Assembly: GCA_021107755.1 (NCBI GenBank) | Contig: JAIOSF010000021.1 | Location: 62,001-126,000 of the forward strand | From: Arcobacteraceae bacterium | GTDB lineage: Bacteria > Campylobacterota > Campylobacteria > Campylobacterales > Arcobacteraceae | Length of the DNA stretch: 64,000 bases | Direction of reading: 5' to 3' | Shown: positions 1 through 64,000 of the stretch, piece after piece | How positions within the stretch are numbered: the first letter of the stretch is position 1 | Layout of the letters: the number at the start of each line of letters is the position of its first letter | Notes under the pieces: model-generated | Seen by the model: only the letters and a program-made list of their open reading frames with translations | What the model was told of the DNA's origin: nothing | Database searches by the model: none | Position numbers and translations under genes: made by a program

Positions 1-155
1 CTCCTTTAATTGGGGTAAAAGCACCTGTTATTATAGCTCATGGAAAATCAAATTCAAAAGCAATTCAAAATGCAATATTTCAGGCTATATCTGCAGCTGA
101 CTCGAATCTAAATATTCATATTGAAGAAAAACTAAGTCATATTAAGGATCACTAG
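1..155 (+). CDS. plsX: PlsX phosphate acyltransferase, C-terminal end (partial)
   Basis: An open frame enters from the left edge (frame from base 3) and stops with TAG at 153-155. It encodes about 50 residues, including [13 protein letters not shown] and [10 protein letters not shown], which match the C-terminal end of PlsX, the acyl-ACP:phosphate acyltransferase that starts phospholipid synthesis. Its stop overlaps the GTG start of fabH by one base; plsX-fabH is a common bacterial gene pair. Only the end is visible, so family assignment rests on this short match plus context. Confidence 0.85.
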
Positions 156-1117
156 TGATATACGCTTCGTTTAAATCAATTGGTGCTTATATACCTACAG
201 AAGTTCGTTCAAATCAATGGTTTATTGATAGAATGGATACAAATGATGAGTGGATTACAAAGCGAACAGGTATAAAAGAGCGAAGAATTGCTTCAAGTGA
301 AGAAGAGACAAGTGATCTTGGTGCAAAGGCAGCAAAAATAGCTATGAATCGAGCTGGAATTTCAAGTGCAGATATTGATTTAATTATTTGTGCGACAATC
401 AGTCCAGATTATATGTGTATGCCTTCAACGGCTTGTTTAATAGCCGAGAAACTAGATAGACGAGATGTAATGGCACTTGATATAAGTGCTGCTTGTACAG
501 GATTTATCTATGCATTAAGTGTTGCAAAAGCATTTATAGAATCAGGAATGAAAAAAAATGTCTTGATAATTGGTGCAGAAAAGCTTAGTAATATTGTTGA
601 TTATACAGATAGAACAACTTGTATGTTATTTGGTGATGGTGCAGGAGCAGCAATTATAAGTGCAACCCAAAATAAAGATGAAGCAATAGTAGATATTCAG
701 TGTAGTGCGGATGGAAGCCAAAAAGATCTACTTTTAACACCAAGTGTTCAAAGTAGCGAAGCCTCTTTTATGCAAATGAAGGGGAATGAAACTTTTAAAA
801 TAGCAGTACGAACATTGACTTCAGATGTACAAAAAATTATGGAAAAGAATAGTTATAAAAATGAAGATATAGATCTTTTTATACCACACCAAGCAAATTA
901 TAGAATTATAAAAGCTGTTGGTGATGCATTAAAATTTGAAGATAAACAAAAAGTATTAACAGTTGAAAAATATGGAAATACTTCTTCTGCTTCAATCCCT
1001 ATGGCTATTAATGAGTGTTTCGAAGATGGTCGACTTGTAAAAGGGAAAACAATGCTTCTTGATGCCTTTGGTGGTGGGTTAACTTGGGGTTCAGCAATTA
1101 TTAAATTTAATGGTTAA
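155..1117 (+). CDS. fabH: 3-oxoacyl-ACP synthase III (FabH)
   Basis: Condenses acetyl-CoA with malonyl-ACP to start type II fatty acid synthesis in the cytoplasm. The 320-residue protein has the usual FabH length and the full catalytic triad: Cys114 in SAACTGF, His245 in IPHQAN, and Asn275 in GNTSSAS. The C-terminal FGGGLTWGSA motif is also typical. GTG is taken as start because an AAGGA ribosome site lies just upstream and the start overlaps the plsX stop by one base, implying translational coupling. The next 160 bases hold a riboswitch rather than another lipid gene. Confidence 0.97.
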   Translation: MIYASFKSIGAYIPTEVRSNQWFIDRMDTNDEWITKRTGIKERRIASSEEETSDLGAKAAKIAMNRAGISSADIDLIICATISPDYMCMPSTACLIAEKLDRRDVMALDISAACTGFIYALSVAKAFIESGMKKNVLIIGAEKLSNIVDYTDRTTCMLFGDGAGAAIISATQNKDEAIVDIQCSADGSQKDLLLTPSVQSSEASFMQMKGNETFKIAVRTLTSDVQKIMEKNSYKNEDIDLFIPHQANYRIIKAVGDALKFEDKQKVLTVEKYGNTSSASIPMAINECFEDGRLVKGKTMLLDAFGGGLTWGSAIIKFNG

Positions 1118-1149
1118 GCTTTAGTTAAATAAACTATTGTTACAATGAT

Positions 1150-1222
1150 ACAAATAGCCAAACTTACTGTGAAGTAAGGACGGAAAGCTACGGATCTTGA
1201 TTTAAAGATGGCCGAGTTGCAA
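1150..1222 (+). ncRNA. GEMM-I type (c-di-GMP class I) riboswitch aptamer
   Basis: The segment shows the GEMM-I signature in order: G-C-CAAAC at 1157-1163, a six-pair stem (1163-1168 with 1173-1178) capped by a GNRA loop GTGA, then ACGGAAAGC at 1180-1188, a second stem (CGG/CCG and ATCTT/AAGAT), and the 3' strand CCGAGTTGC at 1212-1220. Mapped on the Vibrio Vc2 aptamer, the base that reads the ligand guanine (G20) is G1157, favouring c-di-GMP over cGAMP. The pair known as G21-C46 is swapped to C1158-G1183, a compensatory change that supports the fold. The closing P1 helix is not obvious. It sits between fabH and two small genes. Identification is from memory of the consensus, not a covariance search. 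Confidence 0.82.
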
Positions 1223-1247
1223 CTTACAATACAACTCTCAATTTTTT
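1214..1247 (+). terminator. Intrinsic terminator overlapping the riboswitch 3' strand
   Basis: GAGTTG at 1214-1219 pairs with CAACTC at 1232-1237 (loop 1220-1231), followed after four bases by six T at 1242-1247. The 5' arm is also part of the aptamer's 3' strand, so folding of the aptamer and of this hairpin should exclude each other. The inference is a genetic ON switch: ligand-bound aptamer prevents termination. The six-pair stem is short, so strength is uncertain. Confidence 0.6.
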
Positions 1248-1280
1248 AATCAAATCAATTTTAAATTTATAGGACAAGAA

Positions 1281-1529
1281 ATGACAAAGAATCACAAAAG
1301 TGCTAGAATAAATTTTAAAATGATTTTGATTGTAACATTAATCCTAGCAGGTTTTATTTTATATTGGTATAAAACTAAAGATTCTTTAGATGAAACTTAT
1401 AAAATTAAAGCTGCAGGCGGTGATTTTGGATATAAGCAAACTTTTATCAATCGAACTGGGAAAGATGTTGAAGAGAAAAAAATTAATCTATCTGATGATT
1501 ACTGGACGGGTGGAAAGTTTGGCTTTTAA
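1281..1529 (+). CDS. Small membrane-anchored protein, first of a tandem paralogous pair (unknown function)
   Basis: Not recognised. The 82-residue product starts with a basic stretch, one hydrophobic segment (about residues 14-30) without a clear cleavage site, and then about 50 residues probably in the periplasm. The last 28 residues (FINRTGKDV to GGKFGF) align with the next gene at 16 of 28 positions, sharing IN-T-G, V, KI-LS, YW-GGKF and a terminal Phe. The ATG is preceded by AGGA. It is the first gene after the c-di-GMP-type riboswitch and terminator, so it is probably controlled by that second messenger. A secreted, surface or signalling role is conceivable but unproven. Confidence 0.8.
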   Translation: MTKNHKSARINFKMILIVTLILAGFILYWYKTKDSLDETYKIKAAGGDFGYKQTFINRTGKDVEEKKINLSDDYWTGGKFGF

Positions 1530-1549
1530 TTTATAATTAGGAGTATATT

Positions 1550-1762
1550 ATGAATAAAAAAATAACATCAATCGTTGCAATTATAGCAGCATTAAGTGTA
1601 ATAGTAATAACAAATATAGACAGTATGTCAAAGACAAGTGATGAAAAATATGTGATTAAAAAATGGGAATCAACATATATAAACTCAACAGGTCAAAAAG
1701 TAAAAGATAATAAAATACATTTATCAAATAGTTACTGGGAAGGTGGAAAGTTTAGTTTTTAA
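1550..1762 (+). CDS. Small membrane-anchored protein, second of the tandem paralogous pair (unknown function)
   Basis: Not recognised. The 70-residue product has an N-terminal hydrophobic segment (about residues 5-22) and a short polar tail ending in YWEGGKFSF, clearly homologous to the end of the preceding protein. A good ribosome site (AGGAG, seven bases before ATG) and a 20-base spacing put both genes in one operon behind the riboswitch. The shared part is the C-terminal 28 residues while the N-termini differ, so the tail is the selected part. Its stop overlaps the clpA stop on the other strand by four bases. Confidence 0.8.
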   Translation: MNKKITSIVAIIAALSVIVITNIDSMSKTSDEKYVIKKWESTYINSTGQKVKDNKIHLSNSYWEGGKFSF

Positions 1763-3999
1763 CTATAGTTAAAAATAAACTCCTCTTTTTTGTAATCAAT
1801 AGTTACTTCCCCACCGTCTTTTAAAGAACCAAATAGTATCTCATCAGTAAGTGGTGTCTTGATATGTTCTGTTATAACTCTTTGTAGCGGTCTTGCACCC
1901 ATGAGTTTGTCATAACCTTTATTTGCTAAAGCTTTTTTTGCACTGTTTGTAATATTTATAGTAATATTTTTATCAGCTAAATTAGCTTCTAAATCTTTGA
2001 TAAATTTTGTTACTATTTTTAACAAAACAGGTTGTGTAAGTTGTTCAAATTTAACAACTGCATCAAGTCTGTTTCTAAATTCTGGAGCAAAGAATTTTTT
2101 TACAGCTTTATCTTCATTGAGGTTGTCATCTTTTGCAAACCCCATAATACTGGCTTGTGTAGCTCCAAGATTTGATGTCATGATTAAGATAACATTTTGA
2201 AAGTTTGCAATAGCACCATTATTGTCTGTTAAAGTAGCATTATCCATTACTTGTAGTAATAAAGACATTAAGTCAGGATGAGCCTTTTCTATCTCATCTA
2301 GAAGTAAAACAGTATGAGGATGCTTTTTGATTGATTCTGTTAATAATCCACCTTTTTCATATCCAACATATCCAGCAGGTGCTCCTATGAGTCGACTGAC
2401 CGTATGTGCTTCCCCATATTCAGACATATCAAATCTTTCAAAATGTATCCCCATAACATTTGCTAACTCTTTTGCCACTTCTGTTTTACCAACACCTGTA
2501 CTTCCTGTAAAAAGAAAGCTCCCTACAGGCTTATCATCAATTCCCATACCTGAACGATTAATTTTGATTGATTTTACAATAGTTTGGATGGCACTATCTT
2601 GACCAAAAACTCTTTTTTGTAGGTTTTTTTGTAGATTTTTAAGTAAACTAAGATCTGATTTAGTTGCAGTTTTAGGTGGAATTTGTGCAATATTTGCTAT
2701 TGTATTTTCTACATCTTTATCTGTGATTTTTACAACCTTCCCTTTTTTTGTAAGTTTTACAGTTGCTGCAACTTCATCAATTACATCTATAGCACTATCG
2801 GGTAAGAATCTATCATTAATAAATTTCTTACTTAACTCTACAGCTAATTTTAAACTCTCCCCAGTATATTTAACATTGTGAAACTCTTCATATTTGGATT
2901 TCAATCCTTCTAAAATAAGAACACAATCATCAATAGATGGCTCTTTTACTTCAACTTTTGCAAATCGTCTACTAAATGCTTTATCTTTTCCAAAATCATT
3001 TCTATACTCTTCATAAGTAGTAGCTCCAATTACTCGGAGTTTTCCACTACTTAACATTGGTTTTAATATATTTGAAGCATCCATAGCACTATTTCCAACA
3101 CTACCAGCTCCAACTACAGTATGAATTTCATCAATAAATAATATAGCATTTTTCTTTTTACTTACCTCTTGTAAAACAGCTTTGAGTTTCTTCTCAAAAT
3201 CGCCTCTATACTTAGTTCCAGCTATCATAGAACCCATATCAAGTGAGTAGATTTTTGCATCACTTAAAAACTCTGGTACATTACCATTAACAATCTCTAA
3301 AGCTAATCCTTCTGCAATTGCAGTTTTACCAACACCTGTTTCACCAAGGAGTATTGGATTGTTTTTCTTTCTTCTTGCCAATATCTCAATAACTCTTTTG
3401 ATCTCTTTATCTCTTCCAATTACAGGATCTATTTGTCCTGTAAGCGCAAGAGCAACAAGCTCTACACTATTTTGTTGTAATGGAGTTTCTTGAGTTTTCT
3501 TTTTGTAGTCTTTGACTTTATTAAATTCAAGTTGATTTTCCTCTTCCTCATCATCCTCCTCTTGTGCAGATTCTCCATGACTTATCTCTTCAAGGATATC
3601 TATTCGCTCTAGCCCATACTCTCTTAAAAGAAAAGTACAATAAGCTTTTTCATCTTTTAAGATATATACAAACATATCTTCAACAGTTGATTCCCCTTTT
3701 CCTGAAAGTTGTGAGTGTGAAACCATCTGTTCTATAGTTGTTGTTAGAGTTACAGTTTCTATTGGATCTTCATTTTTTAACTCTATTGGATACTGTGGAG
3801 TATTTTCTAAAATATAACTTTTGAGTCTATTTTCAATATCTTCTACATCAATACTCAGTTGATTTAATATATCAAAAATTGATTTTTCTTTTAAAAGGTG
3901 TACAAAGATATGCTCTATTGTAATATATTCATGTCTGTTTGCTCTGGCATAGTTTACAGCACTAGCAAAGACTTTTTGCAGGTTTTTACTTATTAACAT
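1759..3999 (-). CDS. clpA: ClpA, ATP-dependent Clp protease ATP-binding subunit
   Basis: AAA+ unfoldase that feeds substrates to ClpP. It has the double Clp-N repeat at the N-terminus, an acidic linker around residues 145-160, and two AAA modules with Walker A motifs GETGVGKT and GSTGVGKT, Walker B LFIDEIH and LLLDEIE, and the C-terminal D2-small domain (GARPLQRV). ATG at 3999 is chosen over a TTG 18 bases upstream because AGGAAG lies at the right distance and the start then follows the clpS stop by one base. About 746 residues, normal for ClpA. It forms an operon with clpS and the antiporter gene. Confidence 0.96.
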   Translation of the reverse strand: MLISKNLQKVFASAVNYARANRHEYITIEHIFVHLLKEKSIFDILNQLSIDVEDIENRLKSYILENTPQYPIELKNEDPIETVTLTTTIEQMVSHSQLSGKGESTVEDMFVYILKDEKAYCTFLLREYGLERIDILEEISHGESAQEEDDEEEENQLEFNKVKDYKKKTQETPLQQNSVELVALALTGQIDPVIGRDKEIKRVIEILARRKKNNPILLGETGVGKTAIAEGLALEIVNGNVPEFLSDAKIYSLDMGSMIAGTKYRGDFEKKLKAVLQEVSKKKNAILFIDEIHTVVGAGSVGNSAMDASNILKPMLSSGKLRVIGATTYEEYRNDFGKDKAFSRRFAKVEVKEPSIDDCVLILEGLKSKYEEFHNVKYTGESLKLAVELSKKFINDRFLPDSAIDVIDEVAATVKLTKKGKVVKITDKDVENTIANIAQIPPKTATKSDLSLLKNLQKNLQKRVFGQDSAIQTIVKSIKINRSGMGIDDKPVGSFLFTGSTGVGKTEVAKELANVMGIHFERFDMSEYGEAHTVSRLIGAPAGYVGYEKGGLLTESIKKHPHTVLLLDEIEKAHPDLMSLLLQVMDNATLTDNNGAIANFQNVILIMTSNLGATQASIMGFAKDDNLNEDKAVKKFFAPEFRNRLDAVVKFEQLTQPVLLKIVTKFIKDLEANLADKNITINITNSAKKALANKGYDKLMGARPLQRVITEHIKTPLTDEILFGSLKDGGEVTIDYKKEEFIFNYS

Positions 4000-4000
4000 T

Positions 4001-4297
4001 TTATTCTTCCTTTGCAATTGCTTTTAATGGAAAGCTTGCTTTTCTTGCCATTGTTTTTACTTGGGCCACTTTAGTGTATGCTATCTCTTTAGTATAAATT
4101 CCACATAAACCTTTTCCATTATTATGTACATTTAACATTATAGTTTCAGCTTCACTAAGTGATTTTCGGAATACCTTTGTAAGTACCTCAATAACAAACT
4201 CCATGGTTGAAAAGTCGTCATTGAGTAATAATACTTTATATTTTTTAGGTTCTTCCAAATCTAATTCATCATCTAACTTATATTCATAACTTGCCAA
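4001..4297 (-). CDS. clpS: ClpS adaptor for ClpA (N-end rule)
   Basis: Small adaptor that delivers substrates with N-degrons to ClpAP. The 98-residue protein has the ClpS core: YKVLLLNDDFSTMEFV with the NDD substrate-pocket motif, VLTKVF, and the H-N-G-G--IYTKEIA segment followed by the helix that contacts ClpA. It lies directly before clpA (one-base gap to the chosen ATG) and five bases after the antiporter stop, so the three genes are probably co-transcribed. Confidence 0.95.
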   Translation of the reverse strand: MASYEYKLDDELDLEEPKKYKVLLLNDDFSTMEFVIEVLTKVFRKSLSEAETIMLNVHNNGKGLCGIYTKEIAYTKVAQVKTMARKASFPLKAIAKEE

Positions 4298-4301
4298 TTT
4301 C

Positions 4302-5918
4302 TTACCCTTTATTTATTGTACACTGTGTAGCACTTTGCACTAGGTGTTCCGCTACTAGTTCATTTTCATTAATAAAACTATCTATTTTTAAATCTTTAAA
4401 ATCATCTATTTGTGCTTTATGAGACACTTTTAATACAATTGTTATAGTTGGATCAATACTATTAATAGTCTCACAAATAAGTCTTATTTTTTCATCATTA
4501 TCAATTGCTATTATAACAGCAGTTGCATTTTTAACAAATAAAGAATTTAACATAGTTTTAGAAGCAGCATTACCAAAAAATACTATATCTCCTTTATCAT
4601 GTCCCTCTTTTACATGTTGTCTATCATGCTCAATTGCCACATAAGCTAGATTTGATGAGCGTAAATTTTTCACTATTTTTTGTCCCAAGAGAGAATAACC
4701 ACATACTATGATATGATTTTGAATATCTGCACTAATCATTGGTTCCTCTAACACTTCTGTTCGTTGAGAATAAAAAAGATTTGTAAAAGCTCTTACATGT
4801 CGAAGCGCTAGTGAAGTAAAAATTAATGATATAATAACAACAGAGATCATGATTTGGTTAAGTTCATTCTCAATTAAGTTACTTGTACTAGCTAGTGCTA
4901 AAACAGCAAATGAAAACTCTCCCACTTGTGCTAAGGCAAGAGCAGTTTTCATAGCTCTTTTTGTAAATGTAAACATTCTTACAATTAAAAATATAATAAT
5001 AACTTTTAAAGTGAGTATGGCAATTGATAATCCAATAATAAGAAAAAAGTTTTCAAAAATAGTTGGAAGATTTACTTGCATACCTACAGAGATAAAAAAG
5101 ATACCTAATAAAATATCTCGAAAAGGTACAAGGTCTGCCTCTATTTGATATTTGTATTTTGTTTCAGCAATCAACATACCAGCTAAAAAAGCTCCCAGAG
5201 AGTGAGAAAAGCCAAAACTATGAGCAAGCCAAGCTGAGGATAATACTAGTAATAAAATAGCAATAATGAAAAGTTCTTCTGTATGACTATCTACAACATA
5301 TGCTAAAAACTTCTCTAGTACATAAAATCCTAATACAAATAAAATAACCCCAACAATCACAGCTGAAATAAGTGTATTTAAAACCATATCACCTAAAGAT
5401 TTATCAGCATCTGCTAAAATAGTAATCATAAGTAAAATAGGGATAACTGCTAAATCTTGGAATATTAAAATTCCAACACTATTTCGTCCATATGGTCTAT
5501 GGATGTCACCATTTTCATTTAGAACTTTAAGAACAATGGCTGTTGAAGACAATGCTAAAGCTGACCCTATAACTAAAGATGTTTTTAAATCAAGTGAAAA
5601 TAGTTTATTTGCTATAAAAGTAAATATGATAGTGGTTACTACAACTTGTAGTGTACCAAATACAAATACCTCTTTTTTCATCTGTTTGAGATGATTTACT
5701 GAAAACTCTAATCCTATTGTAAACATCAAAAAAACAATACCATATTCAGCTACATGGTTCACATAGCTATTGTTTATATTGATAAAATCAGTAAAGGAAA
5801 CGATTACAATACCTGTAAAAATATAACCAACAATAGGTGAAATATTTATTTTTTTTAATATTAAATTTAAAACTAATGATAAAAATAGTGTAAACACTAT
5901 AACTGTTAATATATCCAT
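4302..5918 (-). CDS. CPA2-family (Kef-type) monovalent cation:proton antiporter with RCK domain
   Basis: Inner-membrane antiporter of the KefB/GerN type. The N-terminal 380 residues carry about twelve hydrophobic segments and the Na/H exchanger core, including GYIFTGIVI, the ALSSTA segment and HSLGAFLAGML. The C-terminal part is a TrkA-N/RCK regulatory domain with the nucleotide-binding motif IVCGYSLLGQKIVKNL and an acidic residue at the end of the second strand (AIEHD). Ion (K+ or Na+) cannot be told from sequence. It is the first gene of the operon with clpS and clpA. Confidence 0.9.
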   Translation of the reverse strand: MDILTVIVFTLFLSLVLNLILKKINISPIVGYIFTGIVIVSFTDFININNSYVNHVAEYGIVFLMFTIGLEFSVNHLKQMKKEVFVFGTLQVVVTTIIFTFIANKLFSLDLKTSLVIGSALALSSTAIVLKVLNENGDIHRPYGRNSVGILIFQDLAVIPILLMITILADADKSLGDMVLNTLISAVIVGVILFVLGFYVLEKFLAYVVDSHTEELFIIAILLLVLSSAWLAHSFGFSHSLGAFLAGMLIAETKYKYQIEADLVPFRDILLGIFFISVGMQVNLPTIFENFFLIIGLSIAILTLKVIIIFLIVRMFTFTKRAMKTALALAQVGEFSFAVLALASTSNLIENELNQIMISVVIISLIFTSLALRHVRAFTNLFYSQRTEVLEEPMISADIQNHIIVCGYSLLGQKIVKNLRSSNLAYVAIEHDRQHVKEGHDKGDIVFFGNAASKTMLNSLFVKNATAVIIAIDNDEKIRLICETINSIDPTITIVLKVSHKAQIDDFKDLKIDSFINENELVAEHLVQSATQCTINKG

Positions 5919-5976
5919 TCTACCTCTTTGAAATTACCATATACTTTATAATATTTGAATTTAACATAATTTTTTG

Positions 5977-5982
5977 TATAAT
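5977..5982 (+). promoter_or_regulatory. Candidate -10 box for queF
   Basis: A perfect TATAAT lies 33 bases before the preferred queF ATG at 6015, preceded by a T-rich stretch; no clear -35 is seen, as is usual for sigma-70 promoters of this phylum. The region 5919-5993 is the spacer to the antiporter gene transcribed the other way. Confidence 0.5.
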
Positions 5983-6014
5983 GAACTTAAATAATGAGTC
6001 TAAAGGTATATAAT

Positions 6015-6395
6015 ATGAAATATGGTGAGCAAGAGATAGTTGAATTTGATATAAATAAAAAAGAAAACTATTGGCCAAATCAACATAAAAAAAACTACCT
6101 AATTGATATTGAGCTTCCTGAATTTATGGCAAAATGTCCACGAAGTGGTTATCCAGATTTTGCAGAGTTAAGACTACAGTATGTACCAAATAAAAAAGTT
6201 ATAGAACTAAAAGCTTTGAAAATTTATATTAATACATTTATGTATAGAGAGATCTCTCATGAAAATGGTGCAAATGAGATTTATGATACTCTTTATAAAA
6301 ATCTAAAACCAAAAAAAATGAAACTTGTGGCAGATTTTAAACCAAGAGGTAATGTTCATACAGTTATCACTATAGATAGTGAAAATAATAAGTAG
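6015..6395 (+). CDS. queF: QueF, NADPH-dependent 7-cyano-7-deazaguanine reductase
   Basis: Reduces preQ0 to preQ1 in queuosine biosynthesis. The 126-residue protein is of the short (unimodular) QueF type, with the catalytic Cys41 in CPRSGYPDFA and general-acid Asp48, the substrate-site glutamate in the SHENG segment, and the KALKIYINTF strand. An upstream ATG at 5994 would add seven residues, but ATG 6015 has AAAGG at a proper distance and the upstream one has no ribosome site. The next gene starts 12 bases later. Confidence 0.93.
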   Translation: MKYGEQEIVEFDINKKENYWPNQHKKNYLIDIELPEFMAKCPRSGYPDFAELRLQYVPNKKVIELKALKIYINTFMYREISHENGANEIYDTLYKNLKPKKMKLVADFKPRGNVHTVITIDSENNK

Positions 6396-6407
6396 GAAAA
6401 GAGAACT

Positions 6408-7052
6408 TTGAAACAATTAGTATCAAGTGGTGAAGCAGCAAACATTCTAGGTTTATCTTTACAAGGGATACATTATCGTATAAAAAAAGGGCAATTAGAG
6501 TCTGTAAAACAAGATGGAAAAATCTATGTATATATAGATAGTTCCAGTATAAAAAATCAACAGCAAAATACTAAACATACAACTAACAATCAAAATAACA
6601 ATACATCTCCTAATGAACAAGCTATACATATGGGTGAGTTAGCTTTAAAGTCAAAAGATGAGCAGATAACTATTTTAAAAAAAACAATTAAATTTATGAG
6701 AAGACAGTACACTTCTGAAATCCAAAGACTTGATAAAAACCAACAAAAAATACTTGATGTATTTCAAAGTGAAGTTGATCTTCTAAAAAGTGCTTTTAAT
6801 GAGATGAAAACATTGTATCAAGTAGAACATAAAGAGCATCAAGAACAATCAAAAGAGGTATCCCATCAAGTTGGATTACCATTTATGAATCTTAAAGAGT
6901 TTTTTGTTCTTATGAGAAACTATAATAAAACAGATAATCAAATAAAAGCTCTCATTTTAAATAGAGTAAAAAATGGGGATAAAAGATTTATCTATAAAAA
7001 AGAGACTAAAGAGGTGATAATATTTAAAAATGATTTCTTAGATTTAATCTAA
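6408..7052 (+). CDS. Putative DNA-binding protein, N-terminal HTH plus coiled coil
   Basis: The first 45 residues resemble a MerR/excisionase-type winged helix-turn-helix (SSGEAANILGLSLQGIHYRI, KKGQL, YVYID). A low-complexity N/T/Q stretch follows (about 45-75), then a long amphipathic helical region (80-150) likely to dimerise, and a basic C-terminal part. TTG start is supported by an AGGAAAAGAG sequence upstream. Similar HTH plus coiled-coil proteins of unknown target are widespread in Campylobacterota (possibly the DUF3972 group, recalled, not tested). It follows queF closely and its stop overlaps folB on the other strand. Confidence 0.75.
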   Translation: MKQLVSSGEAANILGLSLQGIHYRIKKGQLESVKQDGKIYVYIDSSSIKNQQQNTKHTTNNQNNNTSPNEQAIHMGELALKSKDEQITILKKTIKFMRRQYTSEIQRLDKNQQKILDVFQSEVDLLKSAFNEMKTLYQVEHKEHQEQSKEVSHQVGLPFMNLKEFFVLMRNYNKTDNQIKALILNRVKNGDKRFIYKKETKEVIIFKNDFLDLI

Positions 7053-7373
7053 AAAAGCATTTTCTACTGATACTGTACAATTGGGCAAAATATCAGGTTT
7101 TGTGATTTGTATGTGAAGTTTAGATATATTATATTTTTTATAAAGTTTTTTTTCTAAAAAAATAATAGCATCTTCAATAAGTTTAAACTGTTTTTTCTTC
7201 ATAATCTTTTTAGCAGTTTTAGCTATACAAGAGTAATCTATAAATTCATCATTTGTTTTATGAAAAACATATTCAAAATTTATATCTATAATAACCCTTT
7301 GCGTTTCTTTTCTTTCTATTGGAAGTATCCCAATGATAGCTTTAAATGAAAGCTCTTTTATAGAGACTTTCAT
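7044..7373 (-). CDS. folB: FolB-like dihydroneopterin aldolase
   Basis: Folate-pathway enzyme of the T-fold superfamily. The roughly 109-residue protein has the FolB pattern: GILPIERKETQRVIIDINFEY near the start, a YSCIAKTAKKIM helix, the conserved glutamate in FKLIEDAIIFLEK, and ITKPDILPNCTVSVENAF at the end. An upstream GTG at 7409 would overlap plsY; the ATG at 7373 matches the family's usual start, although no strong ribosome site is visible, so coupling to plsY translation is likely. Confidence 0.85.
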   Translation of the reverse strand: MKVSIKELSFKAIIGILPIERKETQRVIIDINFEYVFHKTNDEFIDYSCIAKTAKKIMKKKQFKLIEDAIIFLEKKLYKKYNISKLHIQITKPDILPNCTVSVENAFLD

Positions 7374-7386
7374 ATTATATGGCTGA

Positions 7387-8010
7387 TTAGGCAACTTTGG
7401 CTTCCTCACCTTTTATAAGTCTTACAATATTTGGAATATGTTTATAAAGTATGATAAAAGCTATTATATACATTGGTGCATTTGAATCAACTCCAAGACC
7501 ATTTTGAAGAAAAATAGCAGAGATAACAACAGCGATAAGACCAAGAAGTGAAGATAGTGATGAGATTTTTAATACTTTTGCACAAAATCCCCAAACAACA
7601 GCACCAATAATTGTAGGAATAGGGATGAGAACTAAAAATACACCAAGTCCAGTAGCAACACCTTTTCCACCCTCAAAACTTAAATAGATACTATAACAAT
7701 GTCCAAGTACACTTAAAACTGCAATTGCCCAAAGTGTTTCAACAGGCATCCCCATCATCATAGCAATAATAATGACTACTAACCCTTTAAGTGCATCTAA
7801 AATAACCGTAGCGATACCAAGTTTTTTTGCTAAAGCTGGATTAGTTTGTTTTACAACTCTTAAGACATTGGTTGCACCTATACTTTTGCTACCATGCTCT
7901 TTTACATTTACACCTGCAAATTTTTTTGCTAATAATAAACCAAATGGGATAGAACCTACAAGATATGCAACAATATAAAATATAACATTTGGATTTGAGA
8001 GAAAGTCCAT
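7387..8010 (-). CDS. plsY: PlsY, acyl-phosphate glycerol-3-phosphate acyltransferase
   Basis: Membrane enzyme that makes lysophosphatidic acid from acyl-phosphate. The 207-residue protein shows the three PlsY signatures: GSIPFGLLLAKKFAG near residue 18, GATNVLR, and FEGGKGVATGLGVF, with five or six hydrophobic segments. It acts after PlsX, whose gene ends at the left edge of this window. Operon with folB; divergent from the NosL-like genes across a 113-base spacer. Confidence 0.95.
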   Translation of the reverse strand: MDFLSNPNVIFYIVAYLVGSIPFGLLLAKKFAGVNVKEHGSKSIGATNVLRVVKQTNPALAKKLGIATVILDALKGLVVIIIAMMMGMPVETLWAIAVLSVLGHCYSIYLSFEGGKGVATGLGVFLVLIPIPTIIGAVVWGFCAKVLKISSLSSLLGLIAVVISAIFLQNGLGVDSNAPMYIIAFIILYKHIPNIVRLIKGEEAKVA

Positions 8011-8123
8011 ACATTTCCTTTTAAAAATAATCGTATTTTATCTAAATCTGCTTTGATATTAAATTAACATCCGATTAACTTTAACTTGATATTATTATCT
8101 TATAACTATTAAAAGGGAAGATT

Positions 8124-9263
8124 ATGTTAAAAAAATCATTGATAATTGTTTTTATTGGGTTTATCTCTCTATACGGAACTGTATTTAGTAAAAAAGCAAC
8201 GGTTACACCAAAGTTGTTACAGCAAGAAAATGGTAACCAATGGTGTCCAGTTTCAGGGGAGAAAATTGAGGATTTTTATAAAACATCATATACAGCAAAA
8301 CTCCAAATGAATGAGAATAATAGGCAATACTGTAGTATACGATGTTTAGTTATGGATATGGATGAGTATGGTATAGATTTAAATAGTGTTCAAGTTTTAG
8401 ATGTGATTTCTCAAAAATATATTCAAGCACAAGATGCCTATTTTGTTGTAGGAAGTGAAGTAGATGGTTCATTGTCCCAAAAAAGTAAACTTGCATTTAA
8501 ATCAAAAAAAGATGCTCTAGAGTTTATTAAAAAATATAAAGGGACGATTAAAAGTTTTAAAGAGACTTTAAAGTTAGCAAGAAACTCTTTGAAAAAAGAC
8601 AATGAGATACTAAAAAAAATCAAAAAGAAAAAAACATATCCACGGGGGAAAAGAATATTTGAAAAAGTGTGTCAAAAAGATCTAATAGATCCGACAAGTT
8701 ATATAGAGATAAATGAACTTAAACAAGATATAGTAGATAAAAAATTATGTAAACCATTAAAAGAGAAAGATTTACAAGCAGTAGCTTTATATATTTGGGA
8801 AGTAAAAAGATTTGGGGATTTAGATACGATAGAGGATAAAGTTCAAGTCAAAGAAGATGAAAAATGCCCAGTATGTGGTATGTATACCTATAAATACCCA
8901 AGATGGGCCGCCCAAATTTTTTATGAAAAGCAAGATGATAAAAAACATTGGTCATTTGATGGGGTAAAAGATATGATGAAGTTTTATTTTGATTCACAAA
9001 AATGGGGTAATTATGAGATAGCAAAGAGGGAAAATATCACCAAAATTTTAGTAACCGATTACTATTCACAAAAAGGGATAGATGGTACAAAAGCATATTA
9101 TGTAATACGAAGTGACATTTATGGTCCAATGGGGCATGAACTAATCCCTTTTGAATCTTTAAGTGATGCCAAAACATTTAAAAAAGACCACTATGGAAAA
9201 AAAATAATTCAATTTTCACAAATAGTTGAGGATGTGGTGTATCAGTTAGATTTTAACGAATAG
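8124..9263 (+). CDS. Exported protein with two NosL-like modules
   Basis: A signal peptide (residues 1-22) is followed by a first NosL-type module: CPVSG (Cys41), a paired YCSIRC (Cys70, Cys74) and AYFVVGSEVDG near 106-115. A middle part (174-228) has the look of a cytochrome c domain (GKRIFEKVC, then KDLQAVALYIWE) but no CxxCH heme site. A second NosL module begins with CPVCGM (Cys248, Cys251) and contains HWSFDG and YYVIRSDIYGPMGHEL. NosL proteins bind Cu(I) and help mature nitrous oxide reductase; no nos genes are in view, so copper handling for another target is possible. Good ribosome site AAGGGAAG. Start of a two-gene group with the next paralogue. Confidence 0.82.
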   Translation: MLKKSLIIVFIGFISLYGTVFSKKATVTPKLLQQENGNQWCPVSGEKIEDFYKTSYTAKLQMNENNRQYCSIRCLVMDMDEYGIDLNSVQVLDVISQKYIQAQDAYFVVGSEVDGSLSQKSKLAFKSKKDALEFIKKYKGTIKSFKETLKLARNSLKKDNEILKKIKKKKTYPRGKRIFEKVCQKDLIDPTSYIEINELKQDIVDKKLCKPLKEKDLQAVALYIWEVKRFGDLDTIEDKVQVKEDEKCPVCGMYTYKYPRWAAQIFYEKQDDKKHWSFDGVKDMMKFYFDSQKWGNYEIAKRENITKILVTDYYSQKGIDGTKAYYVIRSDIYGPMGHELIPFESLSDAKTFKKDHYGKKIIQFSQIVEDVVYQLDFNE

Positions 9264-9310
9264 TTAACACATTTAAGATACAATAAAAAAATTTAAAAAA
9301 AGGGTAAAAA

Positions 9311-10078
9311 ATGAAAAAAGTATTAACTGCAATATTTGCTTTAATGTTAACAATAAGTTTTGCAAATGCAATGAATGGAAAATGTGGTGGGGAAAACAAG
9401 TGTGGAGGTGCTAAAAAATGTGGTGCTGCATCTAAAGGTATGGGTCAAGGTAAAGCTATGGCAAACTATAGAGCAGTAGCTCCAGAAAAAGCAGAAATAA
9501 TACAAGATGGAAAGAATAAAATGTATTGTCCTGTTTGTGGTATGACATTACCAATGTTTTATAAAACAAATCATGCAGCAACTGATGCAAAAGGTCACAC
9601 ACACCAATATTGTTCAATAGTATGTGAAGTTGAAGATGCTGTAAAAAATGGAAAAAAACTTGACAATCATAAAGTTGTAGATAATACTACATTAAAGTTT
9701 ATCGATGCAAAAGCAGCATATTTTGTAGTAGGTAGCAATAAGCCAGGGACAATGAGTGTAGTGAGTAAATATGCATTTGGAACAGAAGCAGCAGCAGAAA
9801 AATTTGCAGCACAAAATGGTGGAAAAGTATTACCATTTGATGCGGTATATGAAATGGTTGAGAAATCTTTAGAAAAAGATATGAAAGCTACTAAGATGAG
9901 ACAATCAAAAGCAGCAACAAAAGGGGAAATGATATACAACAAAATGTGTAAAAAAACTGATAAAAGGTTTACATCAGTTGCTGATGCAAAATCATTTTTA
10001 ACTACAAGTGGTATTTGTGGAAAAATTGCTGGTAAAAAACATCAAGCAGTTGCACTTTTCTTATCTAACAAAAAATAG
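9311..10078 (+). CDS. Exported NosL-like protein with Cys-rich N-terminus
   Basis: Signal peptide ending about residue 20 (FANA), then a Gly/Cys/Lys-rich segment with three Cys (25, 31, 37), then a NosL-type module: CPVCGM (Cys73, Cys76), YCSIVC (Cys101, Cys105), AYFVVGSNKPGTM. The C-terminal part (about 200-255) repeats the cytochrome-like pattern of the preceding protein (KGEMIYNKMCKK and KKHQAVALFLSN) without CxxCH. This equals the N-terminal two thirds of its neighbour, so the pair arose by duplication with later gain or loss of the second module. Likely periplasmic copper binding. A 47-base gap containing an A-rich leader separates the two. Confidence 0.82.
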   Translation: MKKVLTAIFALMLTISFANAMNGKCGGENKCGGAKKCGAASKGMGQGKAMANYRAVAPEKAEIIQDGKNKMYCPVCGMTLPMFYKTNHAATDAKGHTHQYCSIVCEVEDAVKNGKKLDNHKVVDNTTLKFIDAKAAYFVVGSNKPGTMSVVSKYAFGTEAAAEKFAAQNGGKVLPFDAVYEMVEKSLEKDMKATKMRQSKAATKGEMIYNKMCKKTDKRFTSVADAKSFLTTSGICGKIAGKKHQAVALFLSNKK

Positions 10079-10084
10079 AACTAT

Positions 10085-10113
10085 AAATACAAAGTCAAAA
10101 AGACTTTGTATTT
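10085..10113 (+). terminator. Stem-loop after the NosL-like pair
   Basis: A perfect 12-base inverted repeat, AAATACAAAGTC (10085-10096) with GACTTTGTATTT (10102-10113), loop AAAAA, starts nine bases after the stop codon at 10078. The downstream T-run is weak, so it may act as terminator or as a 3'-end stabilising hairpin. The rest of the spacer to nadA (10114-10242) is AT-rich and probably holds the nadA promoter, but no clear box was seen. Confidence 0.7.
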
Positions 10114-10242
10114 ACAAAACTTAACGAATCATCTTTCACTTTTATAATTATTCCAACAAAACCTTATAATTCAGTAGTCACTAAATGAAAATTGGTTATA
10201 TTATTACATTAAAATAAACAAATTTTAGGATAAAAAATAGAT

Positions 10243-11235
10243 ATGAATATAAAAGAAGAGATAATTAAGCTTAAAAAAGAGCTTGATGTAACTATTGTTG
10301 CACATTTTTATCAAAAAGATGAAGTATTTGAAATGGGTGATATTGTAGGTGATAGTTTAGAATTAGCTAAAAAATCTATGGAGGCACCTACGGAAAACAT
10401 TATCTTTTGTGGCGTAGGATTTATGGGGCAAAGTGTGAAAGTATTAGCACCTCAAAAAAGAGTACTTATGCCTAAAATCGCATGCTGTGCTATGGCGAAG
10501 ATGATTGATGTAGATTATTACAATATGAATTTAAAAATATTAAATGATGCAGGAATAGCAAATGATGATATTTTACCAATAACATATATTAACTCTAGTG
10601 CTGAAGTAAAAGCTGAAGTTGGAAAAATGGGTGGATATGTTTGTACAAGTTCAAATGCCTATAAAATTATCAACAAAGGATTAGAAAGTGGCAAAAAAAT
10701 ATTCTTTGTTCCAGATAGATGTTTAGGGCAAAACTTTGCAAAACAGATTGGATTAAAATCAGCAGTTGTAGGAATTGATGATATTGAAGATGTAAAAAAT
10801 GCGGATATCATTTGTTTTAATGGTTTTTGTTCAGTTCATCAACTTTTTACCCCTGAAGATGTAGATTTTTATAGAGAAAAATATCCAGATATTTTAGTAG
10901 CTGTTCATCCAGAATGTGATCCATCAGTTGTTGAAAAAGCTGACTTTGTAGGGAGTACTTCTCAACTTATAAAATATATAACTGAAGAGATTCCTATTGA
11001 TCAAAAAGTTGTGGTAGGAACTGAGTTTAATATGGTTAATCGTTTAAGAGAAAAAAATACTTTCGTATTAAGTTCTACAAAACCAGAGTGTCCAACTATG
11101 AATGAAACAACTTTGGAAGATTTACATAATACATTACTCTCAATAAAAAATAAAACTTATGAAAATGAGATAACAATCAGTGAAGATGTAGCTAAATATG
11201 CAAAAATAGCATTAAATAGAATGTTTGAGGTTTAA
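10243..11235 (+). CDS. nadA: NadA, quinolinate synthase
   Basis: [4Fe-4S] enzyme that makes quinolinate from iminoaspartate and dihydroxyacetone phosphate, the entry to NAD. The 330-residue protein has AHFYQKDEV at the start, GDSLELAK, the Cys-containing IIFCGVGFMGQSVK, CTSSNAYKI, FVPDRCLGQNFA, AVHPECDP and KPECPTMNETTLEDL, which supply the cluster and substrate ligands. The adjacent nadC, five bases downstream, encodes the next step. Confidence 0.97.
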   Translation: MNIKEEIIKLKKELDVTIVAHFYQKDEVFEMGDIVGDSLELAKKSMEAPTENIIFCGVGFMGQSVKVLAPQKRVLMPKIACCAMAKMIDVDYYNMNLKILNDAGIANDDILPITYINSSAEVKAEVGKMGGYVCTSSNAYKIINKGLESGKKIFFVPDRCLGQNFAKQIGLKSAVVGIDDIEDVKNADIICFNGFCSVHQLFTPEDVDFYREKYPDILVAVHPECDPSVVEKADFVGSTSQLIKYITEEIPIDQKVVVGTEFNMVNRLREKNTFVLSSTKPECPTMNETTLEDLHNTLLSIKNKTYENEITISEDVAKYAKIALNRMFEV

Positions 11236-11240
11236 AATTA

Positions 11241-12065
11241 ATGGCAATCAATATAAGAAAATTTGTTAAAAATGCAATAACAGAAGATAATGGTAGAGGG
11301 GATTTGTTTTTTGATATTGCTCCAAAAGGGAGATTTACAGCAAGAGTTATTGCCAAAGATGATGGGATAATTGCTGGAGTTAAGTATGCTAAAGTATTGG
11401 CTAGAACTGAAAAGTTTGATTGTAAATTTTTACTTCGGGATGGTGATGAGGTAAAAAAAGGGGATGTTATCGCAGAGCTTGAAGGGAAGGCTTCTGTATT
11501 ATTAAGTAGTGAGAGAACATTTTTGAATCTTTTACAACACGCTTCTGGAATCGCAACAAATGCAAATAGATATGCGAAACTTTTAGAGGGAAGTAATGTT
11601 GTATTACTAGATACAAGAAAAACAAGACCACAGTTACGAGACTTTGAAAAATATGCTTCTCGAGTTGGAGGGGCTATTAATCATAGGCTAGGACTTGATG
11701 ATTGTTTGATGTTAAAAGATACCCATTTAAAAACTATCCCTGATTTAAAAGAGTTTGTAAAAATAGCTCGTAAAAGAATCTCTTGGGTTACTAAAATAGA
11801 GATTGAATGTGAAACTTTTGAACAAGTACAAGAAGCTATGGAAGCGGGTGCAGATATTATTATGTGTGATAATATGACACCAGAACAGATTAAACAAGTG
11901 GTTGATTTTAGAGATGAAAAACATCCACATATTTTACTTGAAGCAAGTGGAAATATAACAGAAAAAACTATTACTAACTATCTTCATAGTGGTATTGATG
12001 CTATTAGTAGTGGTAGTATCATCCATCAAGCTACTTGGTTAGATTTTTCAATGAAGTTTGACTAG
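11241..12065 (+). CDS. nadC: NadC, nicotinate-nucleotide pyrophosphorylase
   Basis: Converts quinolinate and PRPP to nicotinate mononucleotide. The 274-residue protein contains EDNGRGDLFFDIAP, LSSERTFLNLLQHASGIAT, DTRKTRPQLRDFEKYA, GGAINHRLGLDDCLMLKDTH, and the C-terminal LEASGNITEKTI and GSIIHQA motifs of the type II phosphoribosyltransferase barrel. It directly follows nadA; two signalling genes follow after 17 bases and may be in the same transcript. Confidence 0.97.
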   Translation: MAINIRKFVKNAITEDNGRGDLFFDIAPKGRFTARVIAKDDGIIAGVKYAKVLARTEKFDCKFLLRDGDEVKKGDVIAELEGKASVLLSSERTFLNLLQHASGIATNANRYAKLLEGSNVVLLDTRKTRPQLRDFEKYASRVGGAINHRLGLDDCLMLKDTHLKTIPDLKEFVKIARKRISWVTKIEIECETFEQVQEAMEAGADIIMCDNMTPEQIKQVVDFRDEKHPHILLEASGNITEKTITNYLHSGIDAISSGSIIHQATWLDFSMKFD

Positions 12066-12082
12066 ATTAAAAAAGGTTCCTT

Positions 12083-13189
12083 TTGAAAATCAGTGTTAAA
12101 ATTATTACAGTATCTATACTTATGATATTGCTCTTTGTTGGGTGTGGAAAAAAGCAAAATGATGATATAAAAATTGGTTTTATTGCCGGTTTAAGTGGTA
12201 AATACTCCTCTTTGGGGATAAGTATAAGAGATGGTTTTTTACTAGCATTTGATGAGATAAACTATAAAATAGATGGTAAACAAGTCACTGTAATACAAAA
12301 AGATGATAAACAAGATATAGAAAAAGCAAAAAAAGCTATAAAATATTTTATCAATAATAATATAAAACTTGTTGTTGGAAATGCTACAAGTTCTATGACA
12401 AAAGTTTCTATTGCAGAGGTAAATAAGCATAAAGATATGTTACTTATCTCTGCAACAGCTAGTGGCTATGAATTTACACATAAAGATGACAATTTCTTGC
12501 GTGTACAAGTTGAAAACTCCCAAAAAAGATATGGTACACTTTTAAAATATATTAAAAATAAAGGGTATAAAAATATTTTTTTAATTTATGATTCTAGGAA
12601 TATAGCTTATGTAGAGGGATATAAAGATATTTTGCAAGATATGATTATAGAAAATGAAGGGGAAGAGTTTGTTGGAAGTGTTGATTTAAATAGTAAATAC
12701 AATCTTATAAAAGAGCAGTTGCAATTACATAAAAGCGATCTGATTTTGATTGTTGGAAACTCAATTGATACAGCTAATATCATACAATATATTCGTCATA
12801 ATAATATTACAACAGATATTTTAGGTTCAGGTTGGGCAAAAACAATGGATTTTATCACTAATGGAGGAAAAGCTGTAGAGGGTGTCTCTTTTTCAACTCC
12901 ATATGATGATAATTCAAAAGATATAAAGTTTGTTGAATTTGTAAATAAGTTTGAAAAAAAATATAATAAAAAACCATCAGTATTTGCAGCACAAGGATAT
13001 GAATTGGGGCAAATACTTATAGAAAACCTACAAGAATCATCAGATATAACTACACTTAAAAAAAGAATTTTAGATAGAGGTAAATATAAGGGACTTCAAG
13101 GTGATATTATATTTGATAAGTACGGTGATATTAAAAGAGACTATTTTATGATGAAAGTGATTGAAAGATCATTTAAAAAGATAGATTAA
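12083..13189 (+). CDS. Periplasmic substrate-binding lipoprotein (branched-chain amino acid-binding type)
   Basis: A lipoprotein signal peptide with lipobox LFVGC at residues 17-21 is followed by a type I periplasmic binding fold of the LivJ/Leu-binding class: IKIGFIAGLSGKYSSLG, the VVGNATSSMT segment, then NKKPSVFAAQGYELGQ near the C-terminus. TTG start; its stop overlaps the ATG of the sensor kinase gene by one base (TAATG). No transporter permease or ATPase gene is near, so it is more likely a ligand sensor for the kinase than a transport component. Ligand unknown. Confidence 0.85.
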   Translation: MKISVKIITVSILMILLFVGCGKKQNDDIKIGFIAGLSGKYSSLGISIRDGFLLAFDEINYKIDGKQVTVIQKDDKQDIEKAKKAIKYFINNNIKLVVGNATSSMTKVSIAEVNKHKDMLLISATASGYEFTHKDDNFLRVQVENSQKRYGTLLKYIKNKGYKNIFLIYDSRNIAYVEGYKDILQDMIIENEGEEFVGSVDLNSKYNLIKEQLQLHKSDLILIVGNSIDTANIIQYIRHNNITTDILGSGWAKTMDFITNGGKAVEGVSFSTPYDDNSKDIKFVEFVNKFEKKYNKKPSVFAAQGYELGQILIENLQESSDITTLKKRILDRGKYKGLQGDIIFDKYGDIKRDYFMMKVIERSFKKID

Positions 13190-15087
13190 TGTTTAAAATC
13201 AATAGTTTAAAAACAAATATTGTAATTTTTCTTATACTATTTACATCCATACCTTTAATTATAGCATCTTCTCTTATTTTATATACCACTTATGAATCAA
13301 AAAAAGAAGCACTATTTAGTAAACATTTACAAGTATTAAAACAAGTTGAAGAGGATATTAATAGCAATATTATGAATATTGAACAACTTGGAGAATTTGT
13401 TAGAAAAAATTTTATCAAAAGAAAAAATAAAATACTTGAAGGGCTTATAGGGACACAAAAAACTATAAAAGAGATTTATATTTTAGACAGTGAAGGTTTA
13501 GTAAAAGATTTTCAAACGAGAGTAAAATCTAATCTTTTTATTGGATATGATTTTTCAAATACAAAATATTATATGGAGATAAATAATGGTAAGTTGAAAT
13601 ATTGGTCAGATGTATATCTATCAAATACAACAAATACACCAGTGATATCTTATAGTGTAAAAATAGATGATGATAATATTATTGTTTTTGTTCTTGATCT
13701 TGCCATGCTAAACACATTTGCACAGAAGTTTCAGAGTGGAGATGGTTCAACTATGGTTAGAATTATGGATAACAATGGTGTTTTTTTAGCAAATCCCGAT
13801 AAGCCAGAGTTTGTATTTCAGCAAAAAAATATCTTAAATCTTGGATTGTATAAAAATTTTATTTCAAAGGGATATAAATACCGACAAATAACATTTCAAA
13901 ATGCAGCTAAAAATTCTTTGAACAATATTGGAGTATATGGCGTAACAAAAAAACTTCAATGGTATGTAGTAGTAAAAGAGAGATATGAGTATATATTTCA
14001 AACATATTTTAATATTATGTATTTTCTTGGCTTATTTATTGTTGTGGTGATAGTTTTATCTATGATTGTTGCAGTACGACTTGCTAAGTCAATTTTAAAA
14101 CCTTTAGATGAGGTAAGTTTACAGATGGAAAATATTGCTCAAGAGAAGGATATCGAAGGTATTGATAAAAATAATTATAAAGAGTTAAAAAAACTTATTA
14201 ATAGTTTTATGATAATGAAAAATAAAATTCATAAAAGGGAAAATGATCTTCATCAGTTAAATCAGAGTTTAGAGGATAAGGTTAAAGAGAAAACAAAAGA
14301 GCTTCAGATACTTAATGAGGATTTAGAAAAAAAAGTGGACGAGGAGATAGCTAAGAATATGGAAAAAGAACTCCATATATTAGAATCTTCAAAAATGATA
14401 CAAATGGGTGAGATGATAGGAAATATTGCTCATCAGTGGAGACAGCCGTTAAGTGTTATTAGTACAGCAGCTAGCGGTATGAAACTTCAAAAAGAGTATG
14501 GAATGTTAGAAGATGAAAAGTTTAATTACTATTGTAACTCTATTGTTGAAAATAGTGAATATTTATCAGAAACTATTGATATCTTCAGAAACTTTATAAG
14601 AGAAAAAAAAGAAAGAGCAACAATAATAATACAAAATAGAATCGATATCTCTTTAAAAATTGTAATATCTACTTTAGAAGCAAATCATATAAAGCTCATT
14701 AATAATATTGACTATAGTAACCCTATTAAACTAGAAGTGGTTGTTGGGGAACTTTCTCAAGTGATTATTAATATTATAAATAATGCAAAAGATATACTAT
14801 TAGAAAGAAAAGTTGAAGATGCTTGGATAAAAGTAGGGCTGGAGCAAGACAGTAGTTTTGTGACCATCTGTATAGAAGATAATGGAGGAGGTGTTCCTTC
14901 TGAGATTATCTCAAAAATATTTGACCCATATTTCACTACAAAACATAAAAGCCAAGGTACAGGCTTAGGACTACATATGAGTTATAAAATAGTAACAGAA
15001 AGCTTAGGTGGAGAGTTAAAAGTATCAAATAGTACCAATGGAGCTCTTTTTAAAGTTACAATTCCAATCAATACTAAATTGTCTTAA
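13189..15087 (+). CDS. Membrane sensor histidine kinase with Cache-like periplasmic domain
   Basis: N-terminal membrane helix (about 8-30), an extracytoplasmic dCache-like domain (35-270, with IKEIYILDSEG and IRIMDNNG-like strands), second helix (275-300), a short HAMP-like region, a coiled coil (350-400), then the kinase core: H-box NIAHQWRQPLSV with His415, N-box IINIINNAK, G1 IEDNGGGVP, and DPYFTTKHKSQGTGLGL. Translationally coupled to the preceding binding lipoprotein, which may present ligand to it. No cognate receiver protein is encoded in the same direction nearby. Its end overlaps pgpA by four bases on the other strand. Confidence 0.92.
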   Translation: MFKINSLKTNIVIFLILFTSIPLIIASSLILYTTYESKKEALFSKHLQVLKQVEEDINSNIMNIEQLGEFVRKNFIKRKNKILEGLIGTQKTIKEIYILDSEGLVKDFQTRVKSNLFIGYDFSNTKYYMEINNGKLKYWSDVYLSNTTNTPVISYSVKIDDDNIIVFVLDLAMLNTFAQKFQSGDGSTMVRIMDNNGVFLANPDKPEFVFQQKNILNLGLYKNFISKGYKYRQITFQNAAKNSLNNIGVYGVTKKLQWYVVVKERYEYIFQTYFNIMYFLGLFIVVVIVLSMIVAVRLAKSILKPLDEVSLQMENIAQEKDIEGIDKNNYKELKKLINSFMIMKNKIHKRENDLHQLNQSLEDKVKEKTKELQILNEDLEKKVDEEIAKNMEKELHILESSKMIQMGEMIGNIAHQWRQPLSVISTAASGMKLQKEYGMLEDEKFNYYCNSIVENSEYLSETIDIFRNFIREKKERATIIIQNRIDISLKIVISTLEANHIKLINNIDYSNPIKLEVVVGELSQVIINIINNAKDILLERKVEDAWIKVGLEQDSSFVTICIEDNGGGVPSEIISKIFDPYFTTKHKSQGTGLGLHMSYKIVTESLGGELKVSNSTNGALFKVTIPINTKLS

Positions 15088-15542
15088 AAAATAAGAAAGT
15101 AAACTAAACTGGTACAAAGACCTGCAAAAACTCCCGCAATCATATCATCACCCATTACACCCCAACCACCTTTTATATTTTGATCAATTTTACCAATAAT
15201 AGAAGGCTTCCATATATCAAATATTCTAAAAAAGATAAATGCGATTATCCCCATAATCCAATTATCAGAAGTTACTCCTGCAACTCCCATAGTGATCCAC
15301 ATACCAGCTAATTCATCTATAACAATCTCTTTGCCATCATGGGTAGCTGTTTGCTCTTCATAGATATTAATTTGTTTGACAGCAATAACTGAAATAAGTA
15401 GCGAGAGTAAAAAAAGTGTAGTGATACTAATAAATTGTAATAAACCCATCCCTAATAATAAGGCTACAAAACTACCAACAGTTCCAGGTGCTTTTGGGCT
15501 AAGTCCACTATATCCTAAAGTTAAGAAAAATTTATTAAACAC
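15084..15542 (-). CDS. pgpA: PgpA, phosphatidylglycerophosphatase A
   Basis: Dephosphorylates phosphatidylglycerol-phosphate in the inner membrane. The 152-residue protein has SPKAPGTVGSFVALLLG near the start, the acidic IDELAGMWITM motif and GWGVMGDDMIAGVFAG, all typical of PgpA, and about four hydrophobic segments. Its start overlaps the stop of the regulator gene by one base, in the order ispDF, regulator, pgpA also found in Campylobacter. Confidence 0.94.
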   Translation of the reverse strand: MFNKFFLTLGYSGLSPKAPGTVGSFVALLLGMGLLQFISITTLFLLSLLISVIAVKQINIYEEQTATHDGKEIVIDELAGMWITMGVAGVTSDNWIMGIIAFIFFRIFDIWKPSIIGKIDQNIKGGWGVMGDDMIAGVFAGLCTSLVYFLIF

Positions 15543-16429
15543 TATTTATCACCTTTATCTTTCTCTATACCAAATTTTTTTCTTTTTTCCCAAAGAGATT
15601 TTCTACTAATTCCAAGTCTACGACTAAGTTCTGTATCTGGATACTTGTCTTGAAAACTGGTAACCATAAGTTTTACATAATCGTTAATTGTAAGTATTGA
15701 ATCAACTGTTGAGAGTTTATTTGCTATTTTTAATTCTATCTTAGGATAAGGTATATCTCCTAAATCTTCTAAAGATGAGAGTATAACATCAAAATTTTCT
15801 ATTGTTTTTAGGATTAAATCTTTTGAACTTTTTTTAACATAGTGGAAATCGTAAATATAGAGTAACTCATCTTTAAAATCGTTTGGTTCAATTTTAGTAT
15901 TGTTCTCTAATGAGATAAATTTAATAGTTTTATCTAGTCTTTGTGCAACTTCTAAAACTATTTTATCTGCAACCCTTTGGTCATTTGTCTCAATTGCAAA
16001 TGGAAGAGTTTGTGGAATAGCCACATCATGTTCAATATTATAAAAAGCAAAGTCGATATAGTTTGTAAGATTTTTTTTCATCTGTTTTAATTTTTTAAAT
16101 TCATCATAGTGATAAATCTTTCGCACTAGCTCATCCATAATAAAAGGTTTTACAATGTAATCCATTGCACCATCTTTTAAAGGTTTGGTTACAGTTGTAT
16201 CATTAATATAGGAAACAAGTAAAATAATAATACTCTCTTTAAATTTTGAAATAATTTTATGTACATCATTTGTACTAATATTTGTTGAAAGTAAAATTAC
16301 ATCATATTGTTCATCAAATTTTATCTCTTTAATATTTGATACATGGGTACAATAGTTTCCCTCTTCATGAAGTCTAATAGCAACTTTTTGTGCTAAATAA
16401 ACCTCTTCATCTAGTATAAGTATATTCAT
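15542..16429 (-). CDS. HP1021-type orphan response regulator (atypical receiver, Fis-type HTH)
   Basis: The 295-residue protein has an N-terminal receiver domain (1-115) with the conserved lysine in YIVKPF but Ser48 (VILLSTNIS) where the phosphorylated Asp should be, a middle region, and a C-terminal helix-turn-helix (LSRRLGISRKSLWEKRKKFG). This layout and the place after ispDF match Helicobacter HP1021 and Campylobacter Cj1608, orphan regulators that act without phosphorylation and bind the replication origin and many promoters; HP1021 responds to redox state. ATG 16429 is chosen (ATGA overlap with the ispDF stop) over a TTG 12 bases upstream. Confidence 0.9.
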   Translation of the reverse strand: MNILILDEEVYLAQKVAIRLHEEGNYCTHVSNIKEIKFDEQYDVILLSTNISTNDVHKIISKFKESIIILLVSYINDTTVTKPLKDGAMDYIVKPFIMDELVRKIYHYDEFKKLKQMKKNLTNYIDFAFYNIEHDVAIPQTLPFAIETNDQRVADKIVLEVAQRLDKTIKFISLENNTKIEPNDFKDELLYIYDFHYVKKSSKDLILKTIENFDVILSSLEDLGDIPYPKIELKIANKLSTVDSILTINDYVKLMVTSFQDKYPDTELSRRLGISRKSLWEKRKKFGIEKDKGDK

Positions 16430-17550
16430 TTTCTTTTCCAATCATAAAATTTTAAATTTGCATTACTTAAAACAGCAACACCTTCTGCTCTCCCTATAAA
16501 TCCCATTTTTTCACCTCGCGTTGCTTTGATATTGATTCTTTGCTTTGTAATACCAATTATTGAGGAGAGTTGAGTTTTTATGGCATCTTTATAGGGATTT
16601 ATTTTTGGTTTTTCTGCCAATATAGTAAGGTCTATATTAACAATTTCATATCCAACATTATAAACAAATGAGACAATATATTTAAGTAATTCTTTTGAGT
16701 CTGCACCTTTATATTGCGGATCATTATCAGGAAAAAATTCTCCAATATCACCTGCCCCAATTGCACCAAGAAGAGCATCAATAATGCTATGGATTACAAC
16801 ATCTCCATCACTATGAGCTTTAAAACCAACTTGTGATTCTATTGAAACACCACCCAAAACCATTGGTTTGTTTTCTTCAAATTGATGTATATCAATACCA
16901 CTTCCTATAAAAAAATCTTTTGATGGTTCAGATAAACAATCTATTTGGTGTAACTCTTTCCCAAAAGTTAATTTTATAGATTCTTTTGAACCTTTTATGT
17001 AGTGAATTGATTGATTTATATTTTTAATAGCACTACTTTCATCTGTAAATTCAACTGAAGTATTTAGTGCTTCTTTTAAGATAGTAGTATTTGAAAGTTG
17101 AGGAGTTTGTATGAGCTTTACATCTTCTCTATTGATAGTCTCATTTTTATAAATTACAGTATCTGATACATCTAAAACAGGAACGATACAAGAGGCAATA
17201 TCTTTTGAGTTTATAAGCTCTTGAATAACATTTTTAGGGATACAACATCTAGCAACATCCGTAATCATCACATAAGGGGATGTTACTTTTTGCAAAGCAT
17301 TTTTAATAGATTGTTGTCGAGTGCTACCACCTGCAACAAAATCAAATTTATCGCTAAAGGATTTCATATAATTTAGCTCATTCTGATGTGAAACTACAAT
17401 GATTTTATCAAAATTATGGAAGCTATCTATCCTTTTTGTTACATATAGCCACAGTGGTTCATCTTCTATTCGCAACCATTGTTTTTTTGCTTGAAGCTCA
17501 AATCTAGATGAATTACCTGCACATAGTACTATTAAAGTTGTCTCTTTCAA
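16426..17550 (-). CDS. ispDF: IspDF, bifunctional MEP-pathway enzyme
   Basis: Fused 2-C-methyl-D-erythritol 4-phosphate cytidylyltransferase and MECDP synthase for isoprenoid synthesis. The N-terminal half (1-205) has LCAGNSSRFELQAKKQWL and ITDVARCCIP; the C-terminal half (215-374) has GSGIDIHQF (metal-binding Asp and His), AHSDGDVVIHSIIDALLGA, DIGEFFPD and TRGEKMGFIGR. The fusion is usual in this phylum. The cytidylyltransferase has AGNSSRF, close to the usual AGxGxRF. First gene of the three-gene minus operon. Confidence 0.95.
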   Translation of the reverse strand: MKETTLIVLCAGNSSRFELQAKKQWLRIEDEPLWLYVTKRIDSFHNFDKIIVVSHQNELNYMKSFSDKFDFVAGGSTRQQSIKNALQKVTSPYVMITDVARCCIPKNVIQELINSKDIASCIVPVLDVSDTVIYKNETINREDVKLIQTPQLSNTTILKEALNTSVEFTDESSAIKNINQSIHYIKGSKESIKLTFGKELHQIDCLSEPSKDFFIGSGIDIHQFEENKPMVLGGVSIESQVGFKAHSDGDVVIHSIIDALLGAIGAGDIGEFFPDNDPQYKGADSKELLKYIVSFVYNVGYEIVNIDLTILAEKPKINPYKDAIKTQLSSIIGITKQRINIKATRGEKMGFIGRAEGVAVLSNANLKFYDWKRK

Positions 17551-17669
17551 AATTACCTCTTATTTATAAAATGTGTAAAAAAGTTACGAATTGTACATAA
17601 AACTCACTTAATAAGTTATTAGCACACTTTAAGATAAAATACAAAACTAAATTTCCAAAAAGGTTTCAA

Positions 17670-18560
17670 TTGCCATTTGTACTAAAAGAGTTTCCAGCAG
17701 TACCTGGAAAAAAAATTCAGCAGTTTTTGATAGATGATGTTGGTTTAACAATTTCTAGTTCCCAAAAACTATTAGCAAAGTGTAGAGTGTTTGATCAAAA
17801 TGATAAAGTATTACAAAATGGTGAAAAACTTAAATGTGATTTTATAAAGATTGCTATGTTTGAGGGACAAACTAGAGGATTAAATCCTATTTTCAATACA
17901 AAAGAGTTTGCTATATTTGATAAACCATCAGGAGTGATAGTTCATCCAACTTCAAGAAATACAGAATACTCTCTACTTGATGAGATACGATTTCATTTTG
18001 GTGATACTGCAAACTTAGCTCATAGGATAGATCAAGAAACATCAGGGTTGGTACTTGTTACAAAAAATAAGTATAGTGATATGGTTTTAAAAGATATGTT
18101 TGAAAATAAATTGTATGAAAAAAAATATTTAGCAATTGTTGAGGGAAAAATAGATAAAAATATCACTATAGACGAGGGTATAAAAAAAGCAACAAATAGT
18201 AAAATTGGTGTAAAAATGGTAACTGCATCTGATGGGAAAGAATCCGTTACTCATATAACCCCATTGCAATATAATAAAGTTAAAAATCAAACTTTAGTTG
18301 AAGCTACACCAATAACAGGAAGACAACACCAAATAAGAGTACATCTTCATTCTATTGGACATAAAATAGTAGGAGATCCAATTTATGGAGTCGATGAAGA
18401 TATTGCAGATAAGTATCTTTTAAAAAAGCTAACATTAGAAGAGAGACTTTTACACATAAAGGATGAACGATTAAGGTTGCAGGCAAATTTTTTAAAATTT
18501 CAGTTTGAAAATAATACCTATGCAATTTATTCAAAGCTTAAGTTTAAAGTAGTAAAATAA
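17670..18560 (+). CDS. RluA-family pseudouridine synthase
   Basis: Modifies uridines in rRNA or tRNA. The 296-residue protein has an S4-like N-terminal part (IDDVGLTISSSQKLL) and the RluA catalytic core: KPSGVIVHP, then AHRIDQETSGLVLVTKN with the catalytic Asp, and ITGRQHQIRVHLHSIGH plus GDPIYG. TTG start with AAAAGG upstream. The exact RNA target (RluA, C or D type) cannot be assigned. Divergent from ispDF across a 119-base spacer. Confidence 0.92.
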   Translation: MPFVLKEFPAVPGKKIQQFLIDDVGLTISSSQKLLAKCRVFDQNDKVLQNGEKLKCDFIKIAMFEGQTRGLNPIFNTKEFAIFDKPSGVIVHPTSRNTEYSLLDEIRFHFGDTANLAHRIDQETSGLVLVTKNKYSDMVLKDMFENKLYEKKYLAIVEGKIDKNITIDEGIKKATNSKIGVKMVTASDGKESVTHITPLQYNKVKNQTLVEATPITGRQHQIRVHLHSIGHKIVGDPIYGVDEDIADKYLLKKLTLEERLLHIKDERLRLQANFLKFQFENNTYAIYSKLKFKVVK

Positions 18561-18564
18561 TAGC

Positions 18565-19533
18565 ATGAAGAATGAAATGTTAAATCTGATTGAATTAGCT
18601 ATACAAGATAAAGATAAGTTAAAGTCTTTAGAGAAAATTTATACATTATATGACCAGTTACAATACAGTGAAAATATACAAGAGATGGCATCAAGCTTGT
18701 GTGATTGGTTATGCGAAAAATATGAAGTACAAAATATGAAGTTTTCTCTATTTGATTTGGAAACGAATTTATCAACTGACATCATTAAAAGAGGTGCCGA
18801 GTTTTTTTTGGATGGAGAATTCTCTTTTTATTTTATAATTAATACCCATACAGATATGAATGCAATTGTAGCTTTTAGTGCAACAGATCAAGAACATTTT
18901 GATATGATAAATGGTGACTATCCTTTTATAGAAGCTGCTTTTTTCCAAATATCACCAATATTGCAAAATGGAATTATGCAAAAGCATCATGTTGAAGCTT
19001 CCTCTATAGATAGTGTTACTAATGTGCATAGTAGAAAATATCTTATAAAGCATATAAATAAAATAATATCATTATCAAAAAAAGATGAGAAAGATATTGC
19101 ATTTTTAATGATAGGCATTGATAGGTTTAAAGCAGTTATTGAAGAATTTGATTACGATATTGGAGATAAAGTATTAATAGAACTAGCAAAAGTTATCCAT
19201 GGCAATATAAAAGATTTTGACATTGTTTCTCGTCTTACGGGGGATGAGTTTTTACTAGCAATAGTGAATCCTAGTTCTATAGCAAATGTAGAAAAAACAG
19301 CACAAAAAATTATTAATGATTTTGCAAAAGTTGAAGTTATAGTAAATCCAGAAACAGGACAAATACTACAAAAAACAATTTGTATTGGGATCTCATTATT
19401 TCCATATGATTCCAATGATATCAATCAAGTTTTAAAAAATGCAGATAATTTTTTAAATGAGGCAAAAAACAAGGGTAGATCTCAATATGCTTTTTATAAA
19501 AAAGAGGAAGAAAGTAGCATCGATTTATTTTAA
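18565..19533 (+). CDS. GGDEF-domain protein, probable diguanylate cyclase with variant TGDEF site
   Basis: The N-terminal 145 residues are a non-membrane sensor-like region, GAF-like by appearance. The C-terminal 175 residues form a GGDEF domain: DSVTNVHSRKYL, IGIDRFKAVIEEFDYDIGDKVL, signature RLTGDEF (225-229), ISLFPYD and NADNFLNEAKNKGR. The first Gly of GGDEF is Thr, and the inhibitory RxxD site reads KDFD (216-219). Other catalytic residues are in place, so activity is possible, without classical product inhibition. It starts five bases after the pseudouridine synthase stop. It could in principle feed the c-di-GMP riboswitch at 1150. Confidence 0.85.
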   Translation: MKNEMLNLIELAIQDKDKLKSLEKIYTLYDQLQYSENIQEMASSLCDWLCEKYEVQNMKFSLFDLETNLSTDIIKRGAEFFLDGEFSFYFIINTHTDMNAIVAFSATDQEHFDMINGDYPFIEAAFFQISPILQNGIMQKHHVEASSIDSVTNVHSRKYLIKHINKIISLSKKDEKDIAFLMIGIDRFKAVIEEFDYDIGDKVLIELAKVIHGNIKDFDIVSRLTGDEFLLAIVNPSSIANVEKTAQKIINDFAKVEVIVNPETGQILQKTICIGISLFPYDSNDINQVLKNADNFLNEAKNKGRSQYAFYKKEEESSIDLF

Positions 19534-19550
19534 TTTTAGCTTAAATCGTG

Positions 19551-19556
19551 TATAAT
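19551..19556 (+). promoter_or_regulatory. Candidate -10 box for rpmE
   Basis: Perfect TATAAT between the GGDEF gene stop and the rpmE leader; transcription would begin near 19562, leaving a leader of about 58 bases before the rpmE ATG. No -35 is recognisable. Confidence 0.6.
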
Positions 19557-19569
19557 TCGCAACTTTTAT

Positions 19570-19619
19570 AAAGGGCGACAAAGACGCGACCCTTTTGTTA
19601 GAACAAAAAAAGGAAAAAA
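19570..19619 (+). promoter_or_regulatory. Structured rpmE leader, two competing hairpins
   Basis: Hairpin one pairs AAAGGGCG (19570-19577) with CG-A-CCCTTT (19587-19595, A19589 bulged). Hairpin two would pair CCTTTTGT (19591-19598) with ACAAAA and the AAGG of the ribosome site (about 19603-19613). They share CCCTTT, so only one can form, and the second would hide the Shine-Dalgarno sequence. This looks like an autoregulatory ribosomal-protein leader, as known for L31 in other phyla; here it is inference from pairing only. Confidence 0.45.
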
Positions 19620-19620
19620 A

Positions 19621-19821
19621 ATGAAAAAAGAAATTCACCCAGATTTCAAAGTATGTCAAGTAAGTTGTGCTTGTGGTAATGCTTTTGAAACAAAATCAAA
19701 TGTTGAAACTTTAAGAATTGATGTTTGTGCTGCTTGTCACCCATTTTTCACAGGTGAGCAAAAAATTGTTGATGCTGCTGGTAGAGTTGAAAAATTCAAA
19801 GCTAGATACGCAATGAAATAA
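19621..19821 (+). CDS. rpmE: Ribosomal protein L31 (bL31, zinc-binding form)
   Basis: The 66-residue protein begins MKKEIHPDF and has the four cysteines of the zinc-binding C+ form (C15 and C17-type pair in SCACGN, then [12 protein letters not shown]). AAAAAAGG lies seven or so bases before the ATG. Its TAA overlaps the rsmI ATG by one base. It has its own promoter and a structured leader. Confidence 0.97.
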
Positions 19822-20636
19822 TGTTGACATTTGTTCCAACTCCTATAGGTAACTTAGGAGATATATCTTTTAGAACAATTGAAGTTTTAAAAGATGGGGA
19901 ACTTATCTTGTGTGAAGACACAAGGGTAACAAAAAAACTATTCTCTTTACTCTCTACAAGATATAATGTAACTTTTCCCGATTTTCAATTTATTAGTCTC
20001 CATTCTCATAACGAAAAAGAATTTTTAACAGTACAGAATAGTGAACTTTTAAAAATAAAAAACTGTATATATTTAAGTGATGCAGGGATGCCTTGTGTAA
20101 GTGATCCTGGTAGTTTTCTTGTGGATTTTTGTTTAAATAATGAAATAGAGTATGATGTGCTTCCTGGTGCTAATGCTATTTTGACAGCATACGCAAGTAG
20201 TGGTTTTTCTAACACAACATTTACATTTTTTGGATTTTTACCCCATAAAGGGAGCAATCGTAGTGATTTTTTAGATAAAGTGATGAACAGTGATACTTTA
20301 GCTATTTTGTATGAGTCACCACATAGATTATTGAAACTTTTAGAAGAGATTGCTCATGTGGATAAAGATAGAGTGATTTTTTTAACAAAAGAGCTAACTA
20401 AGAAATATCAAAAAAGATATAAAGATAGTAGTCAGAATATTTTTAACCAATTTAAAAATGAGACAATTAAAGGTGAATGGGTAGTTATAATAGAGCCGAA
20501 AATTCAAGAAAATAAAGGGATTATAACTTATAGTGATATAGATGAACTTTCCCTTGCTCCTAAACAAAAGGCGAAGTTATTATCTAAATTAACAGGGGAA
20601 AGTGTAAAAGATATCTATAACAAATTGATATCTTAA
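19821..20636 (+). CDS. rsmI: RsmI, 16S rRNA 2'-O-methyltransferase (C1402)
   Basis: SAM-dependent methyltransferase of the tetrapyrrole-methylase fold that modifies 16S rRNA C1402. The 271-residue protein has VPTPIGNLGDISFRTIEVL, CEDTRVTKKL, YLSDAGMPCVSDPG, GANAILTAYASSG, FFGFLPHKG and the YESPHRLLKLLEEI segment. Coupled to rpmE by a one-base overlap; the next gene starts seven bases after its stop. Confidence 0.96.
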   Translation: MLTFVPTPIGNLGDISFRTIEVLKDGELILCEDTRVTKKLFSLLSTRYNVTFPDFQFISLHSHNEKEFLTVQNSELLKIKNCIYLSDAGMPCVSDPGSFLVDFCLNNEIEYDVLPGANAILTAYASSGFSNTTFTFFGFLPHKGSNRSDFLDKVMNSDTLAILYESPHRLLKLLEEIAHVDKDRVIFLTKELTKKYQKRYKDSSQNIFNQFKNETIKGEWVVIIEPKIQENKGIITYSDIDELSLAPKQKAKLLSKLTGESVKDIYNKLIS

Positions 20637-20643
20637 AAAAATT

Positions 20644-21237
20644 ATGCAGTTTGTTCAAAAAGAGTATAATGTAACAGTTGAGATTAAAAAGTCAAAATTT
20701 ATTACATATCTTTTCCCTTATGAAAAATTTAACGATGTTATGGAAAAACTTAAAAATGAACATCCCAAAGCAAGACATTTTGTTTATGCTTATAGATATC
20801 TCAATGAATTTGAACAAATTGTTGAAAATAGTAGTGATGATGGAGAACCAAAAGGGACAAGTGGCAAGCCATCTTTAGCTGTAATGGCAGGAATGGATAT
20901 TATCAATAGTGGTGTTATTATTGTACGTTATTTTGGTGGCATTAAGTTGGGAACTGGAGGACTGATTCGTGCTTACGGTGATGCCGTTAATGAGGTGCTT
21001 AATAGTGCAACTTTAGTAGAGTATAAAAAGCTTATTGAAAAAAAACTAATTTTTGAGTATAGTTACCTATCAAAAGTTGAGTATTTATTAGAGAAGTATG
21101 ATATTATCATAGTAAAAAAAGTATTTGAAATAGATGTGGTATTCTTTATTCAAGCTTCTAAAGAACAGCTTGAAAAATTAAAACTAGAGTTGGATAGAAA
21201 ATGTATAATAGAGGAAACTAAATTTGAAAAAAAATGA
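20644..21237 (+). CDS. IMPACT/YigZ-family protein
   Basis: Member of the UPF0029 (YigZ/IMPACT) family, of unclear biochemical function, linked in other organisms to ribosome stress. The 197-residue protein has IKKSKFITYLFPY, HPKARHFVYAYR, SSDDGEPKGTSGKPSL and VIIVRYFGGIKLGTGGL, then a C-terminal RNA-binding-like domain. Seven bases after rsmI and overlapping the next gene by 14 bases. Confidence 0.9.
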   Translation: MQFVQKEYNVTVEIKKSKFITYLFPYEKFNDVMEKLKNEHPKARHFVYAYRYLNEFEQIVENSSDDGEPKGTSGKPSLAVMAGMDIINSGVIIVRYFGGIKLGTGGLIRAYGDAVNEVLNSATLVEYKKLIEKKLIFEYSYLSKVEYLLEKYDIIIVKKVFEIDVVFFIQASKEQLEKLKLELDRKCIIEETKFEKK

Positions 21238-21655
21238 AACTCCCCCATATCTTTTAATTTTAATATTTATTGGTATTACGAATATAATTTTTAGTACATA
21301 TTTTATCTCTATTTTTTTAGCTGGAGTTGTGTTTAAAATTTTTTTAGAATCTTTAAAAAAACAGTATTATTATATTCTTGCTTTTTCTGTGATCACCTTT
21401 CTTGTAATTGAGGTTATTCAGGGATTTAAACCATTTTCTCTAACACTTATTGCACTTTTCTTATTTTATTTTATAATTCCTAGAATTAAGCATACTTTTT
21501 CATCATCAATAATGTCAGAGTTTATCTATATTTTTTTATTTTATCTTGTTTTACTTGTTGTAACTATTTTTTATACTCCATTTAGTATAAATATGTTGTA
21601 TGTAGTTATATATAATTTTTTGATTGATATTATTATAGTAGGATTTATTATATGA
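21224..21655 (+). CDS. Hydrophobic membrane protein, MreD-like by position
   Basis: A 143-residue, very hydrophobic protein with four or five membrane segments and no recognised motif. TTG start is supported by GAGGAAAC upstream. It precedes mrdA with a four-base ATGA overlap, the place where mreD-like genes lie in cell-shape operons, so a MreD-like role in the elongation machinery is a plausible inference from size, topology and context only. Confidence 0.65.
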   Translation: MKKNETPPYLLILIFIGITNIIFSTYFISIFLAGVVFKIFLESLKKQYYYILAFSVITFLVIEVIQGFKPFSLTLIALFLFYFIIPRIKHTFSSSIMSEFIYIFLFYLVLLVVTIFYTPFSINMLYVVIYNFLIDIIIVGFII

Positions 21656-23418
21656 GACTAAAGTTTATAATAGGATTTATTTTTATTATTGTAGCACTTT
21701 TATTAGGAAGAGTATATTACCTTAGTATTCAATCAAACGAATATTATGAAAGTTTATCTAAGAAAAATTACATAAAAAGATTTTATACTACATCTTCTAG
21801 GGGTTCTATTTTAGATAGAAATGGAAAATATTTAGCTATTAATAAAGTGGGTTTTAGTATCAATGTAAAACCACATTTACGAAGTAGTGAGAAATTTAAA
21901 GATGTAGAAGAGGTAGCAAGGCTAATAGTAAAATATTTTCCAGATTTTAAATATGAAAAACTTCTCCATAAGTATAAACAACTAGATTCTCCATATAGAC
22001 ATAATCTTATAAAACTTGTTGACTATGTTCCTTATGATGACTTTTTTAAACACTATACTATTTTTAACTCAAATGAAAATGTTGAAATCGAGCTAGCAAC
22101 TCTTCGAAAATATCTTTATAAAGATGTAGCAGCACATGTTTTAGGGTATATGGGAAAAACAACTGTAGAAGATATAAAAAATGATGAAAATAGTAAGTAT
22201 TTCGAACAAACTGGGAGAAGTGGTATTGAAAAATATTATGATAAAGTTTTACGAGGAGAGTTAGGATATCAAGATGTTCAAGTAAATTCTTTGTATAAAA
22301 AACTAAAAGTTTTAGATGAAGTGAAATCAACTAAAAGGGATATACAATTAACTATAGATATTGAATTACAAAAATATATACATGAGTTGTTTGGGAAGCA
22401 AGCAGGTGCAGTTGTAGTTATGGATATTAATAATGGAGAACTTTTAGCTGCTGGTAGTTTCCCTGAATTTGATAATAATCTTTTTGTAAATGGTATTAGT
22501 CACGAAGATTGGAAGAAAATTAGAGAAGATTTTAATCATCCTTTTACTAATAAGTTAATTAATGGTTTATATCCTCCTGGTTCTGTTATGAAAATGGGGA
22601 TAGCAATATCATTTTTAGAAAATGATGTATCCCCAAATTTTAGTGTTTACTGTAATGGAGAGATGCAATTAGGTTCAAGAAAATTTAGATGCTGGAATGA
22701 TAAGGGGCACTTAAGAACAGGTTTTGTAAAAGCTATTAGAGAAAGTTGTGATGATTTCTTTTATAAAGGGAGTTTAAAAGTAGGTATAAATAATATACAT
22801 AAGACATTGGATAGATTTGGTATTGGTAAAAAAACAGGTGTGGATTTACCAGTAGAGTTTATAGGTATAAACCCAGATAAAAGATGGAAAAAAGAAACAC
22901 AAAAGTTACCATGGTATATGGGGGAAACATTAGTTGCTTCTATTGGACAAGGTTTTATTAATGTTACGCCAATGCAAATAGCAAGGTATACGGGTGCAAT
23001 GGCAACTAATAAGTTACAAAAACCCCATCTTTTAAAAGATGATAGTTTAATAGAGTCAATTGATACAAATATCTCTCAAAGAGATCTTCGGATAGTTCAA
23101 AGAGGGATGTATGAAGTTGCTAATAAACCTTTGGGAACAGCAGTACACTATATTAAGTCTAAAACTACAGTTGCTGCAAAAACAGGTACAGCACAAGTTG
23201 TTGGTATTCCTCAATCAGAGAAAAAAAGAATGAAAGAACATGAGTTAGAGTATTTTCAAAGATCTCAAGCATGGCTTACAACTTATGCTCCATATAAAAA
23301 TCCACAATATGTGGTTACTATACTAGTAGAGCATGGTGGTCATGGGGGAAGTGCCGCTGGACCTATGGCAGGTAAAATTTTTAATAAACTTATTGAATTA
23401 GGGTATATAGATGAGTGA
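21652..23418 (+). CDS. mrdA: Penicillin-binding protein 2 (MrdA)
   Basis: Transpeptidase of the elongasome, anchored by one N-terminal membrane helix (about 5-22). The 588-residue protein has the pedestal domain (GSILDRNGKYLAINK), then the transpeptidase with Ser311 in GSVMKMG, the SCDDFFY second motif and Lys510 in KTGTAQVVG. Its length and the ARYTGAMATNKL segment fit PBP2. Likely partner of the MreD-like protein before it; overlaps the DHH gene by eight bases. Confidence 0.95.
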   Translation: MRLKFIIGFIFIIVALLLGRVYYLSIQSNEYYESLSKKNYIKRFYTTSSRGSILDRNGKYLAINKVGFSINVKPHLRSSEKFKDVEEVARLIVKYFPDFKYEKLLHKYKQLDSPYRHNLIKLVDYVPYDDFFKHYTIFNSNENVEIELATLRKYLYKDVAAHVLGYMGKTTVEDIKNDENSKYFEQTGRSGIEKYYDKVLRGELGYQDVQVNSLYKKLKVLDEVKSTKRDIQLTIDIELQKYIHELFGKQAGAVVVMDINNGELLAAGSFPEFDNNLFVNGISHEDWKKIREDFNHPFTNKLINGLYPPGSVMKMGIAISFLENDVSPNFSVYCNGEMQLGSRKFRCWNDKGHLRTGFVKAIRESCDDFFYKGSLKVGINNIHKTLDRFGIGKKTGVDLPVEFIGINPDKRWKKETQKLPWYMGETLVASIGQGFINVTPMQIARYTGAMATNKLQKPHLLKDDSLIESIDTNISQRDLRIVQRGMYEVANKPLGTAVHYIKSKTTVAAKTGTAQVVGIPQSEKKRMKEHELEYFQRSQAWLTTYAPYKNPQYVVTILVEHGGHGGSAAGPMAGKIFNKLIELGYIDE

Positions 23419-24376
23419 TTTTACAAAAGAGTTTCAAAAAGCTTATAAGTTAATAAATGAGAGTCATTATATTTTAATAGTTACACATATTAATCCTGAT
23501 GCAGATACTTTATCGTCAGCGTTAGCTTTGAGTAATTATATGTATAGAAATAATATCAATCATAAAGTATACAATAGTAGTAAGTATCTACCTAGAAATT
23601 TAGATTTTCTACCACGATTTGATAAAATTACCGATACAGTACCTAAAAGTTATGATCTTATTATTTATGTAGATTGTGGTGATAAAAGAAGAGTTGGTTT
23701 TGAGTTTAATTATACTTGTAAAGTTATTAATATAGATCATCACCAATCCAATGATAATTATGGAGATATAAATATTGTTGATTCCGATAAAGGAAGTACC
23801 GCTGAACTATTATTTGGTTTTTTCAAGAATAATGAGATAAAAATAACAAAAGAGATAGCCACTTGTTTATATATTGGTATTTATGATGATAGTATTGCTT
23901 TTACTACCCCTAGAACTAATAGTAAAACTTTTGAAGTGATTAATACTCTAGTTACAACTAATATAGAAATACCAAAAATATTAGAATCTTATTTAATGAG
24001 GGAGACGCTTGCAAAATATAGACTACTTCCTAAAATTTTACAAACATTAGAGTTATATTTTGAAGGTGATATCGCAATTATATATCAAAAACAAGAGTGG
24101 CTAGATATTACAGGAGCTACTTTTAATGAGTGTGATGAAGTAGTTAATGAGATATTAAAAATAGCGATAGTAAAAATAGCTATTTATTTACGCGAAGATA
24201 ACAATAATATAAGAATATCTTTACGAGGGAAAGATGATATTAAAATAGATTTATCCAAAGTTGCAAATACACTCAATGGTGGTGGTCACAAAAATGCAGC
24301 AGGAGCTACACTCTCAGGTGTGAGTATCCAACAAGCTACTACGAGATTATTAGATACTTTCAAAAATTACATTTAG
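23411..24376 (+). CDS. DHH/DHHA1-family phosphoesterase (NrnA-like)
   Basis: The 321-residue protein has the DHH metal-binding motifs: THINPDADTLSSALAL, YVDCGDKRR, IDHHQSND and DDSIAFTTPRT, plus the C-terminal DHHA1 substrate motif GGGHKNAAGA. Such proteins act as oligoribonucleases, pAp phosphatases or cyclic-dinucleotide breakdown enzymes; which one cannot be told. Soluble, no membrane segment, unlike GdpP. Convergent with the next gene, with a 17-base overlap of coding ends. Confidence 0.9.
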   Translation: MSDFTKEFQKAYKLINESHYILIVTHINPDADTLSSALALSNYMYRNNINHKVYNSSKYLPRNLDFLPRFDKITDTVPKSYDLIIYVDCGDKRRVGFEFNYTCKVINIDHHQSNDNYGDINIVDSDKGSTAELLFGFFKNNEIKITKEIATCLYIGIYDDSIAFTTPRTNSKTFEVINTLVTTNIEIPKILESYLMRETLAKYRLLPKILQTLELYFEGDIAIIYQKQEWLDITGATFNECDEVVNEILKIAIVKIAIYLREDNNNIRISLRGKDDIKIDLSKVANTLNGGGHKNAAGATLSGVSIQQATTRLLDTFKNYI

Positions 24377-25811
24377 TATTAAATTCTTCTTGAGTTATAT
24401 TTGCTATAACTGTTTCAATATTTGTATTTGATTCTCTTATAAGGGTGTTTAATTTTATTTGTAACTCTTCATTTTCAAAAGGACCTATAAAAATTTGTGT
24501 TTTTCCATTATCGTTATTACATATTGAGATTCTAGCTTGCGTAGAATTTGTTTGTAATACTAATTCTTTAAATAATTTATATTTTAAACTATTTGCTAAA
24601 ACAAATTTTAATTTACTGTTATGTTCTATCATAGGACTATTTTTAACTTCAACAGATTGTACTTTATTCTCCTCTATAAGAGTAGGGGTGCTTACCTTTT
24701 CAGCAGGAGGTGTTTGTTGTTCTATTTTTTCTTGTGGTAGATTAGTTACAGGGATAGTTTCTTTTCCTTCTATTGCTAGAGGTTCTTCTTTATTCTGTTT
24801 TGCAAACTCTATAAGTAATTGTTCTTTTTTAAGTTGTATTATTCTTTGTTTTTCCTCTTGCGCCTGTGTCTCTAGTTCCTCTTGTGTAAGAATTTGATAT
24901 TTTGTTAGTAGTTCAAGTTTATTGTTGAGTCTTTGAATGTTAATATCACTCATTCTAAAATCAACTTTTTTTACAGCTTCATATTGAACTATATCTACAT
25001 TGTTTTTTATTTCTTCTGTACTATTTGTATCTTTTGGTTTTTCTATAGGCGCTGAATCAAAAATACCTAGCATATACATAACAATAGCAACTATTATAGT
25101 AGTTGCTATAAGGGCAGAAACTGTTATAATAATCATTTTAAATTTCTTATTTTTTATATTTTCATCAGGTTCCTCTGTAGAGGTTTCTTCTATAGGAGCT
25201 TCTGTTTTTGCATCTACCGTTTCTTTCTCTTCCTCTATCTCTTCTTCGGTCTCTTCTTGAATCTCTTCTTCTGGATAAAAAGTAGGTTCAGTTTGTGTAA
25301 GTTCTGTTATGAATTCGTTAAAGTTTTCTTCAAATTTTGTAAATAGTACAGACTCTACACCATCAATATCTATTAAGAATCTATATGTATTTTCAATTGA
25401 CTCTATACTATTACCGTCTAGTATTTCTTTATGTTTAATATTAAACTTTGATTTTCCAAGATCTTCAAATTGAATAGAATTAATTTCAGTTACTAATCCT
25501 CCACAGGTATTTGATATGAATTCTGCCATAGCATCAGCTGTATCATCATCTATTTTAGTTAATACATCAGCATCAGGTGCTGCCATCATTATATTAAATA
25601 TTCTTGATGCACTTTGTGCAGGGATATAGTATGATAGAATTGAGGTTAATTTATCAAAAACAAACTCTACATCTATTCTTAATAGTTCACTATTTTCAAA
25701 GTCTCTTAGGTCTGTTTTTGTACACTCTACAAGTTTAGTATCTTTTGCTAAGAGTGCACCAAGTGTAATAGATAGATTTTCTGGTATTAGTTTTGATAAA
25801 TCTGAAGCCAT
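24360..25811 (-). CDS. CheC/FliY-like domain fused to a membrane segment and periplasmic SPOR-like end (novel architecture)
   Basis: Residues 1-165 align with the N-terminal CheC-like half of FliY encoded at 40690: both start MASD, share the IP-A-A stretch, IDD-T-DA--E-IS, G--VT--N---F-D and KF-I/L blocks. A Glu/Thr-rich linker (170-220), one strong membrane helix (226-251), a Glu/Gln-rich coiled region, and a C-terminal segment (about 395-483) with ARISICNNDNGKTQIFIGPF that looks like a SPOR repeat follow. The domain order implies the CheC-like part in the cytoplasm, near the motor, and the end in the periplasm. Third gene of the flgG minus operon; one-base overlap with the gene before it. 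Function unknown. Confidence 0.8.
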   Translation of the reverse strand: MASDLSKLIPENLSITLGALLAKDTKLVECTKTDLRDFENSELLRIDVEFVFDKLTSILSYYIPAQSASRIFNIMMAAPDADVLTKIDDDTADAMAEFISNTCGGLVTEINSIQFEDLGKSKFNIKHKEILDGNSIESIENTYRFLIDIDGVESVLFTKFEENFNEFITELTQTEPTFYPEEEIQEETEEEIEEEKETVDAKTEAPIEETSTEEPDENIKNKKFKMIIITVSALIATTIIVAIVMYMLGIFDSAPIEKPKDTNSTEEIKNNVDIVQYEAVKKVDFRMSDINIQRLNNKLELLTKYQILTQEELETQAQEEKQRIIQLKKEQLLIEFAKQNKEEPLAIEGKETIPVTNLPQEKIEQQTPPAEKVSTPTLIEENKVQSVEVKNSPMIEHNSKLKFVLANSLKYKLFKELVLQTNSTQARISICNNDNGKTQIFIGPFENEELQIKLNTLIRESNTNIETVIANITQEEFNTKCNF

Positions 25812-26248
25812 TATTTATTTTCCATTTTATTTTTTAGTCTATTTTGTTTCTGTTGTTCTAATATCTTTTCTTTGTTTTTTCGATAATATTCTTTTCTATA
25901 TTCTCTTAGTTTTTCTTTTTGTTTATCTCTATACTCTTTGTCATACTCTAACCTTGTTTCTTTATTTTGATTATAGTATTTCTGCTTTTTATTTTTATAC
26001 TCATCAATTTTATTTTTAATAATCTCTTCTCTTGACTGTACATGCAGTTTTTGCTTTTTTGCAATCTCTTTTAGTTTGTCTGCAAAGTTTCCACCAAAAA
26101 GTTCAACCTCATAATCAATAGATTGAACTTTTTTTGCTACAGTTGCCTGTTTTTTTTGCATTTTAGATTTAAGGTAATAGGCTCTTTTTTTTCTTTTATG
26201 TTCTAAAAGCTTCTCTTCTCTAATCTTCTTTAATTCTTTTAAATCCAT
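25811..26248 (-). CDS. Highly charged Lys/Glu/Tyr-rich helical protein (unknown)
   Basis: Not recognised. The 145-residue protein is almost all Lys, Glu, Arg, Gln, Asn and Tyr. The C-terminal 65 residues repeat patterns like KQKYYNQNKE, EYDKEYRDKQKEK and EYRKEYYRKNKEK with a period of about 12. A less charged FGGNFADKLKE segment lies near residue 70. It is probably one long helix or coiled coil. It lies between flgG and the CheC-TM-SPOR gene, so a flagellar partner role is inferred. Size and coil recall FliJ, but sequence and position do not support that. Confidence 0.7.
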   Translation of the reverse strand: MDLKELKKIREEKLLEHKRKKRAYYLKSKMQKKQATVAKKVQSIDYEVELFGGNFADKLKEIAKKQKLHVQSREEIIKNKIDEYKNKKQKYYNQNKETRLEYDKEYRDKQKEKLREYRKEYYRKNKEKILEQQKQNRLKNKMENK

Positions 26249-26273
26249 TAATTTAGTAACCTAAGTTCTTAGA

Positions 26274-27062
26274 TTATCTTTTTAACTGGTTTACTGTTTG
26301 AAGCATAGTGTCTGTGGTTGTAATTGCTTTTGAGTTTGCTTCATATCCTCTTTGTGCTGTAATTAAGTTTACCATCTCTGTTACAAGCTGTACATTTGAA
26401 CCCTCAAGCATCCCTTGTCTAATTGTTCCCATACCATTTAGCCCAGGTGTTTCATCTATAGGATCTCCTGAAGTGTCAGTTGCTAAATACAAGCTATCAC
26501 CTTGAGGAGCTAATCCTGCTGGGTTTATAAAGTTTACTAAAGTAATTTGTCCAAGAACTTGTTGCTCTCCAGTTGCTGGATCAATTGCTGATACAGTGCC
26601 ATCTTGTGCTACAGAAACATTTATGAGGTCATCAGGTATTACAATTTCAGGTTCAGTTAGGTAGCCTAAACCATTTACTAAACTTCCTTCATTATTTAAT
26701 TTAAAAGAACCATTTCTTGTATAAGCAGTTTCCCCATTAGGTGTAGTTATTTGAAAGAAACCATTTCCTTGAATAGCCATATCATAAGTATTTCCAGTTT
26801 GTAGTAAACTACCTTGGATAAAGTTTTTCTGAATACCTGCAACTCTAACTCCTAGACCTGTATCAATTCCAGTTGGATTATTTGTATCGGCACTTGTTGC
26901 ACCAGCAGTATAATTTAGTGACTGATACATGAGATCTTGAAACTCTGTTCTATCCTGCTTAAATGCCGTTGTATTAACATTTGCAATGTTGTTTGAGATA
27001 ACATCAATATCTTGTTGTTGTGCAACCATTCCAGCAGCTGCTGTGTGAAGTCCTCTAATCAT
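26274..27062 (-). CDS. flgG: FlgG, flagellar distal rod protein
   Basis: Axial protein of the distal rod. The 262-residue protein has the standard N-terminal MIRGLHTAAAGMVAQQ and ISNNIANVNTTAFK motifs, the central AIQGNGFFQI and YTRNGSF blocks and the C-terminal EMVNLITAQRGYEANSKAI helix, with length exactly that of FlgG. It starts the minus-strand operon opposite cheY, across a 135-base spacer that must hold both promoters. Confidence 0.96.
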   Translation of the reverse strand: MIRGLHTAAAGMVAQQQDIDVISNNIANVNTTAFKQDRTEFQDLMYQSLNYTAGATSADTNNPTGIDTGLGVRVAGIQKNFIQGSLLQTGNTYDMAIQGNGFFQITTPNGETAYTRNGSFKLNNEGSLVNGLGYLTEPEIVIPDDLINVSVAQDGTVSAIDPATGEQQVLGQITLVNFINPAGLAPQGDSLYLATDTSGDPIDETPGLNGMGTIRQGMLEGSNVQLVTEMVNLITAQRGYEANSKAITTTDTMLQTVNQLKR

Positions 27063-27137
27063 GACATATCCTTATAGTTTTAAGTTGATATATTTTACTA
27101 AAATTATTATTAAATATATATAAAGTTTAATTTAAGA

Positions 27138-27143
27138 TATAAT
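27138..27143 (+). promoter_or_regulatory. Candidate -10 box for the cheY operon
   Basis: TATAAT in the context AAGATATAATTT lies 55 bases before the cheY ATG. A second, weaker TACAAT lies at 27159-27164. No sigma-54 type GG/GC pair with the right spacing was seen between flgG and cheY. Confidence 0.4.
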
Positions 27144-27197
27144 TTAAAGAAAATTTAGTACAATGTGATGAGATATTTAATATGAAAAAGGGATGAT

Positions 27198-27566
27198 ATG
27201 CGTATATTAATTGTAGACGATAGTTCAACTATGAGAAGAATAATTGGAAATGTTGTTCAACAACTAGGTGTTTCAAAAGAAGATTTTGATGAAGCCGAAG
27301 ATGGTGTTGTGGCATGGAAACTTTTTCAAGAAAAAAACAATTATGATGTTGTTCTTACAGATTGGAATATGCCTAATATGAATGGACTAGATTTAGTGAA
27401 GCATATACGAACAGCTGACAAAAAAGTACCTATAGTTATGATTACAACTGAAGGTGGTAAAGGTGAGGTTATTACTGCTTTAAAAGCAGGGGTTAATAAT
27501 TATATAGTAAAGCCGTTTAGTGCAGATATATTAAAAGAAAAGCTAGACGGACTAGTTAAGGGATAA
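27198..27566 (+). CDS. cheY: CheY chemotaxis response regulator
   Basis: Single receiver domain of 122 residues with all active-site parts: acidic pair in VDDSS, phospho-acceptor Asp in LTDWNMPNMNG, Thr/Thr in MITTEGG and Lys in YIVKPF. The DWNMPNMNG stretch is typical of true CheY. Phospho-CheY binds the motor switch. The CheZ-like gene follows after three bases. Confidence 0.96.
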   Translation: MRILIVDDSSTMRRIIGNVVQQLGVSKEDFDEAEDGVVAWKLFQEKNNYDVVLTDWNMPNMNGLDLVKHIRTADKKVPIVMITTEGGKGEVITALKAGVNNYIVKPFSADILKEKLDGLVKG

Positions 27567-27569
27567 CCT

Positions 27570-28451
27570 ATGAGTATGAGTCAAGAAGAGATTGAGGCAC
27601 TAATGAGCGGTGCTGAATCTACGGAAGCAGATGAAACCGAAGAAGTATCAGTTGATGCGCAGCCAGATGAAACTACTCAAGATGTTCAAGAAGAGCAACA
27701 AGAAGATGTTCAAGGTGATGATGTAACGGCTGAGACAGAAGAAAGTACAACTAATACCTCAGAAAGTGAAGATGATATTGATAATATAGATGATATGTTA
27801 GCTGGAATAGATGGTATAGTTGATGATGGCAGTGATATAGAGGAAGGACTTGATACTAACTTAGAGCAAAAAGAGACAAAAAAAGATCAATCAATGGAAG
27901 AGTTAATTGATTCCAATCAATATCCTATGCCTGTAAAACACGAAAATAAAGTTGTAAATCAACTTAATGAAGTTGCCGATGATAGTGAAGAAAAAGCTTC
28001 TCAAATTTTTGATGTATTAAGTTTTATTCTTGATGAAAATAATGAAATTCAAAACTATAATAAAAATATGGGTGAATTTATTGATACGCAAGTATTATTA
28101 TTAGATGCTTTAGCTAAAAAATTTCCTAATATAGATGTATTTAGTCAGAATTTAGAAACAGCGAAAACTCTTGTAGAAGATTCAAAAAGTTTATCATCTA
28201 AAATTGATGGGGAAAATAATAAAGTTTTTGAAGCGATGGAATTGATGCAATACCATGATATTAATCGTCAAAAAATAGAAAGAGTTATGGCAGTAATTAG
28301 AAAGTTGAATAGTTACCTAAATGGTATTTTTGAAGATGATAATGAGAAACCAGAGGTACAAATAGCAAAACATATTTCAGGTGATTCTAATGATATAGTT
28401 GGAGCTGATGATATTGATTCATTAATAGCTGAATTTTCAGAAGAAGGATAA
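27570..28451 (+). CDS. cheZ: CheZ-like CheY-P phosphatase with FliM-like N-terminal peptide
   Basis: A long helical domain (135-250) contains LMQYHDINRQKIERVM, whose D230-x-x-x-Q234 matches the catalytic Asp and Gln of CheZ. The N-terminus, SQEEIEALMSG (4-14), resembles the CheY-P-binding peptide at the start of FliM (SQDEIDALL). Residues 15-110 are an acidic, disordered linker. The C-terminal GADDIDSLIAEF resembles the CheY-binding tail of CheZ. So the protein may grip CheY-P at both ends. It belongs to the divergent CheZ group known from Helicobacter. Directly after cheY, before flgF. Confidence 0.82.
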   Translation: MSMSQEEIEALMSGAESTEADETEEVSVDAQPDETTQDVQEEQQEDVQGDDVTAETEESTTNTSESEDDIDNIDDMLAGIDGIVDDGSDIEEGLDTNLEQKETKKDQSMEELIDSNQYPMPVKHENKVVNQLNEVADDSEEKASQIFDVLSFILDENNEIQNYNKNMGEFIDTQVLLLDALAKKFPNIDVFSQNLETAKTLVEDSKSLSSKIDGENNKVFEAMELMQYHDINRQKIERVMAVIRKLNSYLNGIFEDDNEKPEVQIAKHISGDSNDIVGADDIDSLIAEFSEEG

Positions 28452-28454
28452 ATT

Positions 28455-29177
28455 ATGACCCAAGGACTACACCCACTAGCAGCAAATATGGTTAATCAAC
28501 TTAATAGAGTTGATGTAATATCAAATAATTTAGCAAATGCAAATACAAAAGGCTTTAAAGAGGACAATTTAGTGGAAGGTTCTTTTAACCACTATCTAGA
28601 TAAAGCACAGAAAAAAGGTGAAGATACTTTAAAGTTAAGTGAAGTGATGAATACAATTCCTAAAATAGATGGTGAGTATATGAATCAAGAGATGGGGTCA
28701 ATAACACAAACTGGAAATCAGCTAGATTTTGCTTTAAACCAAGAAGAGATGTTTTTTAAAGTTCAAAAAACAGATGGTGATATAGAGTTGACTAGAGATG
28801 GAAGCTTTAAAGTATTAGAGGGTAGACTTGTAACACAAAATGGATACAATGTATTAGATGATAATAATCAACCAATACAAGTTGGAGATGATAATGAGTT
28901 TGCTCTAAATATCTCTATAGTTTCATCAAAGTTTTCAAATCTTGATAAAACTGGTAATAATAACTATAAAGTTAATGATTTCACACAAGTTAATATTGTT
29001 CCAAATAATAATCAAAATCTTCTTCAAGGGGCAGTTGAGCAAAGTAATGTTAGTACAATTAAAACAATGGTATCGCTTATAGAAGCTCAAAGAAAATTTG
29101 AACAAGATCAAAAAGCAATCAATGGAATAGATGAACTCAATTCAAAAGTTATTGAAGCTATTGGGAATAATAGGTAA
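28455..29177 (+). CDS. flgF: FlgF-like proximal rod protein
   Basis: The 240-residue protein of the flagellar axial family has the N-terminal ISNNLANANTKGFK motif, a central FALNQEEMFFKV and LTRDGSF block and the C-terminal GAVEQSNVSTIKTMVSLIEAQRKFEQ helix. It is shorter than FlgG and sits with flgB, so FlgF is the best fit; FlgF and FlgG are hard to separate by motif alone. Confidence 0.82.
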   Translation: MTQGLHPLAANMVNQLNRVDVISNNLANANTKGFKEDNLVEGSFNHYLDKAQKKGEDTLKLSEVMNTIPKIDGEYMNQEMGSITQTGNQLDFALNQEEMFFKVQKTDGDIELTRDGSFKVLEGRLVTQNGYNVLDDNNQPIQVGDDNEFALNISIVSSKFSNLDKTGNNNYKVNDFTQVNIVPNNNQNLLQGAVEQSNVSTIKTMVSLIEAQRKFEQDQKAINGIDELNSKVIEAIGNNR

Positions 29178-29185
29178 TATTGTAG

Positions 29186-29590
29186 ATGCAACCGAGTAAT
29201 GTAACTGATTTATTATTTCAACAATTAAACTTCCGAGGTGAAAGACAAAAAGTAATATCATCAAATATTGCTAATATTGATACACCAGATTATAAAACAA
29301 AAGATTTAAAGTTTAAAAATGAATTAGACAAGTCTAACCACGAAGAACAATTAAGATTAGCAAGAACACATAATAACCATTTACCTTTAATGGATAGTTC
29401 AAATAAGAATAGTATGGAGCTTTATGAAGTACAAGGGCTAGAAGAACAAAATGATGGAAATAATGTAAATTTAGATACACAGATGAGTAATATGTCAAAA
29501 AATTCAATTATGTTTAATGCTCTTCAAAATTCTATTAAAAAAGATTCAATGTGGTTTAAAACAGTTATTGACTCTTCAAGTAAAAACTAA
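29186..29590 (+). CDS. flgB: FlgB, flagellar rod protein
   Basis: Small proximal-rod subunit of 134 residues with FRGERQKVISSNIANIDTPDYKTKDL near the start, the family signature, and a C-terminal helix (MSKNSIMFNALQNSI). Its usual partners flgC and fliE are 17 kb downstream (46548-47357) rather than adjacent. Confidence 0.93.
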   Translation: MQPSNVTDLLFQQLNFRGERQKVISSNIANIDTPDYKTKDLKFKNELDKSNHEEQLRLARTHNNHLPLMDSSNKNSMELYEVQGLEEQNDGNNVNLDTQMSNMSKNSIMFNALQNSIKKDSMWFKTVIDSSSKN

Positions 29591-29607
29591 TAGGATATAG
29601 GTAATAT

Positions 29608-31281
29608 ATGGATCAAATCATTAAATTTATTAATAATCTAAACTCAGGTCAAAGAGCAGTAATTATAGGTGGTTTTTCTATTCTATTTTTGTTTTTAATG
29701 GGATTATTAATATATTCAAATATAAAATCAAAAGATGAAGAGTTAAACTATACAATAGCAACAAATCTTACAAAAAATCAAGTTATGCTAGCAAGTAATG
29801 AACTTGATGGTGCTTCAATACCATACTTAGTTGTAGGAAGTGGAAATAATTTAACATTAAAAACTAACAAAAATAATATTAATGTGGCGAAAATAAAACT
29901 TGTTACGAGTGATGCTGCAACAGCAAAACATACAGGTTGGGAGATATTTGATAAAAGTTCACTAGGAACAACAAATTTTGAAAATAAAGTAAAATATCTA
30001 AGAGCATTAGAGGGTGAGTTAGGGAGATCTTTGGAGTCGATTTCTGGTATTTTATCTGCATCTGTTAAGATTGGAATTCCAAAAGAATCAGTTTTTACTC
30101 AAAGAAAAGTTCCTCCAACTGCATCAGCAGTTTTAAATCTTCGTGAAGGTACGGCACTTTCACAAAGACAAATTGAGGGTATAAAAAACTTTGTGGCATC
30201 TGCAATTCCTAAGTTACTACCTGAGAATATTAAGCTAATTAATCAAAATGGTTCATTGTTAGAAAATAGTGAAGAGGATATTGAAAGTTTAAAATATATT
30301 CAACATGAAAAGTATAAAACAAAACTTGAAAATGATTATGAAAATAAAATAAAAGATCTTTTATCTAATATACTTGGAGGCAATAGAATGTCTGCAAAAG
30401 TATCAATAGAACTTGATTTTACAAAGCAGGAAATAAGTCAAGAGATATATGATCCTGAGGGTACTATTAGAAGTCAACAGACAACAGAGGTAGCAAAACA
30501 ATCTGATGCACAAGAACCGCAACCAGGTGGAGTACCAGGTGTTCAAAGTAATATTGAAAACCCTGATGAGCAAAATGGATTAAAAACAACAAAATCTTCT
30601 TCAGAAGAGGCGAAAAATGTTACAAACTATGAAATTTCTAAAAAAGTAATAAATCAAAAAAACAATGCATATGCAAGTATTGCTAATATTACAGCAGCTG
30701 TAACTTTTGATTCTAAAATTTTAGAAAAAATAGAAAATAAAGAAGAATTTCTTGCTGGTTTAAATGATATTGTACAAGAAGCAATAGGTTATAAAGAGCA
30801 AAGAGGAGACAGGGTAACTGTAAAAGCTTTTAAATATATAGAAGTGGATGAAAATACAAATCAAACACAAGTAGAAGAAGCACCTATGGGTGTTACGGGA
30901 GTTGTGAATATATTTAAAGAATATGAACAATATATTCAATATCTTGTAGCAATGATTTTATTATTCATTTTTTATAAAAAGTTTATAGCAAATAATGAAA
31001 TTTCACTCGCTGCAGGAACAGGAACAACTGCTAGTGTAAATAATGAAGAAGATTTTCAATTTGCAGAATTTGATAGTAATGATGCAAGAAATAAGTTAAA
31101 AGCAAAAGTTAAAAGTCAAATTTTAAATAACTTAGATGGATTAGATGCTGAGGAAGCTGCTAAGTATGAAGTGCTCATTGAGCAAATAGACAAAGCAGTT
31201 TCAGATAACCCTCAAGATATAGCACAAATGATAAAAATGCTACTTCAAGAGGGTGATGGTAAATTTAAGGCGAAAGGGTAA
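29608..31281 (+). CDS. fliF: FliF, MS-ring protein
   Basis: Builds the membrane ring that seeds flagellar assembly. The 557-residue protein has two membrane helices (about 18-40 and 443-460), a periplasmic ring-building region with RALEGELGRSLESI and VPPTASAVLNLREG, and a cytoplasmic acidic C-terminus that would bind FliG. Followed by fliG after five bases. Confidence 0.96.
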   Translation: MDQIIKFINNLNSGQRAVIIGGFSILFLFLMGLLIYSNIKSKDEELNYTIATNLTKNQVMLASNELDGASIPYLVVGSGNNLTLKTNKNNINVAKIKLVTSDAATAKHTGWEIFDKSSLGTTNFENKVKYLRALEGELGRSLESISGILSASVKIGIPKESVFTQRKVPPTASAVLNLREGTALSQRQIEGIKNFVASAIPKLLPENIKLINQNGSLLENSEEDIESLKYIQHEKYKTKLENDYENKIKDLLSNILGGNRMSAKVSIELDFTKQEISQEIYDPEGTIRSQQTTEVAKQSDAQEPQPGGVPGVQSNIENPDEQNGLKTTKSSSEEAKNVTNYEISKKVINQKNNAYASIANITAAVTFDSKILEKIENKEEFLAGLNDIVQEAIGYKEQRGDRVTVKAFKYIEVDENTNQTQVEEAPMGVTGVVNIFKEYEQYIQYLVAMILLFIFYKKFIANNEISLAAGTGTTASVNNEEDFQFAEFDSNDARNKLKAKVKSQILNNLDGLDAEEAAKYEVLIEQIDKAVSDNPQDIAQMIKMLLQEGDGKFKAKG

Positions 31282-31286
31282 TATAG

Positions 31287-32297
31287 ATGTCAACAACTAA
31301 TGCAAACTATGAATTATTGACAGGTATGCCTATGATTGAAAAAATAGCACACTTCTGTGTACTTATTGGAGAAGAGGCTACAGTTAAAATTTTCCAAAGT
31401 TTACCAAAAGAGATTGTAGAAGATTTGTCTGTACAAATATCACAAATTAGATCTATTGATAAAGCTGTATCATTAGCAATATTAGAAGAGTTTCATCTAT
31501 TTATTAAATCAAGCTCTTATATTAGTAGTGGTGGATTTGATTATGCTAAAGATATTTTATATAAATCGTTAGGAAAAGCAGAAGCAGATAAAGTTCTAGC
31601 AAAATTAGCAAGAATGCAAGAAGCTAAGCAATCATTTGCATATTTAGATAATATAGACCCAAAACAATTAGCTGACTTTATTAAAGATGAATCACCACAA
31701 ACTATAGCTGTTGTATTAGCACATATGGAGCCAGAAGACTCATCTGTGGTTTTATCAAAACTTGATGATAATTTAAGAGTAAAAGTTTCTATGCAAATGG
31801 CTACTATTAAGGATGTATCTCCTACAATTGTACGCTCTATGTCAAATGTATTGGAGAAGAAACTAGAGTCTCTATTGGCTTCTATTGTAACAGTCGGTGG
31901 TGTAAAAACAGTTGCTGATATGTTAAATAAAATGGGACCGAAAGCAAATGAAATATTAGCAAATATTAATGGATTAGATGCTCAATTAGCAGCAAAAATT
32001 AAAGAGAAAATGTTTGTATTTGAAGACTTGTTAGCCCTAGAAACTAATGATATTATGAAAGTTTTAGGAAATATTGAAACTGAAGATTTAACAATAGCAT
32101 TAAAAAATGCAACGGAAGATGAGATGGGAACAATAAAATCAGCAATGTCACAAAGAGCAAGAGATAGATTTGATGAAGAATTTGACCTTTTAGGCAAAGT
32201 AAAAATCAAAGATATTGAAGAGGCACAAAGAAAAATTCTTGATGTTGCAATGCGGCTACTAGAAAGTGGTGAAATAGAAAGAGCAGATGCGGAGTAA
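31287..32297 (+). CDS. fliG: FliG, motor switch protein
   Basis: C-ring protein that links FliF to the switch and gives torque with MotA. The 336-residue protein has the middle-domain signature DESPQTIAVVLAHM (EHPQT-like), a second armadillo part, and the charged torque helix near the C-terminus (SQRARDRFDEEFDLLGKV) followed by EEAQRKILDVAMRL. Followed by fliH after two bases. Confidence 0.96.
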   Translation: MSTTNANYELLTGMPMIEKIAHFCVLIGEEATVKIFQSLPKEIVEDLSVQISQIRSIDKAVSLAILEEFHLFIKSSSYISSGGFDYAKDILYKSLGKAEADKVLAKLARMQEAKQSFAYLDNIDPKQLADFIKDESPQTIAVVLAHMEPEDSSVVLSKLDDNLRVKVSMQMATIKDVSPTIVRSMSNVLEKKLESLLASIVTVGGVKTVADMLNKMGPKANEILANINGLDAQLAAKIKEKMFVFEDLLALETNDIMKVLGNIETEDLTIALKNATEDEMGTIKSAMSQRARDRFDEEFDLLGKVKIKDIEEAQRKILDVAMRLLESGEIERADAE

Positions 32298-32299
32298 TC

Positions 32300-32962
32300 A
32301 TGTCAACAAATAATGTAAATACAACTGCAAATATAGTCAAGTCAAGCGAAGAGTCACAACCTTATGAGTTAGGCAACTTTATATCAAGCAACCAATCACA
32401 AAATGAACAAATGAAGAATGTTGCGGTATTAAATGATAAAAGTATTAATGGAAATATAGATCCTGTAATTCAGGAATTACAAAAATTACAACATTCTATG
32501 ATGGCAATACAAGAAAAAGTAACCTTAATTGAAAATGATGGAGTTAAGGGGAGAGATCTTGATAAGCAACTTATTGAAGCACTCAAAGATTTAAAGCATT
32601 ATTCAACTTTTTTTGAACAAGCTACATTTCAGATGGAAACAAAATTATTAAAAACATCTTTATCTATAGCTAAAAAGATTATTGGAATTGAAGTTGGAGA
32701 GTCCTCATCTAACATTGCGAAAGAAACTATATCAGGGATGATGGATAAAGTAAAAACTGCTTCAAAAGTAACAATACATTTAAATCCAAAAGATTATATA
32801 GCCTTAAAAGATCAATTAAGTTTTGATTCATTTGTAAATCTCCAAGAAGATTCAAATGTTACAGCAGGTGGTGTTGTGATAGCTAGTGATCTTGGAAATT
32901 TTGATGGTAGTGTAGAATCAAAAATTCAAAGTATGCTTGAATCGCTAGATGCAGTCATATAA
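32300..32962 (+). CDS. fliH: FliH, export ATPase regulator
   Basis: Stalk protein that ties the FliI ATPase to the C ring. The 220-residue protein has a polar N-terminus, a central helix (about 50-110) and a C-terminal VATPase-stator-like domain with LLKTSLSIAKKIIGIEV, VTIHLNPKDY and VTAGGVVIASDLG. Last gene before a 109-base gap with a promoter. Confidence 0.9.
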   Translation: MSTNNVNTTANIVKSSEESQPYELGNFISSNQSQNEQMKNVAVLNDKSINGNIDPVIQELQKLQHSMMAIQEKVTLIENDGVKGRDLDKQLIEALKDLKHYSTFFEQATFQMETKLLKTSLSIAKKIIGIEVGESSSNIAKETISGMMDKVKTASKVTIHLNPKDYIALKDQLSFDSFVNLQEDSNVTAGGVVIASDLGNFDGSVESKIQSMLESLDAVI

Positions 32963-33037
32963 TTTTGATTATTAAAAAAAACTCAAAAAATATACTTAAT
33001 CTTATTTAATTATTATACAAAATTATATTTTTTATGA

Positions 33038-33043
33038 TATAAT
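33038..33043 (+). promoter_or_regulatory. Candidate -10 box upstream of fliN
   Basis: TATAAT within the stretch TTTTTTATGATATAATA, 29 bases before the fliN ATG. The same 16-base context recurs before the FlaG-like gene at 40330, which argues for a shared flagellar promoter type. Confidence 0.55.
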
Positions 33044-33071
33044 ATTTGAAAATAACAGAAAAGATGACTAA

Positions 33072-33359
33072 ATGGAAATTACAACAAATGATTATGAAGT
33101 TCTAGTTGATACAGAAGCGAAAGTTGATGTGATGTTAGGACATACAGATATTACTGTAAAAGATTTTCTAGATTTTTGCGAGGGGGATGTTATACCTTTG
33201 AACAAACTAGCTGGAGAAGGTGGTGATATCTTTGTAAATGAAAGGGTAATTGGTACTGGAGATATTATTGTAATAGATGAAAAACTTGCAATAAGAGTTC
33301 AAGATGCTATGAGTCCTGAAAAAGTTGTTAATTTCTTTTTTGATGAAAAATCTGTATAG
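33072..33359 (+). CDS. fliN: FliN, flagellar motor switch protein
   Basis: Single SpoA (surface presentation of antigen) domain of 95 residues: EAKVDVMLGHTDITVKDFL, then GDVIPLNKLAGEGGDIFVN and GDIIVIDEKLAIRV. It forms the base of the C ring. A second switch protein with CheC-like and SpoA parts, FliY, is encoded at 40690; no FliM is in the window. Confidence 0.92.
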   Translation: MEITTNDYEVLVDTEAKVDVMLGHTDITVKDFLDFCEGDVIPLNKLAGEGGDIFVNERVIGTGDIIVIDEKLAIRVQDAMSPEKVVNFFFDEKSV

Positions 33360-33368
33360 GAGTATATT

Positions 33369-34100
33369 ATGGCAGTGGATAATGTAGTTACAAATAGTGC
33401 AACAGGTGTAGATGGAAATGCTTACACAACACAAGTAAGTAATGATCAATTAACAAGTGAAGATTTTTTAAAGTTAATGCTTGAAGAGATGAAAATGCAA
33501 GATCCAACAAAGCCCATGGATAGTGCAGCGTTGATGGATAGTCAGCTAAAAATGTCTACCATTGAATCAAATATGGCTATGTCTGAATCATTGAATGCTT
33601 TACAACAGTCATATGCTGCTTCTGCCTTATCAACAGCTGCTAATATGATAGGACATATTATTGAAGATGGTTCAACAAATGATTCTGGAGAAATTAAATC
33701 ATATGCAGTAGAAACTGTTGAAAATAAAGATGGTGAACTTTATGTTAATGCAAGAGAACTTACAGGTTTTGTTGACGCATTAGTAAATACAGAAACTGAA
33801 AAATTAACATTGTATGATGCAGAAGGATACATTTATGAAGATGGTGAAAAATTAGAATCAGAATATAGAATATCTTTAGATCCTGATGGAAGATTTAGAT
33901 TCAATGAAGATGGATCTTTAAAAATAGTAGATAAAGATAATAATGTGATTACACTTCCAGAGGAAACACCTGAAGAGGAAACAGATAAACAGAAAGCAGA
34001 TAGAGAGATAATAGAAAGATATAAGTATTATAATTCGTCACCAGTTTATGCTGAAGAGACAACAGTTTTACCATTAAGTGCAATTACACTTGTACATTAA
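33369..34100 (+). CDS. flgD: FlgD, hook-capping protein
   Basis: Scaffold for hook growth. The 243-residue protein has the conserved N-terminal secretion and cap region QLTSEDFLKLMLEEMKMQDPTKPMDS, AALMDSQLKMSTIESN, and a C-terminal beta part with a Glu-rich insert near residues 198-212. It lies between fliN and the hook genes, nine bases before the first one. Confidence 0.93.
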   Translation: MAVDNVVTNSATGVDGNAYTTQVSNDQLTSEDFLKLMLEEMKMQDPTKPMDSAALMDSQLKMSTIESNMAMSESLNALQQSYAASALSTAANMIGHIIEDGSTNDSGEIKSYAVETVENKDGELYVNARELTGFVDALVNTETEKLTLYDAEGYIYEDGEKLESEYRISLDPDGRFRFNEDGSLKIVDKDNNVITLPEETPEEETDKQKADREIIERYKYYNSSPVYAEETTVLPLSAITLVH

Positions 34101-34109
34101 GGATACGCT

Positions 34110-35603
34110 ATGATTACCTCAATGTCAAATGGAGTTACAGCCTTAACAGCATTTCAAGCAGCACTGAATGTACAATCAAATAATGCTGCAAATACAAAAA
34201 CTATGGCATTTAAATCTGATACTGTATCTTTTTCAGATATGTTTTATAGTAATGATCAAGTTGGATATGGGGTGTCTATGGATACACCTAATAAAAATTT
34301 TAAGCAAGGTTCAATTACGCCATCAAATAGTCAATACGATTTTGCACTAGATGGAGAAGGTTTTTTTACAGTTATTGATCCTGCAAATCCTAATAATGCA
34401 TACTATACAAGAGCAGGTAATTTTAAAAATGATAGGGATAATTTTTTAGCTACTAATGATGGTATGCAAGTTATGGGACTAGCACCTACAGTGAGTGGTG
34501 ATATCATATCATCAGAATATGAAAAAAATATAGCAACATCAATAGTTGATGATGGTACTAGTACAATTTCTATAAATACATATATAACAGATTATGTAAA
34601 AGCTGCAAACCTTACAGGGGCAACAGGTGTAAGTGGTACAAATTATAAAACTGTAGATGCCAATATATCAAATATAGAGGACTTAAGTTATGCCTATAGA
34701 AGTGCTTTAAAACTATATGCTACAAATCCTGTAGAGGGGGAAGCTGCAGAAAAATTTAGTGCAAAGGTAGATTTTCCGATTATTGTGACTACAAATGATG
34801 AATATACTATAGAATTAGTAGTGGATGGTGTAAAATTCCAACAAAATTTTGAAGATAGCATTGAAAACACTCTAAAACTATTATCGGATAAAATAAATGA
34901 ATCTGGTGCGGTAACATCATCAGTAACTGTGAATCCTTCTACTGGAGAAATGATTATTGAATCAATGATACCTGGTAAACAGATGAGTGTATCTCAAGCA
35001 AAATTAAATAATAATTTAGTAAATATAACTGAACTTACAACAGAAAGTGGCTCTGGACAAATGCTTGTAGATGCAATTTATACAGAGCTAAAAACTTTAG
35101 TTGAAAGTGTGGGTGGGAAAGTAGCAACAAATAAAAGTGAAATAGTGAATCCCCTAAGTGGAGAAAGTTTAACTTTTACCCCTATTGTTTTAGACCTTAA
35201 TGAATTAGGGATGAATAGTACTTTATATGAAAAACTATTAACAGGAGATCCAGAAGCAATAGCAGCATATCCTGGGATAGAAAGTGAAGATGGTAATATC
35301 TATTTAAGTGATGGGGAATCAAAGTTTTTAGTTGGAAAGTTAGTCCCTGTAACTTTTACTGATAAAAGTCAACTAAAACCTGAGGGAGATAATCTTTACA
35401 CAAAATCAAATCAAGATATGGTTCCAATATATATAGAGGGAAATGCTGATGTAGTTGGTGGTTACTTAGAAGAGAGTAATGTGGATTTATCAAAAGAGTT
35501 AGTGAATATACTTACTTTTCAAAAAGCTTTTGAAGCAAACTCTAAATCAATTACAACTTCAGATGAGCTATTAAAAACAGCTTTAGCACTTAAAAATAAT
35601 TAA
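34110..35603 (+). CDS. flgE: FlgE-like hook protein, first copy
   Basis: Axial hook subunit of 497 residues with the N-terminal SNGVTALTAFQAALNVQSNNAANTK region, ALDGEGFFTV, YYTRAGNF and the C-terminal YLEESNVDLSKELVNILTFQKAFEANSKS helix. Two FlgE-type genes lie in tandem; this shorter one might be the main hook protein or a minor one. It ends at two hairpins before the second copy. Confidence 0.9.
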   Translation: MITSMSNGVTALTAFQAALNVQSNNAANTKTMAFKSDTVSFSDMFYSNDQVGYGVSMDTPNKNFKQGSITPSNSQYDFALDGEGFFTVIDPANPNNAYYTRAGNFKNDRDNFLATNDGMQVMGLAPTVSGDIISSEYEKNIATSIVDDGTSTISINTYITDYVKAANLTGATGVSGTNYKTVDANISNIEDLSYAYRSALKLYATNPVEGEAAEKFSAKVDFPIIVTTNDEYTIELVVDGVKFQQNFEDSIENTLKLLSDKINESGAVTSSVTVNPSTGEMIIESMIPGKQMSVSQAKLNNNLVNITELTTESGSGQMLVDAIYTELKTLVESVGGKVATNKSEIVNPLSGESLTFTPIVLDLNELGMNSTLYEKLLTGDPEAIAAYPGIESEDGNIYLSDGESKFLVGKLVPVTFTDKSQLKPEGDNLYTKSNQDMVPIYIEGNADVVGGYLEESNVDLSKELVNILTFQKAFEANSKSITTSDELLKTALALKNN

Positions 35604-35645
35604 GTGCTTAAATTGATATTGCTTCTATAGGAGCAGTATCAATTT
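35585..35645 (+). repeat. Two consecutive hairpins between the hook genes
   Basis: AGCACTTA (35585-35592) pairs with TAAGTGCT (35601-35608). It is followed by a 16-pair stem, 35610-35625 with 35630-35645, loop TATA, with only two T-G wobbles. No T-run follows, so an mRNA processing or stability element that sets the ratio of the two hook proteins is more likely than a true terminator. Confidence 0.75.
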
Positions 35646-35686
35646 GAGCATTAAAAATGTTCGTAATACAATAAAAAGGATATATC

Positions 35687-37927
35687 ATGGTTGGAGCACT
35701 TTGGACAGGGATCTCAGGACTTGGAGGTTCACAAACAGGGCTAGACAATGAGTCAAATAATATCGCTAATGTTAATACAATTGGGTACAAAGCCTCAAGG
35801 GTATCTTTTGCAGATCAAATGTACCAAGATAGAATTGGTAAAGGGGTAACCTCTTTTGATGTTGAAAAAATGTATACTCAAGGAAATCTTAAAAACACAG
35901 GGGTGTCTTATGATATGGCACTCTCTGGTGATGGTTTCTTTCAAGTAAAAAATGGTCCAGATACTTACTATACTCGTGCAGGAAATTTTCGTATGGGTGA
36001 GGGTGGAACTCTTGAAGATGTTGCTCAAAATAAAGTACAAGGTTGGGCTATCCAACCAATTACTGATGCTGATAGAACAGCAACAGACCCAAATGCTACA
36101 TTTTTTACAAATGACTTTACTAAATTACTTGGAAATAAAGTAATTCGAGATACAACTAGTGTAGAAACTATTGTAGCAAAAGCAACAGACTATACAACAA
36201 CAGCAAATACAGATAATAAAACAGTATTTTCAGGTGCAGGATACAAATCTGCATCGACAAAAATATCTGATGTTGAAGCATTAATTACAGAATACAATGC
36301 AGCATTATCAGTGTATGCAGAAGCAGATCCTAAACCAACAGCATCTACTTCATCAGCACAAAAAAGCTTATTAAACTTTCCATTAACAGGTGCAGAGTTA
36401 GCTGAGGGTGATGAAATATATGCTTATATTGATGGTAGAAAATATTCAGTAAGTTTTGATACTGATAATGCAACAACTATGAAAAATTTTGCCGATTTAC
36501 TTTCTGATGCAGGTGGGTTTACTTCATATATTACAGGAGATACAACATCGCCTTTTGATATTGACACACAAACAGCACCAGAGTTAGGGTATGTTGTTGT
36601 GGAAGGTTTAATACCTGGGAAACAATTTAGAGTTACTGAGTTTGGTTGGACAGATGCTAGTAATAGTAATCAAGCATCAAAAGGGGATGTAGTTACAGTA
36701 ACACCTTCTGTTCTTGGAACTGGGATGGGACATATAAACTCAATCCGAGATGCGATGGCTGAGGCAGTGAGTGGAAAACAGATGGATGTTTATACTGAGA
36801 GTGAGATAGCCTTTGATGAAACAACAGCAGCTAACAATGTATATACATATCAAATGGAAATTTATGATAATGATTTAGGACAAACAGTTACTGTTCCTGC
36901 TGCTCCCCTTGCCTTACCTGGTCCGTATGATGCTTCAACACCTGCTTTAAAAGATGCTTCAGTAAGTGCACTAGCAACAGCAATTAATGCAGATCCAGAG
37001 TTATCACTTTATGTAGAAGCGTATAATTTTAATGGTTCTTTGGTAATCAAAACAAAAGATAGTAATTATGATGTAGAATTTACAGGTGAGTTAAAAACTA
37101 GTGTTGCAGTTCAAGAGGTACAAACAGTAACATTAAGTGGAACTGCAAGTGCTACAGGTCCAATATCATTTTTAGGAGATAATTCAACAGGTGCAACTAT
37201 AGGAGATGATGAAGCAACAATAGCAGCTGCCATTGCAGCAAATTCAGGTCCAATTATTGCAACATGGAATGCAGCTAATCCAACACGAGAAATCGCATCT
37301 ATAACTCAAGTAGGGGCAACAGGAGTTTTACAAATTACATATGTTGGGACAGAAGGAAATGTATCTTCACTATTAACATCTCAAGATAATGGAGTTACAT
37401 TTGGTGAATCAGCTGAGACACAACCAGGTAGAGCCGTTGGGGTATTAGCAAAAAATGCTAATATTAGTACAAGAGAGGGTGCAGGAGCTGAATTTTTACA
37501 AATAAATACAAATATCAATCAAACTGCATCAAAAAGTGAACTACAACTTAGACTTGATACTTTAGGACTTACAGATAGTGCATTTGGAGATTTTGAAGTT
37601 GATGATACAGGACTTGTAACTATGACACAAGATGGTGCAAGATTTGCTATAGGTCAAGTTGCAATTGCAAGGTTTACAGATAATCGAGGTCTTGATCCAG
37701 TTGGAGATAACTTACTTATGGAAACTACTAGAAGTGGATCGGCATTATTCAATATAAATAATGATAAAATGGCGGAGATAAAAGGTGGAACTTTAGAGCT
37801 TTCAACAGCAGATTTAAGTGAATCATTGGTAAACCTTATGGTATTCCAAAGAGCTTTTGAAGCAAATGCGAAGTCTATTACAACAGCAGATACTATTTTA
37901 AGTACATTAATTCAGTTAAAAAGATAG
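35687..37927 (+). CDS. flgE: FlgE, flagellar hook protein, second and longer copy
   Basis: 746-residue axial protein with MVGALWTGISGLGGSQTGLD, ESNNIANVNTIGYKASRVSF, ALSGDGFFQV, YYTRAGNF and the C-terminal ELSTADLSESLVNLMVFQRAFEANAKS helix. The middle is enlarged by Thr/Ala-rich surface domains, as in the long FlgE proteins of Campylobacter and Helicobacter, so this is the likelier main hook subunit. AAAAAGG ribosome site. Confidence 0.92.
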   Translation: MVGALWTGISGLGGSQTGLDNESNNIANVNTIGYKASRVSFADQMYQDRIGKGVTSFDVEKMYTQGNLKNTGVSYDMALSGDGFFQVKNGPDTYYTRAGNFRMGEGGTLEDVAQNKVQGWAIQPITDADRTATDPNATFFTNDFTKLLGNKVIRDTTSVETIVAKATDYTTTANTDNKTVFSGAGYKSASTKISDVEALITEYNAALSVYAEADPKPTASTSSAQKSLLNFPLTGAELAEGDEIYAYIDGRKYSVSFDTDNATTMKNFADLLSDAGGFTSYITGDTTSPFDIDTQTAPELGYVVVEGLIPGKQFRVTEFGWTDASNSNQASKGDVVTVTPSVLGTGMGHINSIRDAMAEAVSGKQMDVYTESEIAFDETTAANNVYTYQMEIYDNDLGQTVTVPAAPLALPGPYDASTPALKDASVSALATAINADPELSLYVEAYNFNGSLVIKTKDSNYDVEFTGELKTSVAVQEVQTVTLSGTASATGPISFLGDNSTGATIGDDEATIAAAIAANSGPIIATWNAANPTREIASITQVGATGVLQITYVGTEGNVSSLLTSQDNGVTFGESAETQPGRAVGVLAKNANISTREGAGAEFLQINTNINQTASKSELQLRLDTLGLTDSAFGDFEVDDTGLVTMTQDGARFAIGQVAIARFTDNRGLDPVGDNLLMETTRSGSALFNINNDKMAEIKGGTLELSTADLSESLVNLMVFQRAFEANAKSITTADTILSTLIQLKR

Positions 37928-37930
37928 TTT

Positions 37931-38260
37931 ATGGAAGAATTTTTACTTATATCTGTTTTAGGTGTATTAACAGTATATTTTTACAGTAGTATGAGTGTAT
38001 ATAAGTCTCTTTACAAAAAAATAACAGAAGAGAAAGATATGCAAATAGAAAAAGTAAAAAATCTAGAAAAGTTAAAAGAGAAATATGAGCAACAAGTGAA
38101 ATTTTCTCTTGAGACTATAGGTGACTCTCAAGATAGTTTAAAATCTACAAGAGAGGACTACCAGCAGTTGAAATTGGAAAATACTGAGTTAGAGCATAGA
38201 AATAAACTTCTTCAAGAGAGAATAAATGAACTCTATGCTTCAGTAGGAAATATAAATTAA
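37931..38260 (+). CDS. Small membrane-anchored coiled-coil protein (unknown)
   Basis: Not recognised. 109 residues: one N-terminal hydrophobic helix (about 2-22), then a long charged coiled coil to the C-terminus (KKITEEKDMQIEKVKNLEKL and onward). It starts three bases after the hook gene and ends three bases before the TPR gene, so it belongs to the flagellar transcript. Confidence 0.7.
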   Translation: MEEFLLISVLGVLTVYFYSSMSVYKSLYKKITEEKDMQIEKVKNLEKLKEKYEQQVKFSLETIGDSQDSLKSTREDYQQLKLENTELEHRNKLLQERINELYASVGNIN

Positions 38261-38263
38261 TAT

Positions 38264-40291
38264 ATGAAAAAATTAAATAATATAATTTTATATACTTTTT
38301 TTATATCATTATTTTTCTCAAACTTACACGGTGTTGATGGGAAGACTACAGAATCACAACCACAAATACTATTTGAACACGAAAATTTAAAAGAAGCACA
38401 AAATAGAAGAGAGTTGTTAATAAAATTTAATACAGCTGTTTTATATCTTGAGCAAGAAGAGTATGTACATGCTATTAAGCTTTTTAAACAATCATCACAA
38501 ATACTCAAAATTCCCTCTTATTTGAATATAGGTATTGCTTATTATAAATTAGGTTCAATTAATAATGCTTATTTATATTTAAGAAAAATTTATGATTTTA
38601 AAGAGCTACAGTTTAAAGACAAGTATTCTTATTTTAGTGCAGCTTATTATCTATATAAAATAACAGAAGATAAAAAATATATAAATGAGATAACAAGTAT
38701 TAGTTTAAAAGCAAAATATTTAACAGATCATGAAAAACTCTTGGTAGTAGATACATTAATACTTCAAAAAAAATATAAATATGCATTTGATATGGCAAAA
38801 GAGATATCAACAATTTCCAATTTAAAGTTGGCATTATTGAAAATTAAATTGCGTGACTATACAAATGCAAAAATATATTTGGAACAAGCATATAATAATG
38901 CAAAAGGTGATAAGTCAAAAAATGAAGTTTTATGGATTAAGCTTTTTAATGCATTAAAAGCAAATGATATTGCAAATATTTCAGATACAATTTTTAAAAT
39001 CGAAGAGAGAAAAAGAATATTTAATGTAAATCAAGACTTAAAACTTGAATTATTTTTTAATAAAAATAAATTTACACCTAAAGAATACTTTGATCAGATT
39101 GTAAATTTGTCACATGATAGAAAATTGGATTTTGTTTACTATTTTGCACCATTTATATTTGAAGATTATGATAGTATGGGAATAAATGAAGCAAGAGGTT
39201 TTATAATAAAAAATGAAAATAGTATATCTGAATTAAACATGATGATACAATATAATGCAGATTTTTTAGAAGTTATTAAATTAGATCCAATTCAAAGAAC
39301 ATATAAACTACAAAAAATGATAGATGAAAAGTATGATACAAAAGCTTACGAGTATTATAATTTAGCTTTAACATATGCTCAAATATATGATTATAATAAT
39401 GCATATAAATATTTTAAAAAAGCATATAGTTTAGATCATGGAAATAAGCTGTATTCTATTATGACATTTATTACTTCTAAAAAGTTAAGTTTAAATGAAG
39501 ATAAAGTATTTTGGGAAATATTAGTAAGAAATATACAATCAAATAAAGGAAGTTTTAATTATTTTGCAAAATATATTTATAAAATATTTGAAAATCCAGA
39601 ACAAGTATTAGATGAAAAAACATTAAGCTTTAAACAAAAAAAATCAATATTTTTTCGAGCATTATATTTTATAGATAATATAGAGAAAAATGGAATTATG
39701 AAAACAGAACCGCTACTTGTAGAGTTTTCAAAAGATCCGTTAGTATATCTTTTAAGTTTAATAGCAAAAGATAAAGAGGAAAATGAGTATATTTATATTT
39801 CAAGAATTCAAGATGAATTACCTAAAGTTTATAATAATACATTTTTAAAAGGAAGTTTAGTTATTACAGACTTTTATTTAGATACTTTAAAAGCATTAGG
39901 ACTTTTTGATTATACAGATTATGATATACCAAATCACAATGAACCAAGCTATTTAAGAACAAAAGCTATAGTGAATCTTTATCAAAATAATCCTATAAAA
40001 AGTATAGAGATAATTGAAAGTTTACAAAAAATATATAATTTGCAAAGTGTTGATAGTTATTATATATTAGCCGCATCACAATTAGCTGCAAACAAAGATC
40101 AATTTGCATATGCAACTTTAAGTGAAATAGAGTTAGTTTATAATGATAAAGATGCTAGGTTTTTAAGTGGAATAAGACTTTTACAAGATTTGAAATTAGG
40201 TTCAGCACCACAACACTTTGTATATAAACTAAAAGGGAAAATGGTAGATTTTAAACTAAAAAATCTTGATGATTTCTTAGAATCTTTATAA
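38264..40291 (+). CDS. Exported TPR-repeat protein (PflA-like by context)
   Basis: 675 residues with a signal peptide (1-24, ending near HGVDG) and many helical TPR-like pairs, such as AVLYLEQEEYVHAIKLFKQS, YLNIGIAYYKLGSINNAYLY and YYNLALTYAQIYDYNNAYKY. Periplasmic TPR proteins PflA and PflB build motor scaffolds in Campylobacter; this gene lies in the motility island before the stator genes, so a similar role is inferred. Direct homology to PflA was not tested. Confidence 0.75.
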   Translation: MKKLNNIILYTFFISLFFSNLHGVDGKTTESQPQILFEHENLKEAQNRRELLIKFNTAVLYLEQEEYVHAIKLFKQSSQILKIPSYLNIGIAYYKLGSINNAYLYLRKIYDFKELQFKDKYSYFSAAYYLYKITEDKKYINEITSISLKAKYLTDHEKLLVVDTLILQKKYKYAFDMAKEISTISNLKLALLKIKLRDYTNAKIYLEQAYNNAKGDKSKNEVLWIKLFNALKANDIANISDTIFKIEERKRIFNVNQDLKLELFFNKNKFTPKEYFDQIVNLSHDRKLDFVYYFAPFIFEDYDSMGINEARGFIIKNENSISELNMMIQYNADFLEVIKLDPIQRTYKLQKMIDEKYDTKAYEYYNLALTYAQIYDYNNAYKYFKKAYSLDHGNKLYSIMTFITSKKLSLNEDKVFWEILVRNIQSNKGSFNYFAKYIYKIFENPEQVLDEKTLSFKQKKSIFFRALYFIDNIEKNGIMKTEPLLVEFSKDPLVYLLSLIAKDKEENEYIYISRIQDELPKVYNNTFLKGSLVITDFYLDTLKALGLFDYTDYDIPNHNEPSYLRTKAIVNLYQNNPIKSIEIIESLQKIYNLQSVDSYYILAASQLAANKDQFAYATLSEIELVYNDKDARFLSGIRLLQDLKLGSAPQHFVYKLKGKMVDFKLKNLDDFLESL

Positions 40292-40329
40292 AAACAATAC
40301 AAAAAGTATAATTATAATAATTTTTATGA

Positions 40330-40335
40330 TATAAT
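40330..40335 (+). promoter_or_regulatory. Candidate -10 box upstream of the FlaG-like gene
   Basis: TATAAT in the context TTTTTATGATATAATAA, 30 bases before the ATG at 40365. It nearly duplicates the box before fliN at 33038. Confidence 0.55.
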
Positions 40336-40364
40336 AATTGCATATTAAATCTAAGGAGGACGGT

Positions 40365-40676
40365 ATGCAGTTAGGAAGACTTGAAGTGATGGATCAGGCA
40401 CAGGTTGATTATGTATCTAAAATCTCTAAAATTCAAGAAACAGATCAAAAAACGAAAATTGACCCAGATGAGAAGTATAAAAATGCTTCTACTAAAACTG
40501 AAGTAGCTGATAATGAAGTTATATTAGATAATGTGAAGTTTGGTTATAACTCAGCAACTAACGACTTTTTTGTTAGAATTCAAAAAGGTGATATGGAGTG
40601 GAAATATCCAACAGAAGACATGATGAAATTAAAGCAAGCTTTAATGGAAGCATATAGAAATAATCAAGAATTGTAA
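40365..40676 (+). CDS. FlaG-like protein
   Basis: 103 residues; the C-terminal 55 residues (VKFGYNSATNDFFVRIQKGD, then YPTEDMMKLKQAL) follow the FlaG pattern of a beta sheet ending in a proline and a helix. FlaG proteins affect filament length. ATG 40365 is preceded by AGGAGG, one of the best ribosome sites here, so an upstream TTG at 40338 is rejected. It begins the block with fliY, motA and motB. Confidence 0.65.
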   Translation: MQLGRLEVMDQAQVDYVSKISKIQETDQKTKIDPDEKYKNASTKTEVADNEVILDNVKFGYNSATNDFFVRIQKGDMEWKYPTEDMMKLKQALMEAYRNNQEL

Positions 40677-40689
40677 TTAGGGTTTTTAA

Positions 40690-41553
40690 TTGGCATCAGA
40701 TATATCAAATATAATAAAAAGTGAAATTGCAACAACTCTTGAAAGTTTACTTTCACTAACTAGTCATGTTGAAAGTGTATCACTTTTAAGTGAAGATGAA
40801 TTAAAAGGTAGCCAATGTATAAAAGTTAATACTACTTTTGAATTTGGTTCAAAAAGTTCACAATGGAATTTTTTTATACCTAGTGCTACAGCAACACAGT
40901 TTGAATACTTAATGCTAGGTGGCGTGACAGATTTAAAAGAAGCTATAGATGATGAGATTACAGATGCTGTTAAAGAGATAATATCAACAATATCAGGAAG
41001 TGTTGTAACAAGTGTGAATGCACAAGGATTTGATGATATTAGTGGTGTGAAATTTACATTAGGTGATAGTTCTGTAGTGAGTTGTGATGATATAGATAAC
41101 AGACAGCAAAGCTATAAATTTGTTTTTAAATTAAATGAAGATAGTTTTGAACTAATTATTGAATTTGATTCAAATATTATTGGTTTTTTATCTTCAATAT
41201 CTGGTAAAGAAAAAGAGGGTGATTCTCAAAATAGTAGTGGTGCTGTTACTTCTAAAGAAGTGACTGGTGCAGGTTCAATTTTAAATTCACTATTAGGTGA
41301 AGAATCAGTTGATAATTTACGATTGTTGTTTGATATCAAAATGAAACTCAGTGTTCGATTAGGAACAAAAGTATGTCTTTTAAGAGATGTAATTAGTTGG
41401 GATATTGGAGAAATAATTGAATTAAGCCAAATGACAAATGAACCTTTAGATATACTAGTAAATGGTGTTATTATAGGAAAAGGTGAAGCTGTTATTGTTG
41501 ATGGAAAATTTGGTGTAAAGATAAAATCAATAGGTGTAAAGAAGATTAATTAA
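40690..41553 (+). CDS. fliY: FliY, motor switch protein (CheC-like plus SpoA domain)
   Basis: 287 residues: N-terminal CheC/FliM-middle-like domain (1-175, with ALIDDEITDAVKEIIS-type helix) and C-terminal SpoA domain (210-280, LLFDIKMKLSVRLGTKV, GEIIELSQMTNEPLDILVNG). This is the FliY layout of Helicobacter, a C-ring part that may also act on CheY-P. The N-terminal half is paralogous to the protein at 24360. TTG start, with TTAGGG upstream. Confidence 0.9.
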   Translation: MASDISNIIKSEIATTLESLLSLTSHVESVSLLSEDELKGSQCIKVNTTFEFGSKSSQWNFFIPSATATQFEYLMLGGVTDLKEAIDDEITDAVKEIISTISGSVVTSVNAQGFDDISGVKFTLGDSSVVSCDDIDNRQQSYKFVFKLNEDSFELIIEFDSNIIGFLSSISGKEKEGDSQNSSGAVTSKEVTGAGSILNSLLGEESVDNLRLLFDIKMKLSVRLGTKVCLLRDVISWDIGEIIELSQMTNEPLDILVNGVIIGKGEAVIVDGKFGVKIKSIGVKKIN

Positions 41554-41563
41554 ATGAGTAAAA

Positions 41564-42322
41564 ATGGATAAAACGACCGCAGGTGGATTGGCAGGAGTAT
41601 GGGGACTAGTAGCTTTAGCTATTATCCTTGGTGGTGCTGGATTTGGAGCTTATGTTGATATTCCATCAGTTATTATTGTTTTTGGTGGTACAGTTTCAGT
41701 TACCGTTGCTCAATATGAGAGTAATGATTTAGGTAGATTTGGTAAAGCTGTTGGTGTGGCTATGAACGAAGTTAAAGTTGAACCAATAAGTGAATTAATA
41801 GAAAAAATCATTATATATGCTACAGATATTAAGAAAAATGGAGTTATGTCAGTTGAGACAAAGATTCAAGAGGAGTCAAACGCATTTTTTAAAGAAGCTT
41901 TTAACCTTTTAGTTGATAATACTAAGCCAGATGTTTTAGAAAATCTTTTAGAGATTAAGTTAGAGCATATGGAGAATAGACATAATACAATGATTGCTAT
42001 GTTTAGTAGCATAGGTGGAACAGCTGGTTCTATGGGTATGACAGGGACACTTGTAGGACTAGTTGCTATGCTTGCAAACCTTTCAGATCCATCAGCTGTT
42101 GGTCCTGCTATGGCTGTTGCTCTTTTAACAACAATGTATGGGGCTCTAATTGGTACAGGTTTTGCTGGAGTAATGGAGAATAAACTTACTCAGAAGCATA
42201 AAAAAGAGTTGATAAGTTGTCAGATCATTATTCAAGGTGCCCATATGATAGCTTCTGAAGAATCTATAGGGAATGTCAAAATGAAACTAGGGGCAATTAT
42301 GCCTGATAGTAGTGAGTCTTAA
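41564..42322 (+). CDS. motA: MotA, flagellar stator protein
   Basis: 252-residue proton-channel subunit with four membrane segments; GAYVDIPSVIIVFGGTVSV near the start, and AMFSSIGGTAGSMGMTGTLVGLVAMLANL and GPAMAVALLTTMYGALIGTG in the channel helices. The cytoplasmic loop between helices 2 and 3 carries charged residues for FliG contact. motB follows after 12 bases. Confidence 0.96.
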   Translation: MDKTTAGGLAGVWGLVALAIILGGAGFGAYVDIPSVIIVFGGTVSVTVAQYESNDLGRFGKAVGVAMNEVKVEPISELIEKIIIYATDIKKNGVMSVETKIQEESNAFFKEAFNLLVDNTKPDVLENLLEIKLEHMENRHNTMIAMFSSIGGTAGSMGMTGTLVGLVAMLANLSDPSAVGPAMAVALLTTMYGALIGTGFAGVMENKLTQKHKKELISCQIIIQGAHMIASEESIGNVKMKLGAIMPDSSES

Positions 42323-42334
42323 AAAAGAGTATAA

Positions 42335-43129
42335 ATGGCTAAACAAAACTGTCCAGATTGTCCTAAATGTTTACCAGGTTGGTTAGTACAATTTGGTGAC
42401 TTGATGTCACTATTATTATGTTTTTTTATTTTACTTTTATCAATGGCAACAATGGATAAAAAAAAAGTTGAAGAATATTTTGAAATCATGAGGCGAAGTA
42501 TGGGATTTTTACAAGGTTCCACTGATACTGCCGAAGCAGAAATTGAATCTTTGTCAGCTTTTCATGCCGATAAAAGTGACTCTGGAAGTGGTGATGATAA
42601 TGGACAAAATTCAGAAGCTGCGGATATATCACAAAAAGTTGAAGAGGTAACTCAAGAATTTAATGATACAAGTGATGATCCAAATAAAAAAGTGGAGATG
42701 ACAATGAAAGGGAATAATGAGTTTACACTTGATATCCCATCTTCATTAATGTTTACTGAGGGTGAATATACTTTAGAAAATCCAAATGCAAAAAGATTTA
42801 TTAATAAACTAACAAAAGTTTTAAAAACAATGACGCAACAGTTTGATATTGAGGTTGCTGGACATACAGGATCTAACTACTTACGCAGTGATGGGATTCC
42901 AAGAGACTCTTGGGATTTATCAGCTTTAAGAGCAATATCTGTAGTAAAAGAGTTAATCAAAAATCAAATGGATCCAGCAACACTTAAAGTAAGTGCATTT
43001 GGTTCATATAGACCAAAGAGTGATGATGCTTTTGAAAATAGACGAGTAGAATTAAGATTTGTTTCGACAAGTCAAAACAATAGTCGTATGGCACAAGAGG
43101 AAAACTTCTTTGATAGGATAGAGGAATAA
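42335..43129 (+). CDS. motB: MotB, flagellar stator protein
   Basis: 264 residues. N-terminal Cys-rich NCPDCPKC, then GWLVQFGDLMSLLLCFFILL with the proton-carrying Asp22 in the single membrane helix, a plug or linker, and a C-terminal OmpA-like peptidoglycan-binding domain (FDIEVAGHTGSNY, LSALRAISVVKELI, RRVELRF). Partner of MotA. The Asp suggests a proton- or sodium-driven stator; the ion cannot be told. Confidence 0.96.
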   Translation: MAKQNCPDCPKCLPGWLVQFGDLMSLLLCFFILLLSMATMDKKKVEEYFEIMRRSMGFLQGSTDTAEAEIESLSAFHADKSDSGSGDDNGQNSEAADISQKVEEVTQEFNDTSDDPNKKVEMTMKGNNEFTLDIPSSLMFTEGEYTLENPNAKRFINKLTKVLKTMTQQFDIEVAGHTGSNYLRSDGIPRDSWDLSALRAISVVKELIKNQMDPATLKVSAFGSYRPKSDDAFENRRVELRFVSTSQNNSRMAQEENFFDRIEE

Positions 43130-43140
43130 AGGGGATAACT

Positions 43141-43437
43141 ATGGAAATCAATAATCAATTTTTAGATATAAACAGTATTAAGCCAAAATCTTATGACAAT
43201 TTACAAAATAAAAATCTCAAAGATGATAAAGCATTACGAGATGTTTGTAATAATTTTGAAGCTTTTTTTATGAATCAAATACTTAATACATCTTTAAAGT
43301 CTAGCAATATAGCAGGTGAGGGAACGGGTTCCGAAATTATTAAAGGGATGTATACAGATGCATTATCTCAAAAATCTTCAGGAAGTCTAGGAATTAGTGA
43401 TATGTTATATAAATTTTTAAGCGAGAAAAAATCATGA
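43141..43437 (+). CDS. flgJ: FlgJ-like rod-binding protein (no muramidase domain)
   Basis: 98 residues with the rod-capping domain: LRDVCNNFEAFFMNQILNTSL, then SEIIKGMYTDALSQKSSGSLGISDMLY. The C-terminal glycosidase found in enterics is absent, as is usual in Campylobacterota. It overlaps the next gene by four bases. Confidence 0.88.
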   Translation: MEINNQFLDINSIKPKSYDNLQNKNLKDDKALRDVCNNFEAFFMNQILNTSLKSSNIAGEGTGSEIIKGMYTDALSQKSSGSLGISDMLYKFLSEKKS

Positions 43438-43811
43438 TAGAAACTACAGTTGAACAATTAAAAATGATTGTAAGTGAAATGCACAATTCAATTATGTTAG
43501 ATATAGAAGATGTAAAAAAAGCAAGACATGAGAGTTTAGTTCAACGAAATAATGTAAAGTTAGACCTTATGGACAAGTTAACAGAATTAAAACAAGTGCT
43601 TAATGAAGAGTTATCAAGCGAATATCAAAAAGGTGTAGATATAACTGTTTATAAAAGTTCTATTGATGAACTAGAAGCACAATTAGGTGAACTTTATAGA
43701 GCTAATGGTAAACTAGCCTCAATTGTTCTCCCTGTAAAAGAGATGTATAAAGAGATTATAGATGAGTTAACAACTCAAAATGGTGGAGCATTAGTAGAGG
43801 TGATGGCATAG
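43434..43811 (+). CDS. FlgN-like helical chaperone (tentative)
   Basis: 125-residue, all-helical acidic protein (MIETTVEQLKMIVSEMHNSI, LMDKLTELKQVLNEELS). Size, helix content and place after flgJ fit FlgN, chaperone for hook-filament junction proteins; sequence match is weak. Overlaps flgJ by four bases and the next gene by one. Confidence 0.6.
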   Translation: MIETTVEQLKMIVSEMHNSIMLDIEDVKKARHESLVQRNNVKLDLMDKLTELKQVLNEELSSEYQKGVDITVYKSSIDELEAQLGELYRANGKLASIVLPVKEMYKEIIDELTTQNGGALVEVMA

Positions 43812-44218
43812 TGTTTCGAAATATTTTATATAAATTATTATTGTTTTGTATTCCATTTGTACTCTTTGGAAATGAGATAAGTATTGTACCAATTGCAAAT
43901 AAAAATATAAATTATAAGTCAAAAATTTATTCGCACGATGTACGACTTATACAAGAAAATCAAAAATTTAAGTGTAAAAAGTATTTAAATGTGATAGATT
44001 TAAAGAAAAATAAATATTATGCACTTCATTATATTGCAAAAGATAGAGCTATATGTGCTGAAGATGTTTTTATACCTAAGTCTAATACAATTAGGTTTAA
44101 GTTTGGAAATCTTGAGATAGAAAGAGAAGGTACTATAGTAAAAGAAACTGATGAATATATAAAAATTAAGAGTTTAGACGGTACAATAGATAAGATATAT
44201 AAAGATGGAAGAAATTAA
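43811..44218 (+). CDS. Small exported protein, possibly a reduced FlgA-like protein
   Basis: 135 residues with a signal peptide (1-20, ending at LFGNE). The C-terminal part, RFKFGNLEIEREGTIVKETDEYIKIKSLDG, resembles the last strands of FlgA, the P-ring chaperone, but the protein is about half FlgA length. GTG start overlaps the previous stop by one base; flhF starts right after its stop. Function uncertain. Confidence 0.5.
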   Translation: MFRNILYKLLLFCIPFVLFGNEISIVPIANKNINYKSKIYSHDVRLIQENQKFKCKKYLNVIDLKKNKYYALHYIAKDRAICAEDVFIPKSNTIRFKFGNLEIEREGTIVKETDEYIKIKSLDGTIDKIYKDGRN

Positions 44219-45370
44219 ATGAAAATGCTCTCGTTTTTAGGTGAATCACCTACAAAAGCTTTACAGAATGCTCAAAAAGAGTGTGGACCTGATGCTGTAG
44301 TGATATCTACTAAAAAAATCTCATCTGATGGTAAAAATAGTGTAAATATGTATGAAATCACAGTTGCTCTAGAAGAGGAGTATGATAGTAGTAAAAAAAT
44401 ATCAAAACAAAAAGTAGTAAATACACATTCAAAAGAAAATCCTAAAAATATGGATGCTCAGTTTTATGATTTTAGAGCAGAAATTGAGAATATGCAAGAG
44501 TCTTTATCTCGTGTTCAGAAAACTCTTTGGGAACCTAAAAGCCAATTATATGATTTAGTTATTCCACCAGAATTTATAGATATATATACATTATTTGAAG
44601 ATAATGAATTTGATCCTGAAATGACTTATAGTATATTAAAGAAAACTATAGAGCAATTACCAATTGCAATGAAGTCTAATCCAGAAAAAATTAAAAATTT
44701 CTTTAAATTGATTTTGCGAAGAGTAATTGCTATTAAACATGAAGTTCCATTAAGAGTTCATCAAAGAAAAGTGATGATGTTTGTAGGACCAACAGGTGTA
44801 GGAAAAACAACAACAATATCAAAGCTTGCTGCAAGATATGCTTATAAGTTAGGGATTAATTATAAAGTTGGAATTATCACTTTGGATTCATTTCGAGTTG
44901 GAGCTGTTGAACAGTTACGAGCTTATACAAATATAATGAGGTTACCACTAGAGGTAGTGAAAAAACCTGAAGAGTTAAGTGAGGCAATTATGAGACTAAA
45001 AGATTGCCATTATATTTTGATTGATACAGCAGGTGGAAGTCAGTATGATATGGATAAAATTGAACTTATCAATCAATATCAACAAAATGCTACAGAAACT
45101 CCAATAGAAAAAATGTTAGTGATGCCAGCAAATGTTAAAACAACAGACCTTTATGAGATTTATAATAGTTATTCAACTTTACATATACATAATTTAATTT
45201 TTACAAAGTTAGATGAAACTATAAGTTATGGTAATTTAATATCTTTTGCACATAAAACAAAAAAATCTATTTGTTATTTATCTGTAGGACAAAATGTACC
45301 AGATGATCTCCATGAAGCGAGTAGTGAGTATTTGATTGATTGTTTTATGAATAAAAAACACAACGCTTAA
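44219..45370 (+). CDS. flhF: FlhF, SRP-type GTPase for flagellar placement
   Basis: 383 residues. N-terminal basic domain (MLSFLGESPTKALQNAQKEC), a middle helical part, then a SRP-type NG domain with FVGPTGVGKTTTISKLAARY, LDSFRVGAVEQLRAY, IDTAGGSQYD and FTKLDETISYGN. Sets where and how many flagella form, with FlhG encoded next. Confidence 0.95.
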   Translation: MKMLSFLGESPTKALQNAQKECGPDAVVISTKKISSDGKNSVNMYEITVALEEEYDSSKKISKQKVVNTHSKENPKNMDAQFYDFRAEIENMQESLSRVQKTLWEPKSQLYDLVIPPEFIDIYTLFEDNEFDPEMTYSILKKTIEQLPIAMKSNPEKIKNFFKLILRRVIAIKHEVPLRVHQRKVMMFVGPTGVGKTTTISKLAARYAYKLGINYKVGIITLDSFRVGAVEQLRAYTNIMRLPLEVVKKPEELSEAIMRLKDCHYILIDTAGGSQYDMDKIELINQYQQNATETPIEKMLVMPANVKTTDLYEIYNSYSTLHIHNLIFTKLDETISYGNLISFAHKTKKSICYLSVGQNVPDDLHEASSEYLIDCFMNKKHNA

Positions 45371-45381
45371 AGGTATATATT

Positions 45382-46197
45382 TTGTTTGACAAAATATCGC
45401 AACAAGCAAATAAGCTTGTATCAATTACAAAAAAGCATAATAGAAATTCTAAAACAAAAGTTGTAGTAATAACATCAGGTAAAGGGGGTGTTGGAAAATC
45501 AACACTCACTTCAAATATAGCTTATTTGTTATCAAGGCAAGGTAAAAATGTTGCAGTACTTGATGCTGATATAGGATTAGCAAATCAACAAGTATTATTT
45601 GATATAAAACCACAAAAAACTTTCTTTGATTATTTAGAAGGTATATGTGAACTAGAAGAGATATTTTTAGAAACAGGGTACAATGGAGTAACATTAATTG
45701 CTGGCAAAAGTGGTTATCAGTATGGAAAAATAAATAATAGTATGATATTTTCTAGAGTAGTAGATGATATACTAGATTTAAATAGATATGATATTTTACT
45801 AATTGATACGGGTGCAGGGATTAATGAACATGTACAAGAATTTTTAAATTTAACAGATGATATTTTAGCGATAACCACAACAGATCCTAGTGCTTTAACG
45901 GATGTTTATGCACTTTTAAAGATGATAAGTTTAAAAAAAGAGAAGCTAATGTTATGTTTTAATTATACTTCAAAATATGAAATTGGGGAAACAATAACCA
46001 AATCCATAACAAATTTGGCGCTAAAAAATAAACTTAATAGAAAATTTATGGTACAATATATGGGAAATGTAAGTGAGATGAAGAGTATTGCAATTACCGG
46101 TAGATTAAGAAAACTGTTTACCAAAGAGTTAAAGCAAGAAATAGCATCTCAAGAGTTGCGTATGGTAGTGGACAATTTAATAAAGCAAATAGGGTAA
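45382..46197 (+). CDS. flhG: FlhG (FleN/YlxH), MinD-type ATPase for flagellar number
   Basis: 271 residues with the deviant Walker A VITSGKGGVGKSTLTSN, AVLDADIGLANQQ, LIDTGAGI and ITTTDPSALTDVYAL. Acts with FlhF. TTG start 11 bases after flhF. The activation helix expected at the N-terminus (DKISQQANKLVSI, with Gln residues) is present. Confidence 0.95.
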   Translation: MFDKISQQANKLVSITKKHNRNSKTKVVVITSGKGGVGKSTLTSNIAYLLSRQGKNVAVLDADIGLANQQVLFDIKPQKTFFDYLEGICELEEIFLETGYNGVTLIAGKSGYQYGKINNSMIFSRVVDDILDLNRYDILLIDTGAGINEHVQEFLNLTDDILAITTTDPSALTDVYALLKMISLKKEKLMLCFNYTSKYEIGETITKSITNLALKNKLNRKFMVQYMGNVSEMKSIAITGRLRKLFTKELKQEIASQELRMVVDNLIKQIG

Positions 46198-46204
46198 AGT
46201 AATT

Positions 46205-46537
46205 ATGAAGACGGAAGAATTTTCAAAACATTTATTACAAAGTCGAATATTTGATACATATGTTGGTGCTGTTTTTTTTGGTACAGTTATATTTTTTGTT
46301 TTAAACTCATCTTTTTATACACCTTTAGAGATGATGATAGCAATTGTATTTATAACAATATTATTTAAAGGACTAGCTAATATTATGATATCCATGACTA
46401 TCTCTTTATTTAATTTATCAAATGAACAAGACAGAGTTGAGTTTGAAAAGTCATCAAATAGCTTGGAGTCACTGGTAAATGATTTAGCTATCCAAGAAGC
46501 CGCAACACAAAGTAATAAAACTATAAAAAATGGTTAA
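46205..46537 (+). CDS. Small membrane protein of the flagellar island (unknown)
   Basis: Not recognised. 110 residues with two hydrophobic helices (about 19-36 and 42-65) and a polar C-terminus rich in Ser, Asn and Glu. It is seven bases after flhG and ten before fliE, so it is expected to be made with motor-basal-body proteins. Confidence 0.7.
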   Translation: MKTEEFSKHLLQSRIFDTYVGAVFFGTVIFFVLNSSFYTPLEMMIAIVFITILFKGLANIMISMTISLFNLSNEQDRVEFEKSSNSLESLVNDLAIQEAATQSNKTIKNG

Positions 46538-46547
46538 AGGATAAAGT

Positions 46548-46874
46548 ATGAAATTAACAGAAGTAACAAATTCATTCAGTGGTATAAATAAAAATTCTTT
46601 ATTAAATTCAGTTATAAGTGGTGGAGATAACCCTCAAAATCAACAGTCAAATAGTGAATCTTTTGCGCAAATTTTAAAACAGTCTGTTAATGAAGTAAAT
46701 AATTCGCAAGTACAAGCATACAATGCTATGGAAGATATAGCAACAGGTAAAGTACAAAATTTACAAGAAGCAGTACAAAAAATAGAAGAAGCTGAGCTTA
46801 GCTTAAAACTTGGGTTAGAAGTTAAAAATAAAGCACTAAGTGCATATAAGCAAGTAATGGCAATGCAAATATAA
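46548..46874 (+). CDS. fliE: FliE, MS-ring to rod junction protein
   Basis: 108 residues with the FliE C-terminal pattern: SFAQILKQSVNEVNNSQ, GKVQNLQEAVQKIEEAELSLKL and LEVKNKALSAYKQVMAMQI. Followed by flgC, its usual neighbour. Confidence 0.94.
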   Translation: MKLTEVTNSFSGINKNSLLNSVISGGDNPQNQQSNSESFAQILKQSVNEVNNSQVQAYNAMEDIATGKVQNLQEAVQKIEEAELSLKLGLEVKNKALSAYKQVMAMQI

Positions 46875-46901
46875 TTTAGTTAGATTCTAAAGGAGTTTCA
46901 A

Positions 46902-47357
46902 ATGGGTTTTTTTGATGGATATAATGTAGCAACATCAGGTATGAGTGCTCAAAGAGAGAGAATTAATATTGTAAGTTCAAATATTGCAAACTCTCAAACT
47001 ACACATTCTAAAGATGGTGGACCTTACAAAAAACAAAATGTTGTTTTTGAAGAGGTACTACTTGAAACAAATAATAAACTAAATAAAAATAATAAAGTAC
47101 ATGAAGATGAAAATCAATTGTCTTTAAAAGGGGTTGGAGTTAGAGAAATTATAGAGGCAAAAAGTGAACCTATAATGAAATATGAACCCACACATCCAGA
47201 TGCAAATAAAGATGGCTATGTGGCTTATCCAAATATAAACCCTGTGATTGAAATGGTTGATTTAATAGAAGCTATGAGATCTTACGAAGCAAATGTTTCA
47301 GCATTTAAAACACAAAAAGATTTAGATACTAAAACGCTTGATATAATTAAAACATAG
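46902..47357 (+). CDS. flgC: FlgC, flagellar rod protein
   Basis: 151 residues with the axial N-terminus GYNVATSGMSAQRERINIVS, SSNIANSQTTHSKDGGPYKK and the C-terminal MVDLIEAMRSYEANVSAFKTQ. AAGGAG ribosome site. Between fliE and fliK. Confidence 0.95.
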   Translation: MGFFDGYNVATSGMSAQRERINIVSSNIANSQTTHSKDGGPYKKQNVVFEEVLLETNNKLNKNNKVHEDENQLSLKGVGVREIIEAKSEPIMKYEPTHPDANKDGYVAYPNINPVIEMVDLIEAMRSYEANVSAFKTQKDLDTKTLDIIKT

Positions 47358-47366
47358 GATATAGTC

Positions 47367-48827
47367 ATGTCTGTAGATATTTTATCAAATCTTAGTAAAG
47401 AGGTAGTATCAAAAAAAGGTGTAGTTACAGATTCAAAAGTGGAAACTCCTGCAAAAAAAGAGGGAAGTTCTTTATTTGATTCTTTAATGAAAGATATTCA
47501 AAAAGATAAACAAACTACACCTACAGAAAATAAAAAAACTACTGAAAAATCAGAAAGTAAAGAAAGTAAATCTGATCAAACTAAAACTAAAGAGGGAAAC
47601 CTAGAAGCATCAAAAAAAGTTACTGATGGATTAGTTGACTTAGTTGTTGATAAAGCAAAAGACAAATCCAAAAAAGAGATATCCTCTACAAAAAATGTAG
47701 AAACTACAGAGAAAGCAACAGAATCAAAAAACAATGAAGATATTAAATCAAAAGTAGATGCAAATGCAAAAATAATTAAAGAAGCAGTTGAAGATATAAA
47801 AAGTGAGATATCAAAGGTTGAAAATACTCAAGAAAATGGAGTATTCACTGGGAATACAAAAAATACTAATGAGGGAAGTATAAAAGAAAATTCTAAAGGT
47901 ATTCTCAATCAAAATCAATATTTAGCAAATGACAAAGTTAGTAAAGATGATTCTTCAATAGATGGAAAAACAACTTTATTGGCAAATGGATTTTTAAATA
48001 GTCAACAAAAGAATAAACAAACTGTTTCTTTAACACAAGTTTCAAATGCAAGAGAGAATATAGAAAAGAATAAAACTGTAAAATCTGTAAAAGATAGTGC
48101 TAATATGTTAGATTTAAATATTGAAAAAGTTGATGTTGAGCATAGTGACAAAAGTGGAAAAGTAGAGAAAATAGATATATTAAGTAAGCAAGACAAAGAG
48201 TCTCAACTACAAATGATTCAAAATAGAGGATTAAGTAGATTTCTCATGGAGAAAGATACTATGATAAATAATGAGCAACTTATTAAAAATGCAGAGTTAG
48301 AAAAAGTATCTTCTATAGATTCACAAGTACAAAAAGAGAAAAATGTTATGCTAAATGTTCCTCAAACAGTAGTGGAAACAATACAAAGTAAAATTATTGG
48401 TGCACAACAAAAAGTTGGAAGTTTTATGAGTGAAGTTGCACGAAATATGTATCTTAATTATAAACCACCATTTACGGCATTTCGAATGAACTTAAATCCT
48501 GCAAATTTAGGAAGCATAGCAGTTGTAATGAGAGCTAGCAAAACTGATAATAGCATAAGTGTAAGTATGAATATGAATAATAATTCTACAATGGAAGTTT
48601 TCGCAGAAAACAAAACTGCTTTACAAACAGCACTGCAAAAACAACTTGGAGAGAATTCTAATGTTACTTTAAATTTTGATATGCAAGATAGTAGTACAGG
48701 TGAACAATTTGGACAATCTAGCCAAAATAACAATTCTAATGGACACAATAACACAAGTAACACTTCTGAAGAACCTACAAATACAATTATTGAGGAAGAA
48801 AATACAGAAGAATTAGACTATATGTAG
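47367..48827 (+). CDS. fliK: FliK, hook-length control protein
   Basis: 486 residues. The N-terminal 330 are Lys/Ser/Thr/Glu-rich and disordered-looking, as in a molecular ruler; the C-terminal region has the FliK-C signature FRMNLNPANLGSIAVVM and ALQTALQKQLGENSNVTLNF. Rules hook length together with FlhB, encoded two genes on. Confidence 0.88.
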   Translation: MSVDILSNLSKEVVSKKGVVTDSKVETPAKKEGSSLFDSLMKDIQKDKQTTPTENKKTTEKSESKESKSDQTKTKEGNLEASKKVTDGLVDLVVDKAKDKSKKEISSTKNVETTEKATESKNNEDIKSKVDANAKIIKEAVEDIKSEISKVENTQENGVFTGNTKNTNEGSIKENSKGILNQNQYLANDKVSKDDSSIDGKTTLLANGFLNSQQKNKQTVSLTQVSNARENIEKNKTVKSVKDSANMLDLNIEKVDVEHSDKSGKVEKIDILSKQDKESQLQMIQNRGLSRFLMEKDTMINNEQLIKNAELEKVSSIDSQVQKEKNVMLNVPQTVVETIQSKIIGAQQKVGSFMSEVARNMYLNYKPPFTAFRMNLNPANLGSIAVVMRASKTDNSISVSMNMNNNSTMEVFAENKTALQTALQKQLGENSNVTLNFDMQDSSTGEQFGQSSQNNNSNGHNNTSNTSEEPTNTIIEEENTEELDYM

Positions 48828-48839
48828 GAGAGGAGAAGC

Positions 48840-49595
48840 TTGCAACAGTTAATCGCATTATTAGATCAACAAACTGTTTTAGCTTTTTTACTTTTATTGG
48901 GTAGAATTCTCGCTTTCATGGCATTTATGCCTATTGTAGGTCACAAAACAGTTAATCCTACAATTAGAATTGCTATCTCTTTTTATTTAACAGTTTTCTT
49001 ATTTCCTTTAATTGATTATGACAAAAGTTTAATTAATCAAGATACTTTTTTATTAGCGTTAATAAGTGAAGTAACATTAGGTCTTGTTGCTTCATTTTTA
49101 GTTCAAATAATTTTTTCTGCTGTACAAATTATAGGAGATTTGATAGGATATGCGACAGCATTATCAATGGCAAATATGTTTGATCCAGCTACTGGTACAC
49201 AACAAGGTATTATCAGTAGATTTTTATATATGGTGATTTTAGTTATATATTTAGAATCAGGAATGTATGAGATTACCATATATATGTTAGCAACCAGTTT
49301 TGGGCATATATCCTTGGGGACATTTGATCTTTTTAGTTATGATGGTATTTTATATGCATCTGCTGAGATAAATAGGATGTTCGCATTTGCATTTTCATTT
49401 GCATTTCCACTATTTTTTATTGGTTTTATACTAGATGTGTATTATGGATATGGTACTAAGTCTATGCCTGCATTTTCACCATTTGTTGTAACTTTTCAGA
49501 TAAAGTTTGCATTAATTATGGTTTTTATGATGTTTGGTATGGAGATATTTGTAGATAGTTTTACAGCTTATTTTACAAATAAATTTGAGGGATAA
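48840..49595 (+). CDS. fliR: FliR, flagellar export gate protein
   Basis: 251 residues with six or so membrane helices; LLLGRILAFMAFMPIVGHK, LISEVTLGLVASFLVQIIF, IIGDLIGYATALSMANMFDPATG. Core of the export gate with FlhB (next gene) and FliP/FliQ, which are not in this window. TTG start, preceded by AGGAGAGGAG. Confidence 0.95.
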   Translation: MQQLIALLDQQTVLAFLLLLGRILAFMAFMPIVGHKTVNPTIRIAISFYLTVFLFPLIDYDKSLINQDTFLLALISEVTLGLVASFLVQIIFSAVQIIGDLIGYATALSMANMFDPATGTQQGIISRFLYMVILVIYLESGMYEITIYMLATSFGHISLGTFDLFSYDGILYASAEINRMFAFAFSFAFPLFFIGFILDVYYGYGTKSMPAFSPFVVTFQIKFALIMVFMMFGMEIFVDSFTAYFTNKFEG

Positions 49596-49601
49596 TATAT
49601 T

Positions 49602-50645
49602 ATGGCTGATGAGCAAGAAAAAACAGAAGAACCCACCTCCAAGAAAATAGAAGATGCCAAAAAAGAGGGAAATGTCTCAAAATCTGCTGAAGTACCAGGG
49701 GCAGCAATTCTATTTTTTAGTTCTATTTATTTATTATTTTTTGGTGATCCCGTATTTTTAGAGATTCAAAAAATGATGTATTTTATCTATTCTTTTATTG
49801 GGCAAGAGATGGATGGAAGAACTTATTTTGCTATATCTTCAACAATAATGACAACGATAATTTATGCATTGTTTCCACTTTTTGTATTAATATTATTATT
49901 AGCAGTAATATTTAATGTGATGCAATTTGGATTTATAACAACACCATTAAAAATAGAATTAAATAAAATTGATCCAATTAGTGGATTTAAAAATGTGTTT
50001 AGTATGAAAAAAGCAATTGAGGCATTTAAACTAACAGCTAAACTAACAATAATATTTATAGTAATGGTAATTATATTTGCCATCATTTGGGATGCAGTTC
50101 TAGCAATGATGGATAAAAGTATTAGAGCAGCATTAGATGCAATGATTGAACTTACAGTCTATTTTTTATTAACAATTCTATTTATTATAATCCTTTTTGC
50201 TATAATAGATTTCTTTTTTACACGATATTATTATTTAAAGCAATTAAGAATGTCAAAACAAGAGATAAAAGATGAACATAAGCAAATGGAAGGGGATCCA
50301 ATTGTAAAAAGTAGGATTAGACAAATTCAGATGAAAATGTCTAGACAAAGAATGATGGCAGATGTTCCCGAGGCAGATGTAGTTATAACAAATCCAACAC
50401 AATATGCAGTTGCATTAAAATATGATAATGAAAAATCAGATGCACCTGTTGTAATTGCAAAAGGGATTAATTTTTTAGCATTAAAAATAAAAGAGATAGC
50501 AAATGAGAGTAAAATTCCAATAGTTGAAGACCCTGCATTGGCTAGAGCTTTATATGAACAAGTAGAGGTTGATGAAAAAATACCAGAAGGCTTTTATAAG
50601 GCTATTGCAGAAATTTTTACTTTTGTGTATAATCTAAATAAATAA
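49602..50645 (+). CDS. flhB: FlhB, export specificity switch, with variant NPTQ site
   Basis: 347 residues: four membrane helices, then a cytoplasmic domain with MSKQEIKDEHKQMEGDP and the cleavage region VVITNPTQYAVALKYD. The autocleavage motif NPTH is NPTQ here (Asn264-Gln267; codon CAA at 50400-50402). Asn-Pro needed for cleavage is kept; the missing His may change its rate. The switch acts with FliK. Confidence 0.95.
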   Translation: MADEQEKTEEPTSKKIEDAKKEGNVSKSAEVPGAAILFFSSIYLLFFGDPVFLEIQKMMYFIYSFIGQEMDGRTYFAISSTIMTTIIYALFPLFVLILLLAVIFNVMQFGFITTPLKIELNKIDPISGFKNVFSMKKAIEAFKLTAKLTIIFIVMVIIFAIIWDAVLAMMDKSIRAALDAMIELTVYFLLTILFIIILFAIIDFFFTRYYYLKQLRMSKQEIKDEHKQMEGDPIVKSRIRQIQMKMSRQRMMADVPEADVVITNPTQYAVALKYDNEKSDAPVVIAKGINFLALKIKEIANESKIPIVEDPALARALYEQVEVDEKIPEGFYKAIAEIFTFVYNLNK

Positions 50646-50660
50646 AGGGTGATTAGTATA

Positions 50661-52685
50661 ATGTTTAATATGAAATTTTTTTTACTATTGTTATTGGCTT
50701 CAACACTATATGCCAAGAAGGATTTTTATTATAATTTTATAAATCCAGACTTGACACAAATTTCTCAAGAACAAAAGAGAAAAATCGTAGGTGCTAGTGA
50801 TAAAATAAAAGAGATTAGAAGATATATTAGAGAGGGACAGCTAGATGTTGCATTAAAAAATATTGTAATGTTTAGAGATACTAATCAAATTGAGATGTTA
50901 AATTCACAAGCAGTATTATTGCAAAGTGAAATCTTATATAAAATAAATAGTGTTACAAAAGCAGCTGAAGCAAATGATTTATTAGAAGCTGCTATTAATA
51001 ATTCAGAAATTTCACAAGATGATTTACTTGAAGCATATAGATTATTAGTATTGATTAAAATAAAATTGAATAAGACAGAAGAGGGTGAGTATTATGCAAA
51101 AGCTATTGAAAATAGTTTTGATGATCCTTTGTCTAAGGTATATGGGAAAGTTGCCTTATCCCAAATTCATGTCAAAAGAAGAGATTATAGAAAAGCTATT
51201 AAAATATTACGGCAAGAACTTATTAATACAACAAGTTTAGAGGTTGCTACTATTGTTGCAGATGAACTTTATGATGCTTATATACTAAATGACCAAAAAG
51301 ATGAAGCATATGATTTAGTACAAAAAGTATTGAATAGAAATATAGATTATTATGCAAATGATAGTTATAAAGCATTAAAAAAAGTTGACAAACTAGTGGA
51401 TGCTGACATGTCTGAGTTTGCTATTGAGATTTTACAAAAACTTATAGAAAATTCTATCCATACTGATAGTATTGATAATTTTAGATTTAAATTAGCTGAT
51501 GTCTATATGCAAATAGCTGGATTTCAAAAAGAGTATTTACCTAAAGCAAAACAAATTTATGAAGATTTAATTCAAGCAAAAATAAATAATCCTTACAGAA
51601 AAAGAGCAAAAATGTATCTTGATGAGATTATCATGAGAGAAGGAAAATTTGAACCTTCCATGATGGCTTCTAAATATAGTGGTTCTGAAACAATGCAATA
51701 TAAAGCAATGATGCAAGAATTACTCAATGCAATAGAAGATGAAAAGTTTGAACAAATAATTCGAATGAAAAAAATTTATCAAGGTATATTTCCATCAATT
51801 GTTAAAAGATTTGGATATGAAAGTATTGAACAAATATATAATATGGTAAATTCTAAAATGATTAAGTATTATCTACAAGCAAATCAGTGTAATCAGCTTA
51901 ATATTGTTATTAAGGATATAGCTGATGATGTGTTATTATTACTTATTAAAGATGAAAAAACTGTAGATAAACTTTTTTCTTGTATGATAGAAGTTCCAGA
52001 TGAGAGAACTTATAAAGTAGCTAAAGATGTGTATGGAAAAGCTAAAAATAATAGAATTTATTTTTATTTAGAGAGAGTTGCTCTTATTTTGAAAAAATAT
52101 GATGATGCGAAAGCTTTTTCTCAAAAACTTGATATGTTTAGTGATGCAGATGTATTGTCAGATGAGTTTTTATATAGATTTTTAATATATGCAAATGAAG
52201 ATAACTCACAAGCGATGCAAAACTTTTTTGCATATGCTAGAGCAAATCCAGAGTTTATAATTAACAATAAAAACAACCCTTTAATAATTGATTTTTATCA
52301 CCAATATTATCTTTATTTACTTAAAGAAAAAGAGGAAAATGAAGCAGTAGCTATTTTAAAAGATTTATATAAAAAACAAAATGAGATGAAGGCTAGAGTA
52401 TACTCACCATTTGTTGAGATTGAGTTAGCAAAGTATGCAAAGCTAGATGATAATTATGATGAAGCTTTAGAGTATTTACAATATGGACTTAATATAAAAA
52501 GACTCAAAGATGGAAAAAGCTTAGATAGAAAAATCAAAGATGAGGATTTAGTTCATATATATTATGAAATTGCAAAGATTTATGAGCATCAGGGTAAAAA
52601 AAATAGGTATAAAGATGCAATAAAAAAATGTCAAAGAATAAAAAATGTTGATAGTTTTTATAAAAAAATGTGTGATAAGCTATAA
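50661..52685 (+). CDS. Second exported TPR-repeat protein
   Basis: About 674 residues with signal peptide MFNMKFFLLLLLASTLYA and then helical repeats of TPR type (REGQLDVALKNIVMFRD, LSQIHVKRRDYRKAIKILRQ, ALEYLQYGLNIKRL). ATG 50661 fits the ribosome site AAAGGG better than the GTG at 50649. Similar in size and layout to the TPR protein at 38264 but with little visible identity. One-base overlap with fliI. A periplasmic motor scaffold role is inferred. Confidence 0.78.
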   Translation: MFNMKFFLLLLLASTLYAKKDFYYNFINPDLTQISQEQKRKIVGASDKIKEIRRYIREGQLDVALKNIVMFRDTNQIEMLNSQAVLLQSEILYKINSVTKAAEANDLLEAAINNSEISQDDLLEAYRLLVLIKIKLNKTEEGEYYAKAIENSFDDPLSKVYGKVALSQIHVKRRDYRKAIKILRQELINTTSLEVATIVADELYDAYILNDQKDEAYDLVQKVLNRNIDYYANDSYKALKKVDKLVDADMSEFAIEILQKLIENSIHTDSIDNFRFKLADVYMQIAGFQKEYLPKAKQIYEDLIQAKINNPYRKRAKMYLDEIIMREGKFEPSMMASKYSGSETMQYKAMMQELLNAIEDEKFEQIIRMKKIYQGIFPSIVKRFGYESIEQIYNMVNSKMIKYYLQANQCNQLNIVIKDIADDVLLLLIKDEKTVDKLFSCMIEVPDERTYKVAKDVYGKAKNNRIYFYLERVALILKKYDDAKAFSQKLDMFSDADVLSDEFLYRFLIYANEDNSQAMQNFFAYARANPEFIINNKNNPLIIDFYHQYYLYLLKEKEENEAVAILKDLYKKQNEMKARVYSPFVEIELAKYAKLDDNYDEALEYLQYGLNIKRLKDGKSLDRKIKDEDLVHIYYEIAKIYEHQGKKNRYKDAIKKCQRIKNVDSFYKKMCDKL

Positions 52686-54004
52686 TGAGTACTATAAATA
52701 ATTTAGATGATATATTAGAGCATATAAACTCCAAAAATCTTTTTATACCTTTTGGGAGAATTGTCAATATTAATAGTTCTAGTATAGTAGCAATTGGTTT
52801 AGAAGTAGCAATTGGTGATATTGTTAAAATAGAATCTGTAAAACATCTCTATACAGTATTAGGGATGGTGGCATCTATTGATGCAGATCATTTTACTATC
52901 GTACCTTTTTCTTTTATTGATGGATTTAAAATTGATGATAAAGTTTATTTACAAAAAGAGGGATTGAATGTAAAGTGTGGCTATGGTTTACTAGGTCGTG
53001 TTATTAATGCATTGGGTGAACCAATTGATGATGGTGGTAAAATAACAAATATTGAGGGTAGCTCACCAATTAATAAAGCTACAATATCTCCACTAGATAG
53101 AGGTATTATAGATCAAAGATTTTCAACAGGTGTAAAAGCAATAGATTCAATGCTTACTTGTGGAAAAGGGCAAAAAGTAGGTATATTTGCAGGTTCTGGG
53201 GTCGGTAAATCTACTTTAATGGGTATGATTGTAAAAGGTTGTGAAGCTCAGATAAAAGTTATTGCACTTGTGGGGGAAAGGGGTCGTGAGATCCCAGAAT
53301 TTATCCATTATAACCTTGGAAATAATCTTGAAAATACAGTTATAATAACAGCAACTAGTGATGAATCCTCCTTAATGAGAAAATATGCAGCCTTTACGGC
53401 TATGGCAATTGCAGAGTTTTTTAGAGATAAAGGGCATGATGTATTGCTGATGATGGATAGTGTTACAAGGTTTGCTATGGCACAAAGAGAGATTGGACTT
53501 AGTACGGGAGAACCTCCAACACAAAGAGGGTATCCACCTTCAGTTTTTGCACTTCTTCCTCAGCTAATGGAGCGAGCTGGATCTAATAAATTAGGGACTA
53601 TTACAGCTTTTTTTACGGTACTTGTAGATGGTGATGATTTAAGTGATCCAATTGCAGATCAAAGTAGATCAATCCTTGATGGACACATTGTTTTAACAAG
53701 AAAATTAACTGAACAAGGATTCTATCCACCTATTGATTTACTACAAAGTGCCTCAAGGGTAATTGATAAAGTTATATCAGTTGAACAATATAAACGTTTT
53801 TTAAAGTTAAAAAGGGTATTATCATTAATAAACGAAAATGAGGTACTTTTAAGAATTGGTGCTTACAAAAAAGGTATGGATAAAGAACTTGATGATGCCC
53901 TCCTTAGAAAAGAGAAAATTAAAAAGTTTTTAACCCAAGGTATAGATGAGCTGTATTCTTACGAGTCTACTGTTAAAGGACTAATGGAGGTCACAAATGA
54001 TTGA
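52685..54004 (+). CDS. fliI: FliI, flagellar export ATPase
   Basis: 439 residues of the F1-beta family: Walker A FAGSGVGKSTLMGM, VGERGREIPEF, MMDSVTRFAMAQREIGLSTG and QRGYPPSVFALLPQLMERAG. Energises export with FliH. Overlaps the preceding TPR gene by one base and flgL by eight. Confidence 0.97.
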   Translation: MSTINNLDDILEHINSKNLFIPFGRIVNINSSSIVAIGLEVAIGDIVKIESVKHLYTVLGMVASIDADHFTIVPFSFIDGFKIDDKVYLQKEGLNVKCGYGLLGRVINALGEPIDDGGKITNIEGSSPINKATISPLDRGIIDQRFSTGVKAIDSMLTCGKGQKVGIFAGSGVGKSTLMGMIVKGCEAQIKVIALVGERGREIPEFIHYNLGNNLENTVIITATSDESSLMRKYAAFTAMAIAEFFRDKGHDVLLMMDSVTRFAMAQREIGLSTGEPPTQRGYPPSVFALLPQLMERAGSNKLGTITAFFTVLVDGDDLSDPIADQSRSILDGHIVLTRKLTEQGFYPPIDLLQSASRVIDKVISVEQYKRFLKLKRVLSLINENEVLLRIGAYKKGMDKELDDALLRKEKIKKFLTQGIDELYSYESTVKGLMEVTND

Positions 54005-55226
54005 TACAAGTAGAAGTATGCTATTTCATATAGGAAACTTAAATAGTGAGAGTCAAAGAATAAGTTACCAAATGGGAACAGGAAAGAATCAAGAGTTAGG
54101 TAGTGAAGATGCAATGCTTCATGCAAGGCTGATAAATATAGAAGATAAACTAAGAGTTACTGAGTCTTTAAAATTACAAATTACAAAAAGTAATGTTATG
54201 AATGAAGTTGCTGATTCAAGTATGTCGGAGCTTAAAGTTATTTTAGGGGGAGACAATAATACGAGTGGTATATCAGAAGACTTGTTGAAAGGATTGAACT
54301 CTGGAATGCAAAGAAGCGATAAGTTAGCACTTGCTACAAATCTTCGAGGTATGAGAGAGAATATGATTGATATGGTAAATGTTCGTGTTGATAATGAATA
54401 TGTATTTGCAGGTTCAAATACAACAGAGCAAACTATGACAAAAGATGTTGATTTTAAATTAAATGGACAGATAAATTTTGATGGAGATGGTTTTTTACGA
54501 AAAATCGCGGTTCAGCCAGGAAGTTATAGAGATAGAGGGGTAACAGCTTATGATGTTGCTTTTTACACTGCAAGTAGTGCAAATGCAGGAGAGGTATTTA
54601 CATTTAGTGAGGGTGAAAGAATAATAGATGAAAATGGTAACGAGTGGAAGCTCAATACAGCAGGTACACAACTTCAACAATATGACCATAATGGTATCAT
54701 ATTTCATCCTCCTGTTGAATTACCTATTACAGCTACAACTCCTGCAGATGAAACAGCTGCAATAGCTGGTACAGGACAATCTGTTAGAGCAACATACTCT
54801 ATAAATGTACCTGCATCATCACCAGGGAGAGTTTTTGAAGCTAAACATAATTATTTTGATGATTTGAATGTAATTATAAATGCTTTAGAGGGTCACAGTA
54901 CTTTACTGGATGGACAAAAAGGTGCAGTTATTTCTGATGAAGATGTAAGACAAACACTTAGTAATGGATTGGAGTTAACATCTAAACAATTTGATGCTAC
55001 AAATATAGGTCATGGTGAACTAGGTGGACGAAATAAAGTTTTTGAGGTAGCTTTTGAAAAGTTAACAATGCAAGAGACACATTATAATATTTTGCTTCAA
55101 GAAACAGGTGGAGCAGATACGGCAAAACTTGCTATGGAATCAAAATCTTTAGAGATGACATATCAAGCATTGTATTCAACAATATCAAAAATGAATTCGA
55201 TGTCTTTAGTTAATTTTATAAGTTAG
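53997..55226 (+). CDS. flgL: FlgL, hook-filament junction protein
   Basis: 409 residues with flagellin-like ends: MLFHIGNLNSESQRISYQMGTGK at the start, DNEYVFAGSNTTEQ, and a C-terminal LAMESKSLEMTYQALYSTISKMNSMSLVNF helix. The usual partner flgK is not in the window. Confidence 0.88.
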   Translation: MIDTSRSMLFHIGNLNSESQRISYQMGTGKNQELGSEDAMLHARLINIEDKLRVTESLKLQITKSNVMNEVADSSMSELKVILGGDNNTSGISEDLLKGLNSGMQRSDKLALATNLRGMRENMIDMVNVRVDNEYVFAGSNTTEQTMTKDVDFKLNGQINFDGDGFLRKIAVQPGSYRDRGVTAYDVAFYTASSANAGEVFTFSEGERIIDENGNEWKLNTAGTQLQQYDHNGIIFHPPVELPITATTPADETAAIAGTGQSVRATYSINVPASSPGRVFEAKHNYFDDLNVIINALEGHSTLLDGQKGAVISDEDVRQTLSNGLELTSKQFDATNIGHGELGGRNKVFEVAFEKLTMQETHYNILLQETGGADTAKLAMESKSLEMTYQALYSTISKMNSMSLVNFIS

Positions 55227-55240
55227 AAGAATAAAAATAA

Positions 55241-57361
55241 ATGGGTATAAGAGAGTTATTATTTAAGAAAGAGTATGTTCTTATTGCATTTATTTTTGCA
55301 ATGTTAGCAATCATCATCGTCCCTTTACCAAAGGGGATGTTGGACTTTTTTTTAATACTCTCTTTAACATCAGCAATATTAATATTATTAATTTCACTTT
55401 TCATACAAAAACCAACTGATTTATCAACATTTCCTACACTTTTATTAATTTTAGTACTATTTCGACTTTCCCTAAATATAGCCACAACCAGGTCTATTCT
55501 TAGTGAAGGACACAATGGTCCAGAGGCTGTTAGTTCAATAATTTCTGCATTTGGTGAATTTGTTGTTGGTGGAAATATGGTAATAGGGGTTATAATATTT
55601 ATAATCCTTGTACTTATTAATTTTATGGTTGTTACAAAAGGTGCTGGAAGGGTTGCTGAGGTTCAAGCAAGATTCTCTTTAGATTCATTACCTGGTAAAC
55701 AAATGGCAATTGATGCGGATTTAAATGCTGGATTTATTGATGATGTACAAGCAAAAAAAAGAAGAGAAGAACTGGCTAGTGAAGTGAGTTTTTATGGAAC
55801 TATGGATGGTTCTGCAAAGTTTGTAAAAGGTGATGCTGTTGCTGGTATTATTATCACTATAGTTAATCTTGTTGGTGGATTGATGATTGGTATTTTCCAA
55901 CATGATTTAACTGCAGCTGAAAGTTCAGAAATTTATACAATTTTAACAATTGGTGATGGTCTTGTTGCTCAAATACCAGCACTAATTATCTCTACAGCAA
56001 CAGCAATTATAATTACTCGTTCAAATACAGATGAAGAGAAATTTGCAAGTGGTACTATCTCTCAACTTGTAAATGATAGTAAAACTTTAGTTATAACTGG
56101 TGTTGCATTAATGTTATTTGCATTAGTTCCTGGTTTCCCAAGTGGTATATTGTTTGTAATGGGAGTTTTACTAAGCGGAATAGGGTATATAGTTTATATG
56201 ATTGATGCAGATCAAGATAATGCTTTTACCCGTTTTGTAAAAGCTGGAGATGGTACATCAAAGATTTCACAACAAGAAAAAGAGAAGCAAGAACAGGCTA
56301 AAAAGAAACAAGCTCCTGCTATGACTGAAGAACAAACAATTGATAAAACTATGAAGCTTGAAGTCCTAGAATTAAAATTAGGAGCTCAGTTATTAAAACT
56401 TGTTCAAGGGGATAGTGAACTTCTAGATAAGATTAAAGGGATAAGAAATAAAATAGCAGCAGAACTAGGTTTTGTAATACCACAAATTAGAATTAGTGAT
56501 GATACCTCTTTACCTATGAATGGGTACTCTTTTAACTTAAAAAGAATACCAATTGCTACAGGAAATGTTGAGTTAAATCAACTTTTAGCAATGGGTGGAA
56601 TTGCAGGGGCACAAGTAAAAGGGAAAAGAGTAAAAGAACCAGTATTTGGTCTTGAAGCTACCTGGATTAGTCCTGATGATAAAGATGAAGCTTTAAATAG
56701 AGGCTTTACTATTGTTGATGCTCCAACAATTATCTCAACACATCTTTCAGAATTAATTAAAAAGCACGCAGAAGATATAATTACACGACAAGATTTAGTG
56801 GATATTATTGACAGATTAAAAGCCGATTATCCTATTATTGTAGAAGAAGCAATGAAAGTTACGACATATGGATCACTTTTAAAAGTATGTAAAGATTTAC
56901 TACATGAAAATATTCCATTAGTTGATATGATTACTATACTTGAAGCAGTATCTGATATAGCGGAACTTACAAAATCTCCAGATATACTACTTGAGCATGT
57001 TCGATCAAAGCTATTTAGACTTATTACAAATAAATACACAGCAGCAGATGGTTCAATGCATATAATTACAATTAAATCTGATTTAGAGCAAGATTTTATA
57101 GGTAAACTACAAGAGCAGCATGGAGTGAGCCAACTACTATTAAGTATTGGAGAGATAAATAATTTAGTGACAAAAACAAGAGATTTAATAGGTAAAATCG
57201 AAGCAAAAGGTATTGCACCTGTTTCAATGATTGTTGATCCTAGTTTAAGAAGAAGAATATCTGAAATATTTGAAAAATTTGGGTTATCAATTGCAGTACT
57301 AAGTCATGCTGAACTAGACTCAAAAGCAGATTTTACTATTGAGGGGACTTTAGAGTTTTAA
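55241..57361 (+). CDS. flhA: FlhA, flagellar export gate protein
   Basis: 706 residues: eight membrane helices, the FHIPEP signature VVTKGAGRVAEVQARFSLDS and PGKQMAIDADLNAGFID, and a C-terminal cytoplasmic docking domain (GFTIVDAPTIISTHLSELIKKH). Last gene of the island; yajC starts 47 bases later. Confidence 0.97.
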   Translation: MGIRELLFKKEYVLIAFIFAMLAIIIVPLPKGMLDFFLILSLTSAILILLISLFIQKPTDLSTFPTLLLILVLFRLSLNIATTRSILSEGHNGPEAVSSIISAFGEFVVGGNMVIGVIIFIILVLINFMVVTKGAGRVAEVQARFSLDSLPGKQMAIDADLNAGFIDDVQAKKRREELASEVSFYGTMDGSAKFVKGDAVAGIIITIVNLVGGLMIGIFQHDLTAAESSEIYTILTIGDGLVAQIPALIISTATAIIITRSNTDEEKFASGTISQLVNDSKTLVITGVALMLFALVPGFPSGILFVMGVLLSGIGYIVYMIDADQDNAFTRFVKAGDGTSKISQQEKEKQEQAKKKQAPAMTEEQTIDKTMKLEVLELKLGAQLLKLVQGDSELLDKIKGIRNKIAAELGFVIPQIRISDDTSLPMNGYSFNLKRIPIATGNVELNQLLAMGGIAGAQVKGKRVKEPVFGLEATWISPDDKDEALNRGFTIVDAPTIISTHLSELIKKHAEDIITRQDLVDIIDRLKADYPIIVEEAMKVTTYGSLLKVCKDLLHENIPLVDMITILEAVSDIAELTKSPDILLEHVRSKLFRLITNKYTAADGSMHIITIKSDLEQDFIGKLQEQHGVSQLLLSIGEINNLVTKTRDLIGKIEAKGIAPVSMIVDPSLRRRISEIFEKFGLSIAVLSHAELDSKADFTIEGTLEF

Positions 57362-57363
57362 GT

Positions 57364-57403
57364 ATCCTTTAGGTAAAATACTAAAATTTTAAACTTAAAG
57401 GAT
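57364..57403 (+). promoter_or_regulatory. yajC leader hairpin covering the ribosome site
   Basis: ATCCTTTA (57364-57371) is perfectly complementary to TAAAGGAT (57396-57403), which contains the yajC Shine-Dalgarno sequence. When made from the flhA transcript, the hairpin could damp yajC translation. A TAAAAT-like -10 inside the loop (57374-57379) may start a shorter mRNA that lacks the 5' arm. Confidence 0.4.
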
Positions 57404-57408
57404 AATCA

Positions 57409-57675
57409 ATGAATCAAGATTTAATCGGTTCTTTACTACCACTAGTCGTATTATTTGCGATATTTTACTTTCTAATCATTAGACCACAACAAAAACAACA
57501 AAAAGAACACAAAGCAATGTTAGAAGCACTTGCAAAAGGTGATAAAGTTGTAACAAATGGTGGACTTATTGTTGAGATTACAAAAGTTGAAGAAACTTTC
57601 TTAACTGCAAAAAGTGTAGATGGTAGCCAATTAAGAGTTGCAAAAAACTTTATTTCAAGTAAATGGGAAGATTAA
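57409..57675 (+). CDS. yajC: YajC, Sec translocon accessory subunit
   Basis: 88-residue protein with one membrane helix, LFAIFYFLIIRPQQKQQKEHK, and the GDKVVTNGGLIVEITK domain. Works with SecD and SecF, encoded downstream. Confidence 0.95.
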   Translation: MNQDLIGSLLPLVVLFAIFYFLIIRPQQKQQKEHKAMLEALAKGDKVVTNGGLIVEITKVEETFLTAKSVDGSQLRVAKNFISSKWED

Positions 57676-57703
57676 TAAACTAACAACCAAAAGGATATAA
57701 TTC

Positions 57704-59275
57704 TTGCATTTTTTAAACTACAGACTAGTAATCTTTTTACTAGTAACAGTATTTGGTATAGTGTTTTCTATACCATCTTTTCTCCAAACAGACGAAGGGA
57801 AAAAAATCTCTTTAGGTCTTGACTTACAAGGTGGACTTCACATGCTTTTAGGTGTTCAAACACAAAAAGCAGTTGAGGGAAAAATCAAATCAGTAGCAGC
57901 TACAGTAAAATACTTTTCTGATAAAGAAGCTATTTTAATAGAAGACTTAAGAATTGAACCTGAATATTTAAGTTTTATGCTTTTAGATAGTGATGAAGTT
58001 GCTAAGTTAGATGAGATGTTAGCAGAGATTAAAGGTTTGGATATCAATAAGGGTGCAGATCTTTTTTATACTATTGCTTTAACTCCTGTAGAGATTGATA
58101 TTGTAAAAGATATGGCAGTTGGTCAGGCTGTTGAGACTATACGAAATAGACTTGACCAGTTTGGTTTAGCAGAACCTTCAGTTACAAGACAAGGTCAAAC
58201 AGATATTGTTGTTGAACTTCCTGGGATTAAAACACCGCAAGAGGAACAACATGCAAGGGAACTTATCGCAAAACCAGCAAATTTAGAGCTGATGGAAGTT
58301 GATGAAGCTAAATCAGACCAAGTATATGATTTAACAAAAGAGCAAGCTCAGGAGATGGGAAATTTGATTCTTGAAGAGACAGGAAATCCTCAAGTAAAAT
58401 ATCTTGTAAAACAGATTCCTATTCTAACAGGAAGTGAAGTTGTTGATGCGAAAGTTGCTTTTGATCAACAAACAAATCAGCCAATAATTAACTTTACATT
58501 AAGTACTTTTGGTGCAAAAGTGTTTGGTGATTTTACAGCAAAAAGTGTTGGTAAAAGATTAGCTGTAGTTTTGGATGGAAAAGTATTTTCAGCACCTTCA
58601 ATTCGTGAAAGAATTGGTGGAGGAAGTGGACAAATTAGTGGAAACTTTACAGTTAATGAAGCTGGAAATGTGGCAATTGCTTTAAGAAGTGGAGCACTCC
58701 CAGCACCTGTTATTATGCTTGAAAAAAGAAGTGTTGGACCTAGCTTAGGGGCAGATAGTATTCAAGCTTCAATGATTGCACTTATGAGTGGATTTATTTT
58801 AGTTATTATCTTTATGATTGTTTATTATGGTATGGCTGGTATTATTGCAAATGTAGCACTTATTACAAATATATTTATTATTATTGCAGTTATGGCTATG
58901 TTTGGAGCGACATTGACCCTTCCTGGTATGGCAGGTATTGTTCTGACCGTTGGTATGGCAGTTGATGCGAATGTTATTATCAGTGAAAGAATTCGTGAAC
59001 TTTTAAAAGAGGGTAAATCTATCCATAAAGCGATTGAAGATGGATACAAGAATGCCATGAGTGCTATTTTAGATGCAAATATAACAACACTTTTAGTTGC
59101 AGTTATATTATATGCTTATGGTACTGGTCCAGTTAAAGGATTTGCAATTACTATTAGTATTGGTATCTTAGCTTCGATGATTACAGCAATTTTAGGAACT
59201 CATGGGATATATGAAGCTCTTATGCCTAAAATCATGAGAGATAAAAATTTAAGAAAATGGTTTGGGGTGAAATAA
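57704..59275 (+). CDS. secD: SecD, protein-export membrane protein
   Basis: 523 residues: first membrane helix, LGLDLQGGLHMLLGV motif (D1), a periplasmic P1 domain, then five membrane helices with GLLVI-type RND core including GMAVDANVIISERIRELLKEGKS. TTG start with AAAGGAT upstream. Uses the proton gradient to pull proteins through SecYEG. Overlaps secF by one base. Confidence 0.96.
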   Translation: MHFLNYRLVIFLLVTVFGIVFSIPSFLQTDEGKKISLGLDLQGGLHMLLGVQTQKAVEGKIKSVAATVKYFSDKEAILIEDLRIEPEYLSFMLLDSDEVAKLDEMLAEIKGLDINKGADLFYTIALTPVEIDIVKDMAVGQAVETIRNRLDQFGLAEPSVTRQGQTDIVVELPGIKTPQEEQHARELIAKPANLELMEVDEAKSDQVYDLTKEQAQEMGNLILEETGNPQVKYLVKQIPILTGSEVVDAKVAFDQQTNQPIINFTLSTFGAKVFGDFTAKSVGKRLAVVLDGKVFSAPSIRERIGGGSGQISGNFTVNEAGNVAIALRSGALPAPVIMLEKRSVGPSLGADSIQASMIALMSGFILVIIFMIVYYGMAGIIANVALITNIFIIIAVMAMFGATLTLPGMAGIVLTVGMAVDANVIISERIRELLKEGKSIHKAIEDGYKNAMSAILDANITTLLVAVILYAYGTGPVKGFAITISIGILASMITAILGTHGIYEALMPKIMRDKNLRKWFGVK

Positions 59276-60246
59276 TGGAAATTTTTAAATCAGATAAAAT
59301 TTATGATTTTATGGGAAGAAGATTGCCATTTTTGGGATTTTCGGCTATTTTAGTTATTGCATCTTTTGTTTTACTTTTTACAAAAGGATTAAATTTAGGG
59401 ATTGACTTCTCTGGTGGTACACTTATTCAAGTACAATACACAAAAGCAGCACCTATAAATGATATTAGAGAACTTTTATCGAAAAATGGCGCTTTTGATA
59501 AAGCTGTTGTAACAAAATTTGGTAATGACCAAGAGATTATCATTAAAATAGCAACATCAAGTACAAGTCTTGGAAAAGATATAGGTGATGAGGTAAGAGA
59601 GATTTTAGTACCAACAGGAACTTATGATATAAGAAGAGTTGATATGGTTGGCCCTAAAGTAGGTGATGCCTTACAAGAAAAAGGTATTATGGCTCTTAGT
59701 TTAGCTTTAGTAATGATTTTGATATATGTATCTTTTAGATTTGAGTGGCGATTTGCTATTGCTTCTATATTAGCTTTGGTACACGATATCTCTATTGCAT
59801 TAGGTGCTATTGTATTATTTAGTGTGGATGTAAATCTTGATATATTAGCGGCTATTCTTACAATCTTAGGATACTCACTAAATGACACTATTATTGTATT
59901 TGATAGAATTAGAGAGGGTGTAAAAACATCAAAAGAGAATCATCTTGATATTGTTGTAAATGAATCTGTTTCAAAAACATTAAGTAGAACAACACTGACA
60001 TCATTAACAACATTTTTTGTTGTATTAACTTTATATCTTTTTGGTGGAGAGATTATCAATGGATTTAGTTTTACACTTCTTGTAGGTATTGTTGTAGGTA
60101 CATATAGTTCGATTTTCATTGCTGCTTCATTTTTAGTACAGTTGAACTTTTCTATAGAAAACTATAGAAATGCAGAAGCCGAAAAAGAGAAAAGACAAAA
60201 AGAGAAAGATAGAATACGAGCACAATTTGAACAAGGTATGGTATAG
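59275..60246 (+). CDS. secF: SecF, protein-export membrane protein
   Basis: About 323 residues: FVLLFTKGLNLGIDFSGGTL motif, six membrane helices and the ILGYSLNDTIIVFDRIREG motif with conserved Asp/Arg. ATG 59275 (TAATG overlap with the secD stop, GGGGTG upstream) is taken instead of an in-frame ATG at 59257. Partner of SecD. Confidence 0.96.
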   Translation: MEIFKSDKIYDFMGRRLPFLGFSAILVIASFVLLFTKGLNLGIDFSGGTLIQVQYTKAAPINDIRELLSKNGAFDKAVVTKFGNDQEIIIKIATSSTSLGKDIGDEVREILVPTGTYDIRRVDMVGPKVGDALQEKGIMALSLALVMILIYVSFRFEWRFAIASILALVHDISIALGAIVLFSVDVNLDILAAILTILGYSLNDTIIVFDRIREGVKTSKENHLDIVVNESVSKTLSRTTLTSLTTFFVVLTLYLFGGEIINGFSFTLLVGIVVGTYSSIFIAASFLVQLNFSIENYRNAEAEKEKRQKEKDRIRAQFEQGMV

Positions 60247-60252
60247 ATAATT

Positions 60253-61590
60253 ATGGGTAAATTATTTGGTACAGATGGAGTACGAGGACAAGCGGGAACT
60301 TTTTTAGATGCAATCACTGCACTAAAACTAGCACAAGCAGTAGGAATATATTTTAAAAAACACTCTCGTACAAAAAAAATTCTTCTAGGAAAAGATACTA
60401 GAAAAAGTGGTTATATGATTGAAAATGCACTGGTAAGTGGTCTTACTTCTGTTGGTTATGATGTGATACAAATAGGTCCCATGCCAACACCAGCGATTGC
60501 ATATTTAACTGAAACTATGAGATGTGATGCTGGTATTATGTTAAGTGCAAGTCATAACTCTTTTGAAGATAATGGTGTAAAATTTTTTGATTGTCATGGA
60601 GATAAACTCTCTGTGACAATTGAACAAGAGATTGAAGATATCTTTTTTAATGATGAATTATTAAAAAATTCACAATGTACTCATGGTGATATTGGTCGTG
60701 CAAAAAGAATCAATGATGTGATTGGGCGATATATAGTTTCTATAAAAAGTTCATTTCCTACAACATTAAGTCTAAGTGGCATGAGGATTGTTTTAGATTG
60801 TGCAAATGGTGCAGGATATAAAGTGGGACCAACTATTTTAGAAGAGTTAGATGCGGATGTATTTACTGTAAATGATGAGCCTAATGGATATAATATTAAT
60901 GAAGGATGTGGTGCATTACATCCAAATGAATTAGGAAAACTTGTAGTACAGTATAGAGCAGATGTAGGTATTGCTCTTGATGGTGACGCGGATAGATTAG
61001 TTATTGTTGATGAAAATGGTCAAGTGATAGATGGAGATAAACTTATAGGTGCATTAGCTGTTTATCTTAAAAATACTCAAAAGCTAAAAAATGGTTGTGT
61101 AGCAACAGTTATGAGTAATAAAGCTTTAGAAGATTATTTAAATAAAAATGAGATAGAGCTTCATAGATCAAATGTTGGTGATAAATATGTTTTAGAAGTG
61201 ATGAAAAAAAATGATATTAACTTTGGTGGTGAACAAAGTGGGCATATCATATTTTCAGATGTTGCAAAAACAGGTGATGGGCTAGCTTCTGCTTTACAAG
61301 TATTAGCACTACTAATTACTACAAAACAAAAAGCTAGTGTTGCACTAAATCCATTTGAACTTTATCCACAAGTATTAAAAAATATTATTGTTGAAGAAAA
61401 AAAACCTCTTGATCAGATTGTTGGACTTGAAGAGTTATTACAATCTTTTAGAGAAAAAGGCTTAAGAGATCTTATTCGATACTCTGGGACTGAAAATAAG
61501 ATACGACTTTTACTTGAGGGCAAAGATAGTAAAGTTGTAAATAGCTGTATGGAAGAGTTGCAAACATTTATTAAAAGTAAGCTATGTTAA
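60253..61590 (+). CDS. glmM: GlmM, phosphoglucosamine mutase
   Basis: 445 residues; interconverts glucosamine-6-P and -1-P for cell-wall and lipid A precursors. Start [11 protein letters not shown], phosphoserine loop [15 protein letters not shown], metal loop [25 protein letters not shown], and C-terminal [12 protein letters not shown]. Overlaps lspA by seven bases. Confidence 0.97.
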
Positions 61591-62045
61591 AAAAACTCTC
61601 TATATCGATAATACTTTTTTTAGTATTATTTTCTATAGATCAGTATATTAAACATCTCTTTGTAGATGGTTTTGAACTTAAAGGGGAATGTATCTCCTTG
61701 ATTCTTGCCTATAACTATGGCGTTGCATTTTCTATGTTTTCTTTTTTGGAAGGAAATTTAAAATATATACAAATAGCTATTATGCTAATTGGTATTGTGT
61801 ATTTACTATTGCACAAAGATACCTTTGAAAAATATTATGTACCAGCTTCTTTATTATTAGCAGGTGGGGTTAGTAATATTTACGATAGATTTATTCATGG
61901 TGGAGTCGTGGATTATGTTTATTGGCATTGTGGCTTTGACTTTGCAATATTTAATTTAGCAGATGTTCTAATTGATATAGCAGTAGTTTTAATACTTATT
62001 ATCAGTTATTTAGATTCAAAAAAAGAAAAACAAAAAAATAGCTAG
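61584..62045 (+). CDS. lspA: LspA, lipoprotein signal peptidase
   Basis: 153 residues, four membrane helices, with both aspartates of the catalytic pair: [21 protein letters not shown] and [14 protein letters not shown]. Cleaves prolipoproteins such as the binding protein at 12083. Confidence 0.96.
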
Positions 62046-62059
62046 TACTTCTACTAGCT
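62040..62059 (+). terminator. Stem-loop at the end of lspA
   Basis: AGCTAGTA (62040-62047) pairs perfectly with TACTAGCT (62052-62059), loop CTTC, spanning the lspA stop. It lacks a T-run downstream, so it could be a terminator of the weak type or a 3'-end stabiliser for the secDF-glmM-lspA transcript. Confidence 0.55.
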
Positions 62060-62121
62060 CACTTCACAATTCTTACACAATTTTTCCATAAAATTTCTAA
62101 TATAAACAATTAGGAACTAAG

Positions 62122-62679
62122 ATGAAAACAAATAATTTAGTAAAACTGATTTTAGGTATGACACTTATAGCAACTACATTAAGTGGATATGACAGATATA
62201 ATTCGTATGGAGAAAAAGAGGGATTTAAAAAATATAAAGTTGTCTCCTCAACTCCAATAACACAAACTGTGACTCAAAGGGTTAAAATAGCAGATGAGAT
62301 AAGAGATAGAGTTGTAAAAAGAGCAGTACCATGTAATAGAAATATCAATACCAACTCAATAGGACTAGATACTATTATAGGTGCTGGTATTGGTTTAGCT
62401 ATAGGAAATAGGGTAGGGAAAGGTCATGGTAGAGAAGTCGCTAAAGTGCTTGGAGGACTTGGTGGTGGATATCTAGCAAATCAAATGAGAGTGAATAGTT
62501 ACAATAGTTGTTATGAAGATAGAGTGGTGCATGATGTTATCCCTAGATATCAGACTATCACAAAAGAGGTGGTAACTGGTTATCAAAACTGTGTAATAGT
62601 TGATGGGGAAAAGTTATGTAAAGAGTCAAAAGAACCATTGAAGTTTATAAGGGTAAAAAGAACCTATAGTATTTATTAA
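62122..62679 (+). CDS. Exported glycine-zipper protein
   Basis: 185 residues with a signal peptide (about 1-22), a polar stretch, then a glycine-zipper segment DTIIGAGIGLAIGNRVGKGH and VLGGLGGGYLANQM similar to 17-kDa surface antigen / SlyB-type proteins, and a Cys/Tyr-containing C-terminus. No lipobox, so periplasmic or outer-membrane associated. Function unknown. Confidence 0.78.
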   Translation: MKTNNLVKLILGMTLIATTLSGYDRYNSYGEKEGFKKYKVVSSTPITQTVTQRVKIADEIRDRVVKRAVPCNRNINTNSIGLDTIIGAGIGLAIGNRVGKGHGREVAKVLGGLGGGYLANQMRVNSYNSCYEDRVVHDVIPRYQTITKEVVTGYQNCVIVDGEKLCKESKEPLKFIRVKRTYSIY

Positions 62680-62695
62680 TACTGTAGGTTTTTAT
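62661..62695. terminator. Bidirectional intrinsic terminator between the glycine-zipper gene and bcp
   Basis: A 13-pair stem (62661-62673 with 62678-62690, one T-G wobble, loop TATT) followed by TTTAT on the plus strand; on the minus strand the stem is followed by TTCTTTTT. It spans the stop codon of the plus-strand gene and lies just after the bcp stop, so it can serve both converging genes. Confidence 0.85.
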
Positions 62696-62697
62696 AT

Positions 62698-63201
62698 TTA
62701 TTTTTGTAACTCTTCTAAAGTTTGTTTTACAACATCAGCGTGTTTTATCTCAACTGGTTCACCATTTACTTTTTTCTTTTGTCTCACTTTTACATTTTCC
62801 CAAACAGCAGCAATTTCACCTTGTGGATTGATGATAAAAGTTGAACGAACTACACCCATATATTTTCTACCATAGTTCATCTTCTCTTGCCATACACCGT
62901 AAGCCTCACATAGTGTTTTTTCTTCATCAGCAAGAAGTGTGATAGTAAGGTTTTGTTTCTCTATAAAGTTTCTATGTTTTTTAGGACTATCTGGACTAAC
63001 TCCAAGTATAACCGCATCTAAATCATCAAACTGATCTTCACTTGCTGTAAAATCACACGCCTCATTTGTACACCCTGGAGTATTGTCTTTTGGGTAAAAG
63101 TAAAGTACTATCCATTTCCCTTTTAGGTCTCTTAAACATATCTCTACATCATCTTGATTTGGGTTACAAAATTCTGGTGCTTTGGTTCCTATTTCTAACA
63201 T
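62698..63201 (-). CDS. bcp: Bcp/PrxQ-type thiol peroxidase
   Basis: 167-residue peroxiredoxin with FYPKDNTPGCTNEACDF: peroxidatic Cys44 and resolving Cys49 five residues on (the PrxQ type). Also GVSPDSPKKH and the STFIINPQG motif. Removes peroxides in the cytoplasm. Downstream of cmoA with a 25-base gap. Confidence 0.94.
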   Translation of the reverse strand: MLEIGTKAPEFCNPNQDDVEICLRDLKGKWIVLYFYPKDNTPGCTNEACDFTASEDQFDDLDAVILGVSPDSPKKHRNFIEKQNLTITLLADEEKTLCEAYGVWQEKMNYGRKYMGVVRSTFIINPQGEIAAVWENVKVRQKKKVNGEPVEIKHADVVKQTLEELQK

Positions 63202-63226
63202 TTATTATCCTTTTTAATTTAAATTT

Positions 63227-63934
63227 TTATTTGATTGCTATAAAAGTTGCAAAATTTATCCATTTGAATATACATTCTACATGTTTAAATCCAGCATCTT
63301 TTATCATCTTTTGATTTTCATCATAACTGTAAGGTATAAGTACATTTTCTAACGCTTCTCTTTTTTGAGCTATCTCAAATTCACTATATCCTTGCTCTTT
63401 TTTAAACTTGTAATATTCATCTATAAATTGTTTATTTAACACTTTATCTTCACAAATAACTTTTTCACTAAAAATAAATACTTGACCATCATTGAGCGCA
63501 TCATAGATTTTTGAGATTAATTTTTCCCTTTGAAGTGGTCTTATAAATTGTAAAGTATAGTTTGAGATAATCACATCAGCACTTTGAAGTTCGATATTAA
63601 ATATATCATCTTGTATAAAAGTGATTTTGTGACCATATCCTTTTGCTTTATGTGCCGCACGATCAAGCATAGCACTAGAGGTATCAATACCTATTAAGTT
63701 TAATTTTTCAGTTGAGTGATTTGCTATATTTATAAGAGTTGATGCAGTTGAACAACCTAAATCATAGACTCTACTATCTTTTTTTGTATATTTTAATGCA
63801 AAAGAGGTAGTAAGATTTAACATCTCATTATAAAAAGGTACAGAACGACTAAGCATATCATCAAAGACTGATGCTACATCTTCATCAAACTCAAATTGCT
63901 TGGTTATAGGTTTTTCAAATATTTTATCTTTCAT
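63227..63934 (-). CDS. cmoA: CmoA, carboxy-SAM synthase
   Basis: 235 residues. SAM-binding motif [30 protein letters not shown], and [17 protein letters not shown] fit CmoA, which makes carboxy-SAM for the cmo5U34 tRNA modification. Starts [13 protein letters not shown] start. First gene of the minus operon with bcp. Confidence 0.92.
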
Positions 63935-63945
63935 TGGCAGTATTG

Positions 63946-63951
63946 TATAAT
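63946..63951 (+). promoter_or_regulatory. Candidate -10 box at the right edge
   Basis: Perfect TATAAT between cmoA (minus) and a plus-strand start at 63982, about 30 bases upstream of it. Confidence 0.45.
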
Positions 63952-63981
63952 AAAAATAGTATTAAAGTATTTAAGGTACGC

Positions 63982-64000
63982 TTGAAAGATAAAATTTTTA
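63982..64000 (+). CDS. Start of a further gene (partial)
   Basis: A TTG codon with AAGG five bases upstream opens a frame reading MKDKIF before the window ends. Promoter and ribosome site support a real start, but product cannot be named from six codons. The first bases mirror the cmoA start on the other strand. Confidence 0.35.

Follow-up and report, generated by a model that had tools for sequence, protein, structure and literature searches.

A membrane-anchored protein with CheC/FliY-like and SPOR-like domains, encoded with flgG in Arcobacteraceae, is a candidate accessory part of the polar flagellar motor

In the window, the whole 64,000-nucleotide stretch of Arcobacteraceae DNA analysed here, a gene at 24360-25811 on the minus strand encodes a protein of 483 amino acids that combines, from its N- to its C-terminus, a CheC/FliY-like domain, an acidic linker, a transmembrane (TM) helix, a periplasmic stalk, and a SPOR-like domain (Table 1). 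The open reading frame (ORF) starts with ATG and overlaps by one base with the stop codon of the preceding gene, called gene X here. Both the ORF and the domain layout are confirmed as real and beyond chance, because orthologues occur throughout the Arcobacteraceae at one conserved locus. The anatomy proposed in an earlier note on this DNA, a CheC/FliY-like half joined through a membrane anchor to a SPOR-like end, is borne out by BLASTP, hydropathy, structure models, and profiles. The domain arrangement is new, and the protein represents an accessory family for which no description was found. No such protein is named in the portions of the literature on Campylobacterota motors that were open to a search by term (PMC12222027, PMC11870540, PMC9321776, PMC5758724), and within that scope the earlier remark that no named protein has this layout holds. 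Judged from the aligned motifs, the residues that do the textbook job of each domain are absent from both the CheC/FliY-like and the SPOR-like part. We regard it as an even call that the protein is an Arcobacteraceae-specific accessory component of the polar flagellar motor, whose long form would link the C-ring side with a part of the motor in the periplasm.

Table 1. Features of the gene, its neighbours, and fliY in the window.
Feature	Coordinates	Strand	Basis
Whole gene, 483 aa	24360..25811	-	ORF call; orthologues at one conserved locus
CheC/CheX/FliM-fold domain, residues 1-172, FliY N-domain paralogue; ExxS for ExxN, without GGXG loop	25296..25811	-	BLASTP, model, motif checks
Acidic cytoplasmic linker, residues 173-226, KNKKFK at end	25134..25295	-	
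Transmembrane helix, residues 227-249	25065..25133	-	hydropathy; aligned in all orthologues
Periplasmic stalk, residues 250-395, low complexity	24627..25064	-	
Juxtamembrane periplasmic motif FxxxxINxxRLNxxLxxLT, residues 285-303	24903..24959	-	30 orthologues
SPOR-like domain, residues 396-483, invariant Cys431, Cys481, Gly443-Pro444	24363..24626	-	model, profile, invariants
Gene X, 145 aa, charged, no known family	25811..26248	-	stop overlaps start of the 24360-25811 gene by 1 base
flgG, distal rod protein, first gene of trio	26274..27062	-	TIGR02488 E 2e-103; synteny
cheY, divergent from trio	27198..27566	+	NF007901 E 1.6e-33
cheZ, FliM-type EIDAL-like N-terminal peptide	27570..28451	+	NF041271 E 1.2e-33
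fliY, CheC-like half and FliN domain; N-domain paralogue	40690..41553	+	

Hydropathy analysis reveals one clear TM segment at about residues 227-249 (peak 2.75 at 226-227). The N-terminus is predicted to be cytoplasmic because the KNKKFK stretch flanks this helix, and hydropathy together with the positive-inside rule shows a predicted single-pass topology with the N-terminus inside and the C-terminus outside. The stalk falls outside the SPOR-like domain and contains one conserved motif, in which F285, N296, and L302 are invariant and I290, L299, and T303 nearly so among 30 orthologues; this motif is common to the long and the short forms of the protein, which are described below. NCBIfam gives a FliL match below threshold (E 0.0013; 18.5 bits, cut-off 179); it was taken to reflect the TM helix and its charged flanks only, and identity with FliL was rejected.

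The model of the C-terminal domain (residues ~394-483, pLDDT 89) shows a beta-alpha-beta-beta-alpha-beta arrangement plus an extra helix. It matches the SPOR domain of RlpA (6i05) with Z 7.1 and rmsd 2.2 over 65 residues, a score tied by other ferredoxin-like folds, and placement of the modelled domain by fold search alone is not possible. PII-like proteins were the top Foldseek matches, but they share the common ferredoxin-like arrangement and kinship with them was rejected. A family profile run against 399 genomes of the Campylobacterales matched 13 genomes outside the Arcobacteraceae, weakly (E 4e-7 to 1e-3). All eight of the non-Arcobacteraceae proteins scanned are SPOR proteins according to Pfam; a ninth scanned match, a weak one from the Arcobacteraceae genome G038, proved to be a secretin. 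The Pfam SPOR model itself (PF05036) detected only one of 30 family members (E 0.024) and none above its cut-off. With hhalign, the domain scored 96.9% against the SPOR segments of the profile matches, which had been picked by the profile itself, and 2.6% against two SPOR domains of its own genome, a value obtained with a thin alignment. The predicted fold and the reach of the profile to SPOR proteins support the SPOR-like end described earlier, and the Pfam scores stay below the cut-off; we call the domain SPOR-like and regard it as probably derived from SPOR. Like FtsN, DedD, RlpA, and RgsS, the protein has an extended stalk, a C-terminal domain of predicted SPOR topology, and remote profile similarity. 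Unlike these SPOR proteins, it stays below the Pfam threshold, has lost the glycan contacts, is encoded in a flagellar operon, and carries an additional C-terminal helix that bears an invariant cysteine.

In RlpA, denuded glycan is contacted by Gln270 and Arg309 (PMC6895207). The position of Gln270, in strand beta-1, is occupied by Leu in the window protein and that of Arg309 by Gln. The latter position is basic in none of 30 orthologues, as compared to 11 of 11 Campylobacterales SPOR domains. Because both equivalents are lost, binding of denuded glycan would not be predicted, and the earlier suggestion that the periplasmic end could bind denuded peptidoglycan was not upheld. C431, C481, and G443-P444 are invariant in 30/30 orthologues, and the two cysteines suggest a protein-docking domain stabilised by a putative disulfide. 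The lost contacts also bear on a role as pole landmark, in which the SPOR-like domain would sit on denuded septal peptidoglycan, stay at the new pole, and nucleate the C-ring via the FliY-derived domain. A SPOR-like domain is present, SPOR-dependent marking of the new pole by RgsS is documented in Sinorhizobium (PMC7822825), and the plan of HubP/FimV, as far as the accessible part of the source describes it, also unites a wall-binding domain, a TM helix, and an acidic cytoplasmic region (PMC12918733). However, with Leu in place of the beta-1 Gln and the basic residue gone in all 30 orthologues, we consider such a landmark, conceived by analogy, rather improbable. The likeness to the HubP/FimV pole organisers (a wall-type periplasmic domain, one TM helix, an acidic cytoplasmic part) is one of analogy only: the topology is reversed and no homology was found. 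Pfam and NCBIfam detect neither a LysM nor a FimV domain in the 483-aa protein; in a FimV_core search of the genome, the controls gave no signal.

The flagellar context seen earlier is firm, as flgG, gene X, and the gene described here, which comes last, form a trio that is contiguous, tightly packed, and often overlapping at every intact locus read. The trio is divergent from cheY-cheZ-flgF-flgB, and the gene beyond it varies between genomes. In 200 genomes of the order, gene X turned up in the Arcobacteraceae only; its product is highly charged and belongs to no Pfam or NCBIfam family. In the neighbouring CheZ, the N-terminus is a FliM-type EIDAL-like peptide (MSMSQEEIEALM) that hardly varies among 16 CheZ proteins of the Arcobacteraceae; CheZ also has a C-terminal end of the CheY-binding type, so that one CheZ possibly carries two CheY- or motor-docking peptides. 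The place of the gene, third after flgG and X and closely packed with them at the intact loci read, would suit a rod-stage assembly factor that senses or stabilises completion of the FlgG rod and signals through its cytoplasmic end to the export apparatus or the C-ring. Operon position is all that speaks for this role, however, and no features typical of export or of chaperones were seen in the protein; we deem it unlikely.

The N-terminal domain was recognised earlier as a paralogue of the CheC-like half of FliY, and the window FliY indeed aligns with it at 25% identity over 175 aa (BLASTP, E 3e-19). A structure model built from 32 sequences (mean pLDDT 92.6) finds its best match in Thermotoga maritima FliY (4hyn; Z 15.2, rmsd 3.0 over 162 residues), in line with the structural kinship to CheC/FliY proposed before. 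CheX, CheC, and the middle domains of FliM follow, the lowest at Z 10.7, and other folds reach at most 3.5. Membership in the CheC superfamily is well established because FliY, FliM, CheX, and CheC score Z 10.7-15.2 as compared to 3.5 for the next fold. An origin from FliM was rejected, since BLAST with the FliM of the genome gives no match (E 3.6) and the FliM profile scores -1.6 bits versus 219.8 for FliY. Like Arcobacteraceae FliY, the protein begins with MASDLS and has the homologous CheC-like domain of the same fold. Unlike FliY, it has a TM helix and a periplasmic part in place of the FliN/SPOA domain, which Pfam does not find in the 483-aa protein (FliMN_C is detected in the window FliY), and it has lost the GGXG loop. 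The GG of this loop occurs in 0/11 paralogue domains versus 35 of 36 Arcobacteraceae FliYs and 7/12 outgroup FliYs. In FliM the GGXG loop contacts FliG (PMC4642947), and its loss argues against docking of the N-domain on FliG, as far as a motif can tell.

With the CheC/CheX phosphatases the domain shares the fold (Z 10.7-13.4), but the catalytic Asn is gone and the protein is membrane-anchored. The two positions of the CheC ExxN motif read E97-F-I-S and D4-L-S-K, and the second-site Asn is replaced by Ser, Thr, or Gly in all 11 paralogue N-domains. It is absent likewise from all FliYs compared, which agrees with the report that epsilonproteobacterial FliY has no phosphatase sites (PMC6946799). 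The earlier idea that the protein handles CheY-P, if taken as phosphatase activity, fails on this point. The CheC/CheX fold and the adjacent cheY-cheZ pair might still suggest that the protein, held at the membrane, binds or dephosphorylates CheY-P close to the motor and so tunes switching, yet with D4xxK7 and E97xxS100 in place of the motif, a CheZ present, and short forms that do without the domain, this appears very unlikely.

The gene is present in nearly all genomes of the Arcobacteraceae, so that its spread in the family, raised as a question before, is wide. A first scan of a genome collection with the single protein as query gave no match; a second, with an alignment as query, returned three Arcobacter-group contigs only. 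Across the family the gene tracks the flagellum: it was found in 88 of 93 genomes that encode FlhA, the remaining five being fragmented drafts. Among the genomes without FlhA, seven lack the gene and four keep it (G001, G049, G097, and G098), and all four keepers show flagellar decay at the locus. In G001, which is complete and flagella-less, transposase-like genes, named by eye, lie between X and the SPOR-like gene (L096:1275-7489). In G049, a truncated flgG adjoins a transposase-like gene, in G097 the SPOR-like gene is itself truncated, and in G098 fragments of flgG and flgF remain. The G001 locus, at which flgG, X, and cheY can still be read, represents a flagellar cluster midway through decay. 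A purely non-flagellar role, which the four keepers might have suggested, was rejected in view of the decay at each locus. The gene is tied to flagella because genomes without FlhA either lack it or keep it beside decaying remnants. A general cell-envelope or division protein with flagellar genes as mere neighbours, as PBP2 nearby in the window genome and the usual function of SPOR proteins in division might suggest, is highly improbable, because the neighbourhood with flgG and X is conserved and that with PBP2 is not, and because flagella-less genomes lack the gene or have it at a decaying locus.

The family comprises long and short forms. Long forms, which have the N-domain, are limited to three genera (g1, to which the window belongs, g8, and g9); a tree based on flgG, X, and cheY separates these three from the rest by a single split (support 99). 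All genomes read outside these genera have short forms, in which a mostly acidic tail of 32-212 aa replaces the N-domain. A hidden CheC-like domain in the short forms was rejected, as the N-domain profile gives no significant match. The N-domain cannot be the core function of the family because it is present in one clade only. The 11 paralogue N-domains are monophyletic (support 87 and 94), and their order, (g9,(g1,g8)), mirrors the FliY tree. When rooted with FliYs of other Campylobacterales, the paralogue clade is placed outside the Arcobacteraceae FliYs as a whole (support 96). Such a placement suggests that FliY was duplicated early and that most genera later lost the N-domain, a pattern that rapid evolution of the paralogue could mimic. 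In the short forms of one genus, g18 (L131:1911-3380, L132:2117-3661), the acidic cytoplasmic tail contains five to seven copies of (M/L)DEL(M/I). This motif occurs 15 times in all short-form tails, compared to 0.8 expected by shuffling; it resembles the EIDAL motif and is confined to few genera.

For the favoured role as an accessory motor protein, the following scheme can be outlined. The protein would be made from the trio with flgG and gene X and inserted as a single-pass inner-membrane protein. Its stalk and two-cysteine, SPOR-derived domain would most likely dock on the rod/MS-ring region or the PflA/PflB scaffold, not on denuded glycan; such protein docking is inferred because the cysteines are conserved and the glycan contacts lost. 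In the long form, the FliY-derived domain would most likely dock sideways on the C-ring (FliY/FliM), or may bind CheY without hydrolysis, and the long form would then couple the switch complex, across the membrane, to a periplasmic motor part. In the short forms, the acidic tail would serve in place of this domain. The loss of the glycan contacts removes a paradox, because a protein anchored in the wall that held on to a rotating ring would brake it permanently. Two points speak against a coupler. Simultaneous binding of the rotating C-ring and a static scaffold may not occur, because a link from rotor to static scaffold would brake the motor; alternatively, the protein might turn together with the rotor or be active during assembly only. 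Moreover, the function of the family does not require the FliY-derived domain, as the sequences of the short forms indicate. A bolder version, in which a switch domain duplicated from FliY sits on a membrane-spanning arm that takes hold of the motor from the periplasm, and the link from C-ring to envelope might serve as brake, clutch, or assembly ruler, is more tentative, and we put it forward only as a possibility.

As a lineage-specific accessory part of a complex polar motor, the protein would resemble PflA, PflB, PflC, PflD, FcpMNO, FlgV, FlgX, and FlgY, unlike which it has CheC-like and SPOR-like domains; none of those is described with either domain in the source portions available. According to likewise partial sources, Arcobacter lacks FlgPQ and FlgVWX (PMC9321776) and an Arcobacter-type motor has been imaged (PMC5758724). 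The list of motor parts of Arcobacter is incomplete, and the flgG-linked membrane protein and gene X are testable candidates for missing parts. The long and short forms offer a natural experiment. Should the long form indeed connect the C-ring with parts in the periplasm, it would represent a type of transmembrane link that the accessible portions of the literature do not describe.

Follow-up and report, generated by a model that had tools for sequence, protein, structure and literature searches.

Why should a protein that probably dephosphorylates CheY-P begin with a peptide like the one through which the motor switch protein FliM binds CheY-P? The question is raised by a gene in the window, the 64,000-nucleotide stretch of an Arcobacteraceae genome analysed here. 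An initial annotation had read its product as a CheZ-like phosphatase and had likened the two ends of the protein to CheY-binding peptides of FliM and CheZ.

A remote CheZ behind cheY in a flagellar locus

The gene has cheY directly on its 5' side and flagellar rod genes on its 3' side, and the whole set is located inside a flagellar locus, in which FliF and FliG further downstream were named by sequence and not by profile search. The two genes and the catalytic parts of the protein are as follows.

27198..27566, + strand: cheY (CheYz), the likely CheZ substrate, 3 nt upstream of cheZ
27570..28451, + strand: cheZ, a remote (Campylobacterota-type) CheZ; intact ORF of 293 aa with an ATG start, matched by NF041271 over residues 70-290
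27939..28334, + strand: CheZ helical hairpin, residues 124-184 and 189-255 (AF2, mean pLDDT 84-98 in blocks from 131 to 250)
28257..28271, + strand: catalytic D230-xxx-Q234 (alignment counterpart in E. coli CheZ 1kmi_Z: its D/Q pair)

The NCBIfam profile NF041271 (Phos_CheZ) matched the protein with E=1.2e-33 and 116.6 bits against a curated cut-off of 350 bits, which is reached in only 20 of 200 Campylobacterota genomes. Pfam PF04344 gave no match to the window CheZ itself in a Pfam profile search and matched 30 of 57 aligned CheZ relatives at E<=1 (best 8.3e-7). Asp-230 and Gln-234, the DxxxQ pair seen in the core by the initial annotation, lie in MQYHDINRQKIERV (MQYHDINRQ) on the second long helix (residues 189-255), and this D[IL]xRQ pair is conserved in all 83 long Campylobacterota CheZ orthologues. 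A profile of eight sequences searched against PDB sequences placed E. coli CheZ (1KMI) at the top with a marginal E=0.097, and the same kind of search with the window CheZ alone returned one chance match only. Fold searches with the AF2 model (Foldseek, VIA-align) retrieved generic coiled coils, with E. coli CheZ absent among the matches listed. The model is all-helical and lacks the CheC-type alpha/beta fold, and no CheC profile in Pfam or NCBIfam matched the protein. The input of the first AF2 model was 57 sequences, P0001 plus 56 from the named set of 79 loci, and that of the second was 40 sequences. CheY-P phosphatase activity has been reported for the H. pylori CheZ orthologue (PMC11237671). 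Judged by the catalytic pair, the helical hairpin, the C-terminal motif and the position behind cheY, together with a profile match below the curated cut-off, the window protein is most likely CheZ, the phosphatase that acts on CheY-P in flagellar chemotaxis, in agreement with the first reading of the ORF. The CheZ family, its catalytic pair and its tail are already known.

Among the named loci, cheY stands immediately upstream of cheZ in 30/30 of the Arcobacteraceae type versus 0/49 of the others. The nearest named relative is an Arcobacteraceae bacterium, with 67% identity over the aligned part of the protein. The closest solved structure to CheYz is 3gwg, which we take to be an H. pylori-type CheY entry. 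CheYz retains equivalents of T87, K92, Y106, V108, K109, F111 and K119, residues of the docking face that we assume, from the E. coli literature, to be those that matter for docking. A CheYz-CheZ pair within the flagellar cluster has been described in Arcobacter and is interpreted as what remains of an ancestral F3 class (PMC9321776); the window has the same cheY-cheZ locus type inside its flagellar cluster, and peptide motifs are not described in the available sections of that account. H. pylori differs in its published gene order, cheZ not being adjacent to cheY (PMC9321776).

The N-terminus of CheZ carries a FliM-type peptide

27579..27605, + strand: putative FliM-type docking motif SQEEIEALM, residues 4-12 (83/83 orthologues, genome-wide specificity, codon constraint, AF2 helix 5-12)

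The start of the window CheZ fits [ST]Q[DE]E[IL][DE]xL[LM] at the extreme N-terminus, where AF2 predicts a helix at residues 5-12 followed by disorder at 15-69. The initial annotation had proposed a motif survey of Campylobacterota CheZ proteins and had named lack of conservation as one point on which its reading would fall. In that survey, every one of the 83 long CheZs whose start could be read began with M(SM)?[ST]Q[ED][ED][IL][EDN], and the objection falls away. The proteins were found by whole-protein search or with a CheZ model and not by the motif; 37 of the model matches were taken, roughly one or two for each genus, and were purposely ones whose model match stopped short of the N-terminus. 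The 83 are what remained of 87 proteins once two contig-end fragments (L017, L114) and two short paralogs (L049, L050) were removed. The motif was also present in 79/79 named CheZ loci, a count that is not independent because this set was partly selected by the motif and because its species probably coincide in part with those of the earlier set. That the motif might be a peculiarity of the source genome is thereby ruled out, as it is common to Campylobacterota CheZs. Neither this breadth nor the motif copies in Arcobacteraceae linkers described below had been noticed by the initial annotation.

Several loci fall outside this count. CheZ genes cut at contig ends (G192:C87, which is L114, and G019:C178 and C89) were not scored as lacking the motif, and in G019 another contig holds a motif-bearing CheZ start. 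Four genomes of the same family (G010, G022, G026 and G027) gave neither FliM nor CheZ matches, in line with flagellum loss. Short CheZ-like paralogs of about 115-175 aa (for example L049, G000:C30:113470-113703) combine a core of the DxxRQ type with a DELEALI-like tail at the C-terminus; N-terminal TQ[DE]ELDA[LM]M is present in 5/19 and absent in 14/19 of them.

The peptide occurs in two flavours, SQEEIEALM or close variants in Arcobacteraceae CheZs and TQEELDALM in those of other Campylobacterota. FliM starts from 30 loci of the same genome group read SQDEIDALL or SQEEIDALL, and once TQEEIDALL. In the source genome itself, SQDEIDALL of FliM, the motor switch, stands beside SQEEIEALM of CheZ. 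The differences on the CheZ side are consistent (the last Leu replaced by Met, and Ile by Leu outside the Arcobacteraceae), so the CheZ peptide is not a recent copy of that of FliM.

The resemblance to FliM proposed by the initial annotation turned out to be highly specific. Within its own 2.62-Mb genome, the pattern Q[DE][DE][ILMF][DE][AS].. matched four times: the FliM start, the CheZ start and two sites inside folded proteins. In 60 whole genomes, [ST]Q[DE]E[ILMF][DE][AS].. gave 102 matches, comprising 51 FliM starts, 42 CheZ starts, 4 starts of short CheZ paralogs and 5 others, one of which, in the source genome, is internal to a thioredoxin-like protein. Thus 97/102 are starts of FliM, CheZ or a short CheZ paralog, and the reversed pattern had no match in the same 60 genomes. 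A chance match of the motif is ruled out by this specificity in both the own genome and the 60-genome set. At the level of sequence, the N-peptide is found almost nowhere but in FliM and CheZ.

Codon comparison indicates at what level the peptide is kept. Across cheZ codons 4-14 of Arcobacteraceae-type genes, 9% of pairwise codon comparisons show a replaced residue and 26% a synonymous change, and over the ten codons after codon 14 the residue is replaced in 70% of comparisons. The excess of synonymous over residue change in codons 4-14 shows that the N-peptide is under selection at the protein level. Conservation at the DNA level, as a start region or a regulatory element, is ruled out, since synonymous changes are present where the residues stay fixed.

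A literature search, which included the motif strings as text, found no description of a CheZ N-terminal motif in the papers it covered; those of Lertsethtakarn (2010 and 2015) and Howitt (2011) lay outside its reach, and we do not claim that the motif is unpublished.

The C-terminal tail is a second motif of the same kind

28407..28436, + strand: predicted C-terminal CheY-docking motif DDIDSLIAEF, residues 280-289 (AF2 helix 279-291; orthologue conservation)

The tail of the window CheZ forms a predicted helix (residues 279-291) after a disordered stretch at 260-275, and its motif is matched in 82 of the 83 long orthologues, the remaining one being truncated. A scoring matrix built from FliM N-termini alone, and hence independent of CheZ, ranked residue 4 of the window protein first (33.7) and residue 278 second (20.9). 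In E. coli CheZ, the best site of the same matrix is the C-terminal docking peptide SQDQVDDLLDSLGF, the counterpart of DDIDSLIAEF. These results bear out the earlier suggestion that the segment resembles the CheZ tail. The tail is likely the essential CheY docking site, a judgement that draws on H. pylori CheZ, in which C-terminal deletions are reported to abolish phosphatase function and N-terminal ones are not.

Arcobacteraceae linkers hold apparent further copies

27612..27920, + strand: acidic disordered arm, residues 15-117 (net charge -36; pLDDT<50 at 15-69 and 84-105)
27777..27809, + strand: linker motif site, residues 70-80 (..NIDDMLAGI; loose regex, AF2 short helix 70-80)
27891..27911, + strand: possible weak further linker site SMEELID, residues 108-114 (loose regex, AF2 helix 108-114, weak PSSM score of 9.3)

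Between the N-peptide and the core lies the acidic linker noted by the initial annotation, residues 15-117, with 38% Asp and Glu and 3% Lys and Arg and mostly disordered in the AF2 model. The helices at 5-12, 70-80, 108-114 and 279-291 stand in otherwise disordered arms. The two loose-regex sites in the window linker exceed expectation (p=0.002); the FliM-only matrix is not significant there (p=0.19), and for this reason we claim no strong linker copy for the window protein.

The picture is clearer across the family. The linker has a median length of 135 residues in 30 Arcobacteraceae CheZs versus 44 in 52 other Campylobacterota. With regexes that were written after the sequences had been inspected, the strict form [DES][DE][ILM][DE]x[LIM][LIM] matched 28 times in the 30 Arcobacteraceae linkers, where 0.7 (residue shuffle) or 1.1 (dipeptide shuffle) matches were expected, and had 0 matches among the 52 other Campylobacterota CheZs. 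The looser form gave 57 matches in 25 of the 30 against 3.1 expected, and reversed Arcobacteraceae linkers, used as a control, gave 4 strict and 15 loose matches. In the named set, from which 4 of 79 loci were omitted because they had no anchor, 23 strict matches fell in 14/29 Arcobacteraceae and none in 46 others. The FliM-only matrix reached p<=0.05 in 17/30 Arcobacteraceae linkers versus 2/52 of the other Campylobacterota. The congeners L002 and L003 carry tandem DDILAGIDGI-type units. In Malaciobacter halophilus CheZ, AF2 helices at 48-65, 78-90, 99-110 and 150-155 coincide with linker motifs at 50, 79, 101 and 149; an extra helix at 187-196 lies away from any motif, and the surroundings are mostly of low confidence. 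What is new is thus that the acidic linkers of Arcobacteraceae CheZs often hold further sequence copies of the docking motif, predicted to form short helices in disorder.

Weak matches to the BcsR-like Pfam family PF10945 were seen in the CheZs of 17/57 relatives (best E=0.00029), and probably reflect a resemblance to the motif units.

Comparison with Helicobacter CheZ, E. coli CheZ and FliY

Helicobacter pylori CheZ (CheZHP, HP0170), a remote CheZ orthologue, belongs to the same family and has the same layout, with an MTQEELDALM start, an acidic linker, a DxxxQ hairpin and a DDIEALIASFG tail, but its linker is short and without internal motif copies. The sequence compared was L083, whose genus was inferred and whose genome passes the NF041271 cut-off. 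Outside the Campylobacterota, the CheZ comparison covered E. coli only. E. coli CheZ (1KMI) shares the DxxxQ pair and the C-terminal docking helix, but at very low sequence similarity (the profile match above), and has no N-terminal FliM-like motif, its best matrix score in the first 60 residues being 7.9 versus 33.7 in the window CheZ.

Bacillus subtilis FliY is a CheY-P phosphatase that differs in having a CheC fold and in being a C-ring member, unrelated to CheZ. It is alike in carrying an N-terminal CheY-binding motif (PMC8809382); a FliM-type peptide on a CheY-P phosphatase is therefore already known, on an unrelated fold. The FliY encoded in the window (40690-41553, + strand; PRK08432, E=5e-45) has no N-terminal CheY-binding motif, unlike that of B. 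subtilis (PMC8809382).

A multi-docking phosphatase as the favoured reading

We favour, with moderate confidence, a reading of the window CheZ as a multi-docking CheY-P phosphatase, for which we infer CheY-P binding by the N-terminus and linker, dimerisation, and an antenna or competition effect. The dimeric helical hairpin with D230/Q234 would strip the phosphoryl group from CheYz, and short amphipathic helices of one motif family would bring CheYz to the enzyme: an obligatory helix at the C-terminus, which E. coli CheZ has too, a FliM-type helix at the extreme N-terminus on a long flexible acidic arm, and, in this family, often copies along the arm. All of these would use the alpha4-beta5-alpha5 face of CheY-P, as FliM does, and whichever of them caught CheY-P would pass it on to the dimer's D/Q active site. 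Copies in the N-terminus and linker would enlarge the capture radius and cover the face needed by FliM. Because all helices would share one CheY-P face, a CheZ dimer could hold several CheY-P molecules, feed two active sites and compete with the motor. The reading of CheY-P binding and motor competition draws on the report that one face of CheY serves both CheZ and FliM (PMC3774744) and on the corresponding residues kept by CheYz.

Deletion studies in H. pylori bear on what the N-terminal helix might contribute. H. pylori CheZ has an N-terminal region that the literature calls of unknown function; the protein without residues 1-39 reportedly keeps its phosphatase and biofilm functions, both of which are reportedly lost when C-terminal regions are deleted (PMC11237671). 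The N-peptide is thus not needed for basic catalysis there, and the motif is expected to tune affinity, competition or placement instead. The short paralogs with a motif-like tail and no N-motif (14/19) fit such a tuning role. Both the deletion and these paralogs speak against a large role for the N-terminus, and the non-significant window linker and the strict matches in reversed linkers also count against the multi-docking reading.

Placement could also be achieved through a different partner. In the main rival explanation, the N-peptide docks a receiver domain other than that of CheY-P, for example that of ChePep, CheV or CheA, and positions or scaffolds CheZ with no capture of substrate; we regard this as rather unlikely. 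Motifs of this class bind receiver domains, and ChePep presumably has one. However, nothing else in the genome comes as close to the N-motif as the CheY-P peptide of FliM, and the polar localisation element of H. pylori CheZ was reportedly mapped to the central domain in a 2015 study. On the side of such docking, polar localisation of H. pylori CheZ is reported to depend on ChePep (PMC7750401, PMC5447363), C. jejuni CheZ to bind CheO (PMC9665402), and phosphatase function to survive the N-terminal deletion (PMC11237671).

The deletion of residues 1-39, with neither a phosphatase nor a biofilm defect (PMC11237671), would also be compatible with a peptide conserved for a reason other than docking, be it a part in starting translation, an effect on the stability of the protein or descent from a FliM fusion. 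This is improbable: the residues are fixed while their codons vary, one residue pattern runs through the whole phylum in only two flavours, SQEEIEALM and TQEELDALM, and the same motif class reappears in the linkers and at the C-terminus. That the peptide mimics FliM toward its motor partners and puts CheZ at the C-ring would suit the position of the cheYZ pair in a flagellar locus and the window FliY without an N-terminal CheY motif, which would leave a motor-bound phosphatase otherwise missing, but we know of no C-ring partner of the FliM N-terminal peptide and consider the idea very improbable. That peptide is instead described as the CheY docking element of FliM, tethered by a disordered linker (PMC7355467).

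The multi-docking reading has a bolder form, which we offer tentatively as possible but more probably wrong than right. Arcobacteraceae CheZ would be a multivalent CheY-P antenna in which the tail, the FliM mimic at the N-terminus and as many as five copies in the linker provide up to about 14 docking sites per dimer for two active sites; it would buffer CheY-P against the motor and set the threshold for switching, and evolution could adjust it through the number of linker copies.

The N-peptide gives a testable role to a region of Campylobacterota CheZ described in H. pylori as of "unknown function" (PMC11237671). If residues 1-20 bind CheY-P and compete with FliM, phosphatase and motor would read CheY-P through the same peptide across a whole phylum, models of adaptation gain and switching threshold would change, and the variable copy number of the linker would constitute a natural experiment in multivalency.

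A FliY-like protein in the window

A further ORF in the window (24360-25811, - strand) encodes a protein of 483 aa. Over residues 1-175 it resembles the N-terminal, CheC-like domain of the window FliY, with 25% identity and E=3e-19 when the two were compared singly. Its only profile match was a weak one to FliL (E=0.0013). Beyond residue 175 come an acidic stretch, what looks like a single transmembrane segment and a C-terminal region, and by these sequence features the protein is an unusual, apparently membrane-anchored relative of the FliY N-domain.
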